Shown here: positions 1-64,000 of the stretch, piece by piece
Layout: the number at the start of each line of letters is the position of its first letter
Numbering within the stretch: position 1 is the stretch's first letter
NCBI RefSeq assembly: GCF_017301615.1
Contig: NZ_CP059066.1
Span: forward strand, 1,905,001 to 1,969,000
Direction of reading: 5' to 3'
DNA length: 64,000 nt
DNA from: Koleobacter methoxysyntrophicus
GTDB taxonomy: Bacteria > Bacillota > Thermosediminibacteria > Koleobacterales > Koleobacteraceae
The notes under the pieces: model-generated
Seen by the model: only the letters and a program-made list of their open reading frames with translations
Told to the model about the DNA's origin: nothing
The model's database searches: none
Program-made: the position numbers and the translations under genes

Positions 1-152
1 TGTCATTTAAATGATTGAGAATTAATTTTGATTCTAGTGCAAAAAGATTATTTTTCGTGATTTGATTCTGAATATAAAATATTGCAAATTTGTTTAAAAA
101 ATCTTATCCTAGCAGTTGAATCAATTTTTTTAAAAAATTTAATAACAAGCTC

Positions 153-181
153 TTGACATAGAGGTCTTGCGGTATTATAAT
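153..181 (+). promoter_or_regulatory. Promoter of the aro operon
   Basis: A perfect -35 box TTGACA (153-158) is followed after 17 bases by TATAAT (176-181). The transcript would start near 188, just before the T-box Stem I, so this is the expected promoter for the aroF-tyrA-aroA leader. Confidence 0.85.
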
Positions 182-204
182 AAATTTCAAATCCAATCCA
201 AAAG

Positions 205-437
205 TCAAAAGTGATGACGGAAAGAAGTAACCTTTTTAGTCTACAAAGAGAGCCGGTGGTTGGTGTAAACCGGTTAGACGAAAGGTGAAATACATTCCTG
301 AACTGCAGGCTGAACGGTAGGTTTACCCTGTAGGCTGTGCCGTAATTTACGTTATAAAGCAGAGTGGATTTATCCTTGGATAAATCAACTTGGGTGGTAC
401 CGCGGATTAGACCTCGCCCCATACGGGCGGGGTTTTT
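205..437 (+). promoter_or_regulatory. T-box riboswitch, tyrosine-type, first antiterminator/terminator module
   Basis: T-box leader that reads uncharged tRNA. Stem I spans roughly 205-340 with the AGAGAG motif at 248-253. The specifier codon is probably TAC (291-293, tyrosine): it follows GAAA and precedes a purine, in the same register as the GTC valine specifier in the valS leader further along. The T-box core GGGTGGTACCGCG lies at 392-404. The competing terminator is CCTCGCCC...GGGCGGGG followed by five T (412-435). Uncharged tRNA-Tyr should favour read-through into aromatic amino acid synthesis. The specifier assignment is by alignment by eye and not by structure calculation. Confidence 0.88.
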
Positions 438-463
438 GGTTCCATACGGTTGTATTATCTCCG

Positions 464-519
464 GGATAAATCAACTAGGGTGGTACCGCGAGATCTCGTC
501 CCTAAAGGACGGGATTTTT
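464..519 (+). promoter_or_regulatory. Second T-box antiterminator/terminator module without its own Stem I
   Basis: Bases 464-490 repeat 378-404 with 26 of 27 identical, including the complete T-box core GGGTGGTACCGCG. The repeat is followed by its own terminator hairpin (about 494-518: CGTCC...GGACG and a T run). Only about 27 bases separate the first terminator from this copy, too little for a second Stem I. The leader therefore has one tRNA-reading arm and two decision modules in series. Confidence 0.85.
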
Positions 520-554
520 GATTTTCAAAAATTCTACTGGAGGTGTAGTTGAGA

Positions 555-1580
555 ATGATAGTTGTAATGAGAGAGGATGCTACACAGGAAGACATTGAAC
601 GGATATCTGAATTTATCAGGGGTTTGGGTTTAGATGTCCATATCTCGAAGGGGGCTGAAAGGACAATAATCGGTATTATCGGGGATAGGAGGATTGTGGC
701 GGATAAGCCTATTGAAATGATGAATGGAGTTGAAAAGACAATTCTCATAGCTGAACCATATAAACTGGCCAGCAGGTCCTTTAAACCGGAACCTACAATT
801 GTAAAAGTTGGGGATGTGGAAATCGGCGGTGAAGAGATTGTGTTGATAGCAGGTCCCTGTGCTGTTGAGAGCCGGGAACAGGTATTTCAGACGGCAGAAG
901 CCGTTAAAAAGGGCGGAGGCAAAATTCTAAGGGGTGGAGCTTTTAAACCGAGGACATCTCCTTATTCCTTCCAGGGCCTAGGAGAGGAAGGCCTTAAAAT
1001 CCTCGCTGAAGCCAGGGAAAGGACCGGGCTTCGAATAGTAACTGAAGTTATGCGGACAGATCATATTGATGTTGTTGCCGAATATGCCGATATTCTCCAG
1101 ATAGGAGCAAGAAATATGCAGAACTTCCATTTATTAAAAGAAGCCGGTAAAACCAAAAAACCGGTAATGTTGAAAAGGGGTTTATCGGCCACTATTGAGG
1201 AATGGTTGAATGCTGCGGAATATATAATGAATGAAGGGAACTTCAATGTAATTCTGTGTGAAAGAGGTATAAGGACCTTTGAAACCCAGACCAGAAACAC
1301 CCTTGACCTGAGTGCTGTTCCACTTATCAAGAGATTAAGCCATCTCCCGATAATTGTAGATCCTAGCCATGGCACCGGGAAATGGAGGCTGGTAGCTCCT
1401 ATGTCAAGGGCGGCTATAGCTGCCGGCGCGGATGGGCTCATGATTGAAGTTCACCCGAATCCTAAAGAAGCATGCTCTGACGGGCCTCAATCCTTAAATT
1501 TAGAAAATTTCTTTGAACTTACATGGGAAATTAAGAAGATTGCTGAAATAATGGGGAGAAGATTCGATGGTGAGAATTGA
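555..1580 (+). CDS. aroF: 3-deoxy-7-phosphoheptulonate (DAHP) synthase
   Basis: Catalyses the first step of the shikimate pathway, condensing phosphoenolpyruvate and erythrose 4-phosphate. The protein has a short N-terminal ferredoxin-like regulatory domain (about residues 1-70, beginning [10 protein letters not shown]) and then the TIM-barrel catalytic domain with [36 protein letters not shown] and DPSHGTG. This matches the Thermotoga/Bacillus short form of about 340 residues. ATG 555 gives the usual family start; a TTG at 549 is closer to the Shine-Dalgarno GGAGG (539-543) and cannot be excluded. The gene is first in an operon with tyrA and aroA and is controlled by the tandem T-box leader. 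Confidence 0.96.
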
Positions 1581-2412
1581 AAACATAAGTATTATTGGCC
1601 TCGGTATTATAGGCGGATCTCTGGCTAAAGCTATAACCAAAAGAGGGTTATCGAAAAAGGTAACCGGCATCGATATTGATGAAAAAATAGTCAAAAAAGC
1701 CTTAGAGGAAAAGGTTATTGACAGAGGCAGTATTAATCTGGAAACTGTAAAAGGTTCGGATTTGATATTCATTTGCACGTATGTAATGAATATCCCTAAG
1801 ATACTGCAGGAGATTTCACCCTATCTTAAACAGAACAGTATTGTCACAGATGTGGGAAGCACAAAAGAAATGGTCATGGCCAGGGCAAGGGATTTCCTCC
1901 CTAAAGGGGCATATTTTGTAGGTGGTCATCCGATGGCGGGAAGTGAACAATCGGGGTTTCTATTCTCACGGCAGGATATGTTTGATAAAATGCCTTATAT
2001 TATCACCCCCTATAATGATACACCGAAAGTGGTCATTGAAGCTCTAAAAGACATAATAGAAGGGATAGGAGCAAAAGTCGTTATAATGTCTCCGGAACAA
2101 CACGATTATGTTGTCGGGCTTGTAAGCCATATACCACAAATTATGGCATCGGCTATTGTAAACTTTACGAAAGAAGTTGAAGGATGCGATAGGGTGATAG
2201 GGAAGGGTTACTTGGATTTTACCCGGATAGTTTCTTCAAATCCCCGAATGTGGAAAGACATCCTTCTATCCAATAAAGGGAATATCCTTGAACTATTAGC
2301 CAGGTTAAGAAATAGGTTGGAAACCCTGGAAGAACTAATCGAAACAGGTGATGAACAGGGGATTAAGGAGTTTTTTTGTAAAGCCAGGTCCTACAGGGAG
2401 GGATTACAGTGA
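1567..2412 (+). CDS. tyrA: Prephenate dehydrogenase
   Basis: Converts prephenate to 4-hydroxyphenylpyruvate with NAD(P)+, the tyrosine branch step. The N-terminal Rossmann motif [10 protein letters not shown] is at about residues 10-19. [10 protein letters not shown], a typical prephenate dehydrogenase active-site segment, is near residue 120. At 281 residues it lacks the C-terminal ACT regulatory domain seen in many Bacillus TyrA proteins. The start overlaps the end of aroF by 14 bases, with GGGGAGAA as ribosome binding site, indicating translational coupling. A tyrosine-specific gene in the operon agrees with the TAC specifier read in the T-box. Confidence 0.95.
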
Positions 2413-3704
2413 TCATCCACAATTGTGAACAAAAAATTATAAAGGGAGAATTACAGGTTCCCGGTGATAAATCTATCTCTCACAGAGCCGTTATGCTGGG
2501 TTCTATTGCAAATGGGACCACAGTAGTAAAGGGGTTTTTAATGGGAGACGACTGTCTTAATACTATCGCCTGTTTTAAAGAAATGGGAATAGATATAGAG
2601 GTGGGAGATGATAACAGGGTTATAATACATGGAAAAGGCCTTAAAGGACTAAAGGCACCGGCAGGCCCCCTGTATGTAGGTAATTCGGGGACTACCATCC
2701 GCCTTCTTTCAGGGATTTTGGCAGGGCAGCCCTTTAAAGTAACTATTACCGGAGACCAATCCATTAAAAGGAGGCCTATGGGCCGTGTCATTGAACCGCT
2801 AAGACTCATGGGAGCCAGGATTTCCGGGGAAGGAGGAGATAATTTCGCTCCCCTTACCATAAAGGGTGGGAAATTAAAGGGAATCACCTATAAAAGCCCT
2901 ATTGCCAGTGCACAGGTTAAATCAGCTATACTTCTAGCCAGCCTTTATGCAGATGGTCAGACGGTAATTGAAGAACCCTATAAATCACGGGATCATACGG
3001 AAACTATGATAAATTACTTCGGGGGAATGGTAAAGGTAGAAGGAAACAAAATAATCAGCAAACCGGTGGACAGGATAGAAGGAAGAGAAATATGGGTGCC
3101 CGGGGATATTTCCTCTGCTGCCTTTTTCATAGTTGCTGCTTTGATTTTGGATGGTTCGGAATTGATTATTAGAAATGTAGGCATAAATCCGACCAGAACG
3201 GGAATTATCGAGGTATTGCAGGAAATGGGGGGCAGGATAGAGGTGATTAATAAAAGGATGATATGCAATGAACCGGTTGCCGATATCAGGGTATGTTCAA
3301 GCCCTTTGAAAGGAACGGTTATAGGCGGCGAAATGGTTCCCAGAATGATTGATGAAATTCCTGTCCTTGCAGTAGCAGCCCTATTTGCTTCCGGGAGGAC
3401 TTATATAAATGACGCTCATGAGCTCAAGGTAAAAGAGAGCAACAGGCTGACCGCTATTTGTTCCGAACTGAGGAAAATGGGTGGAGGTATTAGGGAAAAG
3501 GAAGATGGATTGACTATATACGGAGATAATAAATTAAAATTAAAAGGTGCGGTAGTCGATTCATATAGAGATCACAGGATTGCTATGTCCCTTGCTGTTG
3601 CCGCCTTAAAAGCCTGCGGCAAAACGGAAATAATAGGTTTTGATTGTGTAGATATATCCTTCCCAGGGTTCTACGATGTAATGATGAAGGTATTAGATGT
3701 TTAA
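2409..3704 (+). CDS. aroA: 3-phosphoshikimate 1-carboxyvinyltransferase (EPSP synthase)
   Basis: Transfers the enolpyruvyl group of phosphoenolpyruvate to shikimate 3-phosphate. Visible motifs are [10 protein letters not shown] near the N-terminus, [14 protein letters not shown] near residue 90, [11 protein letters not shown], the KESNRL segment and [16 protein letters not shown] near the C-terminus. Length 431 is normal. [10 protein letters not shown] with alanine after GNSGTT-IRL fits the class II-like bacterial enzymes, but I do not assign glyphosate behaviour. The GTG start overlaps the tyrA stop by four bases (GTGA), so the three genes form one translationally coupled operon. Confidence 0.97.
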
Positions 3705-3843
3705 AATCTATAAAAATATCAACTGATGAAAAAGTGGATTCTCCAATAAATTGAGAAGAATGCGGCGCGGCGTCCATTTTCAAATCCCACAGTGCAAAAC
3801 TGGCCTGAAATAGGATATAATAAAGGTGGAGGTGGTATAGAAT

Positions 3844-4017
3844 ATGAAAAGTTACCCTGTAATAATTGAACAGGACGGTGACGGCTATGTTGTGTCTTGT
3901 CCTGTTTTTAGGGGATGTTATTCTCAAGGAAGTACGATAGACGAAGCGCTGAAAAACATAAAAGAAGCAATAGAACTTTGCTTGGATGATGAAGAAAATC
4001 CGGTTTTACAGTTTTAG
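3844..4017 (+). CDS. HicB-like (UPF0150 family) small protein, solitary
   Basis: A 57-residue protein beginning MKSYPVIIEQDGDGYVVSCP and ending DEENPVLQF. The pattern (short beta strands, a DGxGYVxxCP segment, then a helix TIDEALKNIKEAI) is that of the HicB antitoxin N-terminal domain, a partly degraded RNase H-like fold. A good ribosome binding site (GGAGGTGG, about 3827-3834) precedes the ATG. No HicA toxin gene (small double-stranded RNA-binding fold with a G-x-H motif) is visible on either side, and no C-terminal DNA-binding domain is present, so it may be an orphan antitoxin or a relic. Confidence 0.75.
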   Translation: MKSYPVIIEQDGDGYVVSCPVFRGCYSQGSTIDEALKNIKEAIELCLDDEENPVLQF

Positions 4018-4174
4018 AGTCAGTAATGTTGCACAAAAATTTTAAGAAGATATCAAGCATAAAAATGATAAATTATAGTTATTGTTATATTTTTATAGTT
4101 ATTTTTCTTCTCTACGGTTAAAAGGGCAATCTCTTAAAGGTAGCCCTTTCCACATTTTAACATCAAGTATTCTT

Positions 4175-4315
4175 TTAGAGTATTATCGGATCATGAGTTA
4201 AATCGTCCAAATGATCCGCCTCGCCTGCTATCACCTGCCTTAGGGTTTCTTGAAATATCCTTTCATGGTCTATTTTCCGCCGTCTTTTGGAGCTTCGTTT
4301 AGGCTTACGATAAAG
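4175..4315 (-). pseudogene. Transposase C-terminal or internal scrap
   Basis: On the minus strand this short stretch reads ...DHERIFQETLRQVIAG followed by EADHLDDLTHDPIIL and a stop. The RIFQ...LDDLTHDP pattern resembles the segment around the second strand of DDE transposases of the IS1380 type (typically RI-x-Q...D-x-LRHDP). It has no start and nothing recognisable upstream, so it can only be a fragment. The family guess is weak. Confidence 0.35.
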
Positions 4316-4368
4316 CTTCTGGACAAAATAAGGAAACGGTTCCGGCCCACTGTTTCCCGGAAGGGGGC

Positions 4369-4611
4369 ATGCATATAACCACACGGAGTATTGAATATAT
4401 GATATCCAGGTATGCCTATGATGCCAGACTGGAGAATGTAATACCGCCCGTTTTGAGGCACACTTTCTATAAATCTCTAGTGGACGCCAGGGAGAGTCTA
4501 AACAGGGTTACGATGCTTGCCGGCCATGCTGATTTGAACACAACAGTTAAATATACTAGACTTACAAGGAAGGATCTTCAGATCAGTGTTGATAAGCTAG
4601 CCTGGGAGTAA
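4369..4611 (+). pseudogene. Tyrosine recombinase (phage-integrase family) C-terminal fragment
   Basis: Encodes about 80 residues containing LRHTFYKSLVDARESLNR and then LAGHADLNTTVKYTRLTRKDL. These match the last two catalytic boxes of XerC/D-like recombinases: the H-x-x-R-like LRHTF helix, the G-H box, and the tyrosine nucleophile in the KYTR segment. The N-terminal two thirds, including the first catalytic arginine, are missing, so it is a relic. A second, more decayed copy of the same region follows at 4673. Confidence 0.75.
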
Positions 4612-4672
4612 ATTATGTTGAGATATTCAGAATGAGAAATTCGAAATGACATTAGATTAAACGGACAGCCTA

Positions 4673-4870
4673 ATGATTAAATCGTTTACTGGTCAGGAAG
4701 ACGGATCTCTTTCAGTTCGTGATGCTGAATACTTGCCTATGGAATATTTCTACGATGCCTGCCTTGAAACAGTAATCGCTTTTATATTGCGACATGCTTT
4801 TTGTAAATTACTTCTTGATGCCGGTAAAAGTTTAGATAATGTTGCTTGTTGGCTATTCAGCCAAAATTGA
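4673..4870 (+). pseudogene. Second tyrosine recombinase fragment, further decayed
   Basis: Reads ...YFYDACLETVIAFILRHAF then CKLLLDAGKSLDNVACWL before losing the frame at the position where the G-H box should follow. It aligns with the fragment at 4369-4611 (YAYDARLENVIPPVLRHTF then YKSLVDARESLNRVTML), so the two are degenerate copies of related integrase ends in tandem. No complete integrase remains. Confidence 0.6.
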
Positions 4871-5127
4871 ATATCGTTGCCTGCTGTATACGACCCGCCG
4901 GTAAGGCCCTCTGAGGGCGCAGAATGTCTGACGTAGTAATGGGGTAGAACCTTGGTTTTCTTGTTAGCAGGATTTGGCTTATTATTGTCGAATTAATTAA
5001 GATAACCAAAATTTAAGATTTTTAAGCTGGTGATTATGCTTATTAATAAGACAAAGGTGTTTAGGCCGAAAGTAGGTTCAAAAATATTTGGATTCCTAGG
5101 AGCAAATACAAAAATAGAGGTCTAAAA
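4871..5127 (+). other. Non-coding debris, no recognisable feature
   Basis: AT-rich stretch between relics. A small hairpin GCCCTCTGAGGGC lies near 4904-4916, but no gene, terminator tail or repeat pair could be supported. Confidence 0.4.
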
Positions 5128-5331
5128 ATGAAAGAGATTTTATATGCCGTAACAAAAACGACGGAAGGTGTATTTGTTCAGGCAAAAGATGCGGTTAAGG
5201 GGCAGGATTAGTTTTGCCCCGTATGTAATGTTATGGGTGAAGTAAATTATTATGCCTTTTTTACTCTGTCAGATAGAGTAATAACTGGAAACTATGTAGA
5301 AAGGGGTAGATATATCCCGAATGGAGACTGA
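5128..5331 (+). pseudogene. CoiA-like N-terminal fragment with in-frame stop
   Basis: From ATG 5128 the frame reads MKEILYAVTKTTEGVFVQAK then DAVKGQD, a TAG stop at 5209-5211, and continues FCPVCNVMGE...YVERGRYIPNGD to a TGA at 5329. The order (short beta start, A-x-x-A-x-KG, then a F/Y-x-C-P-x-C zinc knuckle) resembles the N-terminus of CoiA-like nuclease-associated proteins. The nuclease domain is absent. The stop replaces the residue just before the zinc knuckle. Family assignment is tentative. Confidence 0.4.
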
Positions 5332-5402
5332 GTTGTTCTCACGTAATCTAAAGGTCAGTATTTAGACCGAAATGACGATAATGACAAAAAGGGTGAACCA
5401 CT

Positions 5403-8400
5403 GTGGAAGTCATCAATAACATCGGCAAAACATTGGGTGATGACCTAAAAAAAAACATCGGCAAAAAGGCTAGGCTTTCCATTGCCGCCTCTTGTTTCTC
5501 TATTTATGCTTACGAAGCCCTTAAAAAAGAGCTGGCACAAATAGAAGAGCTGCGCTTTATTTTTACCTCCCCTACCTTTATTACTGACAAGCTCAAAAAA
5601 GAGAAACGAGAATTTTATATCCCCAAGCTCAACAGGGAAAAAAGCCTCTACGGTACAGAATTTGAAATCCGGCTAAAAAACGAGCTGACGCTAAAGGCCA
5701 TTGCCAAAGAGTGCAGCCAGTGGATAAAACAAAAGGTAACTTTCAAGTCCAATAATACCAGCTGTACTCTGCAGGGTTTTATCAACGTGGAAAACGGCAC
5801 GGAAAAAGTGACCTATATGCCTGTAAATGCCTTTACAACTGTGGATCTAGGCTATGAAAAAGGCAATGCTCTTTCTAATATGGTTAATAAATTTACAGAT
5901 TATCCTATAAGCAAGCATTATTTTGATCTGTTTGAACAGGTATGGCAGGACGAAGAGAAACTTACCGATGTGACGGACCAGGTAATTGAGCATATATCAA
6001 CTGTTTACAAAGAAAATTCGCCTGAATTTATTTACTTTCTAATTCTTTACAACATTTTTAATGAATTCCTTGAAGACATATCCCAGGATCTGCTTCCTAA
6101 TGAGGCCACAGGATTTAAGGAAACCGAAATATGGAAACGGCTCTATCATTTTCAAAAAGATGCGGTCATTGGCGGTATTAACAAGCTGGAAAAATACAAC
6201 GGCTGCATCCTGGCCGACAGCGTAGGCCTGGGTAAAACCTTTACTGCCCTAGGGATCATCAAGTATTACGAACTGCGCAACAAATCTGCCCTGGTACTCT
6301 GTCCCAAGAAGTTGGGAGAAAACTGGCTTACCTTCCGGCAAAATGTCACCAACAACATTTTATACCGCGACCGGTTCCGTTACGATGTGCTGTATCACAC
6401 CGACCTATCCCGGGAAAGCGGTTATTCCAACGGTATCCCCTTAGATCGAATCAACTGGGGCAATTACGATCTTCTGGTTATCGACGAGTCTCACAATTTT
6501 AGGAACAACGAAGCCAGAAAAGAAAAGGAGACCCGCTACCAGAAGCTGATACGCAAGGTAATTCAGGCTGGCGTTAAAACCAAAGTTCTCATGCTCTCGG
6601 CCACTCCGGTCAACAACCGTTTCAATGACTTAAAGAACCAGCTGGCCTTGGCCTACGAGGGTGATCCGAAAAATATCAATTCCGCCCTTAATACCGAAAA
6701 AGGTGTAGAAGAAATATTCCGCCGGGCCCAGACGGCATTTAACAGCTGGTCCAAGTTGCCTATGGTCATGAGAACTACTGAAACCCTGCTGGAAATGCTG
6801 GACTTTGACTTTTTTGAACTATTGGACAGCGTTACCATTGCCCGTTCTAGAAAACATATCCAGAAATACTACGATACAAAAGAAATCGGTCCCTTCCCAA
6901 AGCGTTTAAAACCCCTTTCTTATTACTGCGATCTCACTAAGCGGCAGGACGTGATAGACTACAACGAGATATTTAGAGAACTTTCCCGCCTAACCCTGGC
7001 CCTTTATGCGCCTTTTAATTACATATTACCCAGCAGGATAAGATTTTACGAAGAACAGTACGATACTGTGGTCAGAAGTGGGGGAAGCTTGAAGCAGTTG
7101 GACCGGGAGAGAAGCCTGCAAGTCCTGATGCGGATCAATCTGCTCAAAAGGCTGGAAAGCTCCGTAGAAGCTTTCCGGATCACCCTTACCAAGATGCTGG
7201 AAAAGATTAATGAAACCATAGACCTTATAGATAGCTATAACGAAACTGCTACTTCCCAGACCTTTGGCCATACTGAATTTGATGCCGTGAACCTGGACGA
7301 TGATGACTGGCTGGACGAGAATTACAACATAGGCGACAATATCAGGATTAACCTCTCTGATATGGACAGGCTCCGCTGGCGGGAAGACTTGGAGCGGGAC
7401 CGTAAAGTTTTTGCCAATTTACTGGAAGAGATGAAGAAGATCACACCGGAACACGATGAGAAGCTGGCTACTCTCAAAGAAGTGATTGCTCATAAAATAA
7501 ACAACCCCATTAATCCGGGTAACAAGAAAATATTAATTTTCACGGCCTTTGCGGATACGGCTGCCTACCTTTATAAGTACATTTCTCCCTATGTAAAAGA
7601 CGCATTCGGACTGGAAAGTGCCAAAGTAGTGGGCAGCGATGAAAACAAAACTACTATCAAGATAAAAAATGACTTGCATACTATACTGACTTGCTTTTCT
7701 CCCCGGTCAAAGGAAAAGCATCTTACCATGCCGGACCTTAAAGGAGAGTTGGATGTTCTAATTGCCACCGACTGTATCTCCGAGGGTCAAAACCTGCAGG
7801 ACTGTGATTACTTGATCAATTATGATATACACTGGAACCCTGTCAGGATTGTCCAGCGTTTCGGGCGCATCGACAGAATAGGCTCCCGGAACACCGTTAT
7901 TCAGCTGGTAAACTTCTGGCCCAATATGACTTTGGACGATTATATTAGGCTTAAAGAAAGGGTAGAAAACAGGATGGTTATCATGGATATGACCGCTACC
8001 GGGGAGGACAATGTCCTTTCCAACCGGTCCAGTGACCTGGAGTACAGAAAAGAGCAGCTCAAGAAGCTCCAGGAAGAAGCCATTGACTTTGATGAGATAA
8101 ATTCCGGTGTTTCTATTACCGACCTTGGGTTAAATGATTTTCGTATGGACCTGGTTCAGTATGTAAAAGAAGAAGGCGACCTGAGTAAGGTTCCTCCCGG
8201 CCTGCATGCTGTTGTACCTGTCGATATGGAAAAGGGTGCTCCTCCCGGTGTTATCTTCGTCCTGCGCAATGTTAACAGCGAAGTAAACATAAACAACCAA
8301 AACAGGCTACATCCCTTTTACCTGGTCTATATTGGCAGCGACGGGCAGGTTGTTGCCAACCACTTGGAGGTAAAAAAGACCCTGGATTTATTAAGGTTAT

Positions 8401-8660
8401 TGTGCAAGGGGCGCAGGGAGCCTGTAGCGGAAGTCTATAAACCTTTTAACCGGGAGACCAGGGACGGCCGCAAAATGGACAGGTATTCCCACCTCCTGGA
8501 AGAGGCCATAAAGTCTATTATCGATGTCAAAGAAGAAAGCGACTTGGACAGCCTTTTCAGTGCCGGCGGCACCACGGCTCTTCTGGATACTGTGCGGGGC
8601 CTGGAAGACTTTGAACTGATTGCCTTCGTGGTGGTGAGGGAGAAGGATGCCCGTGTTTAA
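5403..8660 (+). CDS. SNF2-type superfamily 2 helicase with PLD-like N-terminal region
   Basis: An ATP-dependent DNA translocase of 1085 residues. The first ~150 residues resemble the phospholipase-D-like N-terminal region found in defence-associated helicases, though no clear H-x-K-x4-D motif is visible. Walker A DSVGLGKT is at about 272-279, DESH at 361-364, SATP at 399-402, and the C-terminal helicase motif QRFGRIDRIGSRN near 818. It is the first gene of an operon with a DUF4391 protein (14-base overlap) and, before an insertion, directly with type III mod and res genes. It probably supplies an extra translocase for that restriction system. The start is a GTG with a weak ribosome binding site. 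No nuclease motif was seen in it. Confidence 0.85.
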   Translation: MEVINNIGKTLGDDLKKNIGKKARLSIAASCFSIYAYEALKKELAQIEELRFIFTSPTFITDKLKKEKREFYIPKLNREKSLYGTEFEIRLKNELTLKAIAKECSQWIKQKVTFKSNNTSCTLQGFINVENGTEKVTYMPVNAFTTVDLGYEKGNALSNMVNKFTDYPISKHYFDLFEQVWQDEEKLTDVTDQVIEHISTVYKENSPEFIYFLILYNIFNEFLEDISQDLLPNEATGFKETEIWKRLYHFQKDAVIGGINKLEKYNGCILADSVGLGKTFTALGIIKYYELRNKSALVLCPKKLGENWLTFRQNVTNNILYRDRFRYDVLYHTDLSRESGYSNGIPLDRINWGNYDLLVIDESHNFRNNEARKEKETRYQKLIRKVIQAGVKTKVLMLSATPVNNRFNDLKNQLALAYEGDPKNINSALNTEKGVEEIFRRAQTAFNSWSKLPMVMRTTETLLEMLDFDFFELLDSVTIARSRKHIQKYYDTKEIGPFPKRLKPLSYYCDLTKRQDVIDYNEIFRELSRLTLALYAPFNYILPSRIRFYEEQYDTVVRSGGSLKQLDRERSLQVLMRINLLKRLESSVEAFRITLTKMLEKINETIDLIDSYNETATSQTFGHTEFDAVNLDDDDWLDENYNIGDNIRINLSDMDRLRWREDLERDRKVFANLLEEMKKITPEHDEKLATLKEVIAHKINNPINPGNKKILIFTAFADTAAYLYKYISPYVKDAFGLESAKVVGSDENKTTIKIKNDLHTILTCFSPRSKEKHLTMPDLKGELDVLIATDCISEGQNLQDCDYLINYDIHWNPVRIVQRFGRIDRIGSRNTVIQLVNFWPNMTLDDYIRLKERVENRMVIMDMTATGEDNVLSNRSSDLEYRKEQLKKLQEEAIDFDEINSGVSITDLGLNDFRMDLVQYVKEEGDLSKVPPGLHAVVPVDMEKGAPPGVIFVLRNVNSEVNINNQNRLHPFYLVYIGSDGQVVANHLEVKKTLDLLRLLCKGRREPVAEVYKPFNRETRDGRKMDRYSHLLEEAIKSIIDVKEESDLDSLFSAGGTTALLDTVRGLEDFELIAFVVVREKDARV

Positions 8661-9306
8661 TCTGCCGAAAACAACCCTGGTAAATAAAAAAATACCCAAG
8701 AACAAATTTTATGAGAGGCTGCAGGCAGGCAAAAGCCTTAAGGAAAAATTTATCCGCCAGGTGGATTATATATTGTGGAAGCACAAGCTTTCCCGGCATA
8801 CCGTTAACCTTTTCCCGACTAAGGAAATCGAGGAGATACAGGTTTTTGAGATTCACCTGAAACAAAAGAACCTATCCCGGGAAGTTCTGGAAAGCATCGA
8901 TCGGGCGGTACCTTACCCCATCCTTTTCGCCCTGGTTTACCATGACGAAGTCCAGCTGGCGATCGCCTATAAAAAACGAAGCAAACAGCATGAGGACCGC
9001 TTTGTGGTCGATTCATATTATTACTCCCCGTGGCAGAAAATCGAAGATGTATCCCTGGACCTGCTAAAAGGGCTGGATTTGCAGGCCGTTTACGAAAATA
9101 TCATAAAAAGCTTTATGCCTATCAGCAAGGGCAGTAGTCAGAACCTGGAACAGGCTATTGAAAAACAGAAGGCAGCCGACAGGTTAAAGCGGGAAATTGC
9201 CGCCCTGGAGGCTAAAATGCACAAAGAGCGTCAGTTTAACCGTAAGGTAGAATACAACCTGAAGCTGCAGGAGAAAAGAAAGGAACTGGAGAAGTTATTA
9301 AAGTAA
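8647..9306 (+). CDS. DUF4391-like protein of the restriction operon
   Basis: A 219-residue protein starting MPVFNLPKTTLVNKKIPKNK and containing LKEKFIRQVDYILWKHKLS, ETVNLFPTKEIEEIQVFEI-like and LFALVYHDEVQLAIAYK segments, typical of the DUF4391 family that is commonly found beside SNF2 helicase and type III mod/res genes. The C-terminus (about residues 170-219) is a charged coiled coil (IEKQKAADRLKREIAALEAK...). Its molecular activity is unknown; the context suggests a bridging or regulatory subunit. It overlaps the helicase by 14 bases. Its last codons and the following ribosome binding site are repeated at 13537-13586, which marks the site where the SIR2-HerA segment entered. Confidence 0.75.
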   Translation: MPVFNLPKTTLVNKKIPKNKFYERLQAGKSLKEKFIRQVDYILWKHKLSRHTVNLFPTKEIEEIQVFEIHLKQKNLSREVLESIDRAVPYPILFALVYHDEVQLAIAYKKRSKQHEDRFVVDSYYYSPWQKIEDVSLDLLKGLDLQAVYENIIKSFMPISKGSSQNLEQAIEKQKAADRLKREIAALEAKMHKERQFNRKVEYNLKLQEKRKELEKLLK

Positions 9307-9330
9307 GGGAGGTTTTGCATAATGGAGAAG
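9281..9330 (+). repeat. Left copy of ~50-bp direct repeat flanking the SIR2-HerA insert
   Basis: Contains the end of the DUF4391 gene (…KELEKLLK stop), AGTAAGGGAGG and a start-like ATGGAGAAG. Bases from AAAGGAACTG to GGGAGG agree with 13537-13570 at 29 of 34 positions, and the similarity continues through TTTGC and ATGGA. It corresponds to the ancestral DUF4391-mod junction. Confidence 0.8.
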
Positions 9331-9450
9331 CCGTCAACGTTGCAAAATAAAATTCCAACTGGATGTACAGAGATACAGCCAAATGATGTTTTGATCTGCA
9401 GACTCTGAGAACCCGTAGGTCGTGCATGCCTTGCTCCGAGACTTGGGGTC

Positions 9451-9694
9451 CGCTTCCTCGACATAGCCGCAGCGTAGATTGACCGTGCCATTGCCTCTGC
9501 CCTCGTTCGCGAGAACCGTACCTGACTGTTCGACGACTTGGTCACCTGCAAGCTGGACGTGCGCTAGGTGGCTGTGCGGCTGTAGGATGAAACTGAGGAG
9601 CCCAAACTGCTCGATGATGCGGAGGCGCTGGAAGAAGCTGCGGTGGAAGACAAAGGCGCGATTTTCGATAAAGCTCTGATGAGGAGGTGCAATC
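9451..9694 (+). pseudogene. Decayed C-terminus of a type I restriction specificity subunit (HsdS)
   Basis: One frame reads RFLDIAAA-stop-IDRAIASALVRENRT-stop then LFDDLVTCKLDVR-stop-VAVRL-stop and DETEEPKLLDDAEALEEA. This follows the conserved HsdS tail (FLDRETA-IDxAIA...REYRT-LI-D-VTGKLDVRE-AxxLP-E-EEP..LDEAEAL), with four stops where sense codons are expected. There is no start and the recognition domains are gone. It lies immediately before the SIR2 gene and suggests that the SIR2-HerA pair arrived as cargo of a type I restriction locus. Confidence 0.75.
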
Positions 9695-11083
9695 ATGACA
9701 TTTGATGATATGCAGATTCTCAAATGTTGCGATGACAAGAAGCCTGTTTATCTCTTAGAGGTTGAGGAACAAGGCGGTCAAGTTTATAAGTTGGCAGACG
9801 AAAGTCAGTGTTCCTGGCTAAAGAGCAACGAGACTATTGATACCCCAAAGTTGCGGCAGAGAATTGAACCATGGCTATGTGCCTTGTTCCAATCGGAGCA
9901 TCTCGCTCTGCTGGTGGGCTCAGGATTGACCCATGCGATTCATTATATGGCGACCGGCAAAGAACCACCGTGGACCAATATACAATGTAAGTTTACTTGC
10001 TACCAAAATGAGATTGAGGCCGAGGTAAAGAGGTCTGCCAGTGTCATTGGTCGCGGAGAGGGAAATATCGAGGACTACATTCGCGTGGCAAACGAGTTAC
10101 TCCGTGGGCTGGAAATCTACAAACCAGGCGACCAAAAGGTGGCACAACTCAGAAAGGATTTAAACCGCGTTCTCGGTGAATTTGCTGAATCGATTCTCAA
10201 TGGCGAAAGAGGCTTGATCAGTGCAGAACCCGAGAAACGTGAGCAGGCTTTCAACTACCTTGTCAGCTTCTTGATGAGTTTCGCCAGCCGAACCGGTACT
10301 CGAGACAGGCTCCATATCTTCACGACCAACTACGACCGCTTCATTGAAGCTGGCGCGGACGCGGCAGGCCTCCGCCTGCTCGACCGCTTCGTGGGTTCAC
10401 TGGCACCGGTCTTTCGGTCCTCTCGACTCGATGTGGACATGCACTACAACCCGCCTGGAATTAGAGGTGAGCCGCGCTACCTGGAAGGCGTTGCGCGATT
10501 CACGAAACTGCACGGTTCATTAGATTGGGTGGACCTCGAGGGGAGCATTCGTCGTATTGCAATTCCGTTCGGAGCAAAAGACATGAATCCGTACTTGAGT
10601 GCCCTCGGTCTTTTGGGTGTTGAGGCGATGCAGCTTATGATTTATCCGAACGCAGCCAAAGACCGTGAGACCGCTGCTTACCCATATGTCGAGTTATTCC
10701 GCGACTTTGCCGCTGCGGTGTGCCGGCCCAACAGCACATTAGTTACTTTCGGCTACAGTTTCGGTGATGAGCACATCAATCGTGTTATTGAGGACATGCT
10801 CACTATTCCTTCGGCCCACTTGGTCGTGATGTCATATAGCGATCCTTTGGGGCGAATTATGAAAACGTATGAGAGACTGGGAAGACATGCGCAAATCACC
10901 CTCCTGATCGGCAATCACTTCGGTGATCTACAATCACTTGTGGATAACTATCTGCCTAAGCCAGCCATTGATCGGACCACCTTCCGTATGGCTGAGCTTC
11001 TCAGAAATCGCTGGGTAACGGATCATATTCAACCGACTGTGGATAGTAACATGCCACACGGGGAAGGAGGTGGCATGCCATGA
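9695..11083 (+). CDS. SIR2-like NAD-consuming defence effector (SIR2-HerA system)
   Basis: A 462-residue protein with a SIR2-like domain. Visible elements are LLVGSGLTH (nucleotide loop, about 72-80), TNYD (211-214) and KLHGSLDW (271-278), carrying the asparagine and histidine expected in the active site, and TFGYSFGDEHIN (351-362) near the end of the Rossmann fold. Defence SIR2 proteins cleave NAD+ to stop phage growth by metabolic arrest. The ATGA overlap with the following HerA-type ATPase gene fits the known two-gene SIR2-HerA (Nezha) arrangement, in which the two form a large complex. A strong ribosome binding site GAGGAGGTG precedes ATG 9695. Base composition is richer in GC than the surrounding genes, which indicates transfer. 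Confidence 0.85.
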   Translation: MTFDDMQILKCCDDKKPVYLLEVEEQGGQVYKLADESQCSWLKSNETIDTPKLRQRIEPWLCALFQSEHLALLVGSGLTHAIHYMATGKEPPWTNIQCKFTCYQNEIEAEVKRSASVIGRGEGNIEDYIRVANELLRGLEIYKPGDQKVAQLRKDLNRVLGEFAESILNGERGLISAEPEKREQAFNYLVSFLMSFASRTGTRDRLHIFTTNYDRFIEAGADAAGLRLLDRFVGSLAPVFRSSRLDVDMHYNPPGIRGEPRYLEGVARFTKLHGSLDWVDLEGSIRRIAIPFGAKDMNPYLSALGLLGVEAMQLMIYPNAAKDRETAAYPYVELFRDFAAAVCRPNSTLVTFGYSFGDEHINRVIEDMLTIPSAHLVVMSYSDPLGRIMKTYERLGRHAQITLLIGNHFGDLQSLVDNYLPKPAIDRTTFRMAELLRNRWVTDHIQPTVDSNMPHGEGGGMP

Positions 11084-13218
11084 ACCAAACGCCGTTCGAA
11101 CATGCCGGTAGTTTGTGCATCGGAACCGTAGATTTCGTGTCGCCCGATGAGATCAAGGTTTTGTTGGATATCGAGGCTCCCGAATCGGTTGCCCTCAATG
11201 CCGGCGGGCCGCGTCCCTTTCCAAGGGTCAACAGCTATGTGCTGATGCCTGTTGATGATGGTTATCTCGTTGGGCAAATTGAGTGGATAACGGTGGAACG
11301 GTCAGAGTTTCCAAAGCGCCGGGGGATGCAGGATTTTGGCCTCGTTGACTTGCCCTTCCCGCTGCGCAAGATGAGCCTCAACCCGCTGGGAACCTTGCGA
11401 AAGAAAGATCTCCAGACGGAGGAATACATTTTTCGGCGGGGCGCTGACGCCCTGCCGTCGATTGGCACCACTGTGCTGTTGCCCACTGAACGGCAGCTTC
11501 GAGCAATCGTGGAGTCGGGGGAACAACGTCGTGTGAAAATCGGTACCAGCCCGCTTGCTGGTGATGCTGATGTGTGGATCGATCCGGACCGGTTGTTTGG
11601 GCGGCACCTCGCAGTGCTCGGAAATACCGGTAGTGGGAAGTCGTGTTCAGTTGCCGGCCTTATCCGCTGGTCCCTGGAAGCAGCGCAAGAGTTCAGTTCC
11701 GGCTCACTGAACGCTCGTTTTATTATTTTGGACCCGAATGGAGAATACTCGCGGGCTTTTAGTGACGCGGGGTCTTCCGTGAAGGCTCAGATTTTCAAGG
11801 TAGCTCCTGACGCTGGAGCAGAAGAACTGCCGCTTCAGGTTCCGCTGTGGTTTTGGAATAGCGCGGAGTGGTCATCGTTTACTCAAGCAACCGATCGCGC
11901 ACAACGCCCCTTACTTCAGCAGGCCTTGCGGTTTCGTCGCAATTCAATGCCGCATGGGCAGCAGAACACATTATCTCATGACCTGCTAGTTTACCTTCAA
12001 GGCGCGTATTCATCAATTCGCCAAGAAGTAGCAAACAATGCACCTTTTGGAACAACAAAAGATAGAAAGTATTGGGGGTTCATTGATTTACTAAAATCTA
12101 TAGCGGCTTCGCTTAGGGCATTTATGCAAAAGGCAGATTCACATCAAGAATCCATCAAAACTGTTCTCGAAACTCTAGATAACCTTAAGGACGTTAAGTG
12201 CAAGAACGAAAGAAACTACAACAAGCCTTTTGATTATGGTGATGTTGATGAGTTTCTTTCTCTACTACACAAAACGATTAAATCGTTGGGTGGAAGCGAT
12301 GCGGAACCATTGCCTATCAGCGAGGACGTTCCAATACCATTTTGCGGAGACGACTTCCTTGCTGACCTAAACTTCTTAGCAACTAATAGCGGCAATCGTC
12401 AATGGTTTGACTTTTTTCTAGTCCGTGTTAGAACGATGCTGAATGACCCTCGCATGAGTGCGATTGTGAGTAATAAGAGTGCAATCTCGTTAGCTGAGTG
12501 GCTTTCGAACTACATCGGCGAAGAAAATGCGAATAGCAGATGCATATCCGTCCTCGACTTGTCTCTCGTTCCGACAGAGATTGTTCACATCATCACAGCC
12601 GTGATAGCACGCATGGTATTTGAAGCTCTCCAGCGATACCGGGAACTATACACCGTATCTCTCCCGACGGTCCTGGTGATGGAAGAGGCGCATACCTTTA
12701 TCAAACGCTACAAAGAAGATGCTGAGAACCACGATGCTGCCTCGGTGTGTTGCCAGGTATTTGAACGAATCGCCCGTGAGGGACGGAAATTCGGGCTCGG
12801 GCTGGTACTTTCGTCTCAAAGGCCATCTGAACTTTCACCTGCGGTTCTTTCTCAGTGTAATTCATTTCTCTTGCATCGGATAACCAATGATCGTGATCAG
12901 GAGCTGGTTCACCGGTTCGTGCCTGATAATCTCAGGGGCCTACTGCGTGAGCTCCCGTCGCTCCCATCCCAAAGCGCCATTCTCTTGGGTTGGGCAACAG
13001 AACTGCCGGTTCTTGTGAAGATGAGAGACCTGCCCAAGTCTCAGCAACCACGCTCTGACGATCCAGACTTCTGGAATGTCTGGGTTGGTCAAGATGAAGA
13101 AGGAAGGGCGGTTGAGAGGCGGGCAGACTGGAAATCTGTCGCAGAGGAGTGGCAAGGAACTGCCCGGAAGGTTGACCCAACAGACGCAGTCTCCGAGGGT
13201 AAAGCCGAGGAGGAATAG
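11080..13218 (+). CDS. herA: HerA-type ATPase/translocase partner of SIR2
   Basis: A 712-residue HerA/FtsK-fold ATPase. The N-terminal ~100 residues resemble the HAS barrel of HerA. Walker A GNTGSGKS is at 181-188, Walker B VLVMEEAH near 533-540, and a motif SSQRPSELSPAVLSQCN plus RITNDRDQELV follows, as in HerA/VirB4 ATPases. It would form a hexameric ring on which SIR2 subunits dock. The start overlaps the SIR2 stop by four bases. The stretch from about 11990 to 12560, between the Walker boxes, is more AT-rich than the rest of the gene, which hints at a mosaic origin. The gene is longer than HerA proteins of about 500-600 residues because of this insert. Confidence 0.87.
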   Translation: MNQTPFEHAGSLCIGTVDFVSPDEIKVLLDIEAPESVALNAGGPRPFPRVNSYVLMPVDDGYLVGQIEWITVERSEFPKRRGMQDFGLVDLPFPLRKMSLNPLGTLRKKDLQTEEYIFRRGADALPSIGTTVLLPTERQLRAIVESGEQRRVKIGTSPLAGDADVWIDPDRLFGRHLAVLGNTGSGKSCSVAGLIRWSLEAAQEFSSGSLNARFIILDPNGEYSRAFSDAGSSVKAQIFKVAPDAGAEELPLQVPLWFWNSAEWSSFTQATDRAQRPLLQQALRFRRNSMPHGQQNTLSHDLLVYLQGAYSSIRQEVANNAPFGTTKDRKYWGFIDLLKSIAASLRAFMQKADSHQESIKTVLETLDNLKDVKCKNERNYNKPFDYGDVDEFLSLLHKTIKSLGGSDAEPLPISEDVPIPFCGDDFLADLNFLATNSGNRQWFDFFLVRVRTMLNDPRMSAIVSNKSAISLAEWLSNYIGEENANSRCISVLDLSLVPTEIVHIITAVIARMVFEALQRYRELYTVSLPTVLVMEEAHTFIKRYKEDAENHDAASVCCQVFERIAREGRKFGLGLVLSSQRPSELSPAVLSQCNSFLLHRITNDRDQELVHRFVPDNLRGLLRELPSLPSQSAILLGWATELPVLVKMRDLPKSQQPRSDDPDFWNVWVGQDEEGRAVERRADWKSVAEEWQGTARKVDPTDAVSEGKAEEE

Positions 13219-13220
13219 CT

Positions 13221-13474
13221 ATGACGACCGATATCAGCGAACATGGCCTGGAACGCCTTATCTGCACAGCACTGACCGACACTCCATGCGACACAGGCAC
13301 GGTGCCGGCGGACGCGGTGCGCGAAAACACTGCGCCTTACGGCGGCAGCGGCTGAGGCGCTGGATATGGACTACGAGAGCCCCACGCGTTGCAAGTTTCT
13401 GGCCTAGCTCCTTCACCGGGTAACGAGAAGGCTGAGGAGCTTTTTGCCGCTAGCATTTCAAGCGCCACGCCCTA
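13221..13474 (+). pseudogene. Decayed N-terminus of a type I restriction endonuclease (HsdR)
   Basis: Three pieces of one protein appear in order but in different frames: MTTDISEHGLERLICTALT from ATG 13221 to a TGA at 13353; then EALDMDYESPTRCKFLA before a TAG; then PSPGNEKAEELFAASIS. These match the usual HsdR start (MTTD-SEKGLERLI-xALT ... LDL..DSPTRRKFLARL ... TPSPGN-KA-ERFA-NRFSV). An internal deletion and frameshifts have destroyed it. It sits two bases after herA, so herA once lay directly upstream of hsdR. Confidence 0.78.
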
Positions 13475-13536
13475 ACTGTGCTGCATACTATGCAGTTAAG
13501 TGTTGGTAAAACACGGTTTGCTGCATAAACCAAGGA

Positions 13537-13586
13537 AAGGAACTGAAGGAGATACAAAAGTAAGGGAGGCTTTGCTTATGGAAAAA
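13537..13586 (+). repeat. Right copy of ~50-bp direct repeat flanking the SIR2-HerA insert
   Basis: Carries a second version of the DUF4391 C-terminal codons (…KELKEIQK stop in one frame), the AGTAAGGGAGG ribosome binding site and the mod start ATGGAAAAA. It pairs with 9281-9330. The differing codons indicate recombination with a related but not identical operon, not a simple target-site duplication. Confidence 0.8.
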
Positions 13587-15539
13587 CTTAAAATGGCGAC
13601 AAAAAGCCTAATTCAAGAAAACATAGAAAAATTGGCGGAAATATTTCCGGGCGTCGTTACCGAGGCGAGGGACGAAAAGGGGAACCTGATCAAAGTCGTT
13701 GACTTTGAGCTGTTAAAGCAGGAACTGTCCGACCGGGTGGTGGAAGGGGACAGAGAGCGCTACCAGCTAACCTGGCCCGGCAAAAAAGAAGCCGTGCTCC
13801 TTGCCAATATGCCCATTAACAAAACCCTGCGGCCTGTCAAGGAAGAGAGCGTGGACTGGGAGAATACCGGCAACCTGTATATTGAAGGGAACAACCTGGA
13901 GGCCCTCAAGATACTCCAGGAATCCTACCTCAATAAAATTAAGTGCATCTATATAGACCCCCCTTACAACACGGGGAAGGACTTTATTTACAGGGATAAC
14001 TTCAAGCAGAGTAAGGAAGAATACCTGGCTGATTCTGGACAGGTGGACGGCGACGGCAACCGCCTTTTTCAGAACACCGAGTCCAACGGGCGTTTCCACA
14101 GCGACTGGCTGAGCATGATGTACCCTAGGTTGAAGCTGGCCAGAAATTTGTTAAGGGAAGATGGAGTTATATTTATAAGTATTGATGATAATGAAGTGCA
14201 CAATTTGAGGAAGATTTGTGATGAGATTTTTGGGGAGGGGAATTTTGTAGCTGCTCTTGTGTGGGAGGGGGCCCTCAAGAACGACTCTCGTTTTGTGTCT
14301 ATCTCTCACGATTACATTTACTGTTATGCAAAAGATAAGTTTTGTTTAAAGGTTAATGGTACTATTTGGCGCACTCGCAAGGAAGGAATTGATGCTATTT
14401 ATAAGCAGGTGGAAGAGCTTAAATCTATACATAAAGACGATTACGAAAGTATTACAAACTCTTTGAGAGAGTGGTATAGTAGTTTATCGAAAAATCATCC
14501 GGCTTGGCAACATAGACATTATAACAAGGTTGATTCGCGAGGCGTCTACTTCCCTAGTGACATTTCATGGCCTGGAGGGGGTGGCCCTAAATACCCAATC
14601 CGTCACCCGATTACCGGAGGATTGGTACGAGTTCCTGCGCGTGGTTGGGTTTTTCCAACACCAGAACGAATGCAACAAGCTATAGATGAAGGTAGGGTTG
14701 ACTTTGGAGAAGATGAAACAAAAGTTCCTACGTTAAAGCGATACTTGCATGAAACTGAAGGTCAGGTTCTTCCTAGCGTGATGTACAAGGATCGCCGGTC
14801 TGCTATGCAGAGGTTGCGGCAGATTATGGGCGGAAATGTTTTCGATAATCCCAAAGACGAGAAAGTGCTGATGAAACTTTTTGAAGCCACTACTAATGGG
14901 AATGACATTATATTAGACTTTTTTTCCGGTTCCGCCACCACCGCCCACGCCGTCATGCAGCTCAATGCCGAAGACGGGGGCAACCGGAAATACATAATGG
15001 TCCAACTCCCCGAGCCCTGCCCTGAAGACTCCGAAGCTTATAAGGCTGGGTTTAAGAACATCTCCGAAATCGGCAAGGAGCGCATCAGAAGAGCAGCGAA
15101 GAAGATAAAAGAAGAGACCGGAGCCGACATCGACTACGGCTTTCGTGTTTTTAAAGTAGATTCCTCCAACATGAAGGACGTCTATTACCGCCCGGATGAA
15201 TTCTCCCAACAGGATTTATTTGGAATGGTATCCAACATCAAAGAAGACCGGACGGGGGAAGACCTTTTAATCCAGGTCATGCTTGAGTGGGGACTGGAGC
15301 TCTCACTGCCTATGGAAAAAAGAAACATTTTGGGCAAGGAAGTGCATTTCGTGGCCGGCAACTCCCTGGTAGCCTGTTTTGAAGAGGGAGTTACCGAAGA
15401 TCTGGTTCGGGAAATTGCAAAAGAAAGACCCTTAAGAGTAGTGTTCCGGGACAGCTCTTTTGCCGATGACGCGGCGCGGATTAACGTGGAGGAGCTGTTC
15501 AAGATGCTCTCTCCAAGTACAGAAATAAAGGTTATTTAG
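13578..15539 (+). CDS. mod: Type III DNA methyltransferase (Mod), N6-adenine
   Basis: Methylates adenine in the recognition site and gives the restriction complex its specificity. DPPYNTGKDFIYRDNF (near residues 127-142) is the catalytic motif, and DFFSGSATTAHAV (near 447) is the S-adenosylmethionine-binding motif. This order is that of beta-class Mod proteins. The region between them (DNA about 14150-14890) is the target recognition domain and is clearly more AT-rich than both ends, as expected if it was exchanged by recombination. ATG 13578 has GGGAGG at a proper distance and matches the repeat copy; an upstream in-frame start at 13500 would add 26 residues read from repeat sequence and is unlikely. 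Length 653 is usual. Confidence 0.92.
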   Translation: MEKLKMATKSLIQENIEKLAEIFPGVVTEARDEKGNLIKVVDFELLKQELSDRVVEGDRERYQLTWPGKKEAVLLANMPINKTLRPVKEESVDWENTGNLYIEGNNLEALKILQESYLNKIKCIYIDPPYNTGKDFIYRDNFKQSKEEYLADSGQVDGDGNRLFQNTESNGRFHSDWLSMMYPRLKLARNLLREDGVIFISIDDNEVHNLRKICDEIFGEGNFVAALVWEGALKNDSRFVSISHDYIYCYAKDKFCLKVNGTIWRTRKEGIDAIYKQVEELKSIHKDDYESITNSLREWYSSLSKNHPAWQHRHYNKVDSRGVYFPSDISWPGGGGPKYPIRHPITGGLVRVPARGWVFPTPERMQQAIDEGRVDFGEDETKVPTLKRYLHETEGQVLPSVMYKDRRSAMQRLRQIMGGNVFDNPKDEKVLMKLFEATTNGNDIILDFFSGSATTAHAVMQLNAEDGGNRKYIMVQLPEPCPEDSEAYKAGFKNISEIGKERIRRAAKKIKEETGADIDYGFRVFKVDSSNMKDVYYRPDEFSQQDLFGMVSNIKEDRTGEDLLIQVMLEWGLELSLPMEKRNILGKEVHFVAGNSLVACFEEGVTEDLVREIAKERPLRVVFRDSSFADDAARINVEELFKMLSPSTEIKVI

Positions 15540-15553
15540 GCAGGTGAAAGAAA

Positions 15554-18500
15554 TTGAAACTGAAGTTTAAAATACAGCAATTTCAAACCGATGCAGTTAA
15601 CGCCGTAGTAGATTGTTTTGCCGGGCAGCCCAACGAACAGTCCCTTTTCACTTTGGACATGGGACAACTAAATTCCGGCCCGCAGTTGAGCATTTCTTAT
15701 GAAGTTACCGGGTTCAGAAACAGGCCCATCGAGCTGACACCGGGGGAAGTTTTTGATAATATCAAAAAAGTTCAGGCTAGAGGCGGCTTAAAAATATCCC
15801 CTAAATTGGAAGGCAAATATAACCTGACGGTGGAGATGGAGACGGGAACGGGTAAGACCTATGTCTACATCAAGACCATGTTTGAGCTGTTTAAAAGGTA
15901 TGGCTGGGGCAAGTATATCGTGGTTGTCCCTTCCATCGCCATCAGGGAGGGGGTCAAAAAGGCCTTTGAAATAACGGAAGAGCATTTCATGGAGCAGTAC
16001 GGCAGAAAAGCCCGCTATTTTATCTACAATTCCCGGCAGCTTCATAAGATTGATCAGTTTGCCAGCGACCCGGGAATCAACGTCATGATCATTAACAGTC
16101 AGGCCTTCAACGCTCGCGGCAAAGACGCCCGCAGAATTTATATGGAACTGGACGAGTTTCAGTCCCGTATGCCAATTGACGTTATTGCACAGACCAACCC
16201 CATTTTGATCATCGACGAGCCTCAGTCGGTGGAAGGCAAAAAAACGGTAGAGGCGTTAAAGCTTTTTAAGCCTTTGTTCACCGTCCGCTATTCGGCCACC
16301 CACCGGCGCGAGTATAACAAGGTTTACCGGCTGGATGCCCTTGATGCCTACAATAAAAAGCTGGTTAAAAAGATCAATGTTAAGGGTATCGCCGTAAAAG
16401 GAACTACGGGGACCGATGGCTACCTTTACCTGGAAGGGATAGATGTCAGCCAGAAGCACTATCCCATAGCCCGCCTGGAGTTTGAAAAAAGAACCCGCTC
16501 TGGCATAAGGCGGGAATTGAGGCGGGTTTCTGCAAATGATAACCTGTACGAGCTGTCCGGCTATCTTGAGCAGTATAAAGGCTATGTAGTATCTGAAATC
16601 AACGGTGCTAAAAATACAATAGAGTTTGCCAATGGAGTTACTTTGTCTGCCGGAGATGTTCAGGGAGATATCAACGAGCTGACCCTGCGCCGGATTCAGA
16701 TCAGGGAGACCATCAAGTCCCACCTGGAAAAAGAGCGGGACTTATTTTACCGGGGTATCAAGGTGCTTTCCCTGTTCTTTATCGACGAGGTGGCCAAATA
16801 CAGGCAATACGACGAAAATGGAAACAAGCTGAACGGCGAATATGCCCAGATCTTTGAAGAAGAGTACCGGCTGCTGGTAGAAGATTACTTGAGAAATGCT
16901 GACGAGAAAGACCGCTATGCTGACTATTTAAGGCAGATAGATGTTGAAAAGACCCACAACGGCTATTTTGCCATTGACAAACAAGGGCGTATGATCGATC
17001 CAAAAGTAAAAGCCAGAGAGACCGACTCAGAGGACGAGGACGCCTACAATTTGATCATGAAGGACAAGGAAAGGCTTTTAAGCTTTTCCGAGCCGACCCG
17101 CTTTATCTTTTCCCACTCGGCTTTAAAGGAAGGCTGGGACAACCCTAATGTTTTTCAGATCTGTACCTTAAAGCACAGCGATTCCACTATAAAAAAACGG
17201 CAGGAAGTGGGAAGGGGGCTTAGGCTTTGTGTAAATCAGGATGGCGAAAGGATCGACGACTCGGTGCCGGGTATTGATGTGCACGATGTCAATGTTCTCA
17301 CTGTTGTTGCCAGCGAGTCCTACGAAACATTTGCCAGGGAACTGCAGAAGGAGATCGCCGAGACCCTTTCCGACCGCCCCCGCAAGGCCGATATTCAATT
17401 TTTCCTGGATAACCTCCTTACTAACGAAAGGGAAGAAAAGGTCCGGATCGATGAGCGGCTGGCCCGGAAGCTCTACCAGACTTTTGTCAAAAACAACTAT
17501 ATTGACGAAGAGGACAACCTGACGGAAGACTATTATCAAGCCGCAGAAAAGGGGGAAGTTGTCCTTCCTGAGGAGTTAAAGGATCATAAACAGGCCGTGA
17601 TAGAACTAGTCAGCACTATTTACAGTGAGACCGTTGCTCGGCTGGTTCATAACGAACGCAACAGGAACGTGGAGTTGAAGTTAAACGATAACTTTTATAA
17701 AGAAGAGTTTCAGAAACTCTGGAAGAAAATAAATGTCAAAACAGCTTATACAGTTAAATTTGATACAAAGGAGCTGGTGGAAAGGTGTATAAACGCCCTG
17801 GACACCCGTTTAAAGATAGCGGATATATCCTACCAGATAAAAGACGGAGTATTAGAAGCCATTGACTCTAAAGAGCAATTGGAAAAGGGCGAAGGTTTTA
17901 TCGTAAAGGAATCGCAAACAGGCAAGGTACATGGGAAAGTTACTTCAGGAGTGCGTTACGACCTGATAGGTAAGCTTATGGATGAAACAGGGCTGACCCG
18001 AAAGACCATTGTGAAAATCCTGACGGGGATAAAACAAGAAACCTTTGATCTTTTTAAAAAGAATCCAGAAGAGTTTATTATAAAAGCTGCTAGAATCATT
18101 AACGAAGAAAAGGCTACCACCATCATTGAACGAATTACTTACGATCCTACCAGCGAGACCTATGACACCGATATTTTTACCGAAAACACCCTGAAGGGCA
18201 TGCTCGGCGACGATGCCCTGCCGGTTAGCAAACATGTCTATGATTATGTTATTACAGATTCAAATACAGAAAGGAAATTTGCCAGGGAGCTGGATGCCAG
18301 CAAGGAAGTTTGTGTATATGCCAAGCTGCCGAGGGGTTTTTTCATCCCGACGCCTGTTGGAAATTATAACCCTGACTGGGCCATTGTGTTTGAAGAAAAT
18401 AAAGTAAAACATGTGTATTTTATTGCGGAAACTAAGGGCAGTATGGATTCCCTGGAGCTGAGAAAAATTGAAGAAGCCAAAATACACTGCGCCAGGAAAC

Positions 18501-18580
18501 ACTTTGAAAGAATCAGCAATAACAGCGTCAAGTACGGCGTAGTCCAAAATTATGAAAAGTTATTGGAGATTGTGAGTTGA
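15554..18580 (+). CDS. res: Type III restriction endonuclease subunit (Res)
   Basis: The ATP-dependent translocating nuclease subunit, 1008 residues. Helicase motifs are ETGTGKT (about 96-102), IIDEPQSV (near 220, the DExx box of this family), SATHRREYNKVY, and SALKEGWDNPNVF with RQEVGRGLRL (motif VI). The C-terminal PD-(D/E)xK nuclease is visible as NYNPDWAIV followed by FIAETKGS. TTG 15554 follows the mod stop by 15 bases with AGGTGAAAG as ribosome binding site. With Mod it forms the complete type III complex; the helicase and DUF4391 genes upstream belong to the same ancestral operon. Confidence 0.94.
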   Translation: MKLKFKIQQFQTDAVNAVVDCFAGQPNEQSLFTLDMGQLNSGPQLSISYEVTGFRNRPIELTPGEVFDNIKKVQARGGLKISPKLEGKYNLTVEMETGTGKTYVYIKTMFELFKRYGWGKYIVVVPSIAIREGVKKAFEITEEHFMEQYGRKARYFIYNSRQLHKIDQFASDPGINVMIINSQAFNARGKDARRIYMELDEFQSRMPIDVIAQTNPILIIDEPQSVEGKKTVEALKLFKPLFTVRYSATHRREYNKVYRLDALDAYNKKLVKKINVKGIAVKGTTGTDGYLYLEGIDVSQKHYPIARLEFEKRTRSGIRRELRRVSANDNLYELSGYLEQYKGYVVSEINGAKNTIEFANGVTLSAGDVQGDINELTLRRIQIRETIKSHLEKERDLFYRGIKVLSLFFIDEVAKYRQYDENGNKLNGEYAQIFEEEYRLLVEDYLRNADEKDRYADYLRQIDVEKTHNGYFAIDKQGRMIDPKVKARETDSEDEDAYNLIMKDKERLLSFSEPTRFIFSHSALKEGWDNPNVFQICTLKHSDSTIKKRQEVGRGLRLCVNQDGERIDDSVPGIDVHDVNVLTVVASESYETFARELQKEIAETLSDRPRKADIQFFLDNLLTNEREEKVRIDERLARKLYQTFVKNNYIDEEDNLTEDYYQAAEKGEVVLPEELKDHKQAVIELVSTIYSETVARLVHNERNRNVELKLNDNFYKEEFQKLWKKINVKTAYTVKFDTKELVERCINALDTRLKIADISYQIKDGVLEAIDSKEQLEKGEGFIVKESQTGKVHGKVTSGVRYDLIGKLMDETGLTRKTIVKILTGIKQETFDLFKKNPEEFIIKAARIINEEKATTIIERITYDPTSETYDTDIFTENTLKGMLGDDALPVSKHVYDYVITDSNTERKFARELDASKEVCVYAKLPRGFFIPTPVGNYNPDWAIVFEENKVKHVYFIAETKGSMDSLELRKIEEAKIHCARKHFERISNNSVKYGVVQNYEKLLEIVS

Positions 18581-18749
18581 AAAAAAGGTGTATTTATATC
18601 AAGAATGTTCAGTAATATTGAAAAAGTTTTTGGAGAGTAAGTTCAGTTAATGTTATTGCTATCGATAAGCTACTGGATGAACTTAGGGAAGAAATGGAGA
18701 GGCTGGTAAGGCTTAATGTGAAGGAAAATCCAGCAAGCAAAGTACAGGT
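18581..18749 (+). other. Short intergenic stretch with a coding-like scrap
   Basis: One frame gives KLLDELREEMERLVRLNVKE with no proper start and ends in a stop at about 18753. It may be a frameshifted front part of the next gene. Nothing else is recognisable. Confidence 0.3.
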
Positions 18750-19190
18750 TTGTTGACGGAACGTATTCAGTGGGACGAGGATAGCTTTTTCAACGCTATT
18801 TCTCACTTAAATCAAAAAGCCATCAACACAATTAAGAACCTTTTGGAATTCAGCAGGCAATACGCCTCTGAAATAAGGTGGGGTAGAGGTAAAGTTCATG
18901 GTTCCTTTAGTTTTGTAGCTGAAGTGGGAGGAAAAAGACTTACAGTTTTTTCTGTTTTTACTTATGGGGAATCATGCACACTCTCCCTGAATTTTGGTAA
19001 TATGAGAGGAATTGTTAATGATGACGAATTAAATACTTTCAGGAATGAACTAAATAAACTTCCGGGAGTGCAACTGTCTGAAGAGGTAATAACAGAAGGA
19101 AAATATCCCGGAATAAGTATTAATTCCCTTCTGAAGGAAGAAGATTTTGATATATTTAAATCAGCAGTAAAAACATTAATACGTCTTTGA
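18750..19190 (+). CDS. Hypothetical protein downstream of res
   Basis: A 146-residue protein that I do not recognise. It begins LLTERIQWDEDSFFNAISH, has a glycine-rich beta segment WGRGKVHGSFSFVAEVGGKR around residues 44-63, and an alternating helix/strand C-terminal half ending SAVKTLIRL. No membrane segment or signal peptide is present. The TTG start (18750 or 18753) lacks a strong ribosome binding site, and a coiled-coil-like scrap in another frame lies just upstream, so this may be the remainder of a longer, frameshifted gene. Its position at the end of the restriction island suggests an accessory or cargo role, but no function can be assigned. Confidence 0.5.
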   Translation: MLTERIQWDEDSFFNAISHLNQKAINTIKNLLEFSRQYASEIRWGRGKVHGSFSFVAEVGGKRLTVFSVFTYGESCTLSLNFGNMRGIVNDDELNTFRNELNKLPGVQLSEEVITEGKYPGISINSLLKEEDFDIFKSAVKTLIRL

Positions 19191-19547
19191 AAACCTTTAT
19201 TAATAACTTGTTCTCCTAAACAGGGTTGATTATAGCAAGAAAATGATGAAGAACGGAACACATATGTAAGTTGTTTGCTATCTCTGCCGGACATTGAAAC
19301 GTAATATTTATGTCAAAATAACTTTGATTCTAGTGAAAGTAACTGCTCCAAATCAACAGTGGCAAGCAGATATAAAATATGTTGCACCCGAACAAAATCT
19401 TGACATACATGAACCTATTAGATGTTGCAAACCCCGGGTCTTTATGATATTATTTTTATAATAATACTTCGAGAAGAGATTAATGAAACTAATTAAACAA
19501 GATGGAATTTTGTTGTATAAATTTTTGGCCAGAAGAATCAGAAGGCC
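19191..19547 (+). other. Intergenic region between the defence island and the tRNA cluster
   Basis: AT-rich and without an open frame of note. A TTGACA at 19400-19405 has no -10 box at the right distance. Nothing else is supported. Confidence 0.4.
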
Positions 19548-19576
19548 TTGACTTAAGGATGAATGGCTGGTATAAT
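19548..19576 (+). promoter_or_regulatory. Promoter of the first tRNA cluster
   Basis: TTGACT (19548-19553), a 17-base spacer and TATAAT (19571-19576), ending 61 bases before tRNA-Pro. Confidence 0.8.
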
Positions 19577-19637
19577 AAAGCTTGCTGATTAATTCTTATC
19601 TAAATATCGAATCCACAAACTAATTTCTCTGTTAAGT

Positions 19638-19714
19638 CGGGGCGTAGCGCAGTTTGGTAGCGCACATGGTTTGGGACCATGGGGTCGGGGGTTCAAATCC
19701 CTCCGCCCCGACCA
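19638..19714 (+). tRNA. tRNA-Pro (anticodon TGG)
   Basis: Acceptor CGGGGCG pairs with CGCCCCG. The anticodon loop TTTGGGA sits in a CATGG/CCATG stem, the T arm GGTTCAAATCC is standard, and CCA is encoded. Confidence 0.97.
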
Positions 19715-19774
19715 TTAACCATCCTTTGCGGGAGCAGCTCGAGGGCTAGAGCCTAGCTTTCCAAGGAAAAAAAT

Positions 19775-19851
19775 GCGCCCGTAGCTCAGGTGGATAGAGC
19801 AACGGACTTCTAATCCGTGTGCCGGGGGTTCGAGTCCTCCCGGGCGCACCA
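19775..19851 (+). tRNA. tRNA-Arg (anticodon TCT)
   Basis: Acceptor GCGCCCG pairs with CGGGCGC. Anticodon loop CTTCTAA, T arm GGTTCGAGTCC, encoded CCA. Confidence 0.97.
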
Positions 19852-19859
19852 TAAATCGC

Positions 19860-19937
19860 GGTGGGTGTAGCTCAGCTGGTTAGAGCACCAGATTGTGGCT
19901 CTGGGGGTCGTGGGTTCAAGTCCCATCATCCACCCCA
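19860..19937 (+). tRNA. tRNA-His (anticodon GTG)
   Basis: Acceptor GTGGGTG pairs with CATCCAC. The extra G-1 (19860) opposite C73 is the histidine identity element. Anticodon loop TTGTGGC, encoded CCA. Confidence 0.96.
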
Positions 19938-19951
19938 TTAATAATGTTTAA

Positions 19952-19979
19952 AAGCCTCACTGAAGAATGAGGCTTTTTT
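19952..19979 (+). terminator. Terminator after the tRNA cluster, possibly bidirectional
   Basis: Stem AGCCTCA/TGAGGCT with a T run on the plus side and an A/T-rich tail on the other. It also lies just beyond the 3' end of the convergent spoVA operon. Confidence 0.85.
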
Positions 19980-19988
19980 ATTATAGTT

Positions 19989-20195
19989 TTACTGCTGCTG
20001 AAACATGGGATTGTTTTTTTTGAGGTAATCGAGCCTTAAATTAAGGGTATCTATATGATGCTGCATATCTTGAGACAATTCATTAAACATTTTTTTAACA
20101 GCCTTGTCCTGGGTCTGTTCGGCAAAGGTAGAATACTGGCCTAAAAGTGACTGGGCACTTGCTATGGCCTTCTGCAGATCACTCTGCACTGTCAT
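19989..20195 (-). CDS. DUF1657 family protein of the spoVA operon
   Basis: A 68-residue soluble protein starting MTVQSDLQKAIASAQSLLGQ and ending LKKNNPMFQQQ. It is mostly helical and fits DUF1657, a family found next to spoVAC-spoVAD-spoVAEb genes (the spoVA2mob-type operons) in spore formers. The start at 20195 is chosen because GAGGAGGTG precedes it; a longer reading frame upstream has no ribosome binding site. It is the last gene of the operon. Its biochemical role in the spore is unknown, though related operons influence germination and heat resistance. Confidence 0.8.
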   Translation of the reverse strand: MTVQSDLQKAIASAQSLLGQYSTFAEQTQDKAVKKMFNELSQDMQHHIDTLNLRLDYLKKNNPMFQQQ

Positions 20196-20217
20196 TCGAA
20201 AAGCACCTCCTCTGTAA

Positions 20218-20577
20218 TCATCCTTTTGGTTTAAATACCAGAGCAATAAGAAAACCGAAAACGATTGCTGCTGTAATCCCGGTACTTGTAAGTTCAAACA
20301 TTCCTGTTAGAATTCCGATAGCACCGTGTCTTTTTGCTTCAGTGATTGCTCCCTTTACCAGTGAGTTTCCGAAACTAGAAATGGGCATCGTAGCTCCCGC
20401 ACCGGCAAATTGAATTAATGGCTCATATAAGCCCAATCCCCCTAAAATCCCTCCGATTACCGTCAATCCTACCAAAACATGAGCCGGGGTCAATTTTGTT
20501 AAATCCATAACAAGTTGCGAAGCTAAACAGATTAATCCACCTACCAGAAAAGCCTTTATATACATCTGCCATTCCAC
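20218..20577 (-). CDS. spoVAE: Stage V sporulation protein AE (SpoVAEb)
   Basis: A 119-residue membrane protein with about four hydrophobic segments (FLVGGLICLASQLVMD, VLVGLTVIGGILGGLG, a central FAGAGATMPISSFGNSLVKG loop, and AAIVFGFLIALVF). This matches SpoVAEb in length and in the GAGATxPI-SFGNSL motif. With SpoVAC and SpoVAD it forms the channel that moves Ca-dipicolinic acid across the spore inner membrane. It follows spoVAD by 17 bases. The operon is expected to be made in the forespore under sigma-G, but I found no convincing promoter. Confidence 0.95.
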   Translation of the reverse strand: MEWQMYIKAFLVGGLICLASQLVMDLTKLTPAHVLVGLTVIGGILGGLGLYEPLIQFAGAGATMPISSFGNSLVKGAITEAKRHGAIGILTGMFELTSTGITAAIVFGFLIALVFKPKG

Positions 20578-20594
20578 TTTCTAACAACTCCTTT

Positions 20595-21614
20595 TTATAT
20601 CATTTCGATACTTACTGCATGGGCAATAGTCGGTATGTTTTCCCCCTGTTGATAGGATGTTGGGCTGTGAAGGGCCCCTGTGGCCGCTAATAAAATTTTA
20701 TTGTACTTACCGTCAAGGAGTTTTTTATATAGGTAACTGTAGACGACCAGAGCTGAAGATGCACAACCGCTTCCTCCTGCGTGGACATCCTGTTTTTCCA
20801 AGTCATATATAATAAGGCCGCAATCATGGTAATTTCGGCTCAAGTCAAATCCCCCCTGAGCAGCTGCCAGTTCCATAACCAGTTGGTATCCGACCTTTCC
20901 AAGGTCGCCTGTTACAATTAGGTCATAATAATCAGGGCCGTGACCCGTATCAGCAAAATGTTGAAGCATTGTTGCGGCAGCAGCTGGAGCCATAGCAGCT
21001 CCCATGTTCAGCGGGTCTTTACAGGCCAGATCCTGAACAGCTCCTATTGTGGCAGAAGTTAGTTTTGGCCCTGACCCTTCCGAAGCAACTAGAGCAGCCC
21101 CCGCCCCTGTAACCGTCCACTGGTTGTAAGGCTTCCTATGAACGCCGTATTCCGTTGGGTATCGGTACTGTCTTTCTGCCGATAAATTATGACTTGAAGT
21201 TGCAGTAAGGACGAGATTTGCACAACCGCTTTCTATAATCATGGAAGCCAATGCCAGGCCTTCAGAGGAAGTGGAACACGCTCCGTAAATACCTAAATAA
21301 GGTATTTTGAGTTCTAAAGCAGAGAATCCGGAGGTTATAATTTGGTTCAAGAGATCCCCTGCAATAAATAGGTCAACTTCTTTAGGAGTTTTTTTTGCTT
21401 TATTGATTACCGTAAAACAGGCATTTAACATCATTTCCTTTTCAGCTTTTTCAAAACTATCCTGGCCTGCCAGATTATCGGTATATATGTGATCAAAATA
21501 GTTCTTTAAAGGCCCCTTGCCTTCAAAGGGACCGGCTACCGTTGCAGTGTTTATAAGGACAGGCGGTTTGTCAAAAATAAATGTCTGTTTGCCGACTTTT
21601 TTAGCCATTTTCAT
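20595..21614 (-). CDS. spoVAD: Stage V sporulation protein AD
   Basis: A 339-residue protein with a thiolase-like fold, including GIYGACSTSSEGLALAS around the position of the thiolase cysteine, and HAGGSGCASSALVVYSYLYK near the C-terminus. In spores it binds dipicolinic acid and acts as the soluble plug of the SpoVA channel on the inner membrane. Length and order (spoVAC-spoVAD-spoVAEb) are standard. The start could also be the ATG two codons later (21608). It follows spoVAC by 19 bases. Confidence 0.96.
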   Translation of the reverse strand: MKMAKKVGKQTFIFDKPPVLINTATVAGPFEGKGPLKNYFDHIYTDNLAGQDSFEKAEKEMMLNACFTVINKAKKTPKEVDLFIAGDLLNQIITSGFSALELKIPYLGIYGACSTSSEGLALASMIIESGCANLVLTATSSHNLSAERQYRYPTEYGVHRKPYNQWTVTGAGAALVASEGSGPKLTSATIGAVQDLACKDPLNMGAAMAPAAAATMLQHFADTGHGPDYYDLIVTGDLGKVGYQLVMELAAAQGGFDLSRNYHDCGLIIYDLEKQDVHAGGSGCASSALVVYSYLYKKLLDGKYNKILLAATGALHSPTSYQQGENIPTIAHAVSIEMI

Positions 21615-21633
21615 AACCCCTTATTTTCGCTAT

Positions 21634-22101
21634 TTAATAAATGAATATGGCATAGTACAGTCCAATAAAAAAAGCAGTAACTACACCGAAAGTAATAATA
21701 GATCCGGCTAAAATAAACATCTTGCTTCCTACTCCCAGAACGAGCCCCTCCCGCTTAAATTCTAAAGCTGAAGAAACTATCGAATTTGCAAAACCCGTTA
21801 CCGGGACTGAAAGGCCCGCTCCTGCATATTTTGCGATTTTATCGAAAACACCTATTCCCGTTAACAGTGCTCCTATAAATATCATAGTGGCAATAGCCGG
21901 GTTTCCTGCCTGAGTCTTTGAGAGGTCCATTGTTACCATATAAAAATCCGTTATAAACTGCCCTATAATGCATACAGTACCGCCGAATAAGAAAGCCATT
22001 AGCGCATTTCTTATTATAGGTGGCTTGGGTTCCATTTTTTTAACCAGTTGCTGATATTTCTTCTGCTGTGGTGAAAGAGATTTTTTCTTTTTTTTGGGCA
22101 T
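21634..22101 (-). CDS. spoVAC: Stage V sporulation protein AC
   Basis: A 155-residue membrane protein with a lysine-rich N-terminus (MPKKKKKSLSPQQKKYQQLV) and four to five hydrophobic segments, including AFLFGGTVCIIGQFI and AGAGLSVPVTGFANSIVSSA. SpoVAC is the mechanosensitive pore component for dipicolinic acid movement in sporulation and germination. It is the first gene of the minus-strand operon; the upstream stretch to 22252 is AT-rich and holds no clear sigma-G promoter. Confidence 0.95.
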   Translation of the reverse strand: MPKKKKKSLSPQQKKYQQLVKKMEPKPPIIRNALMAFLFGGTVCIIGQFITDFYMVTMDLSKTQAGNPAIATMIFIGALLTGIGVFDKIAKYAGAGLSVPVTGFANSIVSSALEFKREGLVLGVGSKMFILAGSIITFGVVTAFFIGLYYAIFIY

Positions 22102-22252
22102 CGAATCACCCCTACTAAGGATTATACTAAGTAATGTATATATAAATAATATGACTATTAATTTATTGAATCTTAATATATTTTTACCCTAATTTGAGTT
22201 TTTAATAAAGCCAATAAATGGTTAACGTTATAAAAACTTCTTCCGATTTTCC

Positions 22253-22281
22253 TTGACCCAAAAACTTTTTTTTGCTATAAT
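22253..22281 (+). promoter_or_regulatory. Promoter of the second tRNA cluster
   Basis: TTGACC (22253-22258), a 17-base spacer and TATAAT (22276-22281), 21 bases before tRNA-Arg. Confidence 0.82.
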
Positions 22282-22301
22282 TGAATTTGTCGAAACACTA
22301 G

Positions 22302-22378
22302 GCGCCCGTAGCTCAGCTGGATAGAGTTACAGACTTCGAATCTGGAGGTCGCGGGTTCGAATCCTGCCGGGCGCACCA
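22302..22378 (+). tRNA. tRNA-Arg (anticodon TCG)
   Basis: Acceptor GCGCCCG/CGGGCGC, anticodon loop CTTCGAA, T arm GGTTCGAATCC, encoded CCA. Its acceptor stem equals that of the tRNA-Arg(TCT) in the first cluster. Confidence 0.97.
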
Positions 22379-22391
22379 TAAGTAAGAGCAT

Positions 22392-22467
22392 TGGGGCGTC
22401 GCCAAGTCGGTAAGGCACGGGACTTTGACTCCCGCATGCGTAGGTTCGAGTCCTGCCGCCCCAGCCA
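22392..22467 (+). tRNA. tRNA-Gln (anticodon TTG)
   Basis: Acceptor TGGGGCG/CGCCCCA, anticodon loop CTTTGAC, T arm GGTTCGAGTCC, encoded CCA. Confidence 0.96.
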
Positions 22468-22468
22468 T

Positions 22469-22544
22469 GGGCCATTAGCTCAGGCGGTAGAGCACCTGAC
22501 TTTTAATCAGGGTGTCGGAGGTTCGAGTCCTCCATGGCTCACCA
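22469..22544 (+). tRNA. tRNA-Lys (anticodon TTT)
   Basis: Acceptor GGGCCAT pairs with ATGGCTC (one G-T). Anticodon loop CTTTTAA, T arm GGTTCGAGTCC, encoded CCA. Only one base separates it from tRNA-Gln. Confidence 0.96.
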
Positions 22545-22558
22545 TTAGAATAAAATTA

Positions 22559-22643
22559 GCGAGGGTGGCGGAACTGGCAGACGCGCAAGATTTAGGATCT
22601 TGTGTCGAAAGGCGTGGGGGTTCGAGTCCCTTCCCTCGCACCA
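22559..22643 (+). tRNA. tRNA-Leu (anticodon TAG)
   Basis: Acceptor GCGAGGG/CCCTCGC, anticodon loop TTTAGGA, long variable arm TGTCGAAAGGCG as expected for a class II tRNA, encoded CCA. Confidence 0.96.
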
Positions 22644-22649
22644 TATTGT

Positions 22650-22724
22650 GCGGAAGTGGCTCAGTGGTAGAGCATCGCCTTGCCAAGGCGAGGGTCGCGG
22701 GTTCAAATCCCGTCTTCCGCTCCA
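22650..22724 (+). tRNA. tRNA-Gly (anticodon GCC)
   Basis: Acceptor GCGGAAG/CTTCCGC, anticodon loop TTGCCAA, T arm GGTTCAAATCC, encoded CCA. Confidence 0.97.
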
Positions 22725-22732
22725 GAAAGGTA

Positions 22733-22770
22733 AACCTCGGTATAGTTACCGGGGTTGTTGTTTTGTTTTT
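22733..22770 (+). terminator. Terminator of the second tRNA cluster
   Basis: Ten-base-pair stem AACCTCGGTA/TACCGGGGTT followed by a T-rich tail. Confidence 0.85.
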
Positions 22771-22789
22771 TAAAAAATTGGATTTGTTC

Positions 22790-22819
22790 TTGGATAAAAT
22801 TAATCTAATGTGCTATAAT
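22790..22819 (+). promoter_or_regulatory. Promoter of tig
   Basis: TTGGAT (22790-22795) and an extended -10 TGCTATAAT (TATAAT 22814-22819) at 18 bases spacing, 87 bases before the tig start. Confidence 0.7.
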
Positions 22820-22905
22820 ATAATGGTCAATAATACCTGTAAGATTGCTTGTTTTTTATTTGAAATTTATTACATAAATATATCGTTAAGGGGAGGAACC
22901 AATAA

Positions 22906-24249
22906 ATGAAAGCAAATCTGGAAAAAATTGAAAATAACCTGGCAATACTAGAAATACAAGTTGACCCTGGAAAATTCGAAGAGGCTATGGAAAAGTCTTA
23001 TAGAAAAAATGTGAAAAACATCAGCATACCCGGTTTTCGAAAAGGCCGTGCACCGAGGAAAATTGTAGAAGCAAGATATGGGGAAGGTATTTTTTACGAA
23101 GATGCTATAAACTTTGCGGTACCTGAAGCATACTCATATGCCGTAAAAGAAACCGGAATTAAACCGGTAGACCAGCCAAAGATAGAAATTGTGCAGATAG
23201 GTCAGGGGAAGCCTTTTATATTTAAAGCAGAGGTAACAGTAAAACCTGAGGTAAAACTAGGAGAGTATAAAGGGATTGAAGCGGAAAAAATAGAATTTGA
23301 AGTTACGGATGAAGCGATCAATAAGGAACTTGAATATTTAAGACAGAAGAATGCCCGACTGGTGGCTGTAGAAGATAGGCCTGTCCAGGAGGGAGATATA
23401 GCCATTATAGACTTTGAAGGCTTTATTGACGGCCGACCTTTAGAAGGCGGTAAAAATGAAAATTATTCTCTTGAAATAGGGTCAAAGAGTTTTGTTCCAG
23501 GCTTTGAGGACCAGCTGATAGGTGTTCGGGCGGGAGAAGAAAAAGAGATTAAAATAACGTTTCCGGAAGGGTATAGGTCAGAGGAGCTTTCAGGTAAAGA
23601 TGCCGTTTTTAAGGTTAGAGTAAAAGAGATTAAAAAGAAGGAACTGCCGGAACTGGATGATGAATTTGCAAAAGATGTAAGTGAATTTGAAACCTTGAAG
23701 GAATTAAAGGATGATATAGAGAATAAATTAAAACAGGGGTTAGAAGAGATTAGCCGTTCTACACTGGAAAGTACCGTAATTAACAGGGCAGTAGAAAATG
23801 CACAGGTTGATATCCCGCAGGTTATGATCGAAAATGAAATAGACATCCTTATACAGGACTTTTCTTCGAAGTTAAGCTATAGCGGAACAAACCTCAAACA
23901 GTATCTAAAATATAACAATTTAACCGAGGAAGACCTTAGAAACAGATTTAAGGATGAGGCTTATCATAATGTAAAGCGGGCTTTAGTTTTAGAAGCAATT
24001 GCAGAGGTTGAAGGTATCCAGGCTACAGATGATGAAATTGAAAATAAGGTTAAAGAAATAGCCGAGAAGTATAATCAGAATCCGGAAGAATTCAGAAAAA
24101 AACTAGGAGAAAGGCAGGTCGAAATTATTAAGGATAATATTGTCATGAAGAAAACGGTTGACTTTTTAATCCAAAACTCTAAAATAAAAGTAAAGAAGCA
24201 GAGCAAAGAAAATGAAACAGCCGGAGAACAAAAAGATATTCAGGATTAA
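22906..24249 (+). CDS. tig: Trigger factor, ribosome-associated chaperone
   Basis: Binds the ribosome exit tunnel and helps nascent chains fold. The ribosome-binding signature FRKGRAPRKIVEARYG lies near residues 44-59 in the N-terminal domain. The FKBP-type prolyl isomerase domain follows (EGDIAIIDFEGFIDG...FVPGFEDQLIG, about 160-240), and then the helical C-terminal arms (DDEFAKDVSEFETLKELKDD onward). Length 447 is normal. AGGGGAGGAACC precedes ATG 22906. Upstream of clpP and clpX, the usual Firmicute order for a protein-quality operon. Confidence 0.97.
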   Translation: MKANLEKIENNLAILEIQVDPGKFEEAMEKSYRKNVKNISIPGFRKGRAPRKIVEARYGEGIFYEDAINFAVPEAYSYAVKETGIKPVDQPKIEIVQIGQGKPFIFKAEVTVKPEVKLGEYKGIEAEKIEFEVTDEAINKELEYLRQKNARLVAVEDRPVQEGDIAIIDFEGFIDGRPLEGGKNENYSLEIGSKSFVPGFEDQLIGVRAGEEKEIKITFPEGYRSEELSGKDAVFKVRVKEIKKKELPELDDEFAKDVSEFETLKELKDDIENKLKQGLEEISRSTLESTVINRAVENAQVDIPQVMIENEIDILIQDFSSKLSYSGTNLKQYLKYNNLTEEDLRNRFKDEAYHNVKRALVLEAIAEVEGIQATDDEIENKVKEIAEKYNQNPEEFRKKLGERQVEIIKDNIVMKKTVDFLIQNSKIKVKKQSKENETAGEQKDIQD

Positions 24250-24288
24250 ATATACTTTTAGAGAACTGTTTTCATAGGAGGGATTTAA

Positions 24289-24876
24289 ATGAGCAGTTTA
24301 GTTCCTATTGTTGTCGAGCAAACTAATAGAGGAGAAAGGGCATATGACATATATTCAAGGCTTCTAAAGGACAGAATAATCTTCATCGGAACACCGATAG
24401 ATGATAATATTGCCAATCTTATCATTGCCCAGCTTCTGTTTCTGGAGTCAGAAGACCCTGACAAGGATATAAACCTGTACATCAACAGCCCCGGAGGGTC
24501 TGTTACTGCAGGATTGGCAATTTACGACACCATCCAGTATATTAAACCTGATGTTTCTACTATATGTATGGGATTGGCTGCAAGTATGGGTGCCGTTCTG
24601 CTGGCGGCCGGAGCCGAAGGTAAAAGGTACACCTTACCCCATTCGAGAATAATGATACATCAACCCTGGGGCGGAGTTCAGGGCAAAGCTATCGATATAG
24701 AAATACATGCAAAGGAAATATTGCGTTTAAGGGAAATTTTAAACCAAATCCTTTCCAAGCATACCAAACAGCCTATCGAGAGAATTGCTAAAGATACAGA
24801 GAGGGATTACTATATGTCTGCCGAAGAAGCCAAGAGTTATGGGTTGGTGGATGAGGTGATCGTTCAGAGGAAATAA
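24289..24876 (+). CDS. clpP: ATP-dependent Clp protease proteolytic subunit
   Basis: The serine peptidase chamber used by ClpX and other Clp ATPases. The catalytic serine is in [11 protein letters not shown] (Ser99), the histidine in [10 protein letters not shown] (His124), and the aspartate near residue 173 in KDTERDYYM. Length 195 is typical. AGGAGGG lies seven bases before ATG 24289. It sits between tig and clpX with 39-base and 19-base gaps, so the three genes are likely co-transcribed. No CtsR operator was seen upstream. Confidence 0.98.
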
Positions 24877-24895
24877 CCCGGAAAGAGGTGGTTTA

Positions 24896-26161
24896 ATGTT
24901 TAAATTCAATGATGATAAAAGCCAGTTAAAGTGCTCCTTTTGCGGCAAAACCCAGGAACAGGTAAGGAAGCTGGTGGCCGGTCCCGGTGTATATATCTGT
25001 GATGAATGTATCGAGTTGTGCAACGAGATAATCGAAGAGGAATTTGGGGAAGAGGTTGAACTGGATTTAAGGGATATTCCAAAACCTAAAGAAATAAAAT
25101 CTATTCTTGACCAGTACGTTATCGGCCAGGAACATGCGAAGCGTTCTCTGGCGGTTGCAGTATATAATCACTATAAAAGGATCAATTCTGAATCTAAGGT
25201 AGAAGATGTGGAACTCCAGAAGAGCAATATCGTTATGCTGGGTCCTACAGGCTGTGGTAAAACCCTTTTAGCCCAAACCCTTGCAAGGATTCTGAATGTA
25301 CCTTTTGCAATAGCAGATGCTACATCCCTGACAGAAGCGGGCTATGTAGGAGAAGATGTGGAAAATATACTGCTAAAGCTGATACAAGCGGCGGATTATG
25401 ATGTTGAAAAGGCTGAAAAGGGTATTATATACATTGATGAAATTGATAAGATAGCCAGAAAGTCGGAGAATCCGTCTATAACACGCGATGTTTCGGGAGA
25501 AGGGGTACAGCAGGCTCTCTTAAAAATATTAGAGGGCACTGTTGCGAGTGTTCCGCCGCAGGGTGGAAGGAAACACCCCCATCAGGAATTTATCCAGATT
25601 GATACCACAAATATCCTGTTTATATGCGGTGGTGCCTTTGATGGTATAGAAAAGATTATCCAGAATCGCATAGGCAAAAAGTCCATTGGATTTGGTGCCG
25701 AGGTCCAGAGTAGACAGAAACAGGAAATAGGGGAAATTTTGAAAAAGATACTCCCGGAAGACCTATTAAAATACGGGCTTATCCCCGAATTTGTGGGAAG
25801 ACTTCCTATAATTGTCACACTCGATGCTCTGGATGAAGATGCATTGATCAGAATCCTTACCGAGCCGAGGAATGCCCTTGTTAAGCAATACCAGAAATTC
25901 TTTGAAATGGATAATGTGCTCCTTGAGTTTACACCGGATGCATTAAAGGCTATTGCGAAGCAGGCTATTGATAGGAAAACAGGAGCACGCGGTCTGAGGG
26001 CAATTTTAGAAGACGTTATGCTGGATATTATGTACGAAATACCTTCAAGGGATGATATAGCCAAATGTGTTATAACCAAGGAAGTAATACTGAAAAAGGA
26101 AAAACCTATAATAGTTACCGCAGAACGCAAAAAGGGAAAGAAAAAGGAAGTTACAGCTTAA
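24896..26161 (+). CDS. clpX: Clp protease ATP-binding subunit ClpX
   Basis: AAA+ unfoldase that feeds substrates to ClpP. The N-terminal zinc-binding domain has Cys13, Cys16, Cys35 and Cys38. Walker A GPTGCGKT is near residue 119, Walker [12 protein letters not shown] near 180, and the IGF loop that docks ClpP is visible as [10 protein letters not shown]. The C-terminal domain ends with a basic tail. Length 421 matches the family. AAAGAGGTGG precedes the start. Confidence 0.98.
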
Positions 26162-26167
26162 GTTTAA

Positions 26168-26198
26168 AAGGTGTGGGAATTTACCCACACCTTTTGTA
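26168..26198 (+). terminator. Terminator after clpX
   Basis: Perfect stem AAGGTGTGGG/CCCACACCTT with loop AATTTA and a short T run. Confidence 0.85.
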
Positions 26199-26216
26199 GT
26201 TACTTCCAGGATAAAG

Positions 26217-26264
26217 TCCCTTCCTGTGAGAAATACTAGAGATGCTGCCATTCAGGAAGGGAGG
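26217..26264 (+). promoter_or_regulatory. Leader hairpin covering the lonB ribosome binding site
   Basis: TCCCTTCCTG (26217-26226) is a perfect ten-base inverted complement of CAGGAAGGGA (26253-26262), which overlaps the Shine-Dalgarno AGGAAGGGAGG before lonB. In RNA the stem would hide the ribosome binding site. There is no T tail, so this is not a terminator. Confidence 0.55.
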
Positions 26265-26275
26265 TAATTATAAAG

Positions 26276-27955
26276 GTGGATTCCGGCATAGGTATTCTAG
26301 GGTTAATTCAGTTTTTTTTCGCCATAGTAATTGGAATGTATTTTTTGAATCTGTTAAGGAATCAACAGGGAAACAGAATTGCTGTCGAACGGGAATCGAA
26401 AAAGGAAATGGAAAAACTGAAAAGGATGAGGGAAATCTCGCTGACAGAACCCCTATCGGAAAAAACCCGCCCAACAAGTTTTGATGAGATTATCGGCCAG
26501 GAAGAGGGGTTAAAAACATTGCGAGCTGCCCTTTGTGGACCCAATCCACAGCATATAATAATTTACGGACCGCCGGGGATAGGTAAAACCGCTGCAGCGC
26601 GCCTTGTACTTGAAGAAGCGAAAAAAAACCCTGATTCTCCCTTCAGCAGTGAAGCTAAATTTGTTGAAATAGATGCTACTACGGCAAGATTTGATGAAAG
26701 GGGAATAGCGGATCCGCTGATCGGTTCGGTTCATGACCCCATTTATCAGGGCGCAGGGCCTTTAGGGATGGCCGGGATACCTCAGCCCAAACCGGGTGCC
26801 GTTACAAAAGCCCATGGAGGCCTTCTGTTTATAGATGAAATAGGGGAATTACACCCTATTCAAATGAACAAATTACTAAAGGTCCTTGAAGATAGAAAGG
26901 TTTTTCTTGAAAGTGCGTATTACAGTTCAGAAGATACAAATATACCTCAACATATCCATGAAATTTTTCAGAACGGTCTGCCTGCCGATTTTCGTCTGGT
27001 AGGAGCTACTACGAGAACACCTAACGATATTCCTCCGGCTATTAGATCTAGATGCCTCGAGGTATTCTTCAGGGCCCTGACACCTGATGAGATAGGGGTA
27101 ATAGCGCTGAATGCTGCTAAAAAAGTTGATTTTAGGATTGAGGAAAAAGCAGTTGATGTGATAAAGAAATATGCTTCTAACGGCAGGGAAGCTGTTAATA
27201 TAATCCAGATTGCAGGGGGTATTGCCCTTTCTGAAAACAGGAAGGAGATCAGGTTGGAGGACATTGAATGGGTTGTAAACAGCGGTCAGTACACACCGAG
27301 GCCGGAAAAAAAGATATCACCCAGACCTCAGATTGGTTTTGTTAACGGCCTTGCCGTATATGGACCTAATATGGGGACCCTAATTGAAATAGAAGTTACT
27401 GCCATTCCCGTGGAAAAGGGCAGAGGAACGATAACCGTTACCGGCATAGTTGAAGAAGAAGAGATGGGTGGAGATGCCCGTAAATTAAGACGAAAAGGGG
27501 CTGCTAAAGGTTCTGTGGATAACGTTGTAACCGTTTTACGCAAGTTTTTGGATGTCGATCCGAGGGATTATGATATTCACCTCAATTTTCCGGGGGGCAT
27601 CCCGATAGACGGCCCTTCTGCCGGTACTACCGTTGCCACTGCTATCTATTCTGCAATAAAAAACATTCCCGTTGACAACCTTGTAGCCATAACGGGAGAG
27701 ATTTCAATAAGGGGATATGTCAAACCCGTAGGTGGTGTCAAAGCGAAGATAGAAGCGGCGAAACAGGCAGGGGCTAAAAGGGTTTTAATTCCAAAGGAAA
27801 ACTGGCAGGAGATATATAAAAATTGCGGTATAGAGGTGATACCTGTAGAGACAATTCAGGAGGTAATAGAATATGCGCTGGTAAATAGAAAGGAATCGAA
27901 AGGGATTGTTTCCCCATCTCATGATGCAGGCGTTTTGACAGCTTCAGGAACATAA
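26276..27955 (+). CDS. lonB: ATP-dependent protease LonB
   Basis: Membrane-associated Lon-like protease, forespore-linked in Bacillus. The N-terminus has one hydrophobic segment (GILGLIQFFFAIVIGMYFLN). An AAA+ domain follows with GPPGIGKT near residue 98, then the C-terminal serine-lysine protease domain with DGPSAGTT (catalytic serine near 447) and KPVGGVKAK (lysine near 490). It lacks the large N-terminal substrate domain of Lon, as expected for LonB of about 555 residues. The GTG start follows a potential RBS-sequestering hairpin. It precedes lon, the common lonB-lon order. Confidence 0.95.
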   Translation: MDSGIGILGLIQFFFAIVIGMYFLNLLRNQQGNRIAVERESKKEMEKLKRMREISLTEPLSEKTRPTSFDEIIGQEEGLKTLRAALCGPNPQHIIIYGPPGIGKTAAARLVLEEAKKNPDSPFSSEAKFVEIDATTARFDERGIADPLIGSVHDPIYQGAGPLGMAGIPQPKPGAVTKAHGGLLFIDEIGELHPIQMNKLLKVLEDRKVFLESAYYSSEDTNIPQHIHEIFQNGLPADFRLVGATTRTPNDIPPAIRSRCLEVFFRALTPDEIGVIALNAAKKVDFRIEEKAVDVIKKYASNGREAVNIIQIAGGIALSENRKEIRLEDIEWVVNSGQYTPRPEKKISPRPQIGFVNGLAVYGPNMGTLIEIEVTAIPVEKGRGTITVTGIVEEEEMGGDARKLRRKGAAKGSVDNVVTVLRKFLDVDPRDYDIHLNFPGGIPIDGPSAGTTVATAIYSAIKNIPVDNLVAITGEISIRGYVKPVGGVKAKIEAAKQAGAKRVLIPKENWQEIYKNCGIEVIPVETIQEVIEYALVNRKESKGIVSPSHDAGVLTASGT

Positions 27956-27957
27956 TG

Positions 27958-27983
27958 CCCGGTTTTTAGACCGGGTGAATTTT
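27958..27983 (+). terminator. Weak terminator after lonB
   Basis: CCCGGT/ACCGGG stem, then TGAATTTTT. Six base pairs only, so it is likely leaky. Confidence 0.5.
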
Positions 27984-27998
27984 TACCTTAAAAAGGAT

Positions 27999-28026
27999 TT
28001 GATTAAGTTAAGCAGAATAGTATAAT
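27999..28026 (+). promoter_or_regulatory. Promoter of lon
   Basis: TTGATT (27999-28004), a 16-base spacer and TATAAT (28021-28026), 47 bases upstream of the lon ATG. No CIRCE element is visible. Confidence 0.65.
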
Positions 28027-28072
28027 TATAGTGTATACCATTTCATTTCAGCTAAGGGGGGGAATCAACAAC

Positions 28073-30418
28073 ATGAACAATGGAAGAGACAGAAAAAAAA
28101 TCCTTCCTCTGCTACCGTTACGCGGCCTTTTAGTGTTCCCATATATGGTTCTCCATTTTGATGTCGGAAGGGATAAGTCTATAGGTGCTCTGGAACATTC
28201 TATGGTAGAGAATCAGCTCATTTTATTGGCTACCCAGAAGGATGCCAAGATTGATTTTCCTGCCCCTAAGGATATCTACAAAACCGGTACGGTTGCTAAG
28301 ATAAAACAGCTTTTAAAACTTCCCGGAGACACTATAAGGGTTTTGGTGGAGGGTATTAACAGAGCTCAGATAATAAGGTATATCGAAACTGAACCCTTTT
28401 TTAAAGTTGAGGTGGTTGAAATAGAAGAAAGCGGGGAAATGGAAAAGGATTCGGAAATTGAAGCATTGATGAGGACTGTAGTAAGCCAATTTGAAGAATA
28501 TATTAAATTAAGCAAGAAGATATCCCCCGAAATTATGATATCAATTAATGCTATTGATGAGCCCGGCAGGTTAGCGGATATAATTGCTTCCCATCTATCC
28601 TTAAAAACTGATGTTAAACAGGAGATCCTGGAAGCTATAACCCCGAAAACAAGGCTAACCAAATTATATGAAATTATAACCCGTGAAATAGAGATCCTTG
28701 AAATTGAACGGAAGATAAATCTAAGGGTAAGAAAACAGATGGAAAAAACCCAGAAGGAATATTACCTGAGAGAGCAGCTGAAAGCCATTCAAAAGGAATT
28801 GGGGGAAAAGGACGAGAAAACAGCAGAGGTGGATGAATACCGTCAGAGGATTGCCGAATTGAAGCTTCCGGAATATGTCGAAGAAAAGGCTTTAAAAGAG
28901 GTTGAGCGTCTTGAAAAAATGCCTCCCGCTGTTGCAGAAAGCGCTGTAATCAGGACGTACCTGGATTGGATTTTGAGTTTGCCGTGGACTAATGAAACCC
29001 AGGACCGCCTAGATATTAATATCGCAGAGAAAATCCTGAATGAGGACCATTATGCCCTTGAAAAGGTTAAAGAAAGGATCCTCGAGTACCTGGCGATCAG
29101 ACAGCTGGTTAAAAAGATGAAAGGCCCCATATTGTGCCTGGTTGGTCCGCCGGGTGTTGGTAAGACTTCCCTGGCCAAGTCAGTAGCACGGGCCTTGGAA
29201 CGCAAATTCGTCAGGATATCGCTGGGCGGGGTTAGAGATGAGGCCGAAATCAGAGGGCACAGGCGAACTTATGTAGGGGCATTACCGGGCAGGATAATTC
29301 AGGCTATGAAACAGGCAGGTTCTAAAAACCCAGTATTTTTGTTGGACGAGATTGACAAGATGAGTGCCGATTTTCGAGGAGACCCGGCATCTGCTCTCCT
29401 TGAGGTCCTCGATCCGGAACAGAATAACAGCTTCAGTGACCATTATATAGAACTGCCTTTTGATTTATCCAAGGTGATGTTTATTACTACTGCAAATGCA
29501 TTATACAATATTCCCAGACCCCTTCTGGACAGAATGGAGACCATTTACATTTCAGGGTATACCGAAGAGGAAAAGGTTAAAATCGCCCAGAAGTATTTAA
29601 TCCCTAAACAGCTAAAAGAACACGGGCTTAAAAGGGAAAATCTTATAATTTCAGAAGGGACTGTAAGGAATATTATCAGGTATTATACCAGAGAAGCCGG
29701 AGTAAGGAATCTGGAAAGGGAGATAGCAGCGATATGCAGGAAAAGTGCAAGGAAGCTGTTAAAGGAAAAAGGAGAACAGATCAAGGTTACAACGAGGAAT
29801 TTGAACAAATTCCTTGGGATTCCAAGATATAGATACGGTGAAGTCGAAAAAGGTAATGAAGTCGGGGTCGCTACCGGTATGGCGTGGACAGAAATCGGCG
29901 GAGATATTCTTGCCATTGAGGTTTCCGTAATGGCGGGTAAGGGCAAATTGACCCTGACGGGGAAACTGGGGGACGTGATGCAGGAATCTGCCTATGCAGG
30001 TTTGAGCTATATAAGGTCAATATCCGACAGATTAAATATAGATGAAAAATTTTATGAGCAGAATGATATTCACATCCATGTCCCGGAAGGAGCGATTCCG
30101 AAGGACGGTCCTTCTGCAGGGATAACCATGGCTACAGCCCTGGCATCTGCTTTAACCGGTACCCCTGTTAATAAGAATGTAGCCATGACCGGGGAGATAA
30201 CCCTAAGAGGTAGGGTCCTTCCGGTCGGGGGCATAAAGGAAAAGGTCCTGGCAGCTCATAGGGCGGGTATAAAGACTATAATTCTGCCCAAACAGAACAA
30301 AAAGGACCTGGAAGAAATACCGATCAATATAAAGAAAAAACTGAATTTTGTTCTGGTAGACAACATGGAGCAGGTTTTGGAAAAGGCACTTGTTAAGGAG
30401 AAGGAAGATGGAGATTAA
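28073..30418 (+). CDS. lon: ATP-dependent protease Lon (LonA)
   Basis: Cytoplasmic AAA+ serine protease that degrades misfolded and regulatory proteins. The N-terminal substrate domain ([16 protein letters not shown]...) spans about residues 1-200, followed by a coiled-coil region, GPPGVGKTS (near 359), and the protease domain with DGPSAGIT (catalytic serine near 680) and [12 protein letters not shown] (lysine near 722). ATG 28073 has AAGGGGGGA nearby and gives 781 residues; an in-frame GTG at 28031 would overlap the promoter start and is rejected. Its end overlaps ysxC by 11 bases. Confidence 0.97.
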
Positions 30419-30995
30419 AACGGCCGTTTTTGCAGGGAGTTTTGTCAGTCAGGCACAGTTTCCCAAAGACCATTTACCCGAAATAGCCCTTGTCGGCAGG
30501 TCCAATGTGGGTAAATCTTCCCTCATAAACTGCCTGGCAAATAGAAAGGCCCTTGCAAAGACAAGCTCCCGGCCGGGCAAAACCCGTACGTTGAATTTTT
30601 ATAAGGTTAACAACAAATTCTATTTTGTTGATCTGCCCGGATACGGCTTTGCCAGGGTGTCTAAACAGCAAAAAGAAAAATGGGGGAAAATGATAGAGGA
30701 TTACCTGCAGAAGAGAAACAATCTGGTCGGTGTTATTATGATTGTGGATATAAGGCATTTGCCCTCAGAAGATGATATCTTGATGTACGAATGGCTGAAA
30801 TATTACGGCATAAAAACAGCAGTTGTTGCTACCAAGGCCGACAAGATTTCCCGCGGGAAGCAGCTGAAGAACTTTGAAGAAATTAAAAAGGCTTTAGGCT
30901 TCCATCGGGACGATTATGGAGCAATCGTCTCCAGCACATCCCGCCAGGGGAAGAATGAGCTTTTGAAGATAATAGAAAAGCTGCTCGAAACATAG
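30408..30995 (+). CDS. ysxC: Ribosome biogenesis GTP-binding protein YsxC/EngB
   Basis: A 195-residue TRAFAC GTPase needed for late 50S subunit assembly. G1 is [10 protein letters not shown]3 is DLPGYGFA, G4 is TKADK and G5 is [11 protein letters not shown] 30408 overlaps the lon stop and has AAGGAGAAGG before it; the lon-ysxC pair is a standard Firmicute arrangement. Confidence 0.96.
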
Positions 30996-31005
30996 TTCGA
31001 AAAAG

Positions 31006-31033
31006 TTGACTTTTTTACGTATTTATGTATAAT
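31006..31033 (+). promoter_or_regulatory. Promoter of the valS leader
   Basis: TTGACT (31006-31011), a 16-base spacer and TATAAT (31028-31033), just ahead of the T-box. Confidence 0.8.
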
Positions 31034-31067
31034 AAAAAGAAAATATCATAAATAAAATAGATAATTG

Positions 31068-31297
31068 CAATGATGGGGAGGAGTAAAGGAAATTTCCCTA
31101 AAGAGAGGAAAACCCGCCGGCTGAAAGGTTTTCCGGTAGAGATTTCCTTGAAGGTCGCCCTTAAGCAGCTGAATTGAATTAAAATAGTAGATTCAGCCGG
31201 AAACTCCGTTAATCTATAAGGGTCTGCTGCTTGGCAGAAATTAAGGTGGTACCGCGGAAGAAAGCCTTTCGTCCTTTTTAGGATGAAAGGCTGTTTT
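31068..31297 (+). promoter_or_regulatory. T-box riboswitch, valine-type
   Basis: Leader with a Stem I including AGAGAGG (31101-31107), a specifier region GAAGGTCGCC in which GTC reads valine, and the T-box core AAGGTGGTACCGCGG at 31243-31257. The terminator AGCCTTTCGTCC/GGATGAAAGGCT plus T run is at 31263-31297. Uncharged tRNA-Val should promote valS expression. Confidence 0.92.
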
Positions 31298-31318
31298 AGT
31301 TTTAAAGGAGGGATTTTT

Positions 31319-33967
31319 GTGGGAAAATCAGCAGATAATATACCTACAGTATATGACCCTAAAAATGTGGAAGAAAAATGGTATAAATTCTGGGAAGACA
31401 AGAATTTTTTCAGGGCCGAAATCGATGAAAACAAAGAACCCTTTACAATTGTTATTCCCCCGCCAAATGTTACCGGCCAGCTCCATATGGGTCATGCCCT
31501 GAATAATACCCTGCAGGATATACTGATTAGGTGGAAGAGGATGCAGGGTTACCCAACATTATGGCTGCCGGGAACCGACCATGCAGGTATAGCTACGGAG
31601 GCAAAGGTAAAGGAACAGATTGCAGAAGAAGGTTTGACGAAATATGATTTGGGAAGGGAAAAATTCTTAGAAAGGGTATGGGAGTGGAAGGAAAAATATG
31701 GGCGCACAATAATAAACCAGCTTAAAAAGCTGGGCTGTTCCTGTGACTGGTCAAGGGAACGTTTTACCATGGATGAAGGCTGTTCCAGAGCGGTTCAGGA
31801 GGTTTTTATAAGGCTGTATGAAAAAGGTCTGATATACCGTGGAGACTACATTATAAACTGGTGCCCCACATGTCAAACTACCCTGTCGGATATAGAGGTT
31901 GAACATAAACAGGAAGAGGCACACCTGTGGTATATAAGGTACTATTTTAAAGATAGTGACCGGTACCTGACGGTAGCTACTACCAGGCCTGAAACCATGC
32001 TGGGAGATACTGCAGTTGCTGTTAACCCTGAAGATGAGCGTTTTAAAGAATTAATAGGTAGAACCGTTATCCTCCCGATAATGAACAGAGAGATACCCGT
32101 AATCGCCGATGATTATGTCGATCCCCAGTTCGGTACGGGGGCTGTCAAGGTAACACCTGCACATGACCCCAATGACTTTGAAATTGGATTGAGGCACAAT
32201 CTTGAACAGATAACGGTTATGGATAATAACGGTATTATGAATGAAAATGCCGGGAAATACAGGGGAATGGAAAGGTATGAATGCAGGAAGGCCCTGGTCG
32301 AAGAATTAAAACGATTGGGCCTCCTTGAAAAAATAGAGGATATTTCCCACAGCGTAGGTCACTGCTACCGCTGTGATACCGTTATAGAGCCTATGGTTTC
32401 AAAACAGTGGTTTGTTAAGATGAAACCTCTAGCCCGGCCTGCCATTCAGGTAGTTGATGACGGGAGGATTAAATTTGTGCCGGAGAGGTTTACGAAGATA
32501 TATATAAACTGGCTGGAAAACATCAAAGACTGGTGTATATCCCGCCAGCTCTGGTGGGGTCACCGGATTCCGGCGTGGTACTGTGATAAATGCGGGGAAA
32601 TAATCGTATCAAAAACAGAACCTGAGGAGTGTTCAAAATGCGGCAGTCAGCAGCTCAGCAGGGACCCCGATGTCCTGGATACCTGGTTTAGTTCAGCTTT
32701 ATGGCCCTTTTCGACCCTGGGCTGGCCGGATGAAACAGAAGACCTGAAATATTTCTATCCTACTTCAGTTCTGGTAACGGGTTATGATATCATCTTCTTC
32801 TGGGTTGCCAGAATGATCTTTTCCGGCCTTGAGTTTATGCAGGATATTCCCTTTAAGTATGTTGTTGTTACGGGTCTTGTAAGGGATTCACAGGGCAGGA
32901 AGATGAGCAAATCCCTGGGTAATGGAATAGACCCCCTTGATGTAATAAGGGATTACGGTGCCGATACCCTGAGATTCACCTTAAGTACCGGTAATGCACC
33001 GGGGAACGATATGAGATTTTACTGGGAAAGAGTTGAAGCCAGCAGAAACTTCGCTAATAAAATATGGAATGCTTCCAGGTTCGTGATGATGAACCTGGAG
33101 GGCTATGATGGTGCAGAAATAGACCCTGAAGGGTTTTCAATGGCAGATAAGTGGATAACAAGCCGTGTTAATACCCTGACCCGAGAGGTAACAAGAGCCC
33201 TGAATAATTTCGAAATAGGTATCGCGGCCCAAAAACTCTATGACTTTATATGGAGCGAATTCTGTGACTGGTATATCGAACTTGCGAAAACCCGGCTCTA
33301 TGGTAATGATACGCATGACAAACTTACAGCTCAATACGTTTTAGCTTCTACCCTTGAAAAAACCCTGAGGCTGCTTCATCCTTTTATGCCCTATATTACC
33401 GAAGAAATCTGGCAGCATTTGCCTCACAAAGGGGAAAGCATTATGGTAGCTCCATGGCCCGAATACGTAGAAGACCTGAATTTCCCGGAAGCAGAAGAAA
33501 AAATGGGGATTGTAATGGATGCGATAAAGGGCATAAGGAATATAAGGGGTGAAATGAATATCCCGCCGTCTAAAAAAGCGCGAGCCGTTATAAGGGTTAC
33601 AGGACAAGAGACCGGAGCAGCCCTAAGGGATGGTGAAAATTATATTAAAAGCCTGGCCCATGTTTCAAGCCTTGAGTATATAGATGAAATCGGTAATGTT
33701 CCTGAAAAGGCTATGGCAGCTGTTATAACAGGGGCAGAGATATACCTTCCTCTGGAAGGGCTTGTTGATATAGAAAAGGAAATCGAGCGTCTTAAGAAGG
33801 AGAAGAAGAATTTAGAAGGAGAACTGGCCCGGATTAATGGGAAACTAGCAAGCAAGGGATTTCTGACCAAAGCCCCTGCAGAGGTGGTTCAGAAGGAGAA
33901 GGAAAAGAAGAAGGATTATCAGGATAGGATGAAGAAAATTATACAAAGGCTCGAAATGCTCAGTTAA
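31319..33967 (+). CDS. valS: Valine-tRNA ligase
   Basis: Class I aminoacyl-tRNA synthetase that charges tRNA-Val, with a CP1 editing domain against threonine. The HIGH motif is HMGH (about 56-59) in [15 protein letters not shown], and KMSKS is at about 527-531 in [11 protein letters not shown]. The C-terminal coiled coil ([20 protein letters not shown]) is typical of ValRS. GTG 31319 is preferred because AAAGGAGGG (31304-31312) precedes it; an upstream ATG lies inside the terminator hairpin. Length 882 is normal. The T-box leader controls it and folC follows after 15 bases. Confidence 0.97.
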
Positions 33968-33982
33968 CTGGGGGAGAACAGC

Positions 33983-35305
33983 TTGAGATATGAAGATGCA
34001 TTACAGTATATTCATCAATTAAATAAATTCGGGATGAGATTGGGGCTGGAGAGGATAGAGTATTTGTTAAAAGCCCTGGGAAACCCCCATGAAGGGTTCA
34101 GATCCGTTCATATAGCAGGCACCAATGGGAAGGGTTCAACGGCTGCTATGATAAGTTCCATCCTTATAGAGTCCGGGCATAAAACGGGGCTCTTTACCTC
34201 CCCTTACCTGGAAAGATTTACTGAAAGGATAAGAATAAATAACAGAGAAATTCCCGAAGAACAGGTAGCCCTGTTTATATCAAAGGTCATCCCAATAATA
34301 GATGAAATGAAGAAAAAAGGTTTTGAAAATCCAACTGAATTCGAGGTTGTAACTGCAATGGGGTTTGATTACTTTTCCCGGGAAAATATAGATGTGGGGG
34401 TTATAGAGGTTGGCCTTGGGGGAAGGCTCGATTCTACGAATGTTATAACCCCTGTGACTTCTGTTATTACCCCTATAAGTTTTGACCATACCTCTGAGCT
34501 GGGAAACACCCTCCGCCGGATAGCGGGTGAAAAAGCAGGGATTATAAAAGAAGCTGGAACAACGGTATCGGCTCCCCAGCATGAAGAAGCGTATAGAATT
34601 ATAGAAGAAACGTGTATTAAAAAGGGGAATACCCTTTTTGTAGTGGGAAAAGATATCATGTATGAATTAAAAGACTATTCCTTTTACGGTTCTACCTTTG
34701 ACTTAAAGGGCATAATAGGGGAATATAAAAACCTGAAACTTCCACTGGCAGGAAAATATCAAATAATAAACGCGTCTACCGCTGTAGGGGCTGTTGAAAC
34801 GTTGATAATGAAGGGGATAAATATTGATGAAGAGGCAATATTTAAAGGCTTGGAGAAAACACGATGGCCCGGCAGGCTGGAAATGATTTCCCAAAGGCCC
34901 AGAATTCTTTTAGATGCAGCTCATAATTTATCGGGTATCCGCACCCTAAGGGAAGCAATTGAACATGACCTTGAATATGATAAGCTGATCCTTGTAATAG
35001 GTATTCTTAAAGACAAGGACTATAAAGGGATGCTGGAGATGATTATTCCCCTGGCTGATATAGTTATTGCTACAAAACCAGATAGCCCGAGGGCCCTTGA
35101 TACAGAAACCCTGGTTAAGGAGATTTCCGGCTACGGGGTTGAAGTTTACAAAGAAGACAGCATTGAAAATGCAGTAGAAACAGCCTGTTCAATGGCAGGT
35201 ATGCGGGACCTTGTATGTTTTACGGGCTCTATATATATGATAGGCAGGGTTCGAACAATAATTATAAATAAAGGCATTACGGCAGGTAATTCAAAAGAGC
35301 CGTAA
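33983..35305 (+). CDS. folC: Folylpolyglutamate synthase / dihydrofolate synthase
   Basis: A Mur-ligase-family enzyme that adds glutamate to folates. The ATP loop is GTNGKGST near residue 46, with the omega-loop segment TSPYLERFTERIRIN near 74, GLGGRLDSTN near 147, and HNLSGIRTLREAIE in the C-terminal domain. Length 440 is usual. TTG 33983 has GGGGGA before it. Genes valS and folC adjoin in many Firmicutes and are probably co-transcribed from the T-box-controlled promoter. Confidence 0.95.
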   Translation: MRYEDALQYIHQLNKFGMRLGLERIEYLLKALGNPHEGFRSVHIAGTNGKGSTAAMISSILIESGHKTGLFTSPYLERFTERIRINNREIPEEQVALFISKVIPIIDEMKKKGFENPTEFEVVTAMGFDYFSRENIDVGVIEVGLGGRLDSTNVITPVTSVITPISFDHTSELGNTLRRIAGEKAGIIKEAGTTVSAPQHEEAYRIIEETCIKKGNTLFVVGKDIMYELKDYSFYGSTFDLKGIIGEYKNLKLPLAGKYQIINASTAVGAVETLIMKGINIDEEAIFKGLEKTRWPGRLEMISQRPRILLDAAHNLSGIRTLREAIEHDLEYDKLILVIGILKDKDYKGMLEMIIPLADIVIATKPDSPRALDTETLVKEISGYGVEVYKEDSIENAVETACSMAGMRDLVCFTGSIYMIGRVRTIIINKGITAGNSKEP

Positions 35306-35314
35306 CCAAGATTT

Positions 35315-35354
35315 AAAGCAGGAGAGCAGACCATAAAAGGTTGCTTCCTGCTTT
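35315..35354 (+). terminator. Terminator after folC
   Basis: AAAGCAGGA pairs with TCCTGCTTT across a long loop, followed by T-rich sequence. Confidence 0.75.
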
Positions 35355-35446
35355 TTATATTTTGGTTTTTAATATAATCACCTTTTTAACCCGTTTCGAA
35401 TAGTATAAAAAAGAGAGGCTTTTCAAGGAAAAAGGAGGGAAAAAAG

Positions 35447-36514
35447 ATGGTGAAATTGAAAATACTGCTTGTATTAATACTGATTGCAACCATCATTGTA
35501 GGGGGGTGCACCACAACCAGGCAGCCGGAGGATATCAAACCTGGAGAAGATAACATCTTAACTCCCTTAACCCCGGAAGTAACGGTAACTGTGGGCATGA
35601 AGCAGGTAGTATCCGATGCGGGGATCCTTATAGGAATGGCCAAAGGGTATTACAAGGAACTCGGTATTAATATTCAGCCTACCCAGTTTAATTCGGGTCA
35701 GGAAATGATAAATTCTCTGGCAGCCGGTCAATTGGATGTAGGTGCAACGGTTACAGCTTCGGGCTTATTCAATGCCATCCTAAGGGGTATTCCGATAAAA
35801 ATTGTTGCAGATAAAGGGTATAATGTTCCGGGAATGGGGTATTACAGGCTTGTAATAAGAAAGGACCTGGTAGATGAAATCAGGGATTATGAGGACCTCA
35901 GGGGCAGAAAAATCGCTATAGTTGCTACCGCTTCTCTGGATGAAATAGCCCTTGACAGGGTATTGAATCAGGGGGGAATGACTACAGAGGACGTAGATCT
36001 TCAGATAATAAGGTCCTTTCCGGATATCCTGATGGCTTTGGGTAATCAGAGCATAGATGCCGGGATGTTAATTGAACCCTTCGTAACCCAGGGAATAGAA
36101 AAGGGCATGATAGATCCCTGGAAAGACCCTTCAGAATATGACCCGGATGCCCAAACAGCTCTGCTTGTATACGGTAAAAGCATTATAGAACGGCCAGAAA
36201 TTGCAAAACGCTTTATGGTAGGTTACATAAAGTCATTAAGGGACTATAATGATGCCTTTTTCAAAAACATAAACAGAGAGGAGATAATTTCTATTTTGGC
36301 CGAATACTCGGTAGTAAAAGACCCTGAAATTTATGAAAAGATGTATCCGACAGGGTTGAATCCGGATGGATATGTCAGGGAAAAGGGAATAGCCCTGGAC
36401 CTGGAATGGTATGAAAAAAGAGGACTTCTTATTGGCGGAACCCTTACCGTGGAAGAAGTGGTAGATAATCAGTACGTTGATGCAGCCGTAAAAGCCCTGG
36501 GAAAATATAAATAG
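35447..36514 (+). CDS. ABC transporter substrate-binding lipoprotein, SsuA/NMT1-like
   Basis: A 355-residue extracellular lipoprotein. The signal peptide ends in a lipobox IIVGGC with the lipidated cysteine at residue 21. The mature part has the two-lobed fold of the SsuA/TauA/ThiY group: VTVGMKQVVSDAGILIGMAKGYYKELGI at the start of lobe one, and LAAGQLDVGATVTASGLFNAILRG, typical for sulfonate, nitrate or pyrimidine precursor binders. The ligand cannot be read from the sequence, and no thiamine or S-box riboswitch lies upstream. It is first in an operon with a permease and an ATPase. Confidence 0.85.
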   Translation: MVKLKILLVLILIATIIVGGCTTTRQPEDIKPGEDNILTPLTPEVTVTVGMKQVVSDAGILIGMAKGYYKELGINIQPTQFNSGQEMINSLAAGQLDVGATVTASGLFNAILRGIPIKIVADKGYNVPGMGYYRLVIRKDLVDEIRDYEDLRGRKIAIVATASLDEIALDRVLNQGGMTTEDVDLQIIRSFPDILMALGNQSIDAGMLIEPFVTQGIEKGMIDPWKDPSEYDPDAQTALLVYGKSIIERPEIAKRFMVGYIKSLRDYNDAFFKNINREEIISILAEYSVVKDPEIYEKMYPTGLNPDGYVREKGIALDLEWYEKRGLLIGGTLTVEEVVDNQYVDAAVKALGKYK

Positions 36515-36545
36515 AAAACAGCAATGTCGTTAAGAAAACCCTAAA

Positions 36546-36606
36546 TCAGGGCACTGGATTGTAGAAACTTAAAGTTGTTCTATAGTTTTGGTGCCCTGGT
36601 TTTTTC
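36546..36606 (+). terminator. Partial terminator between binding protein and permease genes
   Basis: CAGGGCAC (36546-) pairs with GTGCCCTG before TTTTTT (about 36600). It probably reduces transcription of the permease and ATPase relative to the binding protein. Confidence 0.65.
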
Positions 36607-36631
36607 TGCTAAAATCGGGGAGGTGCAAGGC

Positions 36632-37483
36632 TTGAACAACCTTTTTGCAGATATGGGTCAAGATAAAGGAGGCTCAAAGGAGGTTATTATAAGAAAGAAG
36701 GAACAAAAAAAAGGCAGAATACTGTCCGGAAACCTGATGGTGAAAGCGTGTTCAATACTATCCCCCTTTTTGTTTTTGGTTTTATGGGAGGTATTGTCTA
36801 AATCCGATGTTATTGATAAGCGCTTGTTTTCTACACCTTCCCTGATATTAAAAACAATGATTCAGTTACTGGCAACCGGAGAGCTGTTTTACCATGTATG
36901 GATTAGTGTGTTCAGAATAATTCTGGGTTTTTTATTAGGTGCAGTTCCCGGTGTAATCCTCGGCCTGTCAATGGGCCTTTTCCCCCTTGTTAGATCTTTT
37001 CTTAAGCCCATAGTGTCTGCCGCATTTCCTATACCTAAACTTGCGCTAATGCCTTTGATTTTAATAATCTTTGGCCTGGGAGAGGCTTCAAAGGTGGTTA
37101 CGATTGCACTGGGGGTATTCTTCCTTGTCCTGATTAATACAATGGCAGGGGTAATGAACATAGAGCAGATATATGTAGATGTAGCCAGAAATTTTGGAGC
37201 CGGAAAAAAGGAGTTTTACCTTACGGTGGCTCTCCCCGGCGCTCTACCCGTGATATTTGCAGGGTTTAAGATTGCAATGGGAACGGCCCTCCTTTTGATC
37301 GTTGCTGCTGAGCTCTCCGCCGCAAGGGCAGGTATCGGGTGGATGATATGGAGGGCCTATGATATGTTTGATATCGAAAAGATGTTTTCCGGGCTGATTA
37401 TCATGTCCTTTTTAGGGTTTATTTTTTCATACTGTTTGGATTTAATAGAAAAATGGGTTATACCGTGGAAAAACAGGGAATAA
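36632..37483 (+). CDS. ABC transporter permease, SsuC-like
   Basis: Inner membrane permease of about 283 residues with six predicted hydrophobic segments, from ILSPFLFLVLWEVLSK to FSGLIIMSFLGFIFSYCLD. The EAA loop is recognisable as ARNFGAGKKEFYLTVALPGALPVIFAG, the docking site for the ATPase. TTG 36632 is chosen because GGGGAGGTG ends seven bases before it. The substrate is that of the neighbouring binding protein, unknown. The ATPase gene follows after 24 bases. Confidence 0.88.
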   Translation: MNNLFADMGQDKGGSKEVIIRKKEQKKGRILSGNLMVKACSILSPFLFLVLWEVLSKSDVIDKRLFSTPSLILKTMIQLLATGELFYHVWISVFRIILGFLLGAVPGVILGLSMGLFPLVRSFLKPIVSAAFPIPKLALMPLILIIFGLGEASKVVTIALGVFFLVLINTMAGVMNIEQIYVDVARNFGAGKKEFYLTVALPGALPVIFAGFKIAMGTALLLIVAAELSAARAGIGWMIWRAYDMFDIEKMFSGLIIMSFLGFIFSYCLDLIEKWVIPWKNRE

Positions 37484-37507
37484 AAAAAGCGTGTGGAGGT
37501 GATAATT

Positions 37508-38305
37508 TTGCCCGGAAGGGACAAAGAGATTATAAGGCTTGAAAAGGTAGGCAAGACTTTTGCTGCAAATTCCATTTATATCAAAGCCCTGGAAAACGTA
37601 AATTTATCTATATATCAGGGGGAATTTCTGTGCATCGTAGGCCCTAGCGGTTGCGGGAAGACTACCTTGCTCAGGATTCTTGCCGGTCTTGAAGAACACA
37701 GTGAGGGAAAAGTTATAATAAAGAGGAACGTTCCGGAAAAACCCTTAAATTCTATGGTATTTCAGGGAGATTCGCTTTTTCCATGGATGAATATAATAGA
37801 AAATGTTTCATACGGGTTGAGAATGCAGGGAAAAGGGAAAAAGGAGAGGTACAGGATAGCGGAAAAGTACCTTACTAAAATAGGTTTAAAGGGGTATGAG
37901 AAGGCCTATCCGTATCAACTTTCAGGGGGCATGAAACAGAGGGTCAGCGTGGCAAGGGCTTTTGCCAGTGACCCTGAAATCCTCTTGATGGATGAGCCTT
38001 TTGGAGCCCTTGATGAGCAGAACAAGATCCTCCTCCAACAGGAACTGCTCAAAATTTGGGGAGAGACAAGAAAGACAACGATATTTATTACCCACAGCAT
38101 AGATGAGGCGTTGATTCTTGGGGACAGGGTCATTGTGATGACTTCGGTCCCCGGCAGGGTAAAAGTTACCGTTGATGTAAGACTCCCAAGGCCCAGGGAT
38201 TTTTCCGAGATTCGCTCCAATTCAACGTTTATCAGGCTCTACCAGAGCGTCTGGAAAGAGCTCAGAGAAGAGGTATTAAAAACCCGCACTTCTAAACCTC
38301 TCTAA
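37508..38305 (+). CDS. ABC transporter ATP-binding protein, SsuB-like
   Basis: A 265-residue ATPase energising the transporter. Walker A is GPSGCGKTT (about 46-54), the Q loop MVFQGDSLFPWMN, the signature LSGGMKQRVSVARAFASDP, Walker B ILLMDEPFGALD, and the H switch ITHSIDEA. TTG 37508 is preferred: GGAGG (37495-37499) lies eight bases before it, while the upstream GTG 37493 overlaps the ribosome binding site. The 3' end overlaps the convergent queT gene by about 30 bases. Confidence 0.9.
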   Translation: MPGRDKEIIRLEKVGKTFAANSIYIKALENVNLSIYQGEFLCIVGPSGCGKTTLLRILAGLEEHSEGKVIIKRNVPEKPLNSMVFQGDSLFPWMNIIENVSYGLRMQGKGKKERYRIAEKYLTKIGLKGYEKAYPYQLSGGMKQRVSVARAFASDPEILLMDEPFGALDEQNKILLQQELLKIWGETRKTTIFITHSIDEALILGDRVIVMTSVPGRVKVTVDVRLPRPRDFSEIRSNSTFIRLYQSVWKELREEVLKTRTSKPL

Positions 38306-38743
38306 AATCAGCAGCAGCGGATAACCCAGGGCATAACATGCAATAAATTCACCAACAGCTACATACATGATCGTCGAAAAAAGGGGGACATTCAATAAAA
38401 AATGCAGCATCCAGCCGATAACCAGACCGTTGATTATTACCGGAGGTAGAGGAGCTAATATCCTTTTGGGCATTTTATATGTAAGATATGCGGCAACAAG
38501 GGTTGCCAGACTGCCGAAAACCACGTCGTGAATACCATATCCTCCAAAGATGTTTGATATGATACAGCCTACAAAAAGGCCCGGTATTGCTACAGGTGTG
38601 ATATAGGGCAAAACCGTCAATGCTTCAGATATTCTTACCTGCATAGGGCCATAACTTATCGGAGCAAAAATGATGGTAATGACGGCATAAGCAGCTGCAA
38701 TCAAGGCTGCTGCGATCAGATGTTTAAGATCGAAATTTTTCAT
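38276..38743 (-). CDS. queT: Queuosine precursor ECF transporter S component QueT
   Basis: A 155-residue membrane protein with about five hydrophobic segments. The N-terminus MKNFDLKHLIAAALIAAAYAV, the FAPISYGPMQVRISEALTVLP segment and GIHDVVFGSLATLVAAYLTY are characteristic of QueT, the substrate-binding S component that takes up preQ1/preQ0 with an energy-coupling module encoded elsewhere. A TnpB-bearing insertion element ends about 24 bases upstream of its ATG, so its original leader has been displaced; no preQ1 riboswitch could be recognised in what remains. Confidence 0.88.
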   Translation of the reverse strand: MKNFDLKHLIAAALIAAAYAVITIIFAPISYGPMQVRISEALTVLPYITPVAIPGLFVGCIISNIFGGYGIHDVVFGSLATLVAAYLTYKMPKRILAPLPPVIINGLVIGWMLHFLLNVPLFSTIMYVAVGEFIACYALGYPLLLILERFRSAGF

Positions 38744-38776
38744 ATTACACGAACCTCACCTTCTGTTTGAACCCTC

Positions 38777-38797
38777 CCCCACCTAAAGAGGTAGGGG
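38777..38797 (-). ncRNA. Right-end hairpin, candidate 3' part of the TnpB guide (omega/re) RNA
   Basis: CCCCTACCT-CTTT-AGGTGGGG in the minus-strand sense, just after the tnpB stop. In TnpB systems the guide RNA scaffold overlaps the 3' end of tnpB and this end hairpin, and the guide is the flanking DNA beyond the element, which here would lie in the queT leader. This is inferred from the family; the RNA itself is not demonstrated. Confidence 0.5.
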
Positions 38798-38809
38798 ATT
38801 CTGTTTGAC

Positions 38810-40009
38810 CTAGAGAACGCTATACACGCGAACTCTAGTCGGGATGCCCAGATTCCCTCTACTCCTACCTAATGTTAGGCTCGGAGATACCCTTTTTAGT
38901 ATGTTCACAGCACCGTTTACATCTGCGTTTATTACATTACCGCAGCTGCAAACATATAGCCCTCTGTATTTACGGTTTGACTTATCTACTTTGCCGCAGA
39001 CACAGCAGGTTTGTGAAGTATAGCTTTCATCTACACGCATTACATCTATACCTACTTCTTTAGCCTTATACTCTATCATACTGCATAGTTTGCCAAAAGG
39101 TATCTTATGCAGCTTTTCGTTGTTTTGTTTGCCTATATCTATATTTGTTATGCCTTTGCTTAATTCTCCTATTGTTATGGTTTTTATTCTTTCTTTTTGT
39201 GCTTGTCTTATTATGAAGGTTGACATTTTGTGGATGTAGTCTTTAACATAGTTTCTTTCTTTAACTATCAAGTAGTGTAACTTTTTAGAAGTATTTTGAC
39301 CGCTTCTTTTTACAGCGCTTTGAAGCTTCGCTTTATGTTTAGAAAATAGTTTAAGCCTTGATATGAGTTCCCTGCCATCATATATAGCTGCTGTTTTGTT
39401 GGTTGTAACTACTGTCGCAAGGTTTCTTATTCCTAAGTCTACTGCCATTATGTTTTCTCGGTTAGTATTATCTAGTTCTATAGTTTTTCTATATACTATG
39501 TGCATGACATATACGGTATGTCCATATATCCTGTGGGGTTTTATTTCAACTTCTTGCACTCTACTGAGCGATAAGTTTTTCGGTAAACTTATCCATAGGT
39601 AATCGGACTCAATAGAGTGCGTATCTTTTAAGTATTGTTTTGTTTGCTTGGAAAGGGATAGCCTAATTTTATCATTACTGATTTGTATACCTTGTTTTTT
39701 CCATCTTACAGGATAGTGTCCGTCTTTTGGTTGAAATCTTGGTGCTTTTGTATGCTTTTTATAGCAGTTTTCCCATGCTATTTGTAGTTTTTCAAGTAAG
39801 GCTTGTGCAGATTGAGAATGTAGATTTTTATACCAAAAGTCTTTCTTGAGTTTAGATTTTAACTCTTTTAGCTTAAGTGTTTTGTTTTTTATTTTGTAGT
39901 TTGCGATATTCCAAAGCTTGGAGGCAGAATAGGTTAGGTGGCCTATTATTATCTGTTGCTCTTTTGTGGGATTTAGTTGTATTGCTGTTACCCTGGTTAC
40001 TTCCACCAT
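38810..40009 (-). CDS. tnpB: RNA-guided endonuclease TnpB
   Basis: A 399-residue TnpB of the OrfB family. RuvC-like motifs are all present: MAVDLGIRNLATVV (first aspartate), TIGELSKGITN (glutamate) and NADVNGAVNIL (last aspartate). The zinc ribbon is CCVCGKVDKS...YVCSCGN. It therefore looks catalytically intact. The start at 40009 follows GGAGGTG directly; a longer frame upstream has no ribosome binding site. No tnpA lies beside it. TnpB nucleases cut DNA at the guide-RNA match next to a transposon-specific motif and help retain the element. Confidence 0.92.
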   Translation of the reverse strand: MVEVTRVTAIQLNPTKEQQIIIGHLTYSASKLWNIANYKIKNKTLKLKELKSKLKKDFWYKNLHSQSAQALLEKLQIAWENCYKKHTKAPRFQPKDGHYPVRWKKQGIQISNDKIRLSLSKQTKQYLKDTHSIESDYLWISLPKNLSLSRVQEVEIKPHRIYGHTVYVMHIVYRKTIELDNTNRENIMAVDLGIRNLATVVTTNKTAAIYDGRELISRLKLFSKHKAKLQSAVKRSGQNTSKKLHYLIVKERNYVKDYIHKMSTFIIRQAQKERIKTITIGELSKGITNIDIGKQNNEKLHKIPFGKLCSMIEYKAKEVGIDVMRVDESYTSQTCCVCGKVDKSNRKYRGLYVCSCGNVINADVNGAVNILKRVSPSLTLGRSRGNLGIPTRVRVYSVL

Positions 40010-40139
40010 TACACCTCCTTCCATTTGGTTTATACTTCTATTATATGCTATTTTTTTGCAAAATGGTATATGCAATTCATCTCCCACCTATAGAGATGGT
40101 AGTCTTCTTGCATTAATTTGCGATAAATTTTTTATTGAA

Positions 40140-41213
40140 TTACTGCTTCCACCGGGGAATAATATCCATCTTCTGCAGTGTTTTTATTATTATTACGGTT
40201 ATTGGACCGAGTATTAAACCTGCTATTCCGAGAGCTTGAAGACCGATATACATTGCCATAAGGGTTACAAGCGGATACAGCCCGATCTGCTCGCTGAGGA
40301 CCTTAGGTTCAAGGGATGCCCTTGTTGCTATTACAATGCCGTAAAGAATTGTAAGATAGGCTGCCAGCCGAAAATTAGCCAACAAAAGGCTGATGACGAT
40401 CCACGGGACAAAAACGGTTCCCGTTCCCAGAATAGGTAGAGCATCAACTATACCTATTATTAAAGCGATCAGAACGGCGTAATCGATGCCGATTATCTTT
40501 AATCCTATTGCAGAAATTATAAAAGAGAATATCATTAATATTAGTTGAGCTTTGATATATCCGATAAGTGCAAAAATAAGGTCACCTTTTAAAATTTTTG
40601 CTTTTTCCATTAAGGCAGGCGGGATCTGTTTGTAAATAAAACTAATTATCTTATCCTTATCCCTGCTCATGAAAAATGATGAAATAAATATAACGATCAG
40701 GAAAATGATAAGGCCAGGGATCCTTGAGATTATTCCTAAAAGCATTTTTACAAATGCCCCTAACAAATTGGAAATGCTGTTCAACAGCGTGTTTATTACA
40801 TTCTTAATAAACTCTTCCGTTTCAGGAGACAGGCTTCGATAGGTTTTTTCTATTACGGCCAGGGCGTCTTCGACCTGCCTGTAGATTATCTTTGAATAAT
40901 CGGGAATCCGATAATATAGTTTAGTTAATTCTACAAAAATGCTTGAACCTAACAACATGATGATAATTCCCATAACGGTTCCAAATAAACTGAGAGATAT
41001 TATTACAGCCAATCCCCTCGGCAGTCTTGCTTTTTTTTCAAAAACATAAACGATAGGGTCAATTATTCTTGCTATTAAAGCAGCGATTATAAATGGAAGT
41101 GTATATACTAATAAAGTGCTCAAAAAAAAGTACATAATTGTGAACCCCAAAAGAACAAGGCCCAATTTGATTAATAATGGGGTATTCAGCTTTAAATTAT
41201 TATAAATGTCCAT
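40140..41213 (-). CDS. ytvI: AI-2E family permease, sporulation protein YtvI-like
   Basis: A 357-residue membrane protein with about seven hydrophobic segments and the typical C-terminal run GIVDALPILGTGTVFVPWIV and YPLVTLMAMYIGLQALGIAGLILGP. This order matches the AI-2E/PerM family; length and sequence are closest to the spore-former YtvI branch. The function of YtvI is not established; related proteins export small molecules or act as sodium antiporters. The start at 41213 has GGAGGG close before it. Confidence 0.8.
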   Translation of the reverse strand: MDIYNNLKLNTPLLIKLGLVLLGFTIMYFFLSTLLVYTLPFIIAALIARIIDPIVYVFEKKARLPRGLAVIISLSLFGTVMGIIIMLLGSSIFVELTKLYYRIPDYSKIIYRQVEDALAVIEKTYRSLSPETEEFIKNVINTLLNSISNLLGAFVKMLLGIISRIPGLIIFLIVIFISSFFMSRDKDKIISFIYKQIPPALMEKAKILKGDLIFALIGYIKAQLILMIFSFIISAIGLKIIGIDYAVLIALIIGIVDALPILGTGTVFVPWIVISLLLANFRLAAYLTILYGIVIATRASLEPKVLSEQIGLYPLVTLMAMYIGLQALGIAGLILGPITVIIIKTLQKMDIIPRWKQ

Positions 41214-41414
41214 TTGAACCCTCCTAAAAAACTGCTTTTACTGCCTTCAAAAATATTATACGATTATATGAAGTAAATTAAAAGTAGCTTTTATCAAAAT
41301 TATTAAAGATGCACTGTTTCTAAATATTCTTTATTGCTTTGGAGTTAGTAACTCATAAATTATCACAAGAGGTTGTTTTCAGGGTAGATAATCACAAACA
41401 TTCAGTTGAAGGTA

Positions 41415-41443
41415 TTGACAGAAAGGCTAGAAATATTTATAAT
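41415..41443 (+). promoter_or_regulatory. Promoter of trxA
   Basis: Perfect TTGACA (41415-41420), a 17-base spacer and TATAAT (41438-41443). The start of transcription is expected near 41450. Confidence 0.85.
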
Positions 41444-41451
41444 ATAATCAA

Positions 41452-41475
41452 ATACCCCATAAGGGTATAGGGTAT
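41452..41475 (+). promoter_or_regulatory. CsoR/CstR-type operator overlapping the trxA start of transcription
   Basis: ATACCCCATAAGGGTAT (41452-41468) is a perfect 6-5-6 inverted repeat and is followed by a third half site AGGGTAT. The TACCC...GGGTA pattern is the known recognition form of the CsoR/CstR/FrmR repressor family (copper, persulfide or formaldehyde sensing). Its position at +2 to +25 suits repression. The regulator gene is not in the window. Confidence 0.6.
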
Positions 41476-41499
41476 AAAACCGGAAAGGAGAGGTATAAA

Positions 41500-41823
41500 A
41501 TGGTAGTGAAATTGACAGACAGCAATTTCCAGCAGGAAGTTATTGATGAAAAGGGTGTTGTTTTAGTCGACTTCTGGGCAGCATGGTGTGGACCGTGCCG
41601 GATGATAAGCCCTATAATAGAACAGCTGGCCGAGGAATATCAGGGGCAGGTAAAGGTGGCTAAGCTAAATGTAGATGAAAACCAGCATACTGCTTCAAGG
41701 TACGGCATTATGAGCATTCCGACGTTGATGATATTTAAAGACGGCCAGGTCGTAGACAAAATTGTAGGGGTTCAGCCAAAACAAGTTATTAGCGATCAAT
41801 TAGAACAATGGTTAGCTCAATAA
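41500..41823 (+). CDS. trxA: Thioredoxin
   Basis: A 107-residue thiol-disulfide reductant with the WCGPC active site (Cys30, Cys33), the buried Asp24 in VDFWAAW, and the cis-proline in SIPTL. A standard ribosome binding site GGAAAGGAGAGG lies before ATG 41500. It is transcribed alone from a strong promoter with an overlapping palindrome. No thioredoxin reductase gene is adjacent. Confidence 0.97.
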   Translation: MVVKLTDSNFQQEVIDEKGVVLVDFWAAWCGPCRMISPIIEQLAEEYQGQVKVAKLNVDENQHTASRYGIMSIPTLMIFKDGQVVDKIVGVQPKQVISDQLEQWLAQ

Positions 41824-41835
41824 ATAAATCTTCTT

Positions 41836-42387
41836 TTAATATTTTTCATTAACATAGCTGTCCACTATGGATTTTTTAATGATATCAGTAAATACTCCTT
41901 CCTCTTTTAAAATACGCAGCAGCCATAAACTTTTAGAATGAAGAACTATATTGTTGTAATCCTTTAAGACAATTTCGTATAATTTATTTTTGAGATAAGA
42001 AGATTGAACCTTAATATAATATGCATCTACATTTTTAAAGTCTATGAGCTTTAAGAGTTTAAAGGTCGTTTTATCCTTCAGATGGTAATAGTAATTGGCT
42101 CTGTCAATATATTCTTTGTATAATTTGGGGTGATTCCCCCTTTTTTTTATGTCCACAGCTAACATATATGCGTATTTTGCAAGGACATTATAGTACTGGT
42201 AGGTATATATACCCTTTTCAAAACTATCGATTCGTTGAAAAGGCTGTAGGTTCATTTTTTTGATATAGTCAAAATTAAATTCTATATATTCCCTCTTACT
42301 GATGTCCCCGTTTTTATATTGAATTATCAGAGATTCCCTTTGTTTAAAAAATCTATCAAAGATATTATTTCTGGAACCGGTTATCAT
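41836..42387 (-). CDS. Conserved hypothetical protein, possibly DUF6648
   Basis: A soluble protein of about 183 residues, rich in lysine, tyrosine and isoleucine, starting MITGSRNNIFDRFFKQRESL and followed by QYKNGDISKREYIEFNFDYI. It is probably all helical. The N-terminal GSRNNIFDRFF-QRE-LI-QYKNGDISK pattern reminds me of a Clostridia family named DUF6648, but I cannot verify it. The ATG at 42387 is preferred to GTG 42396 because AAAAGGGTG stands at a better distance. It converges with trxA. Function unknown. Confidence 0.6.
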   Translation of the reverse strand: MITGSRNNIFDRFFKQRESLIIQYKNGDISKREYIEFNFDYIKKMNLQPFQRIDSFEKGIYTYQYYNVLAKYAYMLAVDIKKRGNHPKLYKEYIDRANYYYHLKDKTTFKLLKLIDFKNVDAYYIKVQSSYLKNKLYEIVLKDYNNIVLHSKSLWLLRILKEEGVFTDIIKKSIVDSYVNEKY

Positions 42388-42701
42388 AGAAGACACCCTT
42401 TTCTGATTCTAAAACCATGCAAACTTAATGTCCTGGCTTTTCTTTATGCCGACCGTTTCTGGCTTGCAAGCCTGTGATGGCGGAGAGTAGGATTGGGTCA
42501 GATCTAATCTATTCTATCTTCATTATACAATAAAATTTGTATACCTGCTAACTAAAATATAGTTGATGAATAGAACAGGTTGTGGGCTGTTTAAGTTTGC
42601 AGAACAGGAGAATTGAGAAAGATTTAAAATCTCTTGAAGGAAAAAGTAATTCTATTAAGGAATATATAAAAAAAGCCTCAATGAGCGTGGTGATGTAAAT
42701 A
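42388..42701 (+). other. Intergenic region with a repeat fragment
   Basis: Mostly AT-rich. It contains GGCTTGCAAGCCTGTGATGG followed by CGGAGAG (42461-42487), which recurs almost exactly at 44073-44099 and in shorter form in the MITE-like family. No gene is visible. Confidence 0.5.
42461..42487 (+). repeat. Fragment of the dispersed MITE-like repeat (copy 1)
   Basis: Agrees with 44073-44099 at 25 of 27 positions and shares GATGGCGGAGAG with the full copy at 46305-46495. Confidence 0.55.
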
Positions 42702-43991
42702 ATGAAGAATAATCTCAAGAAAAGGATTTATAAAATTATCGATGATTTAGCAGGAAATATAATTGCTTTTGGCGAAAAAATAAAAAATATTCCCGAAACG
42801 GGCTTCTGTGAATATAAGACATCGAAGGAAATTAGGGATCTTTTTAGATATTATCAAATCCCGTATTATCACGGGAAAGCGATAACAGCTATAAAGGGAA
42901 GGATTTTATGTAAGGCACCTGAGCCGCGAATAGGGATAATAGGAGAGATGGATGCTTTACCTGCACCTCAGGGCTGTAAACACTCATGCGGTCATTATGT
43001 TGAGATAGCAATACTTCTCGGCACTGCTATAGCATTTAAGACTTCCGGGATTTATAAGGAACTATGTGGAACTATGGATTTCTTTGCAGTACCTGCCGAG
43101 GAATTCGTAAATATCGAAGAAAGGATGAAACTGAGAGATGCTAATAAAATAAAGTTTATTTCGGGTAAAGCTGAATTGATACGCTTGGGTGAATTTGATA
43201 ACATAGATATGGCAATTCTTGTACATCCGGGTGATGGCGAACTCGGCAATAGAATCCTCTTAGGAGGCAGGACTCTGGGGTTTATCCTAAAGAAAGTAAA
43301 ATTCTTTATCAAGTGTGATAGGGAGCCTTTGTCTCTTAAAGAAAACCCTTTAAATATAGCCCTATCACTCGTGGGAGATATAAATTCCCGGGTGAGGAAT
43401 CAGAAGGATAAGGATGGGGTATGGGTAGTTCCCTCAATAAAAGAGATACATAGTTTCAGGACAGCCTTTCCGCAGGAGTCTGAAGTGGAGATTCTGATTA
43501 AAGGAGAGGATATTCCTGCACTTCTAAGGTTAAGCAAAAAACTGGACAGTATTATCAAAGAGAAAAAATTGAAATCGGGAATGGGAGTGATAATCCAGGA
43601 TTATCCCGGCCATTTCCCGCTCTATCAGGATAGGATTCTTACGAGGTTGTTTTATGAAAATGCAGCAGACCTTATAGGAAAGTCTAATATATTAATGAAA
43701 GAAATATTACCGGATACAACTGACCTTGGAGACCTTTCAAGTTTTATGCCGGTAATCCACCCCTTAACTGGGGGGATGGAAGGAATAAGGCATAACGAAG
43801 ACTATCAGGTAAAAGACCCTTATTTTGCTTATATCATACCTATAAAGATATTAGCGGGTACTCTGATTGACCTTTTAACAGAAAAAAGTATTTTTGCAAG
43901 GGTAATAAAAAATAAATATAAACCTGTATTCTCAAAAGAAAGGTATATTGAACTGCAAAATTCTATTTTCAAGAGGCAGATATACCTTTAA
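42702..43991 (+). CDS. M20-family amidohydrolase/peptidase
   Basis: A 429-residue zinc hydrolase of the M20 (AbgB/carboxypeptidase G2-like) family. Visible are PETGFCEYKTSKEIRDLF at the start, GIIGEMDALPAPQGCKHSCGH (metal ligands Asp and His), FFAVPAEEFV (general base Glu), a metal histidine in AILVHPGDG, and GMEGIRHNEDY near the end. The usual HACGHD-H is altered to HSCGHYVEIA, so the second aspartate is absent and the specificity may be unusual. Substrate unknown. No signal peptide. It stands alone between repeat fragments. Confidence 0.8.
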   Translation: MKNNLKKRIYKIIDDLAGNIIAFGEKIKNIPETGFCEYKTSKEIRDLFRYYQIPYYHGKAITAIKGRILCKAPEPRIGIIGEMDALPAPQGCKHSCGHYVEIAILLGTAIAFKTSGIYKELCGTMDFFAVPAEEFVNIEERMKLRDANKIKFISGKAELIRLGEFDNIDMAILVHPGDGELGNRILLGGRTLGFILKKVKFFIKCDREPLSLKENPLNIALSLVGDINSRVRNQKDKDGVWVVPSIKEIHSFRTAFPQESEVEILIKGEDIPALLRLSKKLDSIIKEKKLKSGMGVIIQDYPGHFPLYQDRILTRLFYENAADLIGKSNILMKEILPDTTDLGDLSSFMPVIHPLTGGMEGIRHNEDYQVKDPYFAYIIPIKILAGTLIDLLTEKSIFARVIKNKYKPVFSKERYIELQNSIFKRQIYL

Positions 43992-44012
43992 ATATATCTA
44001 ATAAATCGACAT

Positions 44013-44133
44013 CACTCAGGAAATGGCAAACCCAGTATTGAATTAATGGCAAATCCCGGAATGCTTGTTTAGGGCTCGCAAGCCTGCGATGGCGGAGAGG
44101 GAATTAAGAGTGAGCGGAGCATGGATGCGGAGC
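44013..44133 (+). repeat. Copy 2 of the dispersed MITE-like repeat, diverged
   Basis: Starts CACTCAGGAAATGGCAAACC, contains TTGAATTAATGGCAAATCCC, GATGGCGGAGAG and GAGTGAGCGGAGCATGGATG, in the same order as the reverse complement of 46305-46495. The outer terminal repeat is missing on the left. Confidence 0.75.
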
Positions 44134-44186
44134 ACCTAAAGACTTCAGGGATAACTTCAAAATATATTATGTGAGGGGGATTACCA

Positions 44187-44951
44187 ATGCCAGAAAACAA
44201 TAAAAGAGGCATCCCATGGTATCTTTTTCTGTTACTTCCTGTAATTGCTATAGTATTGGGTTTTTCAATTACGAACTATATCCTGATACCTTATTTTTTC
44301 CCCGGCAAAGGAACGGTTGATAATGAGGTCCCTGCTATGTCAAGACCTTCTGATGAATATTTTCTTCCGGAAATAGAAATCTATAAAATTCAAGTAGGGG
44401 CTTTTTCCAAGAAAGAGAATAGTGAACGGCTGGGCAGCAGGTTAAGAGAAGATAGTATGCCGGCATATATAACACAAACGAGTCCTTACAGAGTAATTAC
44501 AGGAATTTACTTCGATAAAAAACAGGCTGAAGACATAAAAGACCTTTTGATTATAAAGGGATATGAGGTTTATGTTGCCAGGGAAACTTTATGGGGTTTT
44601 TCAACCCAGGACAAGGCAGAGATGGAAACAGCAGAGATGTTTGCAAAGTTTTTAGTTCAAAGCGGTTCCTGGTGGTATAGTTTTTATAATGGTAATGTAT
44701 CCCATAGTGAATGGCTGGAGAACGGTAAGAATATTGTTAAGATGGGAAAGGAAATCCAAAGGTCAATAGATGCGCTTTCAGAATCTAAAAGAACCAAGGT
44801 CTATAATACTGCAGATATGCTGCTTGAAGCAGCTTTACAGTGTTTTGATAAGGCTCTAGAATATGCAAATTTGGGGAATATAAATAAAGTAATAGAGATA
44901 AATGAGGAATACATAAAAAATATTAATAATTTTTTGCTAAAATGGGAATGA
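44187..44951 (+). CDS. Membrane-anchored SPOR-domain protein
   Basis: A 254-residue protein with one N-terminal membrane segment (WYLFLLLPVIAIVLGFSITN, residues about 11-30). A SPOR domain follows at about 68-130 (YKIQVGAFSKKENSERLGSR...YRVITGIYFDKKQAEDIKDL), which binds glycan strands stripped of stem peptides. The C-terminal ~110 residues are helical and not recognised. It probably sits at the division or sporulation septum. A GTGAGGGGGA ribosome binding site precedes ATG 44187. Confidence 0.78.
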   Translation: MPENNKRGIPWYLFLLLPVIAIVLGFSITNYILIPYFFPGKGTVDNEVPAMSRPSDEYFLPEIEIYKIQVGAFSKKENSERLGSRLREDSMPAYITQTSPYRVITGIYFDKKQAEDIKDLLIIKGYEVYVARETLWGFSTQDKAEMETAEMFAKFLVQSGSWWYSFYNGNVSHSEWLENGKNIVKMGKEIQRSIDALSESKRTKVYNTADMLLEAALQCFDKALEYANLGNINKVIEINEEYIKNINNFLLKWE

Positions 44952-44983
44952 TAAAATTATTTCAGATTTTTGTATACTGTATA

Positions 44984-45020
44984 TTGAAGAAAGATTTTTT
45001 TTATGTTATAATTTTCACAA
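44984..45020 (+). promoter_or_regulatory. rex promoter with overlapping Rex-like site
   Basis: TTGAAG (44984-44989), a 17-base spacer and TATAAT (45007-45012). The -10 box lies inside ATGTTATAATTTTCACAA (45003-45020), which fits the Rex consensus TTGTxA-N6-TCACAA except for the first base. This suggests autoregulation. Confidence 0.65.
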
Positions 45021-45032
45021 GGGAGATGAGGA

Positions 45033-45689
45033 GTGAGATTAGTGAAGAAATATAAAATTCCTGAGGCTACCATAAATAGATTAACAGTATATTCTCGATG
45101 CTTGGAACAAGAAGAAATTAAAGGTATTGAAACCATATCTTCTGCTGAGATTGCAAGGAAGATCGGTGTTACCCCTGCTCAAGTTAGAAAAGACCTTGCC
45201 TATTTTGGAGAATTTGGAACACGGGGTGTGGGATACAACGTAAAAGACCTGAAGAAACATATTATGAAAATCCTCGGGCTAAACAGCAAATGGAATGTTG
45301 CAATAATCGGGGCAGGTAATTTAGGTTCTGCACTATTTCATTACAAAGGATTTCAGGAGCGGGGTTTTTACGTTGCAGCTATATTTGATAATAACCCCGA
45401 AAAGATAGGCAAAAAAATGGGGGATAAGGTTATTCTTGACTTCAGACAGGATATAAATAACATTATCAAGGAATTAAGGATAAGTCTCGCCATAGTAGCC
45501 GTACCTGCGGATAGTGCCCAGGAAGTAGTGGATAAACTGGTGAATGCAGGCATAAAAGGCATAGTAAATTTTGCGCCGAGGTCCCTTAGTGTACCTTCTG
45601 ATGTAATACTGCGGAGGGTGGATTTAGCAGCTCAACTGGAGATACTGACCTTTAATCTTCAAAGCAAGAGCCAAATTTACGGAAAATAA
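45033..45689 (+). CDS. rex: Redox-sensing transcriptional repressor Rex
   Basis: A 218-residue homodimeric repressor that senses the NADH/NAD+ ratio. The N-terminal winged helix (residues 1-80) has SSAEIARKIGVTPAQVRKDL and FGEFGTRGVGYNV, strongly conserved in Rex. The Rossmann domain starts NVAIIGAGNLGSALF. The C-terminal swapped helix LAAQLEILTFNLQS completes the family pattern. GTG 45033 has GGGAG eight bases upstream; a second GTG is three codons later. It lies directly upstream of a Rex operator and the hydrogenase operon, its likely main target. Confidence 0.96.
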   Translation: MRLVKKYKIPEATINRLTVYSRCLEQEEIKGIETISSAEIARKIGVTPAQVRKDLAYFGEFGTRGVGYNVKDLKKHIMKILGLNSKWNVAIIGAGNLGSALFHYKGFQERGFYVAAIFDNNPEKIGKKMGDKVILDFRQDINNIIKELRISLAIVAVPADSAQEVVDKLVNAGIKGIVNFAPRSLSVPSDVILRRVDLAAQLEILTFNLQSKSQIYGK

Positions 45690-45707
45690 AAAAAATTTTA
45701 AATAGTC

Positions 45708-45725
45708 TTGTGAATTATCTCACAA
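45708..45725 (+). promoter_or_regulatory. Rex operator before the hydrogenase operon
   Basis: TTGTGA-ATTATC-TCACAA, a perfect 6-6-6 inverted repeat of 18 bases that matches the Rex consensus. It lies 38 bases before the first operon gene, right after rex. Confidence 0.85.
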
Positions 45726-45762
45726 ATAAGAATTTGTGCTAAATAAGACAGGGGGCTTTCCC

Positions 45763-46113
45763 ATGAAGTTGGAAGAAATAAGGGTTATTCTAAAAGCCCA
45801 AAGATTATGGGATTTTCCTGGGGATATAGAGGTATGTTCGGCCTGTGGTTCGGACCTGATGAGTGATGTTCTTGCCTTAACTAAAGAGCATTCCCTGCTG
45901 CTTACCGGCCTTACCAACAGTCAGGTAATCAGAACGGCCGAAGTTATTGACCTTTCGGGAATAGTTTTTGTTAGGGGTAAACGGCCGGGAAATGATGTTA
46001 TCCAAATGGCTGAGAAGAAAGGTATCCCCCTTTTACTGACACAATACCCTATGTATGAAGCGTGCGGCATTTTGTTCAAGCATGGAGTAAAGGGGAGCAG
46101 TCAAGTTGATTGA
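45763..46113 (+). CDS. DRTGG-domain protein
   Basis: A 116-residue protein from ATG 45763 (MKLEEIRVILKAQRLWDFPG). It contains VCSACGSDLMSDVLAL, LLLTGLTNSQVIRTAEVIDL, IVFVRGKRPGNDVIQMAEKK and GIPLLLTQYPMYEACGILF, the pattern of the DRTGG domain that accompanies CBS and phosphotransacetylase proteins and is regularly found in clostridial hydrogenase clusters. Its ligand is not known; a small-molecule sensing role is inferred. The end overlaps the following CBS gene by eight bases. Confidence 0.75.
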   Translation: MKLEEIRVILKAQRLWDFPGDIEVCSACGSDLMSDVLALTKEHSLLLTGLTNSQVIRTAEVIDLSGIVFVRGKRPGNDVIQMAEKKGIPLLLTQYPMYEACGILFKHGVKGSSQVD

Positions 46114-46238
46114 TAAAAGGGTAAAAGAATTTATGAATCAAGAGATTGTGGTAATCAGCTATAAAAGAAAGGTTAAAGAAGCTAAAGAGATAATGCGGTT
46201 AAAAAATCTAACCGGCATACCGGTAATAGATGAGAATA
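46106..46238 (+). pseudogene. CBS-domain/ATPase gene, 5' part (interrupted by the ISAs1-type element)
   Basis: Encodes the first 44 residues, MIDKRVKEFMNQEIVVISYK to GIPVIDEN, the start of a CBS domain. The gene is cut at GATGAGAATA (46229-46238), one of two 10-base target duplications. Removing the element and one duplication joins this codon for codon to 47873-48654. The original protein would have 304 residues. Confidence 0.9.
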
Positions 46239-46304
46239 CAGGGCAAAATCATTTAAAAAGCTTCTACCCAAATTTTAACTTGGCTTTTTTTTAAATTTTA
46301 TTTT

Positions 46305-46495
46305 ATGACTATCCCCTTAGCTCAGGGAGAATTAAATGGCATCCCTCCGCTTGCCGTTCGCTCCGCATCCATGCTCCGCTCACTCTGGAATTTGGCTCTC
46401 CGCCATCCATGGCTCCGAGCCAAATTAACAGTCGCTCCGGGATTTGCCATTAATTCAACTGGACTTGCTGTGTCCTGAGTAAAGTATATAGTCAT
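46305..46495 (-). mobile_element. Full-length MITE-like element nested in the insertion sequence (copy 3)
   Basis: A 191-base non-coding element. The left end ATGACTATCCCCTTAGCTCAGG and the inverted right end ATGACTATATACTTTACTCAGG agree at both the outer eight and inner six bases. Both flanks are ATTTTATTTT (46295-46304 and 46496-46505), a 10-base target duplication. The interior is rich in GGAGCC/GGCTCC-type palindromes and carries no gene. Confidence 0.88.
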
Positions 46496-46598
46496 ATTTT
46501 ATTTTAATCGGACGTCTTACCATGTTGTTTTTATGAAATTTGTGAATTAGTAAAACAATTTTTATGTACAAGTATACTTCACCTTGCGAATCCCTGTT

Positions 46599-47741
46599 TT
46601 ATTCAAATAATATATACTTCAGATACTCTTCATCAATCATACAATTTAATCTTTTTTTCTTTAGGCTCATATATTTTGTATCATCTTTTCTCAGTAAATT
46701 CATGGTTAATCGCCTCAACAATGCCATGTTCTCTGCTCCATAATCTTTTCTTATCCTGCTACCATCTTCATTGTATGTAACATCCAAAACCCAGTGTACC
46801 TTGTTTTCTACTCCCCAGTGACCTCGTACAGCTCTCTCAAATTCTTTGGCATCAGGTCCTATACTTGCTATGAAATGGCGATATTCTATACTTTTTTCGT
46901 CACCTATAATCCTCTCTGACTTTACCATTCCAATTGCTTGTAATTTAGTCCAATCATCTTTCTGGCTTAACCAACTAACATAGTCAGTAATATAATAGTC
47001 GCGTATTTCTATCCTTCCATGACCTTTATCTATTGTTCTTAAATGATCCATTATACAGCCATGTTTCGCCAGATCCTGCTCAAGTAATTTATCACTTTTA
47101 TTTATGACTTCCTTATCAAAAAATTCTACAACCTCATCATGAAGAGTACCTTGGTTCCCCTTAAGAGCTAATACATAATCCGCATTATGCCCTACTATTT
47201 CTTTTGTGATTTCCTTCTGTGTTCCCATCGCGTCAATTGTTACTATACACCCTTCTATAGCTATCATTCTAAGAAGTTCAGGTATTGCTGTTATCTCATT
47301 TGATTTTTCTTCTGTCTTTATTTGAGCTAAAACCAGTTTGTTTTCACTCGCCCATGCGCTTATAAGGTGTATTGCAGCTTTACCTTCAACCTTATTATAC
47401 GAACGTTTTACCCTTTTTCCATCTATCGCTACAATCTCACCTTTTGTCATCACTCTGACTGCCTCTACCCACTTCAAAAAACATTTTTGAAACTCTTCAG
47501 GCCTGATCCTTTGAATTACCCTTCTAAAGGTATCTTTCGATGGCACTCCATGTGGTAATTCTAAAAAATTTGAAAACCATTTTTCTCTTTTCTGACAGTA
47601 AAAAGCTATCTCATCCCAATCTTCTATACCACATAAAACTGCACATATTGTCATAAATATAATATCAATTAATTTATGCCGTTTATTATCAGCTCTTGGG
47701 TCCTCAATTTCTCCAAAATATTCTTCTATTTTCGTCGTCAT
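46599..47741 (-). CDS. ISAs1-family transposase
   Basis: A DDE transposase of 380 residues. It begins MTTKIEEYFGEIEDPRADNK and DIIFMTICAVLCGIEDWDEI, the DUF4338-like H_repeat N-terminal region, and has IVAIDGKRVKRSY (first D), CIVTIDAMGTQKEI (second D) and HWGVENKVHWVLDVTYNEDG (E), the signature end of this family. It appears intact, so the element could still move. The start at 47741 or 47756 is not decided by a clear ribosome binding site. Confidence 0.93.
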   Translation of the reverse strand: MTTKIEEYFGEIEDPRADNKRHKLIDIIFMTICAVLCGIEDWDEIAFYCQKREKWFSNFLELPHGVPSKDTFRRVIQRIRPEEFQKCFLKWVEAVRVMTKGEIVAIDGKRVKRSYNKVEGKAAIHLISAWASENKLVLAQIKTEEKSNEITAIPELLRMIAIEGCIVTIDAMGTQKEITKEIVGHNADYVLALKGNQGTLHDEVVEFFDKEVINKSDKLLEQDLAKHGCIMDHLRTIDKGHGRIEIRDYYITDYVSWLSQKDDWTKLQAIGMVKSERIIGDEKSIEYRHFIASIGPDAKEFERAVRGHWGVENKVHWVLDVTYNEDGSRIRKDYGAENMALLRRLTMNLLRKDDTKYMSLKKKRLNCMIDEEYLKYILFE

Positions 47742-47872
47742 TCTATCACCTGCCATACAGTAAATATATTTTCGTAAACTACTGTATCACAGGTGTTTAA
47801 GGTTGTCCAGTCCTATTTTTTTGCATGTGTCGCTTTTGCAAATTCCAAATGATTTTGCCCTGGATGAGAATA

Positions 47873-48654
47873 AAAAACTGGTTGGAATTATAAGTGTTTT
47901 AGATATAATAAAGGTTTTAGAGCACGAAGGAAAAGAGGGTTTAGATATGCCTCTGGAAGACGTTATGACGTACCCTGTAGAAACCCTTTTACCCGAAGAA
48001 GATATTGTTAAAGCCTTTTATAAGTTCAAAAAATACGGTTTCGGTCGGCTGCCGGTAATTGATACATCAAACCGGGTAATAGGTATAATAACCCCTATGG
48101 AACTTGCCGAGGGATTTGCAAGGTATTTGGGTATTCAGGAAAATACCGAAAACATTACAAAAATATCGGATGCAGACCGGCAGGATGATAATGTTATAAA
48201 ACTAGAAAACAGCGCTGATAATGAAGAAGGTGATAAAGCCCTTTTGAATATGCGTTTTAATATCATAGGCGGGGATTTTAACAGGGCGGGAGAGGCATCC
48301 GGCCAGATTAAAGCAAAGCTTAAACAGCTAGGCATAGATTCTGAGACGATTAGAAGGGCTGCAATAGCAAGCTACGAAGCGGAGATGAACATAGTCATTC
48401 ATGCATATGAAGGTGCTTTGATGGTTACGGTAGCTGAAAAATATATAAAGATTATAGCTAAAGACAAAGGCCCCGGGATTCCGAATATCGAACTGGCCAT
48501 GCAGGAAGGATATTCAACTGCTTCAGATAAAATAAGGGAACTGGGATTTGGGGCCGGTATGGGTCTTCCAAATATGAAGAGGTGTTCAGATGAATTTGAA
48601 ATACAATCAGAGGTCGGTGTAGGGACCAGTGTAAAAATGGTTATTCGTTTTTAA
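47873..48654 (+). pseudogene. CBS-domain/anti-sigma-type ATPase gene, 3' part
   Basis: Continues from 46238 with KKLVGIISVLDIIKVLEHEG, a second CBS domain (MPLEDVMTYPVETLLPEEDI...GRLPVIDTSNRVIGIITPME), and a C-terminal histidine-kinase-like ATP-binding domain (RRAAIASYEAEMNIVIHAY, DKGPGIPN, GFGAGMGLPNMKR), similar to anti-sigma factor kinases. Such CBS-HATPase proteins are standard members of clostridial hydrogenase clusters. The reading frame is undamaged beyond the insertion, so a shortened protein might be made by internal initiation, but no good start was found. Confidence 0.85.
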
Positions 48655-48670
48655 AGAGCGGTGATAAAAG

Positions 48671-50050
48671 ATGAAAATGGAACAGATATATCATTCGGTT
48701 ACCCTTGATAGGGATAAATGCAGGGGATGCACAAATTGTATTAAGAATTGTCCGACTGAGGCTATTCGGGTAAGGGACGGGAAAGCCGTTATACTCGAAA
48801 CAAAATGCATAGATTGCGGCGAATGTATACGTATCTGTCCCCAGCATGCAAAAACGGCTACAACCGATAGTCTGAAAATTTTACAAAATTATAAATTTAA
48901 TATTGCGATACCTGCCCCTTCCTTTTGCGGTCAGTTTAAAGAAGATATTGATGTAAATAAGCTGTTAAATGCCCTAAAAGCCGTGGGCTTTAACGAAGTC
49001 TATGAGGTTGCTGAGGCTGCAGAAAGGGTTACTATTGCGACTAGGGAATATCTTAAAAAGAAAGACAGGAAAAAGCCCAGCATTTCATCATCTTGCCCGG
49101 CAATTATCAGGTTAATCCAGATCAGATTTCCTGAACTGATAGATAATATCATCCCGGTTAAATCACCTATGGAGGTTACCGGGAGAATAGCAAGGGAGAA
49201 GGCAATTTCGCTTGGATACAGGGATGAAGATATAGGGATATTTTTCATAACCCCCTGCCCTGCCAAAGTTACTTCTATAAAACAGCCGGTAGGTTCAGAA
49301 AAATCGCATGTAAATGGAGCTTTTTCCATCGCTCAGGTATATGGCGAGGTGCTGAAAAATCTTAATTCCATTAAAGACGGGGAAGTTGAAGCCATACAAA
49401 GGTCTTCAGGGGTAGGTATCAGCTGGGGAAGGGCCGGTGGCGAAAATCAGGCAATCGGCCGTAACAATCACCTTTCAGTAGATGGTATCCATAATGTCAT
49501 AGATGTCCTAGAAGAGGTTGAAATGGGAAAGCTCAACAATGTAGATTATATAGAGTGCCAGGCATGTATCGGCGGGTGTATAGGAGGAGTACTCACCGTT
49601 GAAAACCATTTCATTGCAAGGGTTAAGCTTAGAAGGCTTGCTGAGAAGTATGGTGAAGAGTCTAAGCTTGATGAAAAAGAAGTTCTGGATGACTATAAAC
49701 AGGGCAAATATTTTATGGAAGAAAAAATCCAGCCTAAACCCGTTTTACAGTTAGATGATAATTTGGGTCAGGCAATCAAAAAGATGGAACTTATGGAAGA
49801 TATCCTGAAGAATTTACCCGGCCTTGATTGCGGGGCTTGTGGTTCCCCTAATTGCCGTGCCCTCGCCGAAGATATTGTAAGGGGGTATGCATCTGAACTC
49901 GACTGCATTTTTAAGCTCAGGAAAAGGGTAAAAGAACTTGCAGAGGAAATGGTCGCCCTGTCAAAAAAGGTGCCGCCTGCTATGGGAATTGAGGATACAG
50001 AGGAAGGGGGTAAATTAATTGACACTGAAACTGGGACAGATAGTGGATAA
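48671..50050 (+). CDS. [FeFe]-hydrogenase-like iron-sulfur protein, probably sensory
   Basis: A 459-residue protein with two 4Fe-4S motifs (CRGCTNCIKNCP and CIDCGECIRICP) in the first 60 residues, a Fe-hydrogenase large-subunit domain, and a C-terminal Fe-S domain (DCGACGSPNCRALAEDIVRG near 380). The H-cluster loops deviate from catalytic enzymes: SSSCPAII where TSCxPxW is usual, TPCPAKVTS for MPCxxKxxE, and ECQACIGGCIGGV. The missing glutamate and altered first loop point to a sensor or accessory role. It is encoded between the CBS-ATPase and a second DRTGG gene, which overlaps its end by 32 bases. Confidence 0.82.
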   Translation: MKMEQIYHSVTLDRDKCRGCTNCIKNCPTEAIRVRDGKAVILETKCIDCGECIRICPQHAKTATTDSLKILQNYKFNIAIPAPSFCGQFKEDIDVNKLLNALKAVGFNEVYEVAEAAERVTIATREYLKKKDRKKPSISSSCPAIIRLIQIRFPELIDNIIPVKSPMEVTGRIAREKAISLGYRDEDIGIFFITPCPAKVTSIKQPVGSEKSHVNGAFSIAQVYGEVLKNLNSIKDGEVEAIQRSSGVGISWGRAGGENQAIGRNNHLSVDGIHNVIDVLEEVEMGKLNNVDYIECQACIGGCIGGVLTVENHFIARVKLRRLAEKYGEESKLDEKEVLDDYKQGKYFMEEKIQPKPVLQLDDNLGQAIKKMELMEDILKNLPGLDCGACGSPNCRALAEDIVRGYASELDCIFKLRKRVKELAEEMVALSKKVPPAMGIEDTEEGGKLIDTETGTDSG

Positions 50051-50363
50051 CCTGGGATTAAAGGTTGTAACGGGAACAGATTTACTCGATAGAGAGGTAC
50101 AGGGAGGGTATACATCAGACCTCCTTAGCTGGGTAATGGCCCATGCAAAAGAAGGCTGCCTGTGGATTACAGTACAGAATCACCAGAACATTGTAGCTGT
50201 AGCCAGCCTTTTAGGCCTTGCCGGAATAATCGTGGCTGAAGGAGTGGAAGTTGAAGAAAAAACCCGTGAGAAAGGTGAAAAAGAGAAAGTGTGTATATTA
50301 ACTACAGAAAAATCTGCATATGAAATTTCAGGTTTGTTGTACCAGATGGGACTAGGGAAGTAA
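50019..50363 (+). CDS. Second DRTGG-domain protein of the hydrogenase operon
   Basis: A 114-residue protein starting LTLKLGQIVDNLGLKVVTGT and containing TSDLLSWVMAHAKEGCLWIT and VAVASLLGLAGIIVAEGVEV. It is a DRTGG-like ligand domain without any other part. It overlaps the preceding gene by 32 bases (TTG start within its coding sequence) and ends where the PHP gene begins. Exact function unknown; the overlap suggests stoichiometric synthesis with the hydrogenase-like sensor. Confidence 0.7.
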   Translation: MTLKLGQIVDNLGLKVVTGTDLLDREVQGGYTSDLLSWVMAHAKEGCLWITVQNHQNIVAVASLLGLAGIIVAEGVEVEEKTREKGEKEKVCILTTEKSAYEISGLLYQMGLGK

Positions 50364-51113
50364 ATGATTATGAAAAAATATGCTGCAGATTTACACATCC
50401 ATACATGTCTGTCACCCTGTAGTGACAATGATATGACCCCTGCAAATATTCTCAACATGGCGAAGCTGGCAGGCCTTGATATGGTGGGGATAACCGATCA
50501 TAATTCTGCCGAGAATATTAAAGCCTTCCTGGAAGCCGCACATGATTATGATATATTAGTTATACCAGGGATGGAAGTAAATACCAGAGAAGAAGTCCAT
50601 GTGCTGTGTTATTTTCAGGATATGGACGGGATTATGGAATGGCAGGAAGTAATTTATAAACATCTCCCACCGATAAAAAATAATAAGGACATCTTTGGAG
50701 ATCAGCTGGTGGTTGATTTCATGGGTGGGGTTATCCGTGAAGAGGAAAGATTCCTTTTATCCGCAGTGGATTTATCTTTTGATGAAATTGTGAAACAAGT
50801 AACGAACCTTGGAGGGATATGTATCCCTTCCCATATAGATAGGCCCCATAACAGTCTTATATACAATCTCGGTTTAATACCGGAAGATGCGGGGATATGT
50901 GCCGTCGAAATCTCCAAGAATACCTTATATGAGGAGGTCATAAAAGAAATTCCCGTTTTAAAGGAATTCACCGTTATACAGTCATCTGATGCCCATTCTC
51001 TTGGAGAGATTTTAGATAGAAGGACATATTTTCTTTTAGAAGATTTAACCTTCAAAGAGTTTACATTAGCATTAAAAAGAATAAAAGGAAGGAAGGTGAT
51101 ATTGGAGATTTAG
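50364..51113 (+). CDS. PHP-domain metal-dependent phosphoesterase
   Basis: A 249-residue PHP protein. Metal-binding motifs are DLHIHTCLSPCSDN (His-x-His), GITDHNS, PGMEVNTREEVHVLCYF, PSHIDRPHN, and SSDAHSLGEI near the end, all present, so it is likely an active phosphoesterase. The substrate is unknown. PHP genes at this place are conserved in clostridial hydrogenase clusters between DRTGG and HydC genes. It starts directly after the DRTGG stop. Confidence 0.88.
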   Translation: MIMKKYAADLHIHTCLSPCSDNDMTPANILNMAKLAGLDMVGITDHNSAENIKAFLEAAHDYDILVIPGMEVNTREEVHVLCYFQDMDGIMEWQEVIYKHLPPIKNNKDIFGDQLVVDFMGGVIREEERFLLSAVDLSFDEIVKQVTNLGGICIPSHIDRPHNSLIYNLGLIPEDAGICAVEISKNTLYEEVIKEIPVLKEFTVIQSSDAHSLGEILDRRTYFLLEDLTFKEFTLALKRIKGRKVILEI

Positions 51114-51169
51114 AAATATAATAGGGTTTAAACAAATTAGATTTAATTCTATACAAAGGAGGATTAAAA

Positions 51170-51655
51170 ATGGCAGTAAACAAGAAAGCTTCATGCGAAG
51201 ATGAGAAATATCAGAGATTAGACGAGTATATAGCCGAGCATAAGGGCAGGGCGGGTGCTTTAATTCCCGTGCTGCAGAGGGCTCAGGAGATTTTCGGATA
51301 TCTGCCCCTTGAGGTCCAGAAACATGTGGCTGAAGGTTTAGGGGTCCCACTGAGTGAGGTTTACGGGGTTGTTACCTTTTATTCCTTCTTCAACCTGGAA
51401 CCTAAAGGGAAATATCAGATCAGCTCATGTTTGGGAACGGCATGTTATGTAAGAGGTGCTGCAAAGGTTTTAGACAGGATCAAGAAAGAACTGGGTATTG
51501 AAGTAGGTGAAACCTCTAAAGATGCCAAATTCTCCCTGCAGGCAACTAGATGTGTAGGCGCCTGCGGCCTTGCACCGGTTATTATTATCAACGATGATGT
51601 ATACGGAAGACTGACAGAGGATAAAGTCCCAGAAATTCTGAAAAAATACGAGTGA
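51170..51655 (+). CDS. hydC: Bifurcating hydrogenase subunit HydC (NuoE-like 2Fe-2S)
   Basis: A 161-residue thioredoxin-like [2Fe-2S] protein, family NuoE/HydC. The N-terminal helical part includes GALIPVLQRAQEIFGYLPLE and VYGVVTFYSFF. The four cluster cysteines are in SCLGTACYV and TRCVGACGLAP. With HydB and HydA it forms the electron-bifurcating NADH/ferredoxin-dependent hydrogenase. AAAGGAGGA lies before ATG 51170. It begins the structural half of the Rex-preceded operon. Confidence 0.93.
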   Translation: MAVNKKASCEDEKYQRLDEYIAEHKGRAGALIPVLQRAQEIFGYLPLEVQKHVAEGLGVPLSEVYGVVTFYSFFNLEPKGKYQISSCLGTACYVRGAAKVLDRIKKELGIEVGETSKDAKFSLQATRCVGACGLAPVIIINDDVYGRLTEDKVPEILKKYE

Positions 51656-51664
51656 TATAAAGCC

Positions 51665-52216
51665 ATGCGGGAATTATCAATGCATATAATGGATATTGTT
51701 GAAAATTCAATTTCCGCAGGGGCTACTTTGATTGAGATTTTAATAAGACAAAGTATAGATAGAGATTTATTAGAGATAGAGGTAATTGATAATGGGAAAG
51801 GAATGGATAGAGACTTTTTAGAGAAGGTATTTGATCCCTTTGTCACCACCAGGACTACGAGGAAGGTAGGTTTGGGGATTCCCCTTTTTAAGGCTGCAGC
51901 CGAAAGATGTGATGGTAGCTTCGATATTCAATCGGAGCCGGGTAAGGGAACAAGAGTAAAGGCCAGTTTTCGATACAGCCATATTGATCGTGCTCCTATG
52001 GGAGATCTGGTTAATACAATAACGGCCCTTGTAGCAGGAAATGAACAAACCGATTTTGTATACCATCACATTACAGATAAGGGGGAGTATGTCTTCGATA
52101 CCAGAGAGATAAAAAAAATACTGGGCGATGTCAGCATAAACAACATCAAGGTGATGGAGTGGATGAGGACTAATATTGAAGAGGGTTTAAAGCTAATCGA
52201 TGGAGGTGGAGAATAA
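51665..52216 (+). CDS. Histidine-kinase-like ATP-binding protein
   Basis: A 183-residue protein consisting of a HATPase domain: MHIMDIVENSISAGATLIEI (N box), VIDNGKGMD (G1), and VGLGIPLFKAAAERCDG (G2), plus a C-terminal extension of about 60 residues that is not recognised (ALVAGNEQTDFVYHHITDKG...). It has no phosphoacceptor or sensor domain. Found inside hydrogenase operons in Clostridia between HydC and ferredoxin genes; its partner is unknown but an anti-sigma or kinase role is a reasonable inference. Confidence 0.78.
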   Translation: MRELSMHIMDIVENSISAGATLIEILIRQSIDRDLLEIEVIDNGKGMDRDFLEKVFDPFVTTRTTRKVGLGIPLFKAAAERCDGSFDIQSEPGKGTRVKASFRYSHIDRAPMGDLVNTITALVAGNEQTDFVYHHITDKGEYVFDTREIKKILGDVSINNIKVMEWMRTNIEEGLKLIDGGGE

Positions 52217-52579
52217 ATGAAATCTTTAGAAGAGCTTAAAAGGATAAGGGAGGAAGCCAAGAAGCTTACCCAGATAAGAAAAGGCGATCACGGGACAAAG
52301 ATAGTCGTCGGCATGGGAACCTGCGGAATAGCTGCAGGAGCCAGACAGGTGATGACGGCTATACTGGATGAACTTCAGAAAAGAAATATAACCGATGTAA
52401 TTGTAACCCAGACCGGCTGTATAGGTTTTTGTAAGTACGAGCCCTTGATCGATGTATATAAACCCGGCCAACCAAAGGTGACATATGTAAACTTAACCCC
52501 GGAAATGGCAAGGGAAATCGTTGTTAAGCATATCATAAACAATCAGGTCATAGAAAAATGGGTAGTTCCCAATTCCTAA
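52217..52579 (+). CDS. Thioredoxin-like [2Fe-2S] ferredoxin
   Basis: A 120-residue protein with the C-terminal-type 2Fe-2S fold related to HydB N-terminus: VVGMGTCGIAAGARQVM (first cysteine) and TQTGCIGFCKYEPLIDVY (further cysteines). It abuts the ATPase gene (start directly after the stop). It is expected to pass electrons with or near the HydABC complex. A paralogue stands at 62244. Confidence 0.85.
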   Translation: MKSLEELKRIREEAKKLTQIRKGDHGTKIVVGMGTCGIAAGARQVMTAILDELQKRNITDVIVTQTGCIGFCKYEPLIDVYKPGQPKVTYVNLTPEMAREIVVKHIINNQVIEKWVVPNS

Positions 52580-52623
52580 AAAGTACGATGTTCAGTTTAT
52601 CTGCGTAAAGGAGGGTTAATAAA

Positions 52624-54417
52624 ATGCAAATATATAGATCTCATGTTCTTATATGCGGTGGAACCGGTTGTACTGCCTCCGGCAGCATTACCCTGCAAGA
52701 GGCTTTACAGGAAGAACTAAAAAAACACAAACTGGAAAACGAGGTTAAGATTGTCCAAACGGGGTGTTTTGGGCTTTGTGAAATAGGCCCTATTATGGTC
52801 ATCTACCCGGAGGGTGCCTTTTATTGCCAGGTCCAGGCTGAGGATATCCCTGAATTGGTTGAAGAGCATCTGGTTAAAGGGCGTATCCTTGAAAGGCTTC
52901 TGTATAAAGAAAAGGCAACAAAAGAAGTGCACCGTTCATTAACAGAAATAGATTTCTATAAGAAACAGAAGAGGATTGCCCTTAGAAACTGCGGATTAAT
53001 AAATCCTGAGGTTATAGAAGAGTATATAGCAAATGACGGATATCAGGCATTAGGCAAAGCCTTAACGGAAATGACCAGAGAAGAGGTAATCGAGACGATT
53101 AAGAAATCCGGATTAAGGGGAAGAGGCGGCGGCGGATTCCCTACAGGTTTAAAATGGGAATTTGCATACAAAGCCAGAGGCAACAAGAAGTATGTAGTAT
53201 GTAATGCTGATGAAGGAGACCCCGGAGCCTTTATGGACAGGAGCACCCTGGAAGGCGACCCCCATTCTATACTGGAAGCTATGACAATTGCTGGTTATGC
53301 TATCGGTGCTGACCAGGGATTCATATATGTTAGGGCCGAATACCCTATAGCTGTTAAGAGACTCCAGATTGCCATCGATCAGGCGAGGGAGAAAGGGCTT
53401 TTAGGGAAAGATATTTTCGGCACCGGGTTCAATTTTGATGTTGAGCTCAGATTGGGTGCCGGAGCCTTTGTTTGCGGAGAAGAAACGGCCCTCCTTGCTT
53501 CTATTGAGGGCAGGAGAGGCGAACCGAGACCCAGGCCGCCGTTCCCTGCTAATGAGGGTCTGTGGGGCAAACCAACGTTAATTAACAATGTTGAAACCTT
53601 TGCCAATATACCCCCCATTATCCTGAACGGCTGGGAATGGTTCGCTAGCATCGGGACGGAAAGAAGCAAGGGCACAAAGGTATTTGCTTTAGCAGGTAAG
53701 GTAAACAATACTGGACTGGTAGAGATCCCGATGGGTACCACCCTGAGAGAAGTGGTTTTCGATATCGGCGGCGGTATACCGAACGGCAAGAAATTCAAAG
53801 CTGCACAGACAGGTGGCCCTTCAGGAGGATGTTTACCTGCCGAACTGCTGGATATACCTATTGAATACGATACCCTGATTCAGGCCGGTTCGATGATGGG
53901 TTCCGGCGGGATGATCATAATGGATGAAGATACATGCATGGTAGATATAGCCAAATTCTTCCTGCAGTTTACGCAAGATGAATCATGCGGCAAATGTCCT
54001 CCGTGCAGAATTGGCACAAAGCGGATGCTGGAAATCCTCGAGCGGATAACTACAGGTAAAGGCAAGGAAGGGGATATCGAGCTCCTGGAAAAACTAGCTA
54101 AGAATATCAAGGCATCAGCCCTGTGCGGCTTAGGGCAAACGGCTCCGAACCCCGTTTTAAGCACTATAAGGTATTTCAGGGATGAATATGAAGCCCACAT
54201 TAAGGAAAAGAGATGCCCGGCAGGTTCATGCCAGGCCCTGTTAAGCTTCAACATCCTGGCTGAAAAATGCAAGGGCTGCGGCCTGTGTGCCAAAGAGTGT
54301 CCTGTAAACGCAATTACCGGAGAAAAGAGGTCTCCGTATACCATAGATCAGGATAAGTGTATTAAATGCGGCAACTGCTTAGAGAAATGTCCTTTTGATG
54401 CTATTGTTAAAAGGTAA
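52624..54417 (+). CDS. hydB: Bifurcating hydrogenase subunit HydB (NuoF-like flavoprotein)
   Basis: A 597-residue protein that binds FMN, NAD(H) and several clusters. Domains in order: N-terminal thioredoxin-like 2Fe-2S ([22 protein letters not shown]; 1-110), the NuoF 51-kDa flavin/NAD domain ([16 protein letters not shown] near 160, [13 protein letters not shown]), SLBB, the 4Fe-4S domain ([16 protein letters not shown] near 455), and a C-terminal two-cluster ferredoxin ([24 protein letters not shown]). This complete architecture is that of HydB in trimeric bifurcating hydrogenases. AAAGGAGGG precedes ATG 52624. Confidence 0.95.
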
Positions 54418-54447
54418 ATAAGGTCGGGAAAGGAGAGGTGAAGAAAA

Positions 54448-56205
54448 ATGGCAATGGAAATGGTAGAATTGACTATAGATGGTCAGAAGATAAAGGCCCC
54501 TAAAGGGTCAACGGTATTGGAAGCTGCCAGAAGCGCAGGAATCAAGATCCCAACCCTTTGTCACCTGAAGGATATAAATGAAATCGGGGCGTGCAGGGTT
54601 TGTGTCGTGGAAGTCCAGGGTGCCAGGTCCCTTCAGGCGTCCTGCGTCCTCCCGGTATCCGAAGGTATGGTCATCAGGACAAACAGCCCTGCGGTAAGGG
54701 AATCGAGAAAAACAACAGTTGAACTGCTGTTATCAGACCATAAGAGGGAATGTCTTACCTGTGTAAGGAATACTAACTGCGAACTGCAGAACCTTGCCGA
54801 GGAACTTGGGATAAGGGATATACCCTATGAAGGAGAAAAATCCAAACACCCCATAGACGATTTTTCACCATCAATTGTAAGGGATGCTGAAAAATGCATC
54901 TTATGTAGAAGGTGTGTGAGCGCGTGTTCAAAACTGCAGGGTGTTGCCGTGATTTCTCCCAATGAAAGAGGGTTTGAAACGGTTATAGCTCCTGCCTTCA
55001 ATCAAAGCCTTAATGATGTGGCATGTACCATGTGCGGCCAATGTATAAATGTATGCCCTGTAGGTGCCCTTAAAGAAAAGGAAGAAATAGATAAAGTCTG
55101 GGAAGCCCTTGCTGACCCCGAAAAACACGTAGTAGTTCAAACTGCCCCCGCCATAAGGGTATCCCTTGGTGAAGAATTCGGCCTCGAGATGGGAAGCCCG
55201 GTTATGGGCAAAATGGTAGCAGCTTTGAGAAGGCTTGGATTTGATAAGGTATTTGACACGGATTTCACTGCAGACCTGACAATAATGGAAGAAGGTCATG
55301 AATTGCTGGAAAGATTGGAAAAGGGCGGGAAACTGCCGCTGTTGACCTCATGCAGTCCAGGATGGGTTAAATTCTGTGAGCACTATTATCCGGAGTTTTT
55401 AGAAAACATCTCTACGTGCAAATCACCGCAGCAGATGTTTGGAGCCCTTGCTAAGACTTACTATGCTGAAAAAGCCGGAATAGACCCGTCAAAGGTCTTT
55501 GTAGTTTCGATAATGCCGTGTACTGCGAAAAAATATGAAGCCCAAAGACCGGAAATGAGGGACAGCGGTTATCAGGACGTTGATGTTGTATTGACGACAA
55601 GGGAAGCTGCAAGGATGCTGAAGGAAGCTGGAATAGACCTTAAGACCCTCCCTGAAGAAGAATTTGATGAACCCCTTGGAATATCTACGGGTGCCGGTGC
55701 TATTTTCGGTGCCACCGGCGGTGTTATGGAAGCTGCTCTCAGGACGGTGTATGAAGTTGTAACCGGTAAAGAACTGGAGAACCTGGATTTTGTAGAGGTT
55801 AGGGGAGTTGAAGGCATAAAAGAATCGGAGGTTGAGTTGAACGGTAAGAAGATTAAAGTCGCTGTAGCCCACGGCCTGGCCAATGCCAGAAAGGTCCTCG
55901 ACATGATAAAAAATGGAGAAGCGGAATACCACTTTGTTGAGATTATGTGCTGTCCAGGCGGATGTGTAGGCGGCGGCGGTCAACCTATAGTAACGGCTCA
56001 GGAGAGATGGGAAAGGGATTATAGAGAAGTAAGAGGGAAGGCCATTTACGAAGTAGATAAAAATATGCCGTTGAGAAAGTCCCATGAGAACCCTGCAGTT
56101 AAAGCACTGTATGAGGAATTCTTAGGAAAACCCCTTGGAGAAAAATCCCATCACCTGCTCCACACCCATTATACTCCCAGGTCAAAATATCCGAAACACA
56201 ATTAA
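54448..56205 (+). CDS. hydA: [FeFe]-hydrogenase catalytic subunit HydA
   Basis: The H2-forming subunit, 585 residues. Domains: plant-type 2Fe-2S (CHLKDINEIGACRVC, 30-70), the His/Cys 4Fe-4S segment (HKRECLTCVRNTNCELQ near 92), two 4Fe-4S clusters (CILCRRCVSACSK, CTMCGQCINVCP), and the H domain with TSCSPGWVKFC, MPCTAKKYEAQRPE and CCPGGCVGGGGQP. All three H-cluster loops have the form used by trimeric bifurcating enzymes. The small-subunit-like tail (YEVDKNMPLRKSHENPAVKA) is fused at the C-terminus. It is the last gene of the operon. Confidence 0.97.
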   Translation: MAMEMVELTIDGQKIKAPKGSTVLEAARSAGIKIPTLCHLKDINEIGACRVCVVEVQGARSLQASCVLPVSEGMVIRTNSPAVRESRKTTVELLLSDHKRECLTCVRNTNCELQNLAEELGIRDIPYEGEKSKHPIDDFSPSIVRDAEKCILCRRCVSACSKLQGVAVISPNERGFETVIAPAFNQSLNDVACTMCGQCINVCPVGALKEKEEIDKVWEALADPEKHVVVQTAPAIRVSLGEEFGLEMGSPVMGKMVAALRRLGFDKVFDTDFTADLTIMEEGHELLERLEKGGKLPLLTSCSPGWVKFCEHYYPEFLENISTCKSPQQMFGALAKTYYAEKAGIDPSKVFVVSIMPCTAKKYEAQRPEMRDSGYQDVDVVLTTREAARMLKEAGIDLKTLPEEEFDEPLGISTGAGAIFGATGGVMEAALRTVYEVVTGKELENLDFVEVRGVEGIKESEVELNGKKIKVAVAHGLANARKVLDMIKNGEAEYHFVEIMCCPGGCVGGGGQPIVTAQERWERDYREVRGKAIYEVDKNMPLRKSHENPAVKALYEEFLGKPLGEKSHHLLHTHYTPRSKYPKHN

Positions 56206-56210
56206 AACTA

Positions 56211-56250
56211 AAAGGTCGGTTATTGGTTAACCAATTGCCGACCTTTTTTA
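56211..56250 (+). terminator. Terminator of the first hydrogenase operon
   Basis: AAAGGTCGG/CCGACCTTT with an inner GGTTAACC palindrome and a T run. Confidence 0.9.
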
Positions 56251-56540
56251 TATTAAATTGAATTATTTTATTTGAATAAGCTGTTCGCTTTTGTTCATAT
56301 TCTTCATGGCTAAATTCTAGAAATTCACCTATATAAAATACAGGGATTTAAGATGCTAAATTTTCCGTTTCGTGAATAAGGTATTATAGAAACCGAATAA
56401 ACATTTAAATTTTATAACATTAAATGGTAAATATAAAATAGCAAAATTAATGGTTTTCAAAGAAGGAAAATAAGAAAAACTAAAGAAGTTTATTATTAAA
56501 ATTTTTCAAAGAATTTTTAATAGAGGATTTTAAAGGTTGA
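56251..56540 (+). other. AT-rich intergenic region
   Basis: No gene, palindrome or repeat of note was found before the MITE-like fragment that starts at 56541. Confidence 0.4.
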
Positions 56541-56636
56541 CTGACTATATACTTTACTTAGGATAACGCAAATCCAGTTGAATTAATGGCAAACACATAA
56601 GCGAATGTTATTTGGCTTGGAGCCATGGATGGCGAA
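56541..56636 (+). repeat. Copy 4 of the dispersed MITE-like repeat, 3'-truncated
   Basis: Begins CTGACTATATACTTTACTTA, contains TTGAATTAATGGCAAACACA and GGAGCCATGGATGGCGAAGA. It matches the left half of the reverse complement of 46305-46495. The other terminal repeat is missing. Confidence 0.8.
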
Positions 56637-56679
56637 GAGCTTATATACATTACATTATTCCCGGAAAGGGAGGATACTT

Positions 56680-59289
56680 TTGTTAGGGATAATTTCAACA
56701 ATAAAGGATAAATGCAGACAATGTTATTCATGTGTCAGAAACTGTCCGGTAAAAGCAGTGAAGGTGCAAAACGGTCAGGCAGAAATTTTATACGATAGAT
56801 GCATAAACTGTGGAAACTGCGTTAAAGTCTGTTCGCAAAATGCAAAATATATACAGCGGGATGTGGAAAAGGTTTTAGGGATGATAAAAAAAGGGGAAAA
56901 GGTAGTGGCATGTCTGGCACCCAGCTTCCCTGCAGTAATAGGGGAATTTACCCCAAACCAGTTGGCAGGGGCTTTGAAAGGTGTCGGATTTTACCAAGTA
57001 AGGGAAGTATCCTTCGGTGCTCAGATAATGGCTGAAGAATATGTAAACCTGTTTAAAAAATGGCCGAACAAAAAGACCATGATCAGCACCCCATGCCCTG
57101 CAGTTGTTAACCTGGTTGAACGACATTATCCCGCTTTGCTTCCCAATCTGGCTCCTATAGTGTCACCTATGGAAGCTATAGCAAGGTATGTAAAACTAAC
57201 CAGTTGTGAACCCTTAAAAGTAGTATTTATCGGTCCGTGTGTTGCTAAAAAGGAAGAGGCTCAAAATAGCCTTTATGTTGATGAAGCATTAACCTTTGAC
57301 GAAATGTTTGAGATAATAGAAGAAACAAATTTTATAGACAAACCCGTAGAAGCCCCGTTCGATGGCCCGGAACCCTCCCATAAACCCAGAGCCATTTCTA
57401 TCTCGGGGGGACTCCTCCATGCTGTAGGCGAAACCGAGGATGTATTACGAAGTGAAATACTCATAGTGGAGGGCAAGGAAGACTGCATCTCAATCATAGA
57501 AAGCCTGATAGAAAAGAAAATTTCGCCCAGATTTATTGACATGCTGTTCTGTAAGGGGTGTATAGACGGCCCTATTTTGAAAAAAACCAATGTCTTCAGC
57601 AATCAATATGCCGTGTCCAAATTTATCTTTAAAAATGAGGTTGAATACCGCCAACCTGCAGAGCCCTATAAAAAGAAAATTGATTTAACCAGGAGTTTTT
57701 ATAATAAGAAGAAATCCCTTCCCATTCCGGGAGAGGAAGAAATTCGAAAGATTTTAGAGCACACGAATAAGAGAAGACCTGAAGATGAATTAAATTGCGG
57801 GGCTTGCGGCTACAGTTCCTGCAGGGAAAAGGCTGTTGCTGTTTTTCAGGGAATAGCAGAAATCGAAATGTGCCTGCCGTATTTGCTGGAAAAGGTCAGT
57901 GCAGAGCTCGAGACAATTAAAGAATTAAATGAAGAATTGGATGCAATAATAGAATCGTCATATGACGGTATTTGGCTGGCTGACAGTAACGGCAATACTT
58001 TAAGGGTTAATAGAGCCTTTTGCAGGTTAGTTGGCCTTAAACGCGAAGAATTGATAGGAGAGAAAACTGCAGAACTTGAAAAGAAAGGGGTTATATTTCC
58101 TTCGGTTACAAATCTTGTCCTGAGGGAGAAACGCAGGGTTACCGTAATACAGGAGACGAAGTTGGGGAAAAAACTTCTAACAACAGGGAACCCCATATTT
58201 AACGAACATGGAGAAATAACCCTGATAATGATAAATGCGAGGGACTTTACCGAATTAAACCGCTTAAGCCAAGATATAAGCGAAACTAAAAAGCTAAAAG
58301 AATACTTACAATCACGTGAAAATATTGGCGCAGAAATACAACCCGCTAAGGTTATAGCTTTCAGCCAAAAGATGGAAAACATCCTGCAGTTAGCTGCAAA
58401 GATCGCAGATGTGGATTCTACAGTATTGATTCTAGGAGAGTCGGGAGTAGGCAAAGAGGTTATTGCCCGGTTCATCCACAAAAGGAGCCACAGGGATAAA
58501 GGGCCTTTTGTAAAAATCAACTGTGGCGCCATTCCCGAGACACTGTTGGAATCTGAACTTTTCGGATATGAAACCGGGGCTTTTACGGGAGCAAAAAGAC
58601 AGGGAAAACCCGGCCTTATTGAAATGGCCAATGAAGGGACACTGTTTTTAGATGAAATAGGAGAACTGCCTTTAAATCTTCAGGTAAAGCTTCTGCAGGT
58701 ATTACAGGAACATCGGCTGGTCAGGATAGGCGGGATAAAACCCATAACAGTAAATATACGGGTCATTGCAGCAACCAACAGGGATATAGAAAATATGGTT
58801 AAGAAGGGGGAATTTAGAGAAGACCTGTTTTACCGGCTGAATGTAGTGCCGATTACAATACCACCGCTAAGAGAAAGAAGGGATGATATAATCCCCCTCA
58901 TATATCACTTTCTTGAAGAATACAATAGAAAATATGATAAAGCTAAAAAGATATCGGCAGAGGCTAAAGATATTCTGATAAAATATAACTGGCCCGGCAA
59001 TGTAAGGGAACTTGAAAATACCGTTGAGAGGCTTGTTGTTACGGTAGAAGAAGATGTTATACTTCCCCATCACCTCCCCGAAAACTTGAAAGAGATAAAT
59101 ATTCCGTTTAAGGAAGTTAATGTAGACGGGATAATGCCTCTAAAAGACGCGGTTGAGATGGTTGAAAGGCAGCTGTTGCATAAGGCTGTAGAACAATGCA
59201 ATTCCACTTATGATATTGCTAAAATCCTTGGTGTTAATCAGTCTACTGTTGTAACCCAAGTTTGGCGCAAAAAATTTCCAGCCAAGTAG
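56680..59289 (+). CDS. Sigma-54 activator with [FeFe]-hydrogenase-like sensor and PAS domain
   Basis: An 869-residue transcription activator. Order: two 4Fe-4S motifs (CRQCYSCVRNCP, CINCGNCVKVCS; 12-51), a hydrogenase large-subunit-like domain with STPCPAVV, GPCVAKKEEA and FCKGCIDGP in place of the catalytic loops (about 60-330), an Fe-S domain CGACGYSSCREKA (near 370), PAS (422-530), the sigma-54 AAA+ domain with GESGVGKE (near 584) and GAFTGA (near 631), and a C-terminal HTH. GAFTGA is the sigma-54 contact loop, so it should activate -24/-12 promoters. TTG 56680 has AAAGGGAGG before it; earlier starts would read MITE sequence. The stop lies beside the IS1634-type element, so slight 3' trimming is possible. 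Confidence 0.9.
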   Translation: MLGIISTIKDKCRQCYSCVRNCPVKAVKVQNGQAEILYDRCINCGNCVKVCSQNAKYIQRDVEKVLGMIKKGEKVVACLAPSFPAVIGEFTPNQLAGALKGVGFYQVREVSFGAQIMAEEYVNLFKKWPNKKTMISTPCPAVVNLVERHYPALLPNLAPIVSPMEAIARYVKLTSCEPLKVVFIGPCVAKKEEAQNSLYVDEALTFDEMFEIIEETNFIDKPVEAPFDGPEPSHKPRAISISGGLLHAVGETEDVLRSEILIVEGKEDCISIIESLIEKKISPRFIDMLFCKGCIDGPILKKTNVFSNQYAVSKFIFKNEVEYRQPAEPYKKKIDLTRSFYNKKKSLPIPGEEEIRKILEHTNKRRPEDELNCGACGYSSCREKAVAVFQGIAEIEMCLPYLLEKVSAELETIKELNEELDAIIESSYDGIWLADSNGNTLRVNRAFCRLVGLKREELIGEKTAELEKKGVIFPSVTNLVLREKRRVTVIQETKLGKKLLTTGNPIFNEHGEITLIMINARDFTELNRLSQDISETKKLKEYLQSRENIGAEIQPAKVIAFSQKMENILQLAAKIADVDSTVLILGESGVGKEVIARFIHKRSHRDKGPFVKINCGAIPETLLESELFGYETGAFTGAKRQGKPGLIEMANEGTLFLDEIGELPLNLQVKLLQVLQEHRLVRIGGIKPITVNIRVIAATNRDIENMVKKGEFREDLFYRLNVVPITIPPLRERRDDIIPLIYHFLEEYNRKYDKAKKISAEAKDILIKYNWPGNVRELENTVERLVVTVEEDVILPHHLPENLKEINIPFKEVNVDGIMPLKDAVEMVERQLLHKAVEQCNSTYDIAKILGVNQSTVVTQVWRKKFPAK

Positions 59290-61185
59290 TAGCAAGGGTT
59301 TAAAGGGACAAAAAGCGACTTTTCTCTACTACTTGGTAGAATGTTCCAGTAGTTGATTTAAATACTTCCTAGAAATGAGATATTCAAAACCTAACTCCTT
59401 CAGGATCTCCAGTTGCTGTGTGGTGACTTCAGTAATACTTTCTGCATACGATTCACTGTTTTTAAACCCGATACGATTCAAAAGGCACTTGCCCAATATT
59501 TCCAGAGCAGTTGCTGCACTGCATTGATAGTGTTGTTGCTGTAGTTTTTCTTCTAATGCATTTAGCAGAAGGTATCCCAGCACACAGATGGTGACATGGG
59601 CCCTGACTCTTTTTTCACGGCTCAAGAAAAATGGCCTCAAATGGAGGTGATCCTTGAGTTCTCGAAAGGCATCTTCCACTTTGCTTTTACGCCGGTAATA
59701 TCGGATTACCTGGCAGGCAGGAAGTTTGTCTGTGGGCTCATTGGTTACAAAGCACGTAATTCCATCCAGGCTCGCCTGTTGTTTGAGTTTGTCTTCATTA
59801 ATGGTGTAAACTACTCGAAAGGAGTCAATCTTTTGTCCGGTGCCTTTTTTAGTAATAGCAATAGGCTCCAGTTCCCAAACAAATACTTTATGCATATTCC
59901 ATTTTCTGAGCTTGTTTTCTATCCTGCGTGCTGTTGCTTCTCTGTTCCGGCTCTTTTGGGCATGTTTGAGTTCATTGTTGCAAGCTGCTAAATATGATTT
60001 CGCTTTTTGCAAACGTTCCTGCCTGTTTTGCTGTTGGTCCTGATATGCTTGACGGTTAAAGGCCAGGATATATCGCACCTTACCTTTAATGTGTTCACGG
60101 TAAACAAGGTTTTCGTCATAGAGATTAAAACCGAGGGATAAAAGGTTATCTCGCCAGTAACGTTCATCTACCACCAGACTTTGAAATTCGGCTTCCATAA
60201 GCCCAAGACCGGACACCTCATCTTTATCAAGGGCAGAAATATAAGTGAGTTTCTTTTCCGCAATGGCTTCGAGGTTATTTTGGGAAACCATACCACGGTC
60301 AAATACTAATAAACATTCTTCAATCCCAAAGCGTTCTTTAAGAATCAGTAATAAATCTTCTACCGTGGTAACATCCTGGGTATTACCCGGCATCACCCGC
60401 CAGTAAAAAGGGTAGCCATCCGGTGTGACCACCAGAGCGATAGTAATTTGAAGTCTGTCAGGCCGATGATCGCGAGAATAACCCTTAAAAGCCAAAACAC
60501 ATTTTGTTCCCTCAAAATAGCTGGAGGTAATATCGTAAAAGACAGCCTTTTCGTCAGTATGACCTAACTGCTTGCATTTTCGATAAACATGTTTCTGCAA
60601 CTCTACTTCTTGGTCAGTGATTTTATCCAGAGTACGGTAGATGCTGTATTCACTGTCAGCACTAAAGTCGTATCTCAATAAACGGGGTAAAATGGTCTGC
60701 TGTGTCCAGTCTTGAATTTGAATTTTGCTTTTGGGATCCAAACAACGATTAACAGCCATAGCTTCGGCATAAGGCAGTTCGGCAAAGTATTGATCTAAAT
60801 CAAACTGCCGCCAAATATCATCAAGCACAGCGACATCAAGAAAACGATAATGCTCTTTGGCTACTACATCAGACAAATGACCAACGAAGACATCTTCAAT
60901 TTGTTTTGCCTTAAGCACAAGTTTAATACGCTGGGCTTGTTCTTTAGTCAAGGAACCCAGATTTGCGATATGACGGTGTTTTACTTTACCGTTTTCTCGA
61001 TAAGATTCGGTTAAAGCATAGGTTTCATAAACCTTACCTTTATAAGTTTTTCTGGCTTTTTTAAGGAACATCACTGGCCTCCTGCAGATTATTGGCTACT
61101 ACAATTATACCACAGGAAGCGCTCAATATCAAGTAAACTCGAAAGTTGAATGAAAGTATCGCACGTTTTCTCTACTACAAATCAC
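59290..61185 (-). mobile_element. IS1634-family insertion sequence, ends not exactly placed
   Basis: One transposase gene with short non-coding flanks. GTAGTAG near 59286-59292 and CTACTAC at 61174-61180 are inversely related and may mark the termini, but no clean target duplication was found, so the borders are approximate. Confidence 0.7.
59329..61074 (-). CDS. IS1634-family transposase
   Basis: A 581-residue IS4-superfamily DDE transposase. Recognisable parts are GKVKHRHIANLGSLTKEQAQ, DEKAVFYDITSSYFEG (first D), EECLLVFDRGMVSQNNLEAI (second D) and YRRKSKVEDAFRELKDHLHL followed by RPFFLSREKRVRAHV (the Y-2-R-3-E-6-K-like end). It looks complete. It lies between the sigma-54 activator and the second hydrogenase operon, pointing the opposite way. 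Confidence 0.92.
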   Translation of the reverse strand: MMFLKKARKTYKGKVYETYALTESYRENGKVKHRHIANLGSLTKEQAQRIKLVLKAKQIEDVFVGHLSDVVAKEHYRFLDVAVLDDIWRQFDLDQYFAELPYAEAMAVNRCLDPKSKIQIQDWTQQTILPRLLRYDFSADSEYSIYRTLDKITDQEVELQKHVYRKCKQLGHTDEKAVFYDITSSYFEGTKCVLAFKGYSRDHRPDRLQITIALVVTPDGYPFYWRVMPGNTQDVTTVEDLLLILKERFGIEECLLVFDRGMVSQNNLEAIAEKKLTYISALDKDEVSGLGLMEAEFQSLVVDERYWRDNLLSLGFNLYDENLVYREHIKGKVRYILAFNRQAYQDQQQNRQERLQKAKSYLAACNNELKHAQKSRNREATARRIENKLRKWNMHKVFVWELEPIAITKKGTGQKIDSFRVVYTINEDKLKQQASLDGITCFVTNEPTDKLPACQVIRYYRRKSKVEDAFRELKDHLHLRPFFLSREKRVRAHVTICVLGYLLLNALEEKLQQQHYQCSAATALEILGKCLLNRIGFKNSESYAESITEVTTQQLEILKELGFEYLISRKYLNQLLEHSTK

Positions 61186-61310
61186 TGTTCTATGGAACTT
61201 AATCCCTGATTTATAAAGGTTGGAAAATATTGTCGCCAAACTTGAGTTGTAAGAAAGATTCAGAAGTACGGGATAAAACTAAAAAGAGATCATAAAGGTA
61301 ATTAATGGGT

Positions 61311-61423
61311 AAATGCATTATTTAATGCAGCGCTGCATTAATAAATTTATATCATAAAAAAACTAAGCTTAACAGATAGAATAAACAATTAAATGCATCC
61401 GTGCATTTTTAACAAATGCATTT
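61311..61423 (+). promoter_or_regulatory. Cluster of palindromic upstream activator sites
   Basis: TTAATGCAGCGCTGCATTAA (61322-61341) is a perfect 20-base palindrome. AAATGCA-TCCG-TGCATTT (61391-61408) is a perfect 7-4-7 inverted repeat of the same half site. Shorter AATGCATT (61312-61319) and AAATGCATTT (61414-61423) flank them. They lie about 180-280 bases upstream of the -24/-12 promoter, the usual place for enhancer sites of sigma-54 activators. Confidence 0.75.
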
Positions 61424-61463
61424 TTTAACATTATATAAATAAATCATTTTTTTATATTACTTC

Positions 61464-61486
61464 AAACCGGGAATCCCGGTTTTTTT
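61464..61486 (+). terminator. Terminator upstream of the sigma-54 promoter
   Basis: Perfect stem AAACCGGG/CCCGGTTT with loop AAT and a T run. It would stop transcription arriving from the left before the second hydrogenase operon. Confidence 0.85.
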
Positions 61487-61489
61487 AAT

Positions 61490-61571
61490 TGACTATAAAC
61501 TTTACTCAGGATACGGCAAGCCCGGTTGAATTAATGGCAAACACATAAGCGACTGTTAATTTGGCTCCTAG
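61490..61571 (+). repeat. Copy 5 of the dispersed MITE-like repeat, truncated
   Basis: Begins TGACTATAAACTTTACTCAG, contains TTGAATTAATGGCAAACACA and GACTGTTAATTTGGCTC. It is inserted between the activator sites and the promoter. TTTTAATT occurs on both sides (61483-61490 and 61576-61583), possibly a target duplication. Confidence 0.8.
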
Positions 61572-61593
61572 CCTGTTTTAATTCGTTTTTTAC

Positions 61594-61609
61594 TGGCATG
61601 AAAATTGCA
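61594..61609 (+). promoter_or_regulatory. Sigma-54 (-24/-12) promoter of the second hydrogenase operon
   Basis: TGGCATGAAAATTGCA matches the consensus TGGCAC-N5-TTGCA in every core base, with GG and GC at the exact distance. It lies 51 bases before the hydC start. Confidence 0.88.
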
Positions 61610-61659
61610 AAATGTAATAATAAATCTAAAAACTCAAAAAAGAACGGAGGTTGTGGCAA

Positions 61660-62205
61660 ATGAGTGAAACATATGGTTTTAAGGAAATAGGTGAACAGGA
61701 ATATAAAAAGGTAGATGAGATAATCGATAAATTTTCAGGTGAAAAAGGAGCACTAATACCGATATTGAGGGAAATTCAAGATTATATCGGTTATCTGCCC
61801 AGGGAAATTCAGGTAAGGGTCGCTGAAAAATTAGATATACCGTTAAGTGAAGTTTACAGCATAGTAACGTTTTATGCCTTATTTTCCCTTAAACCTAAAG
61901 GCAAATATCAGATAAACCTGTGTAAGGGGACGGCCTGCTATGTAAGGGGGGCTGACAGGATCCTTGAAAAGGTTCGCGATGTTTTGGGAATAGGCCCCGG
62001 AGACACTACGGATGACGGGTTGTTTTCACTTGATGTTATAAGGTGTCTTGGTGCCTGTGGATTGGGGCCCGTTATCACTATTAATGATGAAACCTATGCC
62101 CGCTTGAAGCCTGATAACATACCTGAGATAATTGCAAGGTATAAAGACATCGGGAGTAAGGATTTTACCGTTCAGCCCGAAAAAGAAGTGGCTAAAAGCC
62201 GCTAA
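61660..62205 (+). CDS. hydC: Second hydrogenase subunit HydC (NuoE-like)
   Basis: A 181-residue [2Fe-2S] NuoE/HydC protein. Cluster cysteines are in LCKGTACYVRGAD and IRCLGACGLGPVITIND; GALIPILREIQDYIGYLPRE corresponds to the first operon's copy. It has about 15 extra residues at the C-terminus (TVQPEKEVAKSR). ATG 61660 has GGAGG nine bases before it. First gene behind the sigma-54 promoter. Paralogue of 51170-51655. Confidence 0.93.
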   Translation: MSETYGFKEIGEQEYKKVDEIIDKFSGEKGALIPILREIQDYIGYLPREIQVRVAEKLDIPLSEVYSIVTFYALFSLKPKGKYQINLCKGTACYVRGADRILEKVRDVLGIGPGDTTDDGLFSLDVIRCLGACGLGPVITINDETYARLKPDNIPEIIARYKDIGSKDFTVQPEKEVAKSR

Positions 62206-62243
62206 GAACCCTTTTAAGGGGTTAAGAGAGGGAGGTGGAGAAG

Positions 62244-62588
62244 GTGATATCCTTAGCTGACCTAAATGAAATAAAAAGGTCATATCGAGAACCTGAAGGA
62301 GTGCAGATTGTTGTCAGACTGGGCATTTGTGGAGCTTCAGTGGGAGCCAAAGAAGTTTTTGAAACATTTAAAAATGTAGTTAAGGAGAAAGGAATAACAG
62401 GTGTTCGCATATATACTACCGGCTGTATAGGTTTGTGTTCACAGGAACCGGTTGTGGATGTTGTTGTGCCCGGAATGCCCAGAGTTACCTATACATTTGT
62501 CACACCCGAAAAGGCAAGGGGAATAATCTTCCATCATATTGAGAGGAAACAAATCATCAAGGAATGGGTTATTCCGAATCTGGGATAA
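62244..62588 (+). CDS. Thioredoxin-like [2Fe-2S] ferredoxin, second copy
   Basis: A 114-residue paralogue of 52217-52579 with VVRLGICGASVGAKEVF and TTGCIGLCSQEPVVDVV carrying the cluster cysteines. GTG 62244 stands eight bases after GGAGG (62231-62235); the in-frame GTG 62235 overlaps the ribosome binding site and is rejected. Unlike the first operon, no ATPase gene lies between hydC and this gene. Confidence 0.86.
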   Translation: MISLADLNEIKRSYREPEGVQIVVRLGICGASVGAKEVFETFKNVVKEKGITGVRIYTTGCIGLCSQEPVVDVVVPGMPRVTYTFVTPEKARGIIFHHIERKQIIKEWVIPNLG

Positions 62589-62619
62589 TAATCATAATTA
62601 TCTAAAAGGAGGGACGGAT

Positions 62620-64000
62620 ATGCGATTGTATCGTTCCCACGTTCTTGTATGTGGGGGGGCAGGCTGTATTTCTTCCGGTTGCAAAAAAGTGCAGGAAGCC
62701 TTAATTGAAGAGATAAAGAAACTTAACCTTGAAAAGGAAATAAAAGTGATAACTACAGGTTGTATGGGGCCCTGTGACCTTGGACCCGTTATGATAATCT
62801 ATCCTGAAGGGGTTTTCTATAAAAAGGTCCAGGTTGGAGACGTAGAGGAAATAGCAAGGCGCCATCTCCTTGAGGGTGAAATTGTAGAAAGACTCCTGTA
62901 TAAGTCCCCCAAAACGGGAGAGGCTGTTTCCAATTTCAACGATATATCCTTTTTCAACAGACAGGTTAAGATAGCATTGAGGAACACCGGTTTAATTGAC
63001 CCTATGGTTATCGAAGAATATATAGCTCAGGATGGATACGCTGCCCTGGCAAAGGTGTTGAGCCAAATGACTCCAGATGAAGTAATAGAAGAGGTCAAAA
63101 AATCCGGTCTTAGAGGAAGGGGCGGCGGCGGTTTCCCCACAGGTCTGAAATGGAAATTTACAGCGAAGGCTAAAGGGTCGCCGAAATATGTGGTTTGTAA
63201 TGCCGATGAGGGGGATCCGGGAGCCTTTATGGACAGGAGTATATTAGAAGGAGACCCCTTCAGCGTAATTGAAGCAATGACTATTGCCGGATATGCGGTA
63301 GGGGCAAATCAGGGTTTCGTCTACGTTAGGGCAGAATACCCACTGGCAGTTTCCCGCCTGACCCATGCCATTGAAAAGGCAAGGGAATACGGTCTTTTAG
63401 GTGAAAATATAATGGGAACGGGCTTCAGTTTTGACCTCGATATAAGGGTCGGTGCGGGGGCATTCGTTTGCGGTGAAGAAACAGCACTGCTGGCCTCTAT
63501 AGAAGGCAAAAGGGGAGAACCCAGACCGAGACCCCCCTTCCCGGCAAATGAGGGATTGTGGGGTAAACCGACCCTTATCAATAATGTTGAAACATATGCA
63601 AATATACCCGTTATAATACTGAAGGGCGGGGAATGGTTCAGTAAGCTGGGTACCGAAAACAGCAAAGGAACTAAAGTCTTCGCTTTAGCCGGCAAAATAA
63701 ACAATACCGGGCTGGTTGAAATACCTATGGGCACCTCGCTGGGTGAGATAATATATGATATAGGGGGAGGTATTCCCAACAGGAAGAAATTCAAGGCAGC
63801 CCAGACGGGAGGGCCATCAGGCGGATGTATTCCGAAGGAATACCTGAATACACCTATTGATTATGATTCCCTGAAAGAATTGGGAACCATAATGGGGTCC
63901 GGAGGTCTAATAGTCGTTGATGAGGATACGTGTATGGTAGATTTTGCCAGGTTCTTTCTGGAATTTGTTCAGGATGAGTCCTGCGGAAAGTGTGCTCCGT
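62620..64000 (+). CDS. hydB: Second hydrogenase subunit HydB (NuoF-like), partial at window end
   Basis: Starts MRLYRSHVLVCGGAGCISSG and runs off the window after about 460 codons. It has the N-terminal 2Fe-2S domain (TTGCMGPCDLGPVMIIYPEG), [52 protein letters not shown], and the beginning of the 4Fe-4S motif DESCGKCAP. It is clearly a paralogue of 52624-54417 in the same order. AAAGGAGGG precedes ATG 62620. A hydA copy is expected next, outside the window. Confidence 0.93.
   Translation, partial: MRLYRSHVLVCGGAGCISSGCKKVQEALIEEIKKLNLEKEIKVITTGCMGPCDLGPVMIIYPEGVFYKKVQVGDVEEIARRHLLEGEIVERLLYKSPKTGEAVSNFNDISFFNRQVKIALRNTGLIDPMVIEEYIAQDGYAALAKVLSQMTPDEVIEEVKKSGLRGRGGGGFPTGLKWKFTAKAKGSPKYVVCNADEGDPGAFMDRSILEGDPFSVIEAMTIAGYAVGANQGFVYVRAEYPLAVSRLTHAIEKAREYGLLGENIMGTGFSFDLDIRVGAGAFVCGEETALLASIEGKRGEPRPRPPFPANEGLWGKPTLINNVETYANIPVIILKGGEWFSKLGTENSKGTKVFALAGKINNTGLVEIPMGTSLGEIIYDIGGGIPNRKKFKAAQTGGPSGGCIPKEYLNTPIDYDSLKELGTIMGSGGLIVVDEDTCMVDFARFFLEFVQDESCGKCAP

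Follow-up and report, generated by a model that had tools for sequence, protein, structure and literature searches.

A tyrosine T-box leader with two modules upstream of aroF-tyrA-aroA

The window analyzed here is the whole stretch of 64,000 nucleotides at positions 1905001-1969000 of the single-contig 3.10 Mb genome of Koleobacter methoxysyntrophicus. Close to its start lies the operon aroF-tyrA-aroA, and pheA, equipped with a T-box of its own, is found just upstream of the window.

549..1580, + strand: aroF, DAHP synthase (over the cut-off of TIGR01361; exact start codon uncertain)
1567..2412, + strand: tyrA, prephenate dehydrogenase (best match 261 bits, under the cut-off of that model)
2409..3704, + strand: aroA, EPSP synthase (over the cut-off of TIGR01356)

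Elsewhere, the window contains a second T-box with a single module (31061-31279, 132 bits), eight tRNA genes clustered in two groups (19638-22721) and four successive open reading frames (5403-13218), whose products resemble, by eye, a helicase, a small protein, a SIR2-like protein and a HerA-like ATPase; they possibly constitute a phage-defence island.

The region 205-519 is a tyrosine T-box leader upstream of aroF-tyrA-aroA. The RF00230 covariance model matches 205-424 over its full length (model positions 1-219) with 141.2 bits against a cut-off of 93, and the leader displays the hallmarks of this family: Stem I, a specifier, a UGGN sequence that fits the tRNA, and a predicted pair of mutually exclusive antiterminator and terminator structures.

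153..181, + strand: sigma-70-type promoter TTGACA-17-TATAAT, 12/12 consensus positions (consensus match only)
205..424, + strand: complete T-box leader with Stem I, Stem II/IIA-B region, Stem III and antiterminator 1 (RF00230)
291..293, + strand: specifier codon UAC (Tyr) within GAAA-UAC-A (Rfam consensus alignment; GAAATACAT at 287; tRNA-Tyr(GUA) genes)
362..366, + strand: GAGUG, consistent with the RRRxG purine string located before Stem III (sequence; motif as given in PMC7583486)
367..378, + strand: 5' strand of Stem III (367-374) and loop, the proposed single shared strand X
379..388, + strand: 3' strand of Stem III of module 1, followed by AA
391..421, + strand: antiterminator 1 with T-box core 392-404 and UGGU bulge (predicted, -6.7 kcal/mol)
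412..437, + strand: terminator 1, stem 412-419/425-432 and U run 433-437 (hairpin 412-432 predicted at -15.2 kcal/mol; consensus scan)
455..474, + strand: half-discriminator Y of module 2, a copy of the Stem III 3' strand (463-472) with upstream extension and AA (473-474)
477..503, + strand: antiterminator 2 with T-box core 478-490 and UGGU bulge (predicted, -5.5 kcal/mol)
493..519, + strand: terminator 2, stem 493-501/507-515 and U run to 519 (hairpin 493-515 predicted at -12.6 kcal/mol; consensus scan)

The two GGGTGGTACCGCG cores begin at 392 and 478, resulting in a spacing of 86 nt. The original prediction started from the near-identity of 378-404 and 464-490, and direct comparison confirmed that 26 of the 27 bases agree; about half of this identity is the universal T-box core, while what is informative is the Stem III 3' strand GGATAAATCAACT, on which the two copies agree completely. 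Each core was also expected to have a terminator of its own, and both indeed come with a predicted antiterminator, a terminator hairpin and a U run, the two structures being predicted as mutually exclusive in either module. The proposed arrangement, in which a single Stem I serves two serial decision modules, is likewise supported: there are two core/terminator units, RF00230 covers 205-424 only, no second match is present in 425-520, and the 86-nt spacing leaves no room for a second Stem I before module 2. The tRNA-Tyr genes of this genome specify the anticodon GUA and end in ACCA, which fits the UGGU of both T-boxes.

The description of module 2 requires revision. While its T-box core, antiterminator and terminator are complete, its discriminator domain (RRRxG - Stem III - AA - antiterminator) is not: AA and antiterminator are present, but a Stem III hairpin of its own scores no better than shuffled sequences (p 0.63), and neither a purine string nor RRGTG was seen. 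The 5' strand of Stem III in module 1 is complementary to the 3' strand of Stem III in module 2, and segment 463-472 of Y is able to pair with 367-376 of X. At the level of sequence, the leader comprises one Stem I and two T-box/terminator units with the same UGGN base, the second lacking a Stem III hairpin of its own.

Leaders with several modules recur in diverse bacteria

In the genome of K. methoxysyntrophicus, 5 of the 23 RF00230 matches belong to doubled leaders, as judged by a motif scan and the leader sequences. These precede aroF (Tyr), a sodium/solute symporter (Tyr), an aminotransferase (Ser, UGGC), a phenylacetate-CoA ligase-like gene (Phe) and trpE (Trp, UGGC), with specifiers assigned by eye. 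A search for pairs of exact cores separated by 50-80 nt, run across the genomes of 84,980 species with a pattern that demanded T at both N positions, yielded 52 stretches. RF00230 exceeded its gathering score at 45 of these and matched six others more weakly; the last, L056, consists of coding repeats and was rejected as a doubled leader. Two N-tolerant cores were detected 50-80 nt apart in 4/101 and 81-111 nt apart in 8/101 of the nearest genomes, and a wider draw contained the 50-80 nt form in 9/398 genomes. The original prediction had called a duplicated antiterminator unusual, which is true in part: multi-module leaders recur in records from Bacilli, Negativicutes and Chloroflexi, among others, and the class is a known one.

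Our collection of 70 leaders combines the 5 own leaders, 52 from 50 of the 52 exact-core loci and 13 from the N-tolerant searches. Nine loci from the latter searches were removed as copies, either of own leaders (L076, L080, L082, L114) or, as we took them to be, of L025, L041, L029, L064 and L049 (L077, L078, L081, L118 and L123, respectively); for L005, the core positions were set manually. Rfam support at E<=0.01 or better was obtained for 69/70 leaders, with no match for L122 and a weak one for L121. The specifier regular expression applied to the 70 leaders is crude and was relied on for few loci. L059 was left out before the counts since no usable terminators were found; it later scored 47.7 bits with RF00230. 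This locus (908-1080) sits at the end of a contig from a rumen metagenome-assembled genome and has three near-identical cores 86 nt apart, each module being followed by AACTGCACC, which is complementary to the 5' side of the first Stem III, making a long-range terminator possible.

More than two cores occur in 10 of the 70 leaders, three in 7 and four in 3. The four-core leaders all come from Lysinibacillus and carry the Phe specifier UUC (by eye), with cores placed 88-89 nt apart behind one Stem I (L060, 421-687; L065, reverse strand, 3397-3664; L069, reverse strand, 4162-4428). They are followed by a sodium-dependent transporter gene (family shown for L060). In L060, the fourth module has decayed, having lost the 3' strand of its antiterminator and its terminator.

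Two further designs were observed. In Negativicutes leaders with 62-69 nt spacing (L025, 5232-5294; L064, 1868-1930; and others), terminator 1 seems to pair with the T-box core itself, in that GGGUGGUACC pairs by eye with GGUGCCACCC, followed by a U run, instead of with the antiterminator 3' strand; this seems to be a different switch design. In L017 (trpE), L112, L113 and L117, at 103-117 nt spacing, an extra helix GGUAUCGG...CCCGUACC separates IIA/B from Stem III. The 3' half of this helix (CCCGUAUC/CCCGUACC) recurs ahead of module 2, which looks as though this strand, too, were shared.

Closely spaced second modules are mostly predicted half modules

With regard to a second Stem III, two spacing groups stand apart. 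At 103-123 nt, second modules frequently retain one, and in L110 and L117 Rfam separately matches module 2 from model position 159 on, whereas those at 62-98 nt, including the one in the aroF leader, are mostly without it. Among 25 representatives with a spacing below 100 nt, a Stem III-like hairpin beat shuffled sequences (p<=0.05) in 11 first and 3 second modules, with mean z values of 1.26 and 0.11, and the RRGTG purine string was present in 12 and 3, respectively. The AA following Stem III is present in 58/70 first and 61/70 second modules. Below 100 nt, module 2 is by these predictions a half module, which has kept the Stem III 3' strand, AA and the antiterminator; given that the right half of the domain is retained and the left half is missing, a left half would be needed from elsewhere. 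Short local hairpins may exist in the downstream modules of the Lysinibacillus group.

How such a module arose can be addressed by comparison. An assembly duplication is unlikely, since the genome is a single contig, terminators and spacers have diverged, and four other own leaders as well as many genomes are alike. The suggestion that a second Stem I had been lost was not borne out: no trace of one exists in the sequence, and relatives from the class were compared (26 genomes; Rfam was run on 16 loci, namely L007 and 15 of the 26 aroF-hit loci). Apart from the locus studied here, a T-box directly precedes aroF in L084 only; most other scanned aroF-hit loci have a T-box ~1 kb upstream. Since L084, the only other scanned locus with a T-box directly before aroF, has a single module, it is simpler to assume that the 3' part was duplicated.

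The N base of the T-box bears on tRNA reading by module 2. It is equal in both modules at 21/21 distinct loci from the N-tolerant searches (15 TT, 6 CC), a count from which the exact-core loci were kept out because their pattern had demanded T at both positions. This equality would be the best sequence evidence that module 2 reads tRNA, weakened by shared descent. Separately, in the first pair of L043 (4765/4861), a leader from the exact-core set, the N base is T and then C, the sole leader with differing bases.

The first Stem III and the second module are complementary

We defined X as the 5' strand and loop of the first Stem III and Y as the stretch just before the second core. At first look, X:Y duplexes ended at the expected place in many leaders. 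Free RNAduplex runs over long regions were set aside, as large internal loops dominated (mean z -0.61; 12/85 at p<=0.05). With fixed windows, RNAduplex gave p 0.0057 for the whole region and p 5e-5 for the 3' arm only, while the upstream/loop extension was not significant (p 0.49). We then scored helices anchored at the Stem III position, using as null the swapping of Y among 32 leader clusters, inside which leaders are related. The anchored helix scored a mean of 21.0 with its own Y and 15.1 with swapped ones (p<=5e-5; 32 cluster representatives), although anchored p-values are not fully blind, the anchoring having been chosen after the duplexes were seen. A rank of <=0.05 was reached by 14/32 representatives, and the aroF leader came first among 32 partners. 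Control windows gave p 0.22 (-140..-100), p 0.53 (+12..52) and p 0.029 (-95..-55).

Since descent alone makes a copied 3' strand complementary to the original 5' strand, the loop-facing part of Y was tested separately. Five representatives in which no first Stem III could be defined were excluded; in the remaining 27, extension into the loop of Stem III-1 gained 4.85, compared with 2.27 for swapped spacers (p<=5e-5). Descent, on these predicted pairings, leaves the loop extension unexplained. Both helix and loop results hold in 12 random draws of representatives, as well as without the two leaders poorly supported by Rfam, for spacings <100 nt only, and without the own genome (p 5e-5 to 3e-4). 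At spacings >=100 nt alone, the helix remains significant (p 0.009) but the loop gain does not (p 0.13; n=7 representatives). In the aroF leader, the loop gain by itself is modest (rank 0.12), and recent descent could be enough for the identical 3' strand of this leader to pair with X. No X:Y advantage was seen in L032, L033, L049, L068 and L072 (ranks 0.42-1.00), nor in L112 (0.42) and L115 (0.52).

Individual leaders display matching changes. In L003, the paralogous Tyr leader of the same genome, the Stem III loop reads CUGAA vs CUUG and Y is changed to UUUCAGGAUAGGUC, the X:Y helix spanning ~20 columns with one mismatch and one bulge. Among 22 Negativicutes leaders, X reads AUC-GA (or GUC-GA) in 14, AUCUGA in 7 and AUCCGA in 1, and the matching Y of these classes has, respectively, no extra base, an A or a wobbling G, and a G (all by eye); given that these leaders are related, this covariation amounts to a handful of events. 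Searches for held-out leaders yielded no new one: they returned 1/398 genomes with an AAC-core variant, which was the own genome itself, 1/10 in the class of G182, already known, and three stretches in viral contigs, all short tandem repeats with no Rfam match. Judged by the leader sequences, we conclude that X and Y are complementary in register.

Folding energies speak both for and against such pairing. With terminator 1 formed and the bulge of T-box 2 open, the forced X:Y helix gave -49.7 kcal/mol and the forced Stem III-1 hairpin -43.0 kcal/mol; X:Y is thus favored by 6.7 kcal/mol under those constraints. The unconstrained fold of the leader retains the Stem III-1 hairpin and instead contains a duplex between T-box 1 and T-box 2 (-19.2 kcal/mol), which could lock the leader against leakage and is, in this model, a serious rival for the tRNA-free state.

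Two serial checkpoints may share one Stem III strand

We consider it probable, with considerable reservation, that the leader constitutes two serial checkpoints fed by one tRNA-reading arm, whose modules share a single Stem III 5' strand by exchange. Uncharged tRNA-Tyr would bind Stem I at the specifier UAC, its ACCA end would pair with UGGU in antiterminator 1, and terminator 1 would be passed by RNA polymerase. Module 2 would then emerge with T-box, antiterminator, AA and Stem III 3' strand, lacking a good 5' strand or purine string, and its 3' strand, aided by the loop complementarity, would capture the 5' strand that had formed Stem III in module 1. Discriminator 2 would thereby occupy the place of discriminator 1, so that the acceptor end of the tRNA bound to Stem I would be tested again at terminator 2. 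The aroF-tyrA-aroA genes would be transcribed only when both tests are passed; leakage with charged tRNA would consequently multiply down and the response would steepen. We infer in this way that module 2 responds to tRNA, that strands are exchanged, that one tRNA is used twice and that control becomes steeper. The tighter control suggested in the original prediction would follow from having two terminators in series. Two strong serial terminators fit a feedback-controlled first enzyme of the pathway, and the earlier idea that a bound tRNA opens one module at a time agrees well with strand sharing. A more far-reaching version, which we put forward tentatively and hold to be possible rather than likely, is a relay riboswitch: one tRNA bound to Stem I would be passed along two to four half-discriminators through loop-assisted strand invasion, all using the same Stem III 5' strand, and the leader would perform kinetic proofreading by RNA, checking this tRNA repeatedly for its amino acid ahead of operon transcription, with as many steps as there are copies of the half module.

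Other readings are conceivable. The two modules might be independent serial gates, module 2 acting as a minimal discriminator of its own that binds the same or a second tRNA with no sharing of strands. We regard this as unlikely, even though antiterminator 2, its UGGU and terminator 2 are intact, a weak UUAUC/GAUAA hairpin could form at 455-469, and a real second Stem III exists in some other leaders (L009, L109): in the aroF leader the second Stem III does not stand out from shuffles and no purine string was seen, antiterminators that lack Stem III are poor tRNA binders (PMC7583486), and the X:Y complementarity would be left unexplained. Should module 2 instead be a recent, decaying partial duplication, serving as an extra terminator that ignores tRNA, the exact copy of the Stem III 3' strand would be expected, and the fourth module of L060 documents that decay occurs. 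This reading is very improbable, however, as antiterminator and terminator of module 2 still match despite sequence divergence, the N base of the T-box is kept at all 21 loci, doubling is found for several different tRNAs within one genome, and a tRNA-blind terminator would merely lower expression.

The duplex between the two T-boxes suggests yet another function. After a tRNA-free leak past terminator 1, the near-palindromic T-box 1 would pair with T-box 2, block antiterminator 2 and force terminator 2; tRNA on T-box 1 would prevent the duplex, leaving module 2 as a leak suppressor slaved to module 1. While this duplex belongs to the lowest-energy fold of the leader, it would be expected between any two T-boxes, as the conserved core GGUGGUACCGC is inherently self-complementary, and retention of the Stem III 3' strand would have no explanation. 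As an account of module 2 such a lock is improbable, but it could coexist with the sharing of strands by two serial checkpoints that we favor.

Relation to known systems and implications

Vitreschak et al. reportedly named, in 2008, a T-box class with duplicated terminator-antiterminator elements. The aroF leader resembles this class in having one tRNA-reading part and two antiterminator/terminator elements, and its single Stem I and 86-nt spacing place it there. The duplication itself is reportedly described there; the present analysis adds that module 2 has lost its Stem III 5' strand, that the one of module 1 would be shared in register, and that arrays of three or four modules exist. To our knowledge, duplicated T-box decision modules have so far been without a mechanism.

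Compared with a canonical single leader of the RF00230 family, the aroF leader likewise has Stem I, specifier, Stem III, antiterminator and terminator and precedes an amino acid biosynthesis operon, yet an extra half-built discriminator and a terminator follow. Complete tandem T-boxes, such as those of trpE operons in Bacillota, share serial termination, the use of the same tRNA and an expected steeper, digital response (PMC12452182, PMC4342826); they have one Stem I per unit, whereas the aroF leader has no second Stem I. Double T-boxes may act cooperatively and sharpen the response, according to PMC9413887. Similarly, tandem riboswitches with independent terminators are described as serial terminators with one signal and pseudo-cooperative behavior (Sherlock et al., 2022; PMC9481103), but these repeat the aptamer, while the aroF leader repeats the expression platform behind one aptamer. 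A limited literature search, covering sources in part, returned no description of shared Stem III strands or of arrays of three to four modules behind one Stem I.

For annotation, the rule follows that the present Rfam model seldom reports the second half-module as a separate element. Given such strand sharing, leaders of this kind would make it directly testable whether serial RNA checks sharpen the response or lower the leak, and whether the tRNA stays on Stem I. If module 2 borrows its Stem III strand, these leaders would represent natural checkpoints of several steps, with a variable number of tests behind a constant sensor.

Follow-up and report, generated by a model that had tools for sequence, protein, structure and literature searches.

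The stretch of DNA considered here, a window of 64,000 nucleotides from Koleobacter methoxysyntrophicus, raises the question of how an [FeFe]-hydrogenase operon is, or once was, switched on by a protein encoded next to it. The original prediction placed two palindromic enhancer sites and a perfect sigma-54 promoter upstream of the second hydrogenase operon and read them, together with the activator gene next door, as a full circuit. We examined the target, promoter, operator and activator of this proposed circuit in the window, in the remainder of the genome and in related genomes.

The target is as predicted, with the gene order nuoE - small ferredoxin - nuoF - hydA downstream of the promoter. 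The first gene of this operon 2 encodes a nuoE-like [2Fe-2S] subunit (61660-62205, + strand; PF01257) and is followed on the same strand by a gene for a small ferredoxin-like subunit (62235-62588), which has no Pfam match, and by a nuoF-like gene identified by Pfam, which begins at 62591, runs past the window end at 64000 and encodes 1021 aa in all. The hydA gene (574 aa) is next after nuoF, beyond the window. The NuoF of operon 2 is fused to a Fer4_20/Pyr_redox_2 (NfnB/GltD-like) module (L019, 2591-5653), unlike the 597-aa NuoF of operon 1; this difference suggests that the electron partners of the two hydrogenases are not the same and may include NADPH.

The -24/-12 promoter, TGGCATGAAAATTGCA, occupies positions 61594-61609 on the + strand, and transcription is predicted to start at about 61620. 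Its spacing is exact for sigma-54, with GG-N10-GC (kept in relatives) in a TGGCA..TTGC context, but its description as perfect was slightly strong, since one base (T for C) departs from TGGCACG-N4-TTGC. It fits the published Clostridiales consensus TTGGCATNNNNNTTGCT (PMC6615313) save for the two outermost bases. A search of the genome for TGGCAYGNNNNTTGCW returned three occurrences, compared with none for a reversed-pattern control. The other two are likewise in sigma-54 contexts, one at a mannose-type PTS operon adjoining a LevR-like gene and one at an aminotransferase gene that immediately follows the gene of a sigma-54 activator. The rpoN gene, whose absence would have refuted the prediction, is present (G000:C1:2933339-2933815, E 7e-63, in a 464-aa ORF). 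Together with approximately 29 sigma-54 activators and further strong -24/-12 boxes before metabolic genes, it indicates that the organism is a heavy user of sigma-54. A candidate second rpoN at 2036 kb was rejected because its partial matches to the sigma-54 DNA-binding domain overlap the 999-aa frame of a LevR-like activator.

Both palindromes are present at the predicted positions and share the half site AATGCA. These are TTAATGCAGCGCTGCATTAA, a 20-bp perfect palindrome at 61322-61341, and AAATGCA-TCCG-TGCATTT at 61391-61408, and both reduce to a 16-bp motif, AATGCA-N4-TGCATT. The motif defines UAS site 2 (AATGCA-GCGC-TGCATT, 61324-61339, the core of the 20-bp palindrome) and UAS site 3 (AATGCA-TCCG-TGCATT, 61392-61407). 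A degenerate UAS site 1 (AATGGG-TAAA-TGCATT, two mismatches, 61304-61319) precedes the perfect palindrome by 20 bp, or two helical turns; like its counterparts in relatives, it overlaps the stop codon of the ancestral activator gene. No strand is assigned to any of these sites. A genome search for such palindromes, as proposed with the prediction, found the exact motif only twice in 3,102,782 bases, as sites 2 and 3. Two sites with no more than one mismatch fall in the 359 bp between the ancestral activator stop and the nuoE start, against 0.007 expected, and none of the 1000 dinucleotide shuffles contained as many. Elsewhere in the genome, one-mismatch sites were considered as extra targets and rejected, most of them lying inside coding genes; they included three near-identical copies in one repeated sequence and one site at an IclR-type gene.

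The activator is encoded upstream of these sites, and the 5' part of its gene (56680-59254, + strand) was delimited by Pfam, by sequence and by an alignment of the protein with about 8-9 relatives (alignment A1). The probable start is the TTG at 56680, preceded by GGGAGG. By Pfam, the domain order is two [4Fe-4S] domains, Fe_hyd_lg_C, a Cx2Cx4Cx16C FeS motif, PAS (443-547), a sigma-54 AAA+ domain (PF00158, E 1e-71, with the GAFTGA loop in A1) and the first half of an HTH that aligns to Fis residues 55-95. The H-cluster motif cysteines C139, C187, C291 and C294 are invariant in A1, as are C373, C376, C381 and C398 of the C-terminal Cx2Cx4Cx16C motif. The protein has the features of a group C-like sensory [FeFe]-hydrogenase, namely Fe_hyd_lg_C with the cysteines of all three H-cluster motifs, Cx2Cx4Cx16C and PAS, and the two sets of invariant cysteines agree with how putative sensory hydrogenases of group C have been described (PMC8163306).

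An IS element of 1992 bp (59255-61246, - strand) lies inside the recognition helix of this activator. It was found by searching the genome with the intergenic DNA, which returned four copies, and is delimited by these copies, by its termini (CYCAAGTTTGGCG / CGCCAAACTTGRG) and by the 6-bp duplications at the four copies (TTGTAA, TTTCTA, TATATA and TATTAT). The left and right copies of the target-site duplication TTGTAA are at 59249-59254 and 61247-61252 (no strand), and a DDE transposase gene occupies 59329-61074 on the - strand. The activator ORF as now encoded (56605-59289) ends in NQSTVV-TQVWRKKFPAK*, of which the last 11 residues are IS-encoded, so that the helix is cut between VV and RK. 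The detached 3' end of the ancestral gene, (R)KIQKYGIKLKRDHKGN*, was recovered at 61253-61305 (+ strand, stop TAA 61303-61305) by translating the joined flanks, which at the empty site read NQSTVVRKIQKYGIKLKRDHKGN*, in agreement with every relative in A1; the RK that follows the cut is kept without exception in the 8 relatives having this HTH. Beyond the IS, the ancestral C-terminus runs up to the first UAS site. The sites come immediately after the ancestral stop codon, and the IS accounts for their look of a free-standing intergenic feature. The insertion is known from one genome of the species.

These observations modify the claim of a full circuit: operator, promoter and target are supported, but the activator does not have an intact DNA-binding domain in this genome, and the distance between UAS and promoter has been lengthened by a repeat. 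A reading of "activator next door" can overlook such a severed domain. An AF2 model of the HTH places a helix (83-94) at the IS-encoded end with a pLDDT of ~60-79, compared with ~92 in an intact relative, and the homologous alignment drives this helix. DNA binding by the activator in this genome is probably weakened or lost; some may remain, given the modelled helix and the surviving N-terminal half of the recognition helix (NQSTVV). In view of the helix of lower confidence at the foreign end, we grade DNA binding as probably impaired rather than abolished.

The motif was derived from this window alone and then tested in other genomes, where conservation in seven other genera supports the operator, promoter and target. 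Six relatives (G002, G003, G005, G008, G013 and G014) have the same order, the sensor-activator gene and then nuoE-fd-nuoF-hydA, and all six carry tandem sites from the activator stop codon followed by a GG-N10-GC box before nuoE (AGGTATAAAAATTGCT in G005), usually with one further site, sometimes degenerate, before the promoter. In the distantly related Alkaliphilus serpentinus, a single exact site is placed at the activator stop, and the GG-N10-GC box before the same operon is TGGCATACTTCGTGCG. Two genomes of one family, G038 and G255, have the activator gene convergent to the hydrogenase operon; here the site precedes the operon instead, as two tandem sites 20 bp apart and ~60-80 bp before TGGCATGAAATTTGCA in G038 and as AATGCAGGTGTGCATT in G255. 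This layout indicates that the sites go with the target promoter rather than with the activator gene. Sites are present where the HTH reads NQST(I/V)VRK with one exception, G024, in which none was found on a short contig that has a hydrogenase gene upstream of the activator. Fusions with other HTH types had no sites in any of the sampled loci, though most have a -24/-12 box behind the activator. The association between HTH type and operator is the best evidence that the activator would read these sites.

The interval between operator and promoter has also been altered in this genome. An intrinsic-terminator-like hairpin, ACCGGG-AAT-CCCGGT with a T run (61466-61487, + strand), stands, by eye, where the hairpin of the relatives closes the activator gene. 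A ~97-bp copy of a dispersed repeat (61480-61576, + strand), which the genome search found in at least 36 copies, lies between the UAS and the promoter. Rfam gave no match at 61480-61576 or elsewhere in the control region, and we therefore do not call the repeat a riboswitch. The distance to the promoter is 195 bp from site 3 and 264-284 bp from sites 1-2, compared with 60-218 bp in relatives; the repeat has raised these distances, which without it would be near those in G003. In lying upstream of the promoter at about the 100-250 bp expected of a UAS, and in being conserved in orthologs, the sites qualify as a UAS. Distances of 100-250 bp are usual in Clostridiales (PMC6615313), which means that the promoter may still be within reach of the sites here.

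Other mobile DNA is present in the window. The dispersed repeat is MITE-like, with copies at 46304-46496, 56542-56617 and 61480-61576, one of them in the 5' leader of the sensor-activator gene; a full-length copy has imperfect 23-bp terminal inverted repeats, TATGACTAT.../...ATAGTCATA. The CBS-HATPase regulatory gene that heads hydrogenase operon 1 (46106-48654) is also interrupted. Its CBS domain is cut off near 46270 (GIPVIDENTG) and continues from about 47836 (KLVGIISVLDIIKVLEHEG); the interruption holds a full-length repeat (46304-46496) together with an IS transposase (46599-47756). The regulatory genes by both hydrogenase operons thus hold insertions.

Taken together, we consider it likely, with a probability of approximately 80%, that the region is the control region of a sigma-54-dependent [FeFe]-hydrogenase operon with an ancestral activator circuit that the IS has impaired in this genome. 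In this circuit, a single protein would have combined a group-C-like [FeFe]-hydrogenase sensor, a C-terminal [4Fe-4S] cluster, PAS, AAA+ and a Fis/TyrR-type HTH, and would have bound the 16-bp AATGCA-N4-TGCATT sites just behind its own stop codon. By DNA looping it would then have reached the -24/-12 box, ~150-220 bp downstream, opened the sigma-54 RNA polymerase there and switched on nuoE-fd-nuoF-hydA. In this genome, IS sequence stands in place of the C-terminus and of the second half of the recognition helix. Operon 2 may now be silent, may be activated weakly by protein in solution, or may depend on a different activator. The split helix and the repeat between sites and promoter indicate that an ancestral, conserved circuit has probably been impaired in this genome. 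The sequence itself shows the sites, the promoter spacing, the synteny and conservation, rpoN and the two insertions; that the activator binds the sites, that H2 or redox state is its signal, which way it responds, where transcription starts and that function is lost here are what we infer.

Several other readings of the region bear on this conclusion. The palindromes could be RNA hairpins or chance AT-rich inverted repeats rather than operators, given that a terminator hairpin stands just 3' of the sites and that the third site overlaps the terminator hairpin in some relatives. This is very improbable for a 12-base motif that is exact just twice in 3.1 Mb and is kept across genera while its N4 spacers vary, and in G038 the sites stand 60-80 bp before the promoter without an activator end close by. 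The promoter itself could be vestigial, with operon 2 driven mainly by a housekeeping promoter or by read-through; the broken activator and the terminator-like hairpin and repeat between UAS and promoter would agree with this, but the -24/-12 box is still essentially perfect, and we regard this reading as unlikely.

The remaining readings concern what might act at the sites in place of the ancestral activator. Some sigma-54 activators act without a DNA-binding domain, and the chimera with an IS-encoded C-terminus might still work, by a residual HTH or from solution, and keep the circuit functional. The ORF open to 59289 and the helix retained by AF2 at 83-94 are consistent with a working chimera, which is possible but on the whole unlikely in view of the invariant RK with which every relative having this HTH continues past the break, the fall in pLDDT at the foreign end and the changed distance between UAS and promoter. 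The sites could instead be served in trans by another of the ~29 sigma-54 activators of the genome, one of which (L173, CBS-CBS-PAS-AAA-HTH, near 706-708 kb) shares the recognition-helix core in the form NQSTIVRK; the C-terminus of this activator reads ALNVNQSTIVRKAKKYGISVK, and the sites remain exact despite their broken cognate activator. Service in trans seems improbable, as the remainder of the L173 HTH differs, the single AATGCA site near the L173 gene is inside a coding gene, and a recent IS insertion would account for the intact sites as well.

The activator at 706-708 kb (L224 3390-5138; G000:C1:706-708 kb) has a CBS-CBS-PAS-sigma-54 activator architecture around its NQSTIVRK core, and 3' of it an IS-type transposase stands between two identical Hsp20-like genes.

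Fusions of this kind extend well beyond the present locus. The sensor part was found at E <= 1e-80 in 123 of 398 genomes of the phylum, in many cases in frames of 730-900 aa, and the loci examined usually have a -24/-12 box within 450 bp behind the fusion. Targets include the [FeFe] NuoE/F/HydA operon, and in Desulfosporosinus, Thermincola, Carboxydocella and others the fusion is followed by the gene for the small subunit, and usually also by that for the large subunit, of a [NiFe] uptake hydrogenase, such that an [FeFe]-type sensor apparently controls [NiFe] enzymes. At L099, L100, L105, L107, L109, L136 and L152 a -24/-12 box separates the [FeFe]-type sensor fusion from the [NiFe] uptake hydrogenase genes immediately behind it. 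Other fusions precede U32-peptidase, Etf or transporter-like genes, and the term "hydrogenase switch" does not hold for all of them. At L261, L264, L266, L267 and L268 (HTH LKRSTLNEM) a -24/-12 box is followed 0.6-0.9 kb further by a U32-peptidase-like gene, and no hydrogenase is close by. We lean slightly toward the view that the fusions are widespread one-protein switches of anaerobic Firmicutes, wired through adjacent -24/-12 promoters to [FeFe] and [NiFe] hydrogenase operons and to a small number of other targets, the operator varying with HTH type and being AATGCA-N4-TGCATT for the subtype found here. In K. methoxysyntrophicus the IS would have removed the DNA-reading head and left an exact orphan operator and promoter as a natural rewiring experiment, in which a broken switch can be compared with intact ones.

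Known systems share individual features with this arrangement. In the H2-sensing HoxBC-HoxJ-HoxA system of Cupriavidus, the hydrogenase genes are under an NtrC-type activator that itself answers to a regulatory hydrogenase; that system has three components and a [NiFe] sensor, whereas here a single polypeptide carries an [FeFe]-type sensor. The HTH of the activator is of the TyrR/Fis type (HTH_50, PF18024; Fis structures 1ETY and others) and aligns to Fis, but it would recognise a different operator, and it is split by an IS. The sigma-54/EBP regulons of Clostridiales reconstructed by Nie et al. 2019 (PMC6615313) are alike in that a one-component EBP lies next to the only operon it targets and that the -24/-12 box comes with several UAS sites. 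Fe_hyd_lg_C, FeS and PAS are among the EBP input domains listed in that survey, and the domain architecture was thus already known. A hydrogenase regulon is represented by 0 of 39 entries in its Table 1, and the available text does not name AATGCA-N4-TGCATT. Within the open-access literature we found no paper on this operator or on the fusions as hydrogenase regulators, and work on sigma-54 in other taxa contributed nothing about the control of [FeFe]-hydrogenases. The group C/D putative sensory [FeFe]-hydrogenases TmHydS and TamHydS (PMC8163306, PMC8924675) likewise have an H-domain and a C-terminal Cx2Cx4Cx16C cluster, with PAS in group C, and a gene adjoining a NuoE/F/HydA bifurcating-type hydrogenase. 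They are discussed with kinases or unlinked regulators, whereas in the present protein the sensor shares its chain with a sigma-54 activator, which forms the output. A 2022 review (PMC8924675) describes the sensory role of group C/D enzymes as putative and the physiological evidence as scarce; where the sensor doubles as the transcription activator and its operator, promoter and target are defined, the question of this role becomes a simple reporter experiment.
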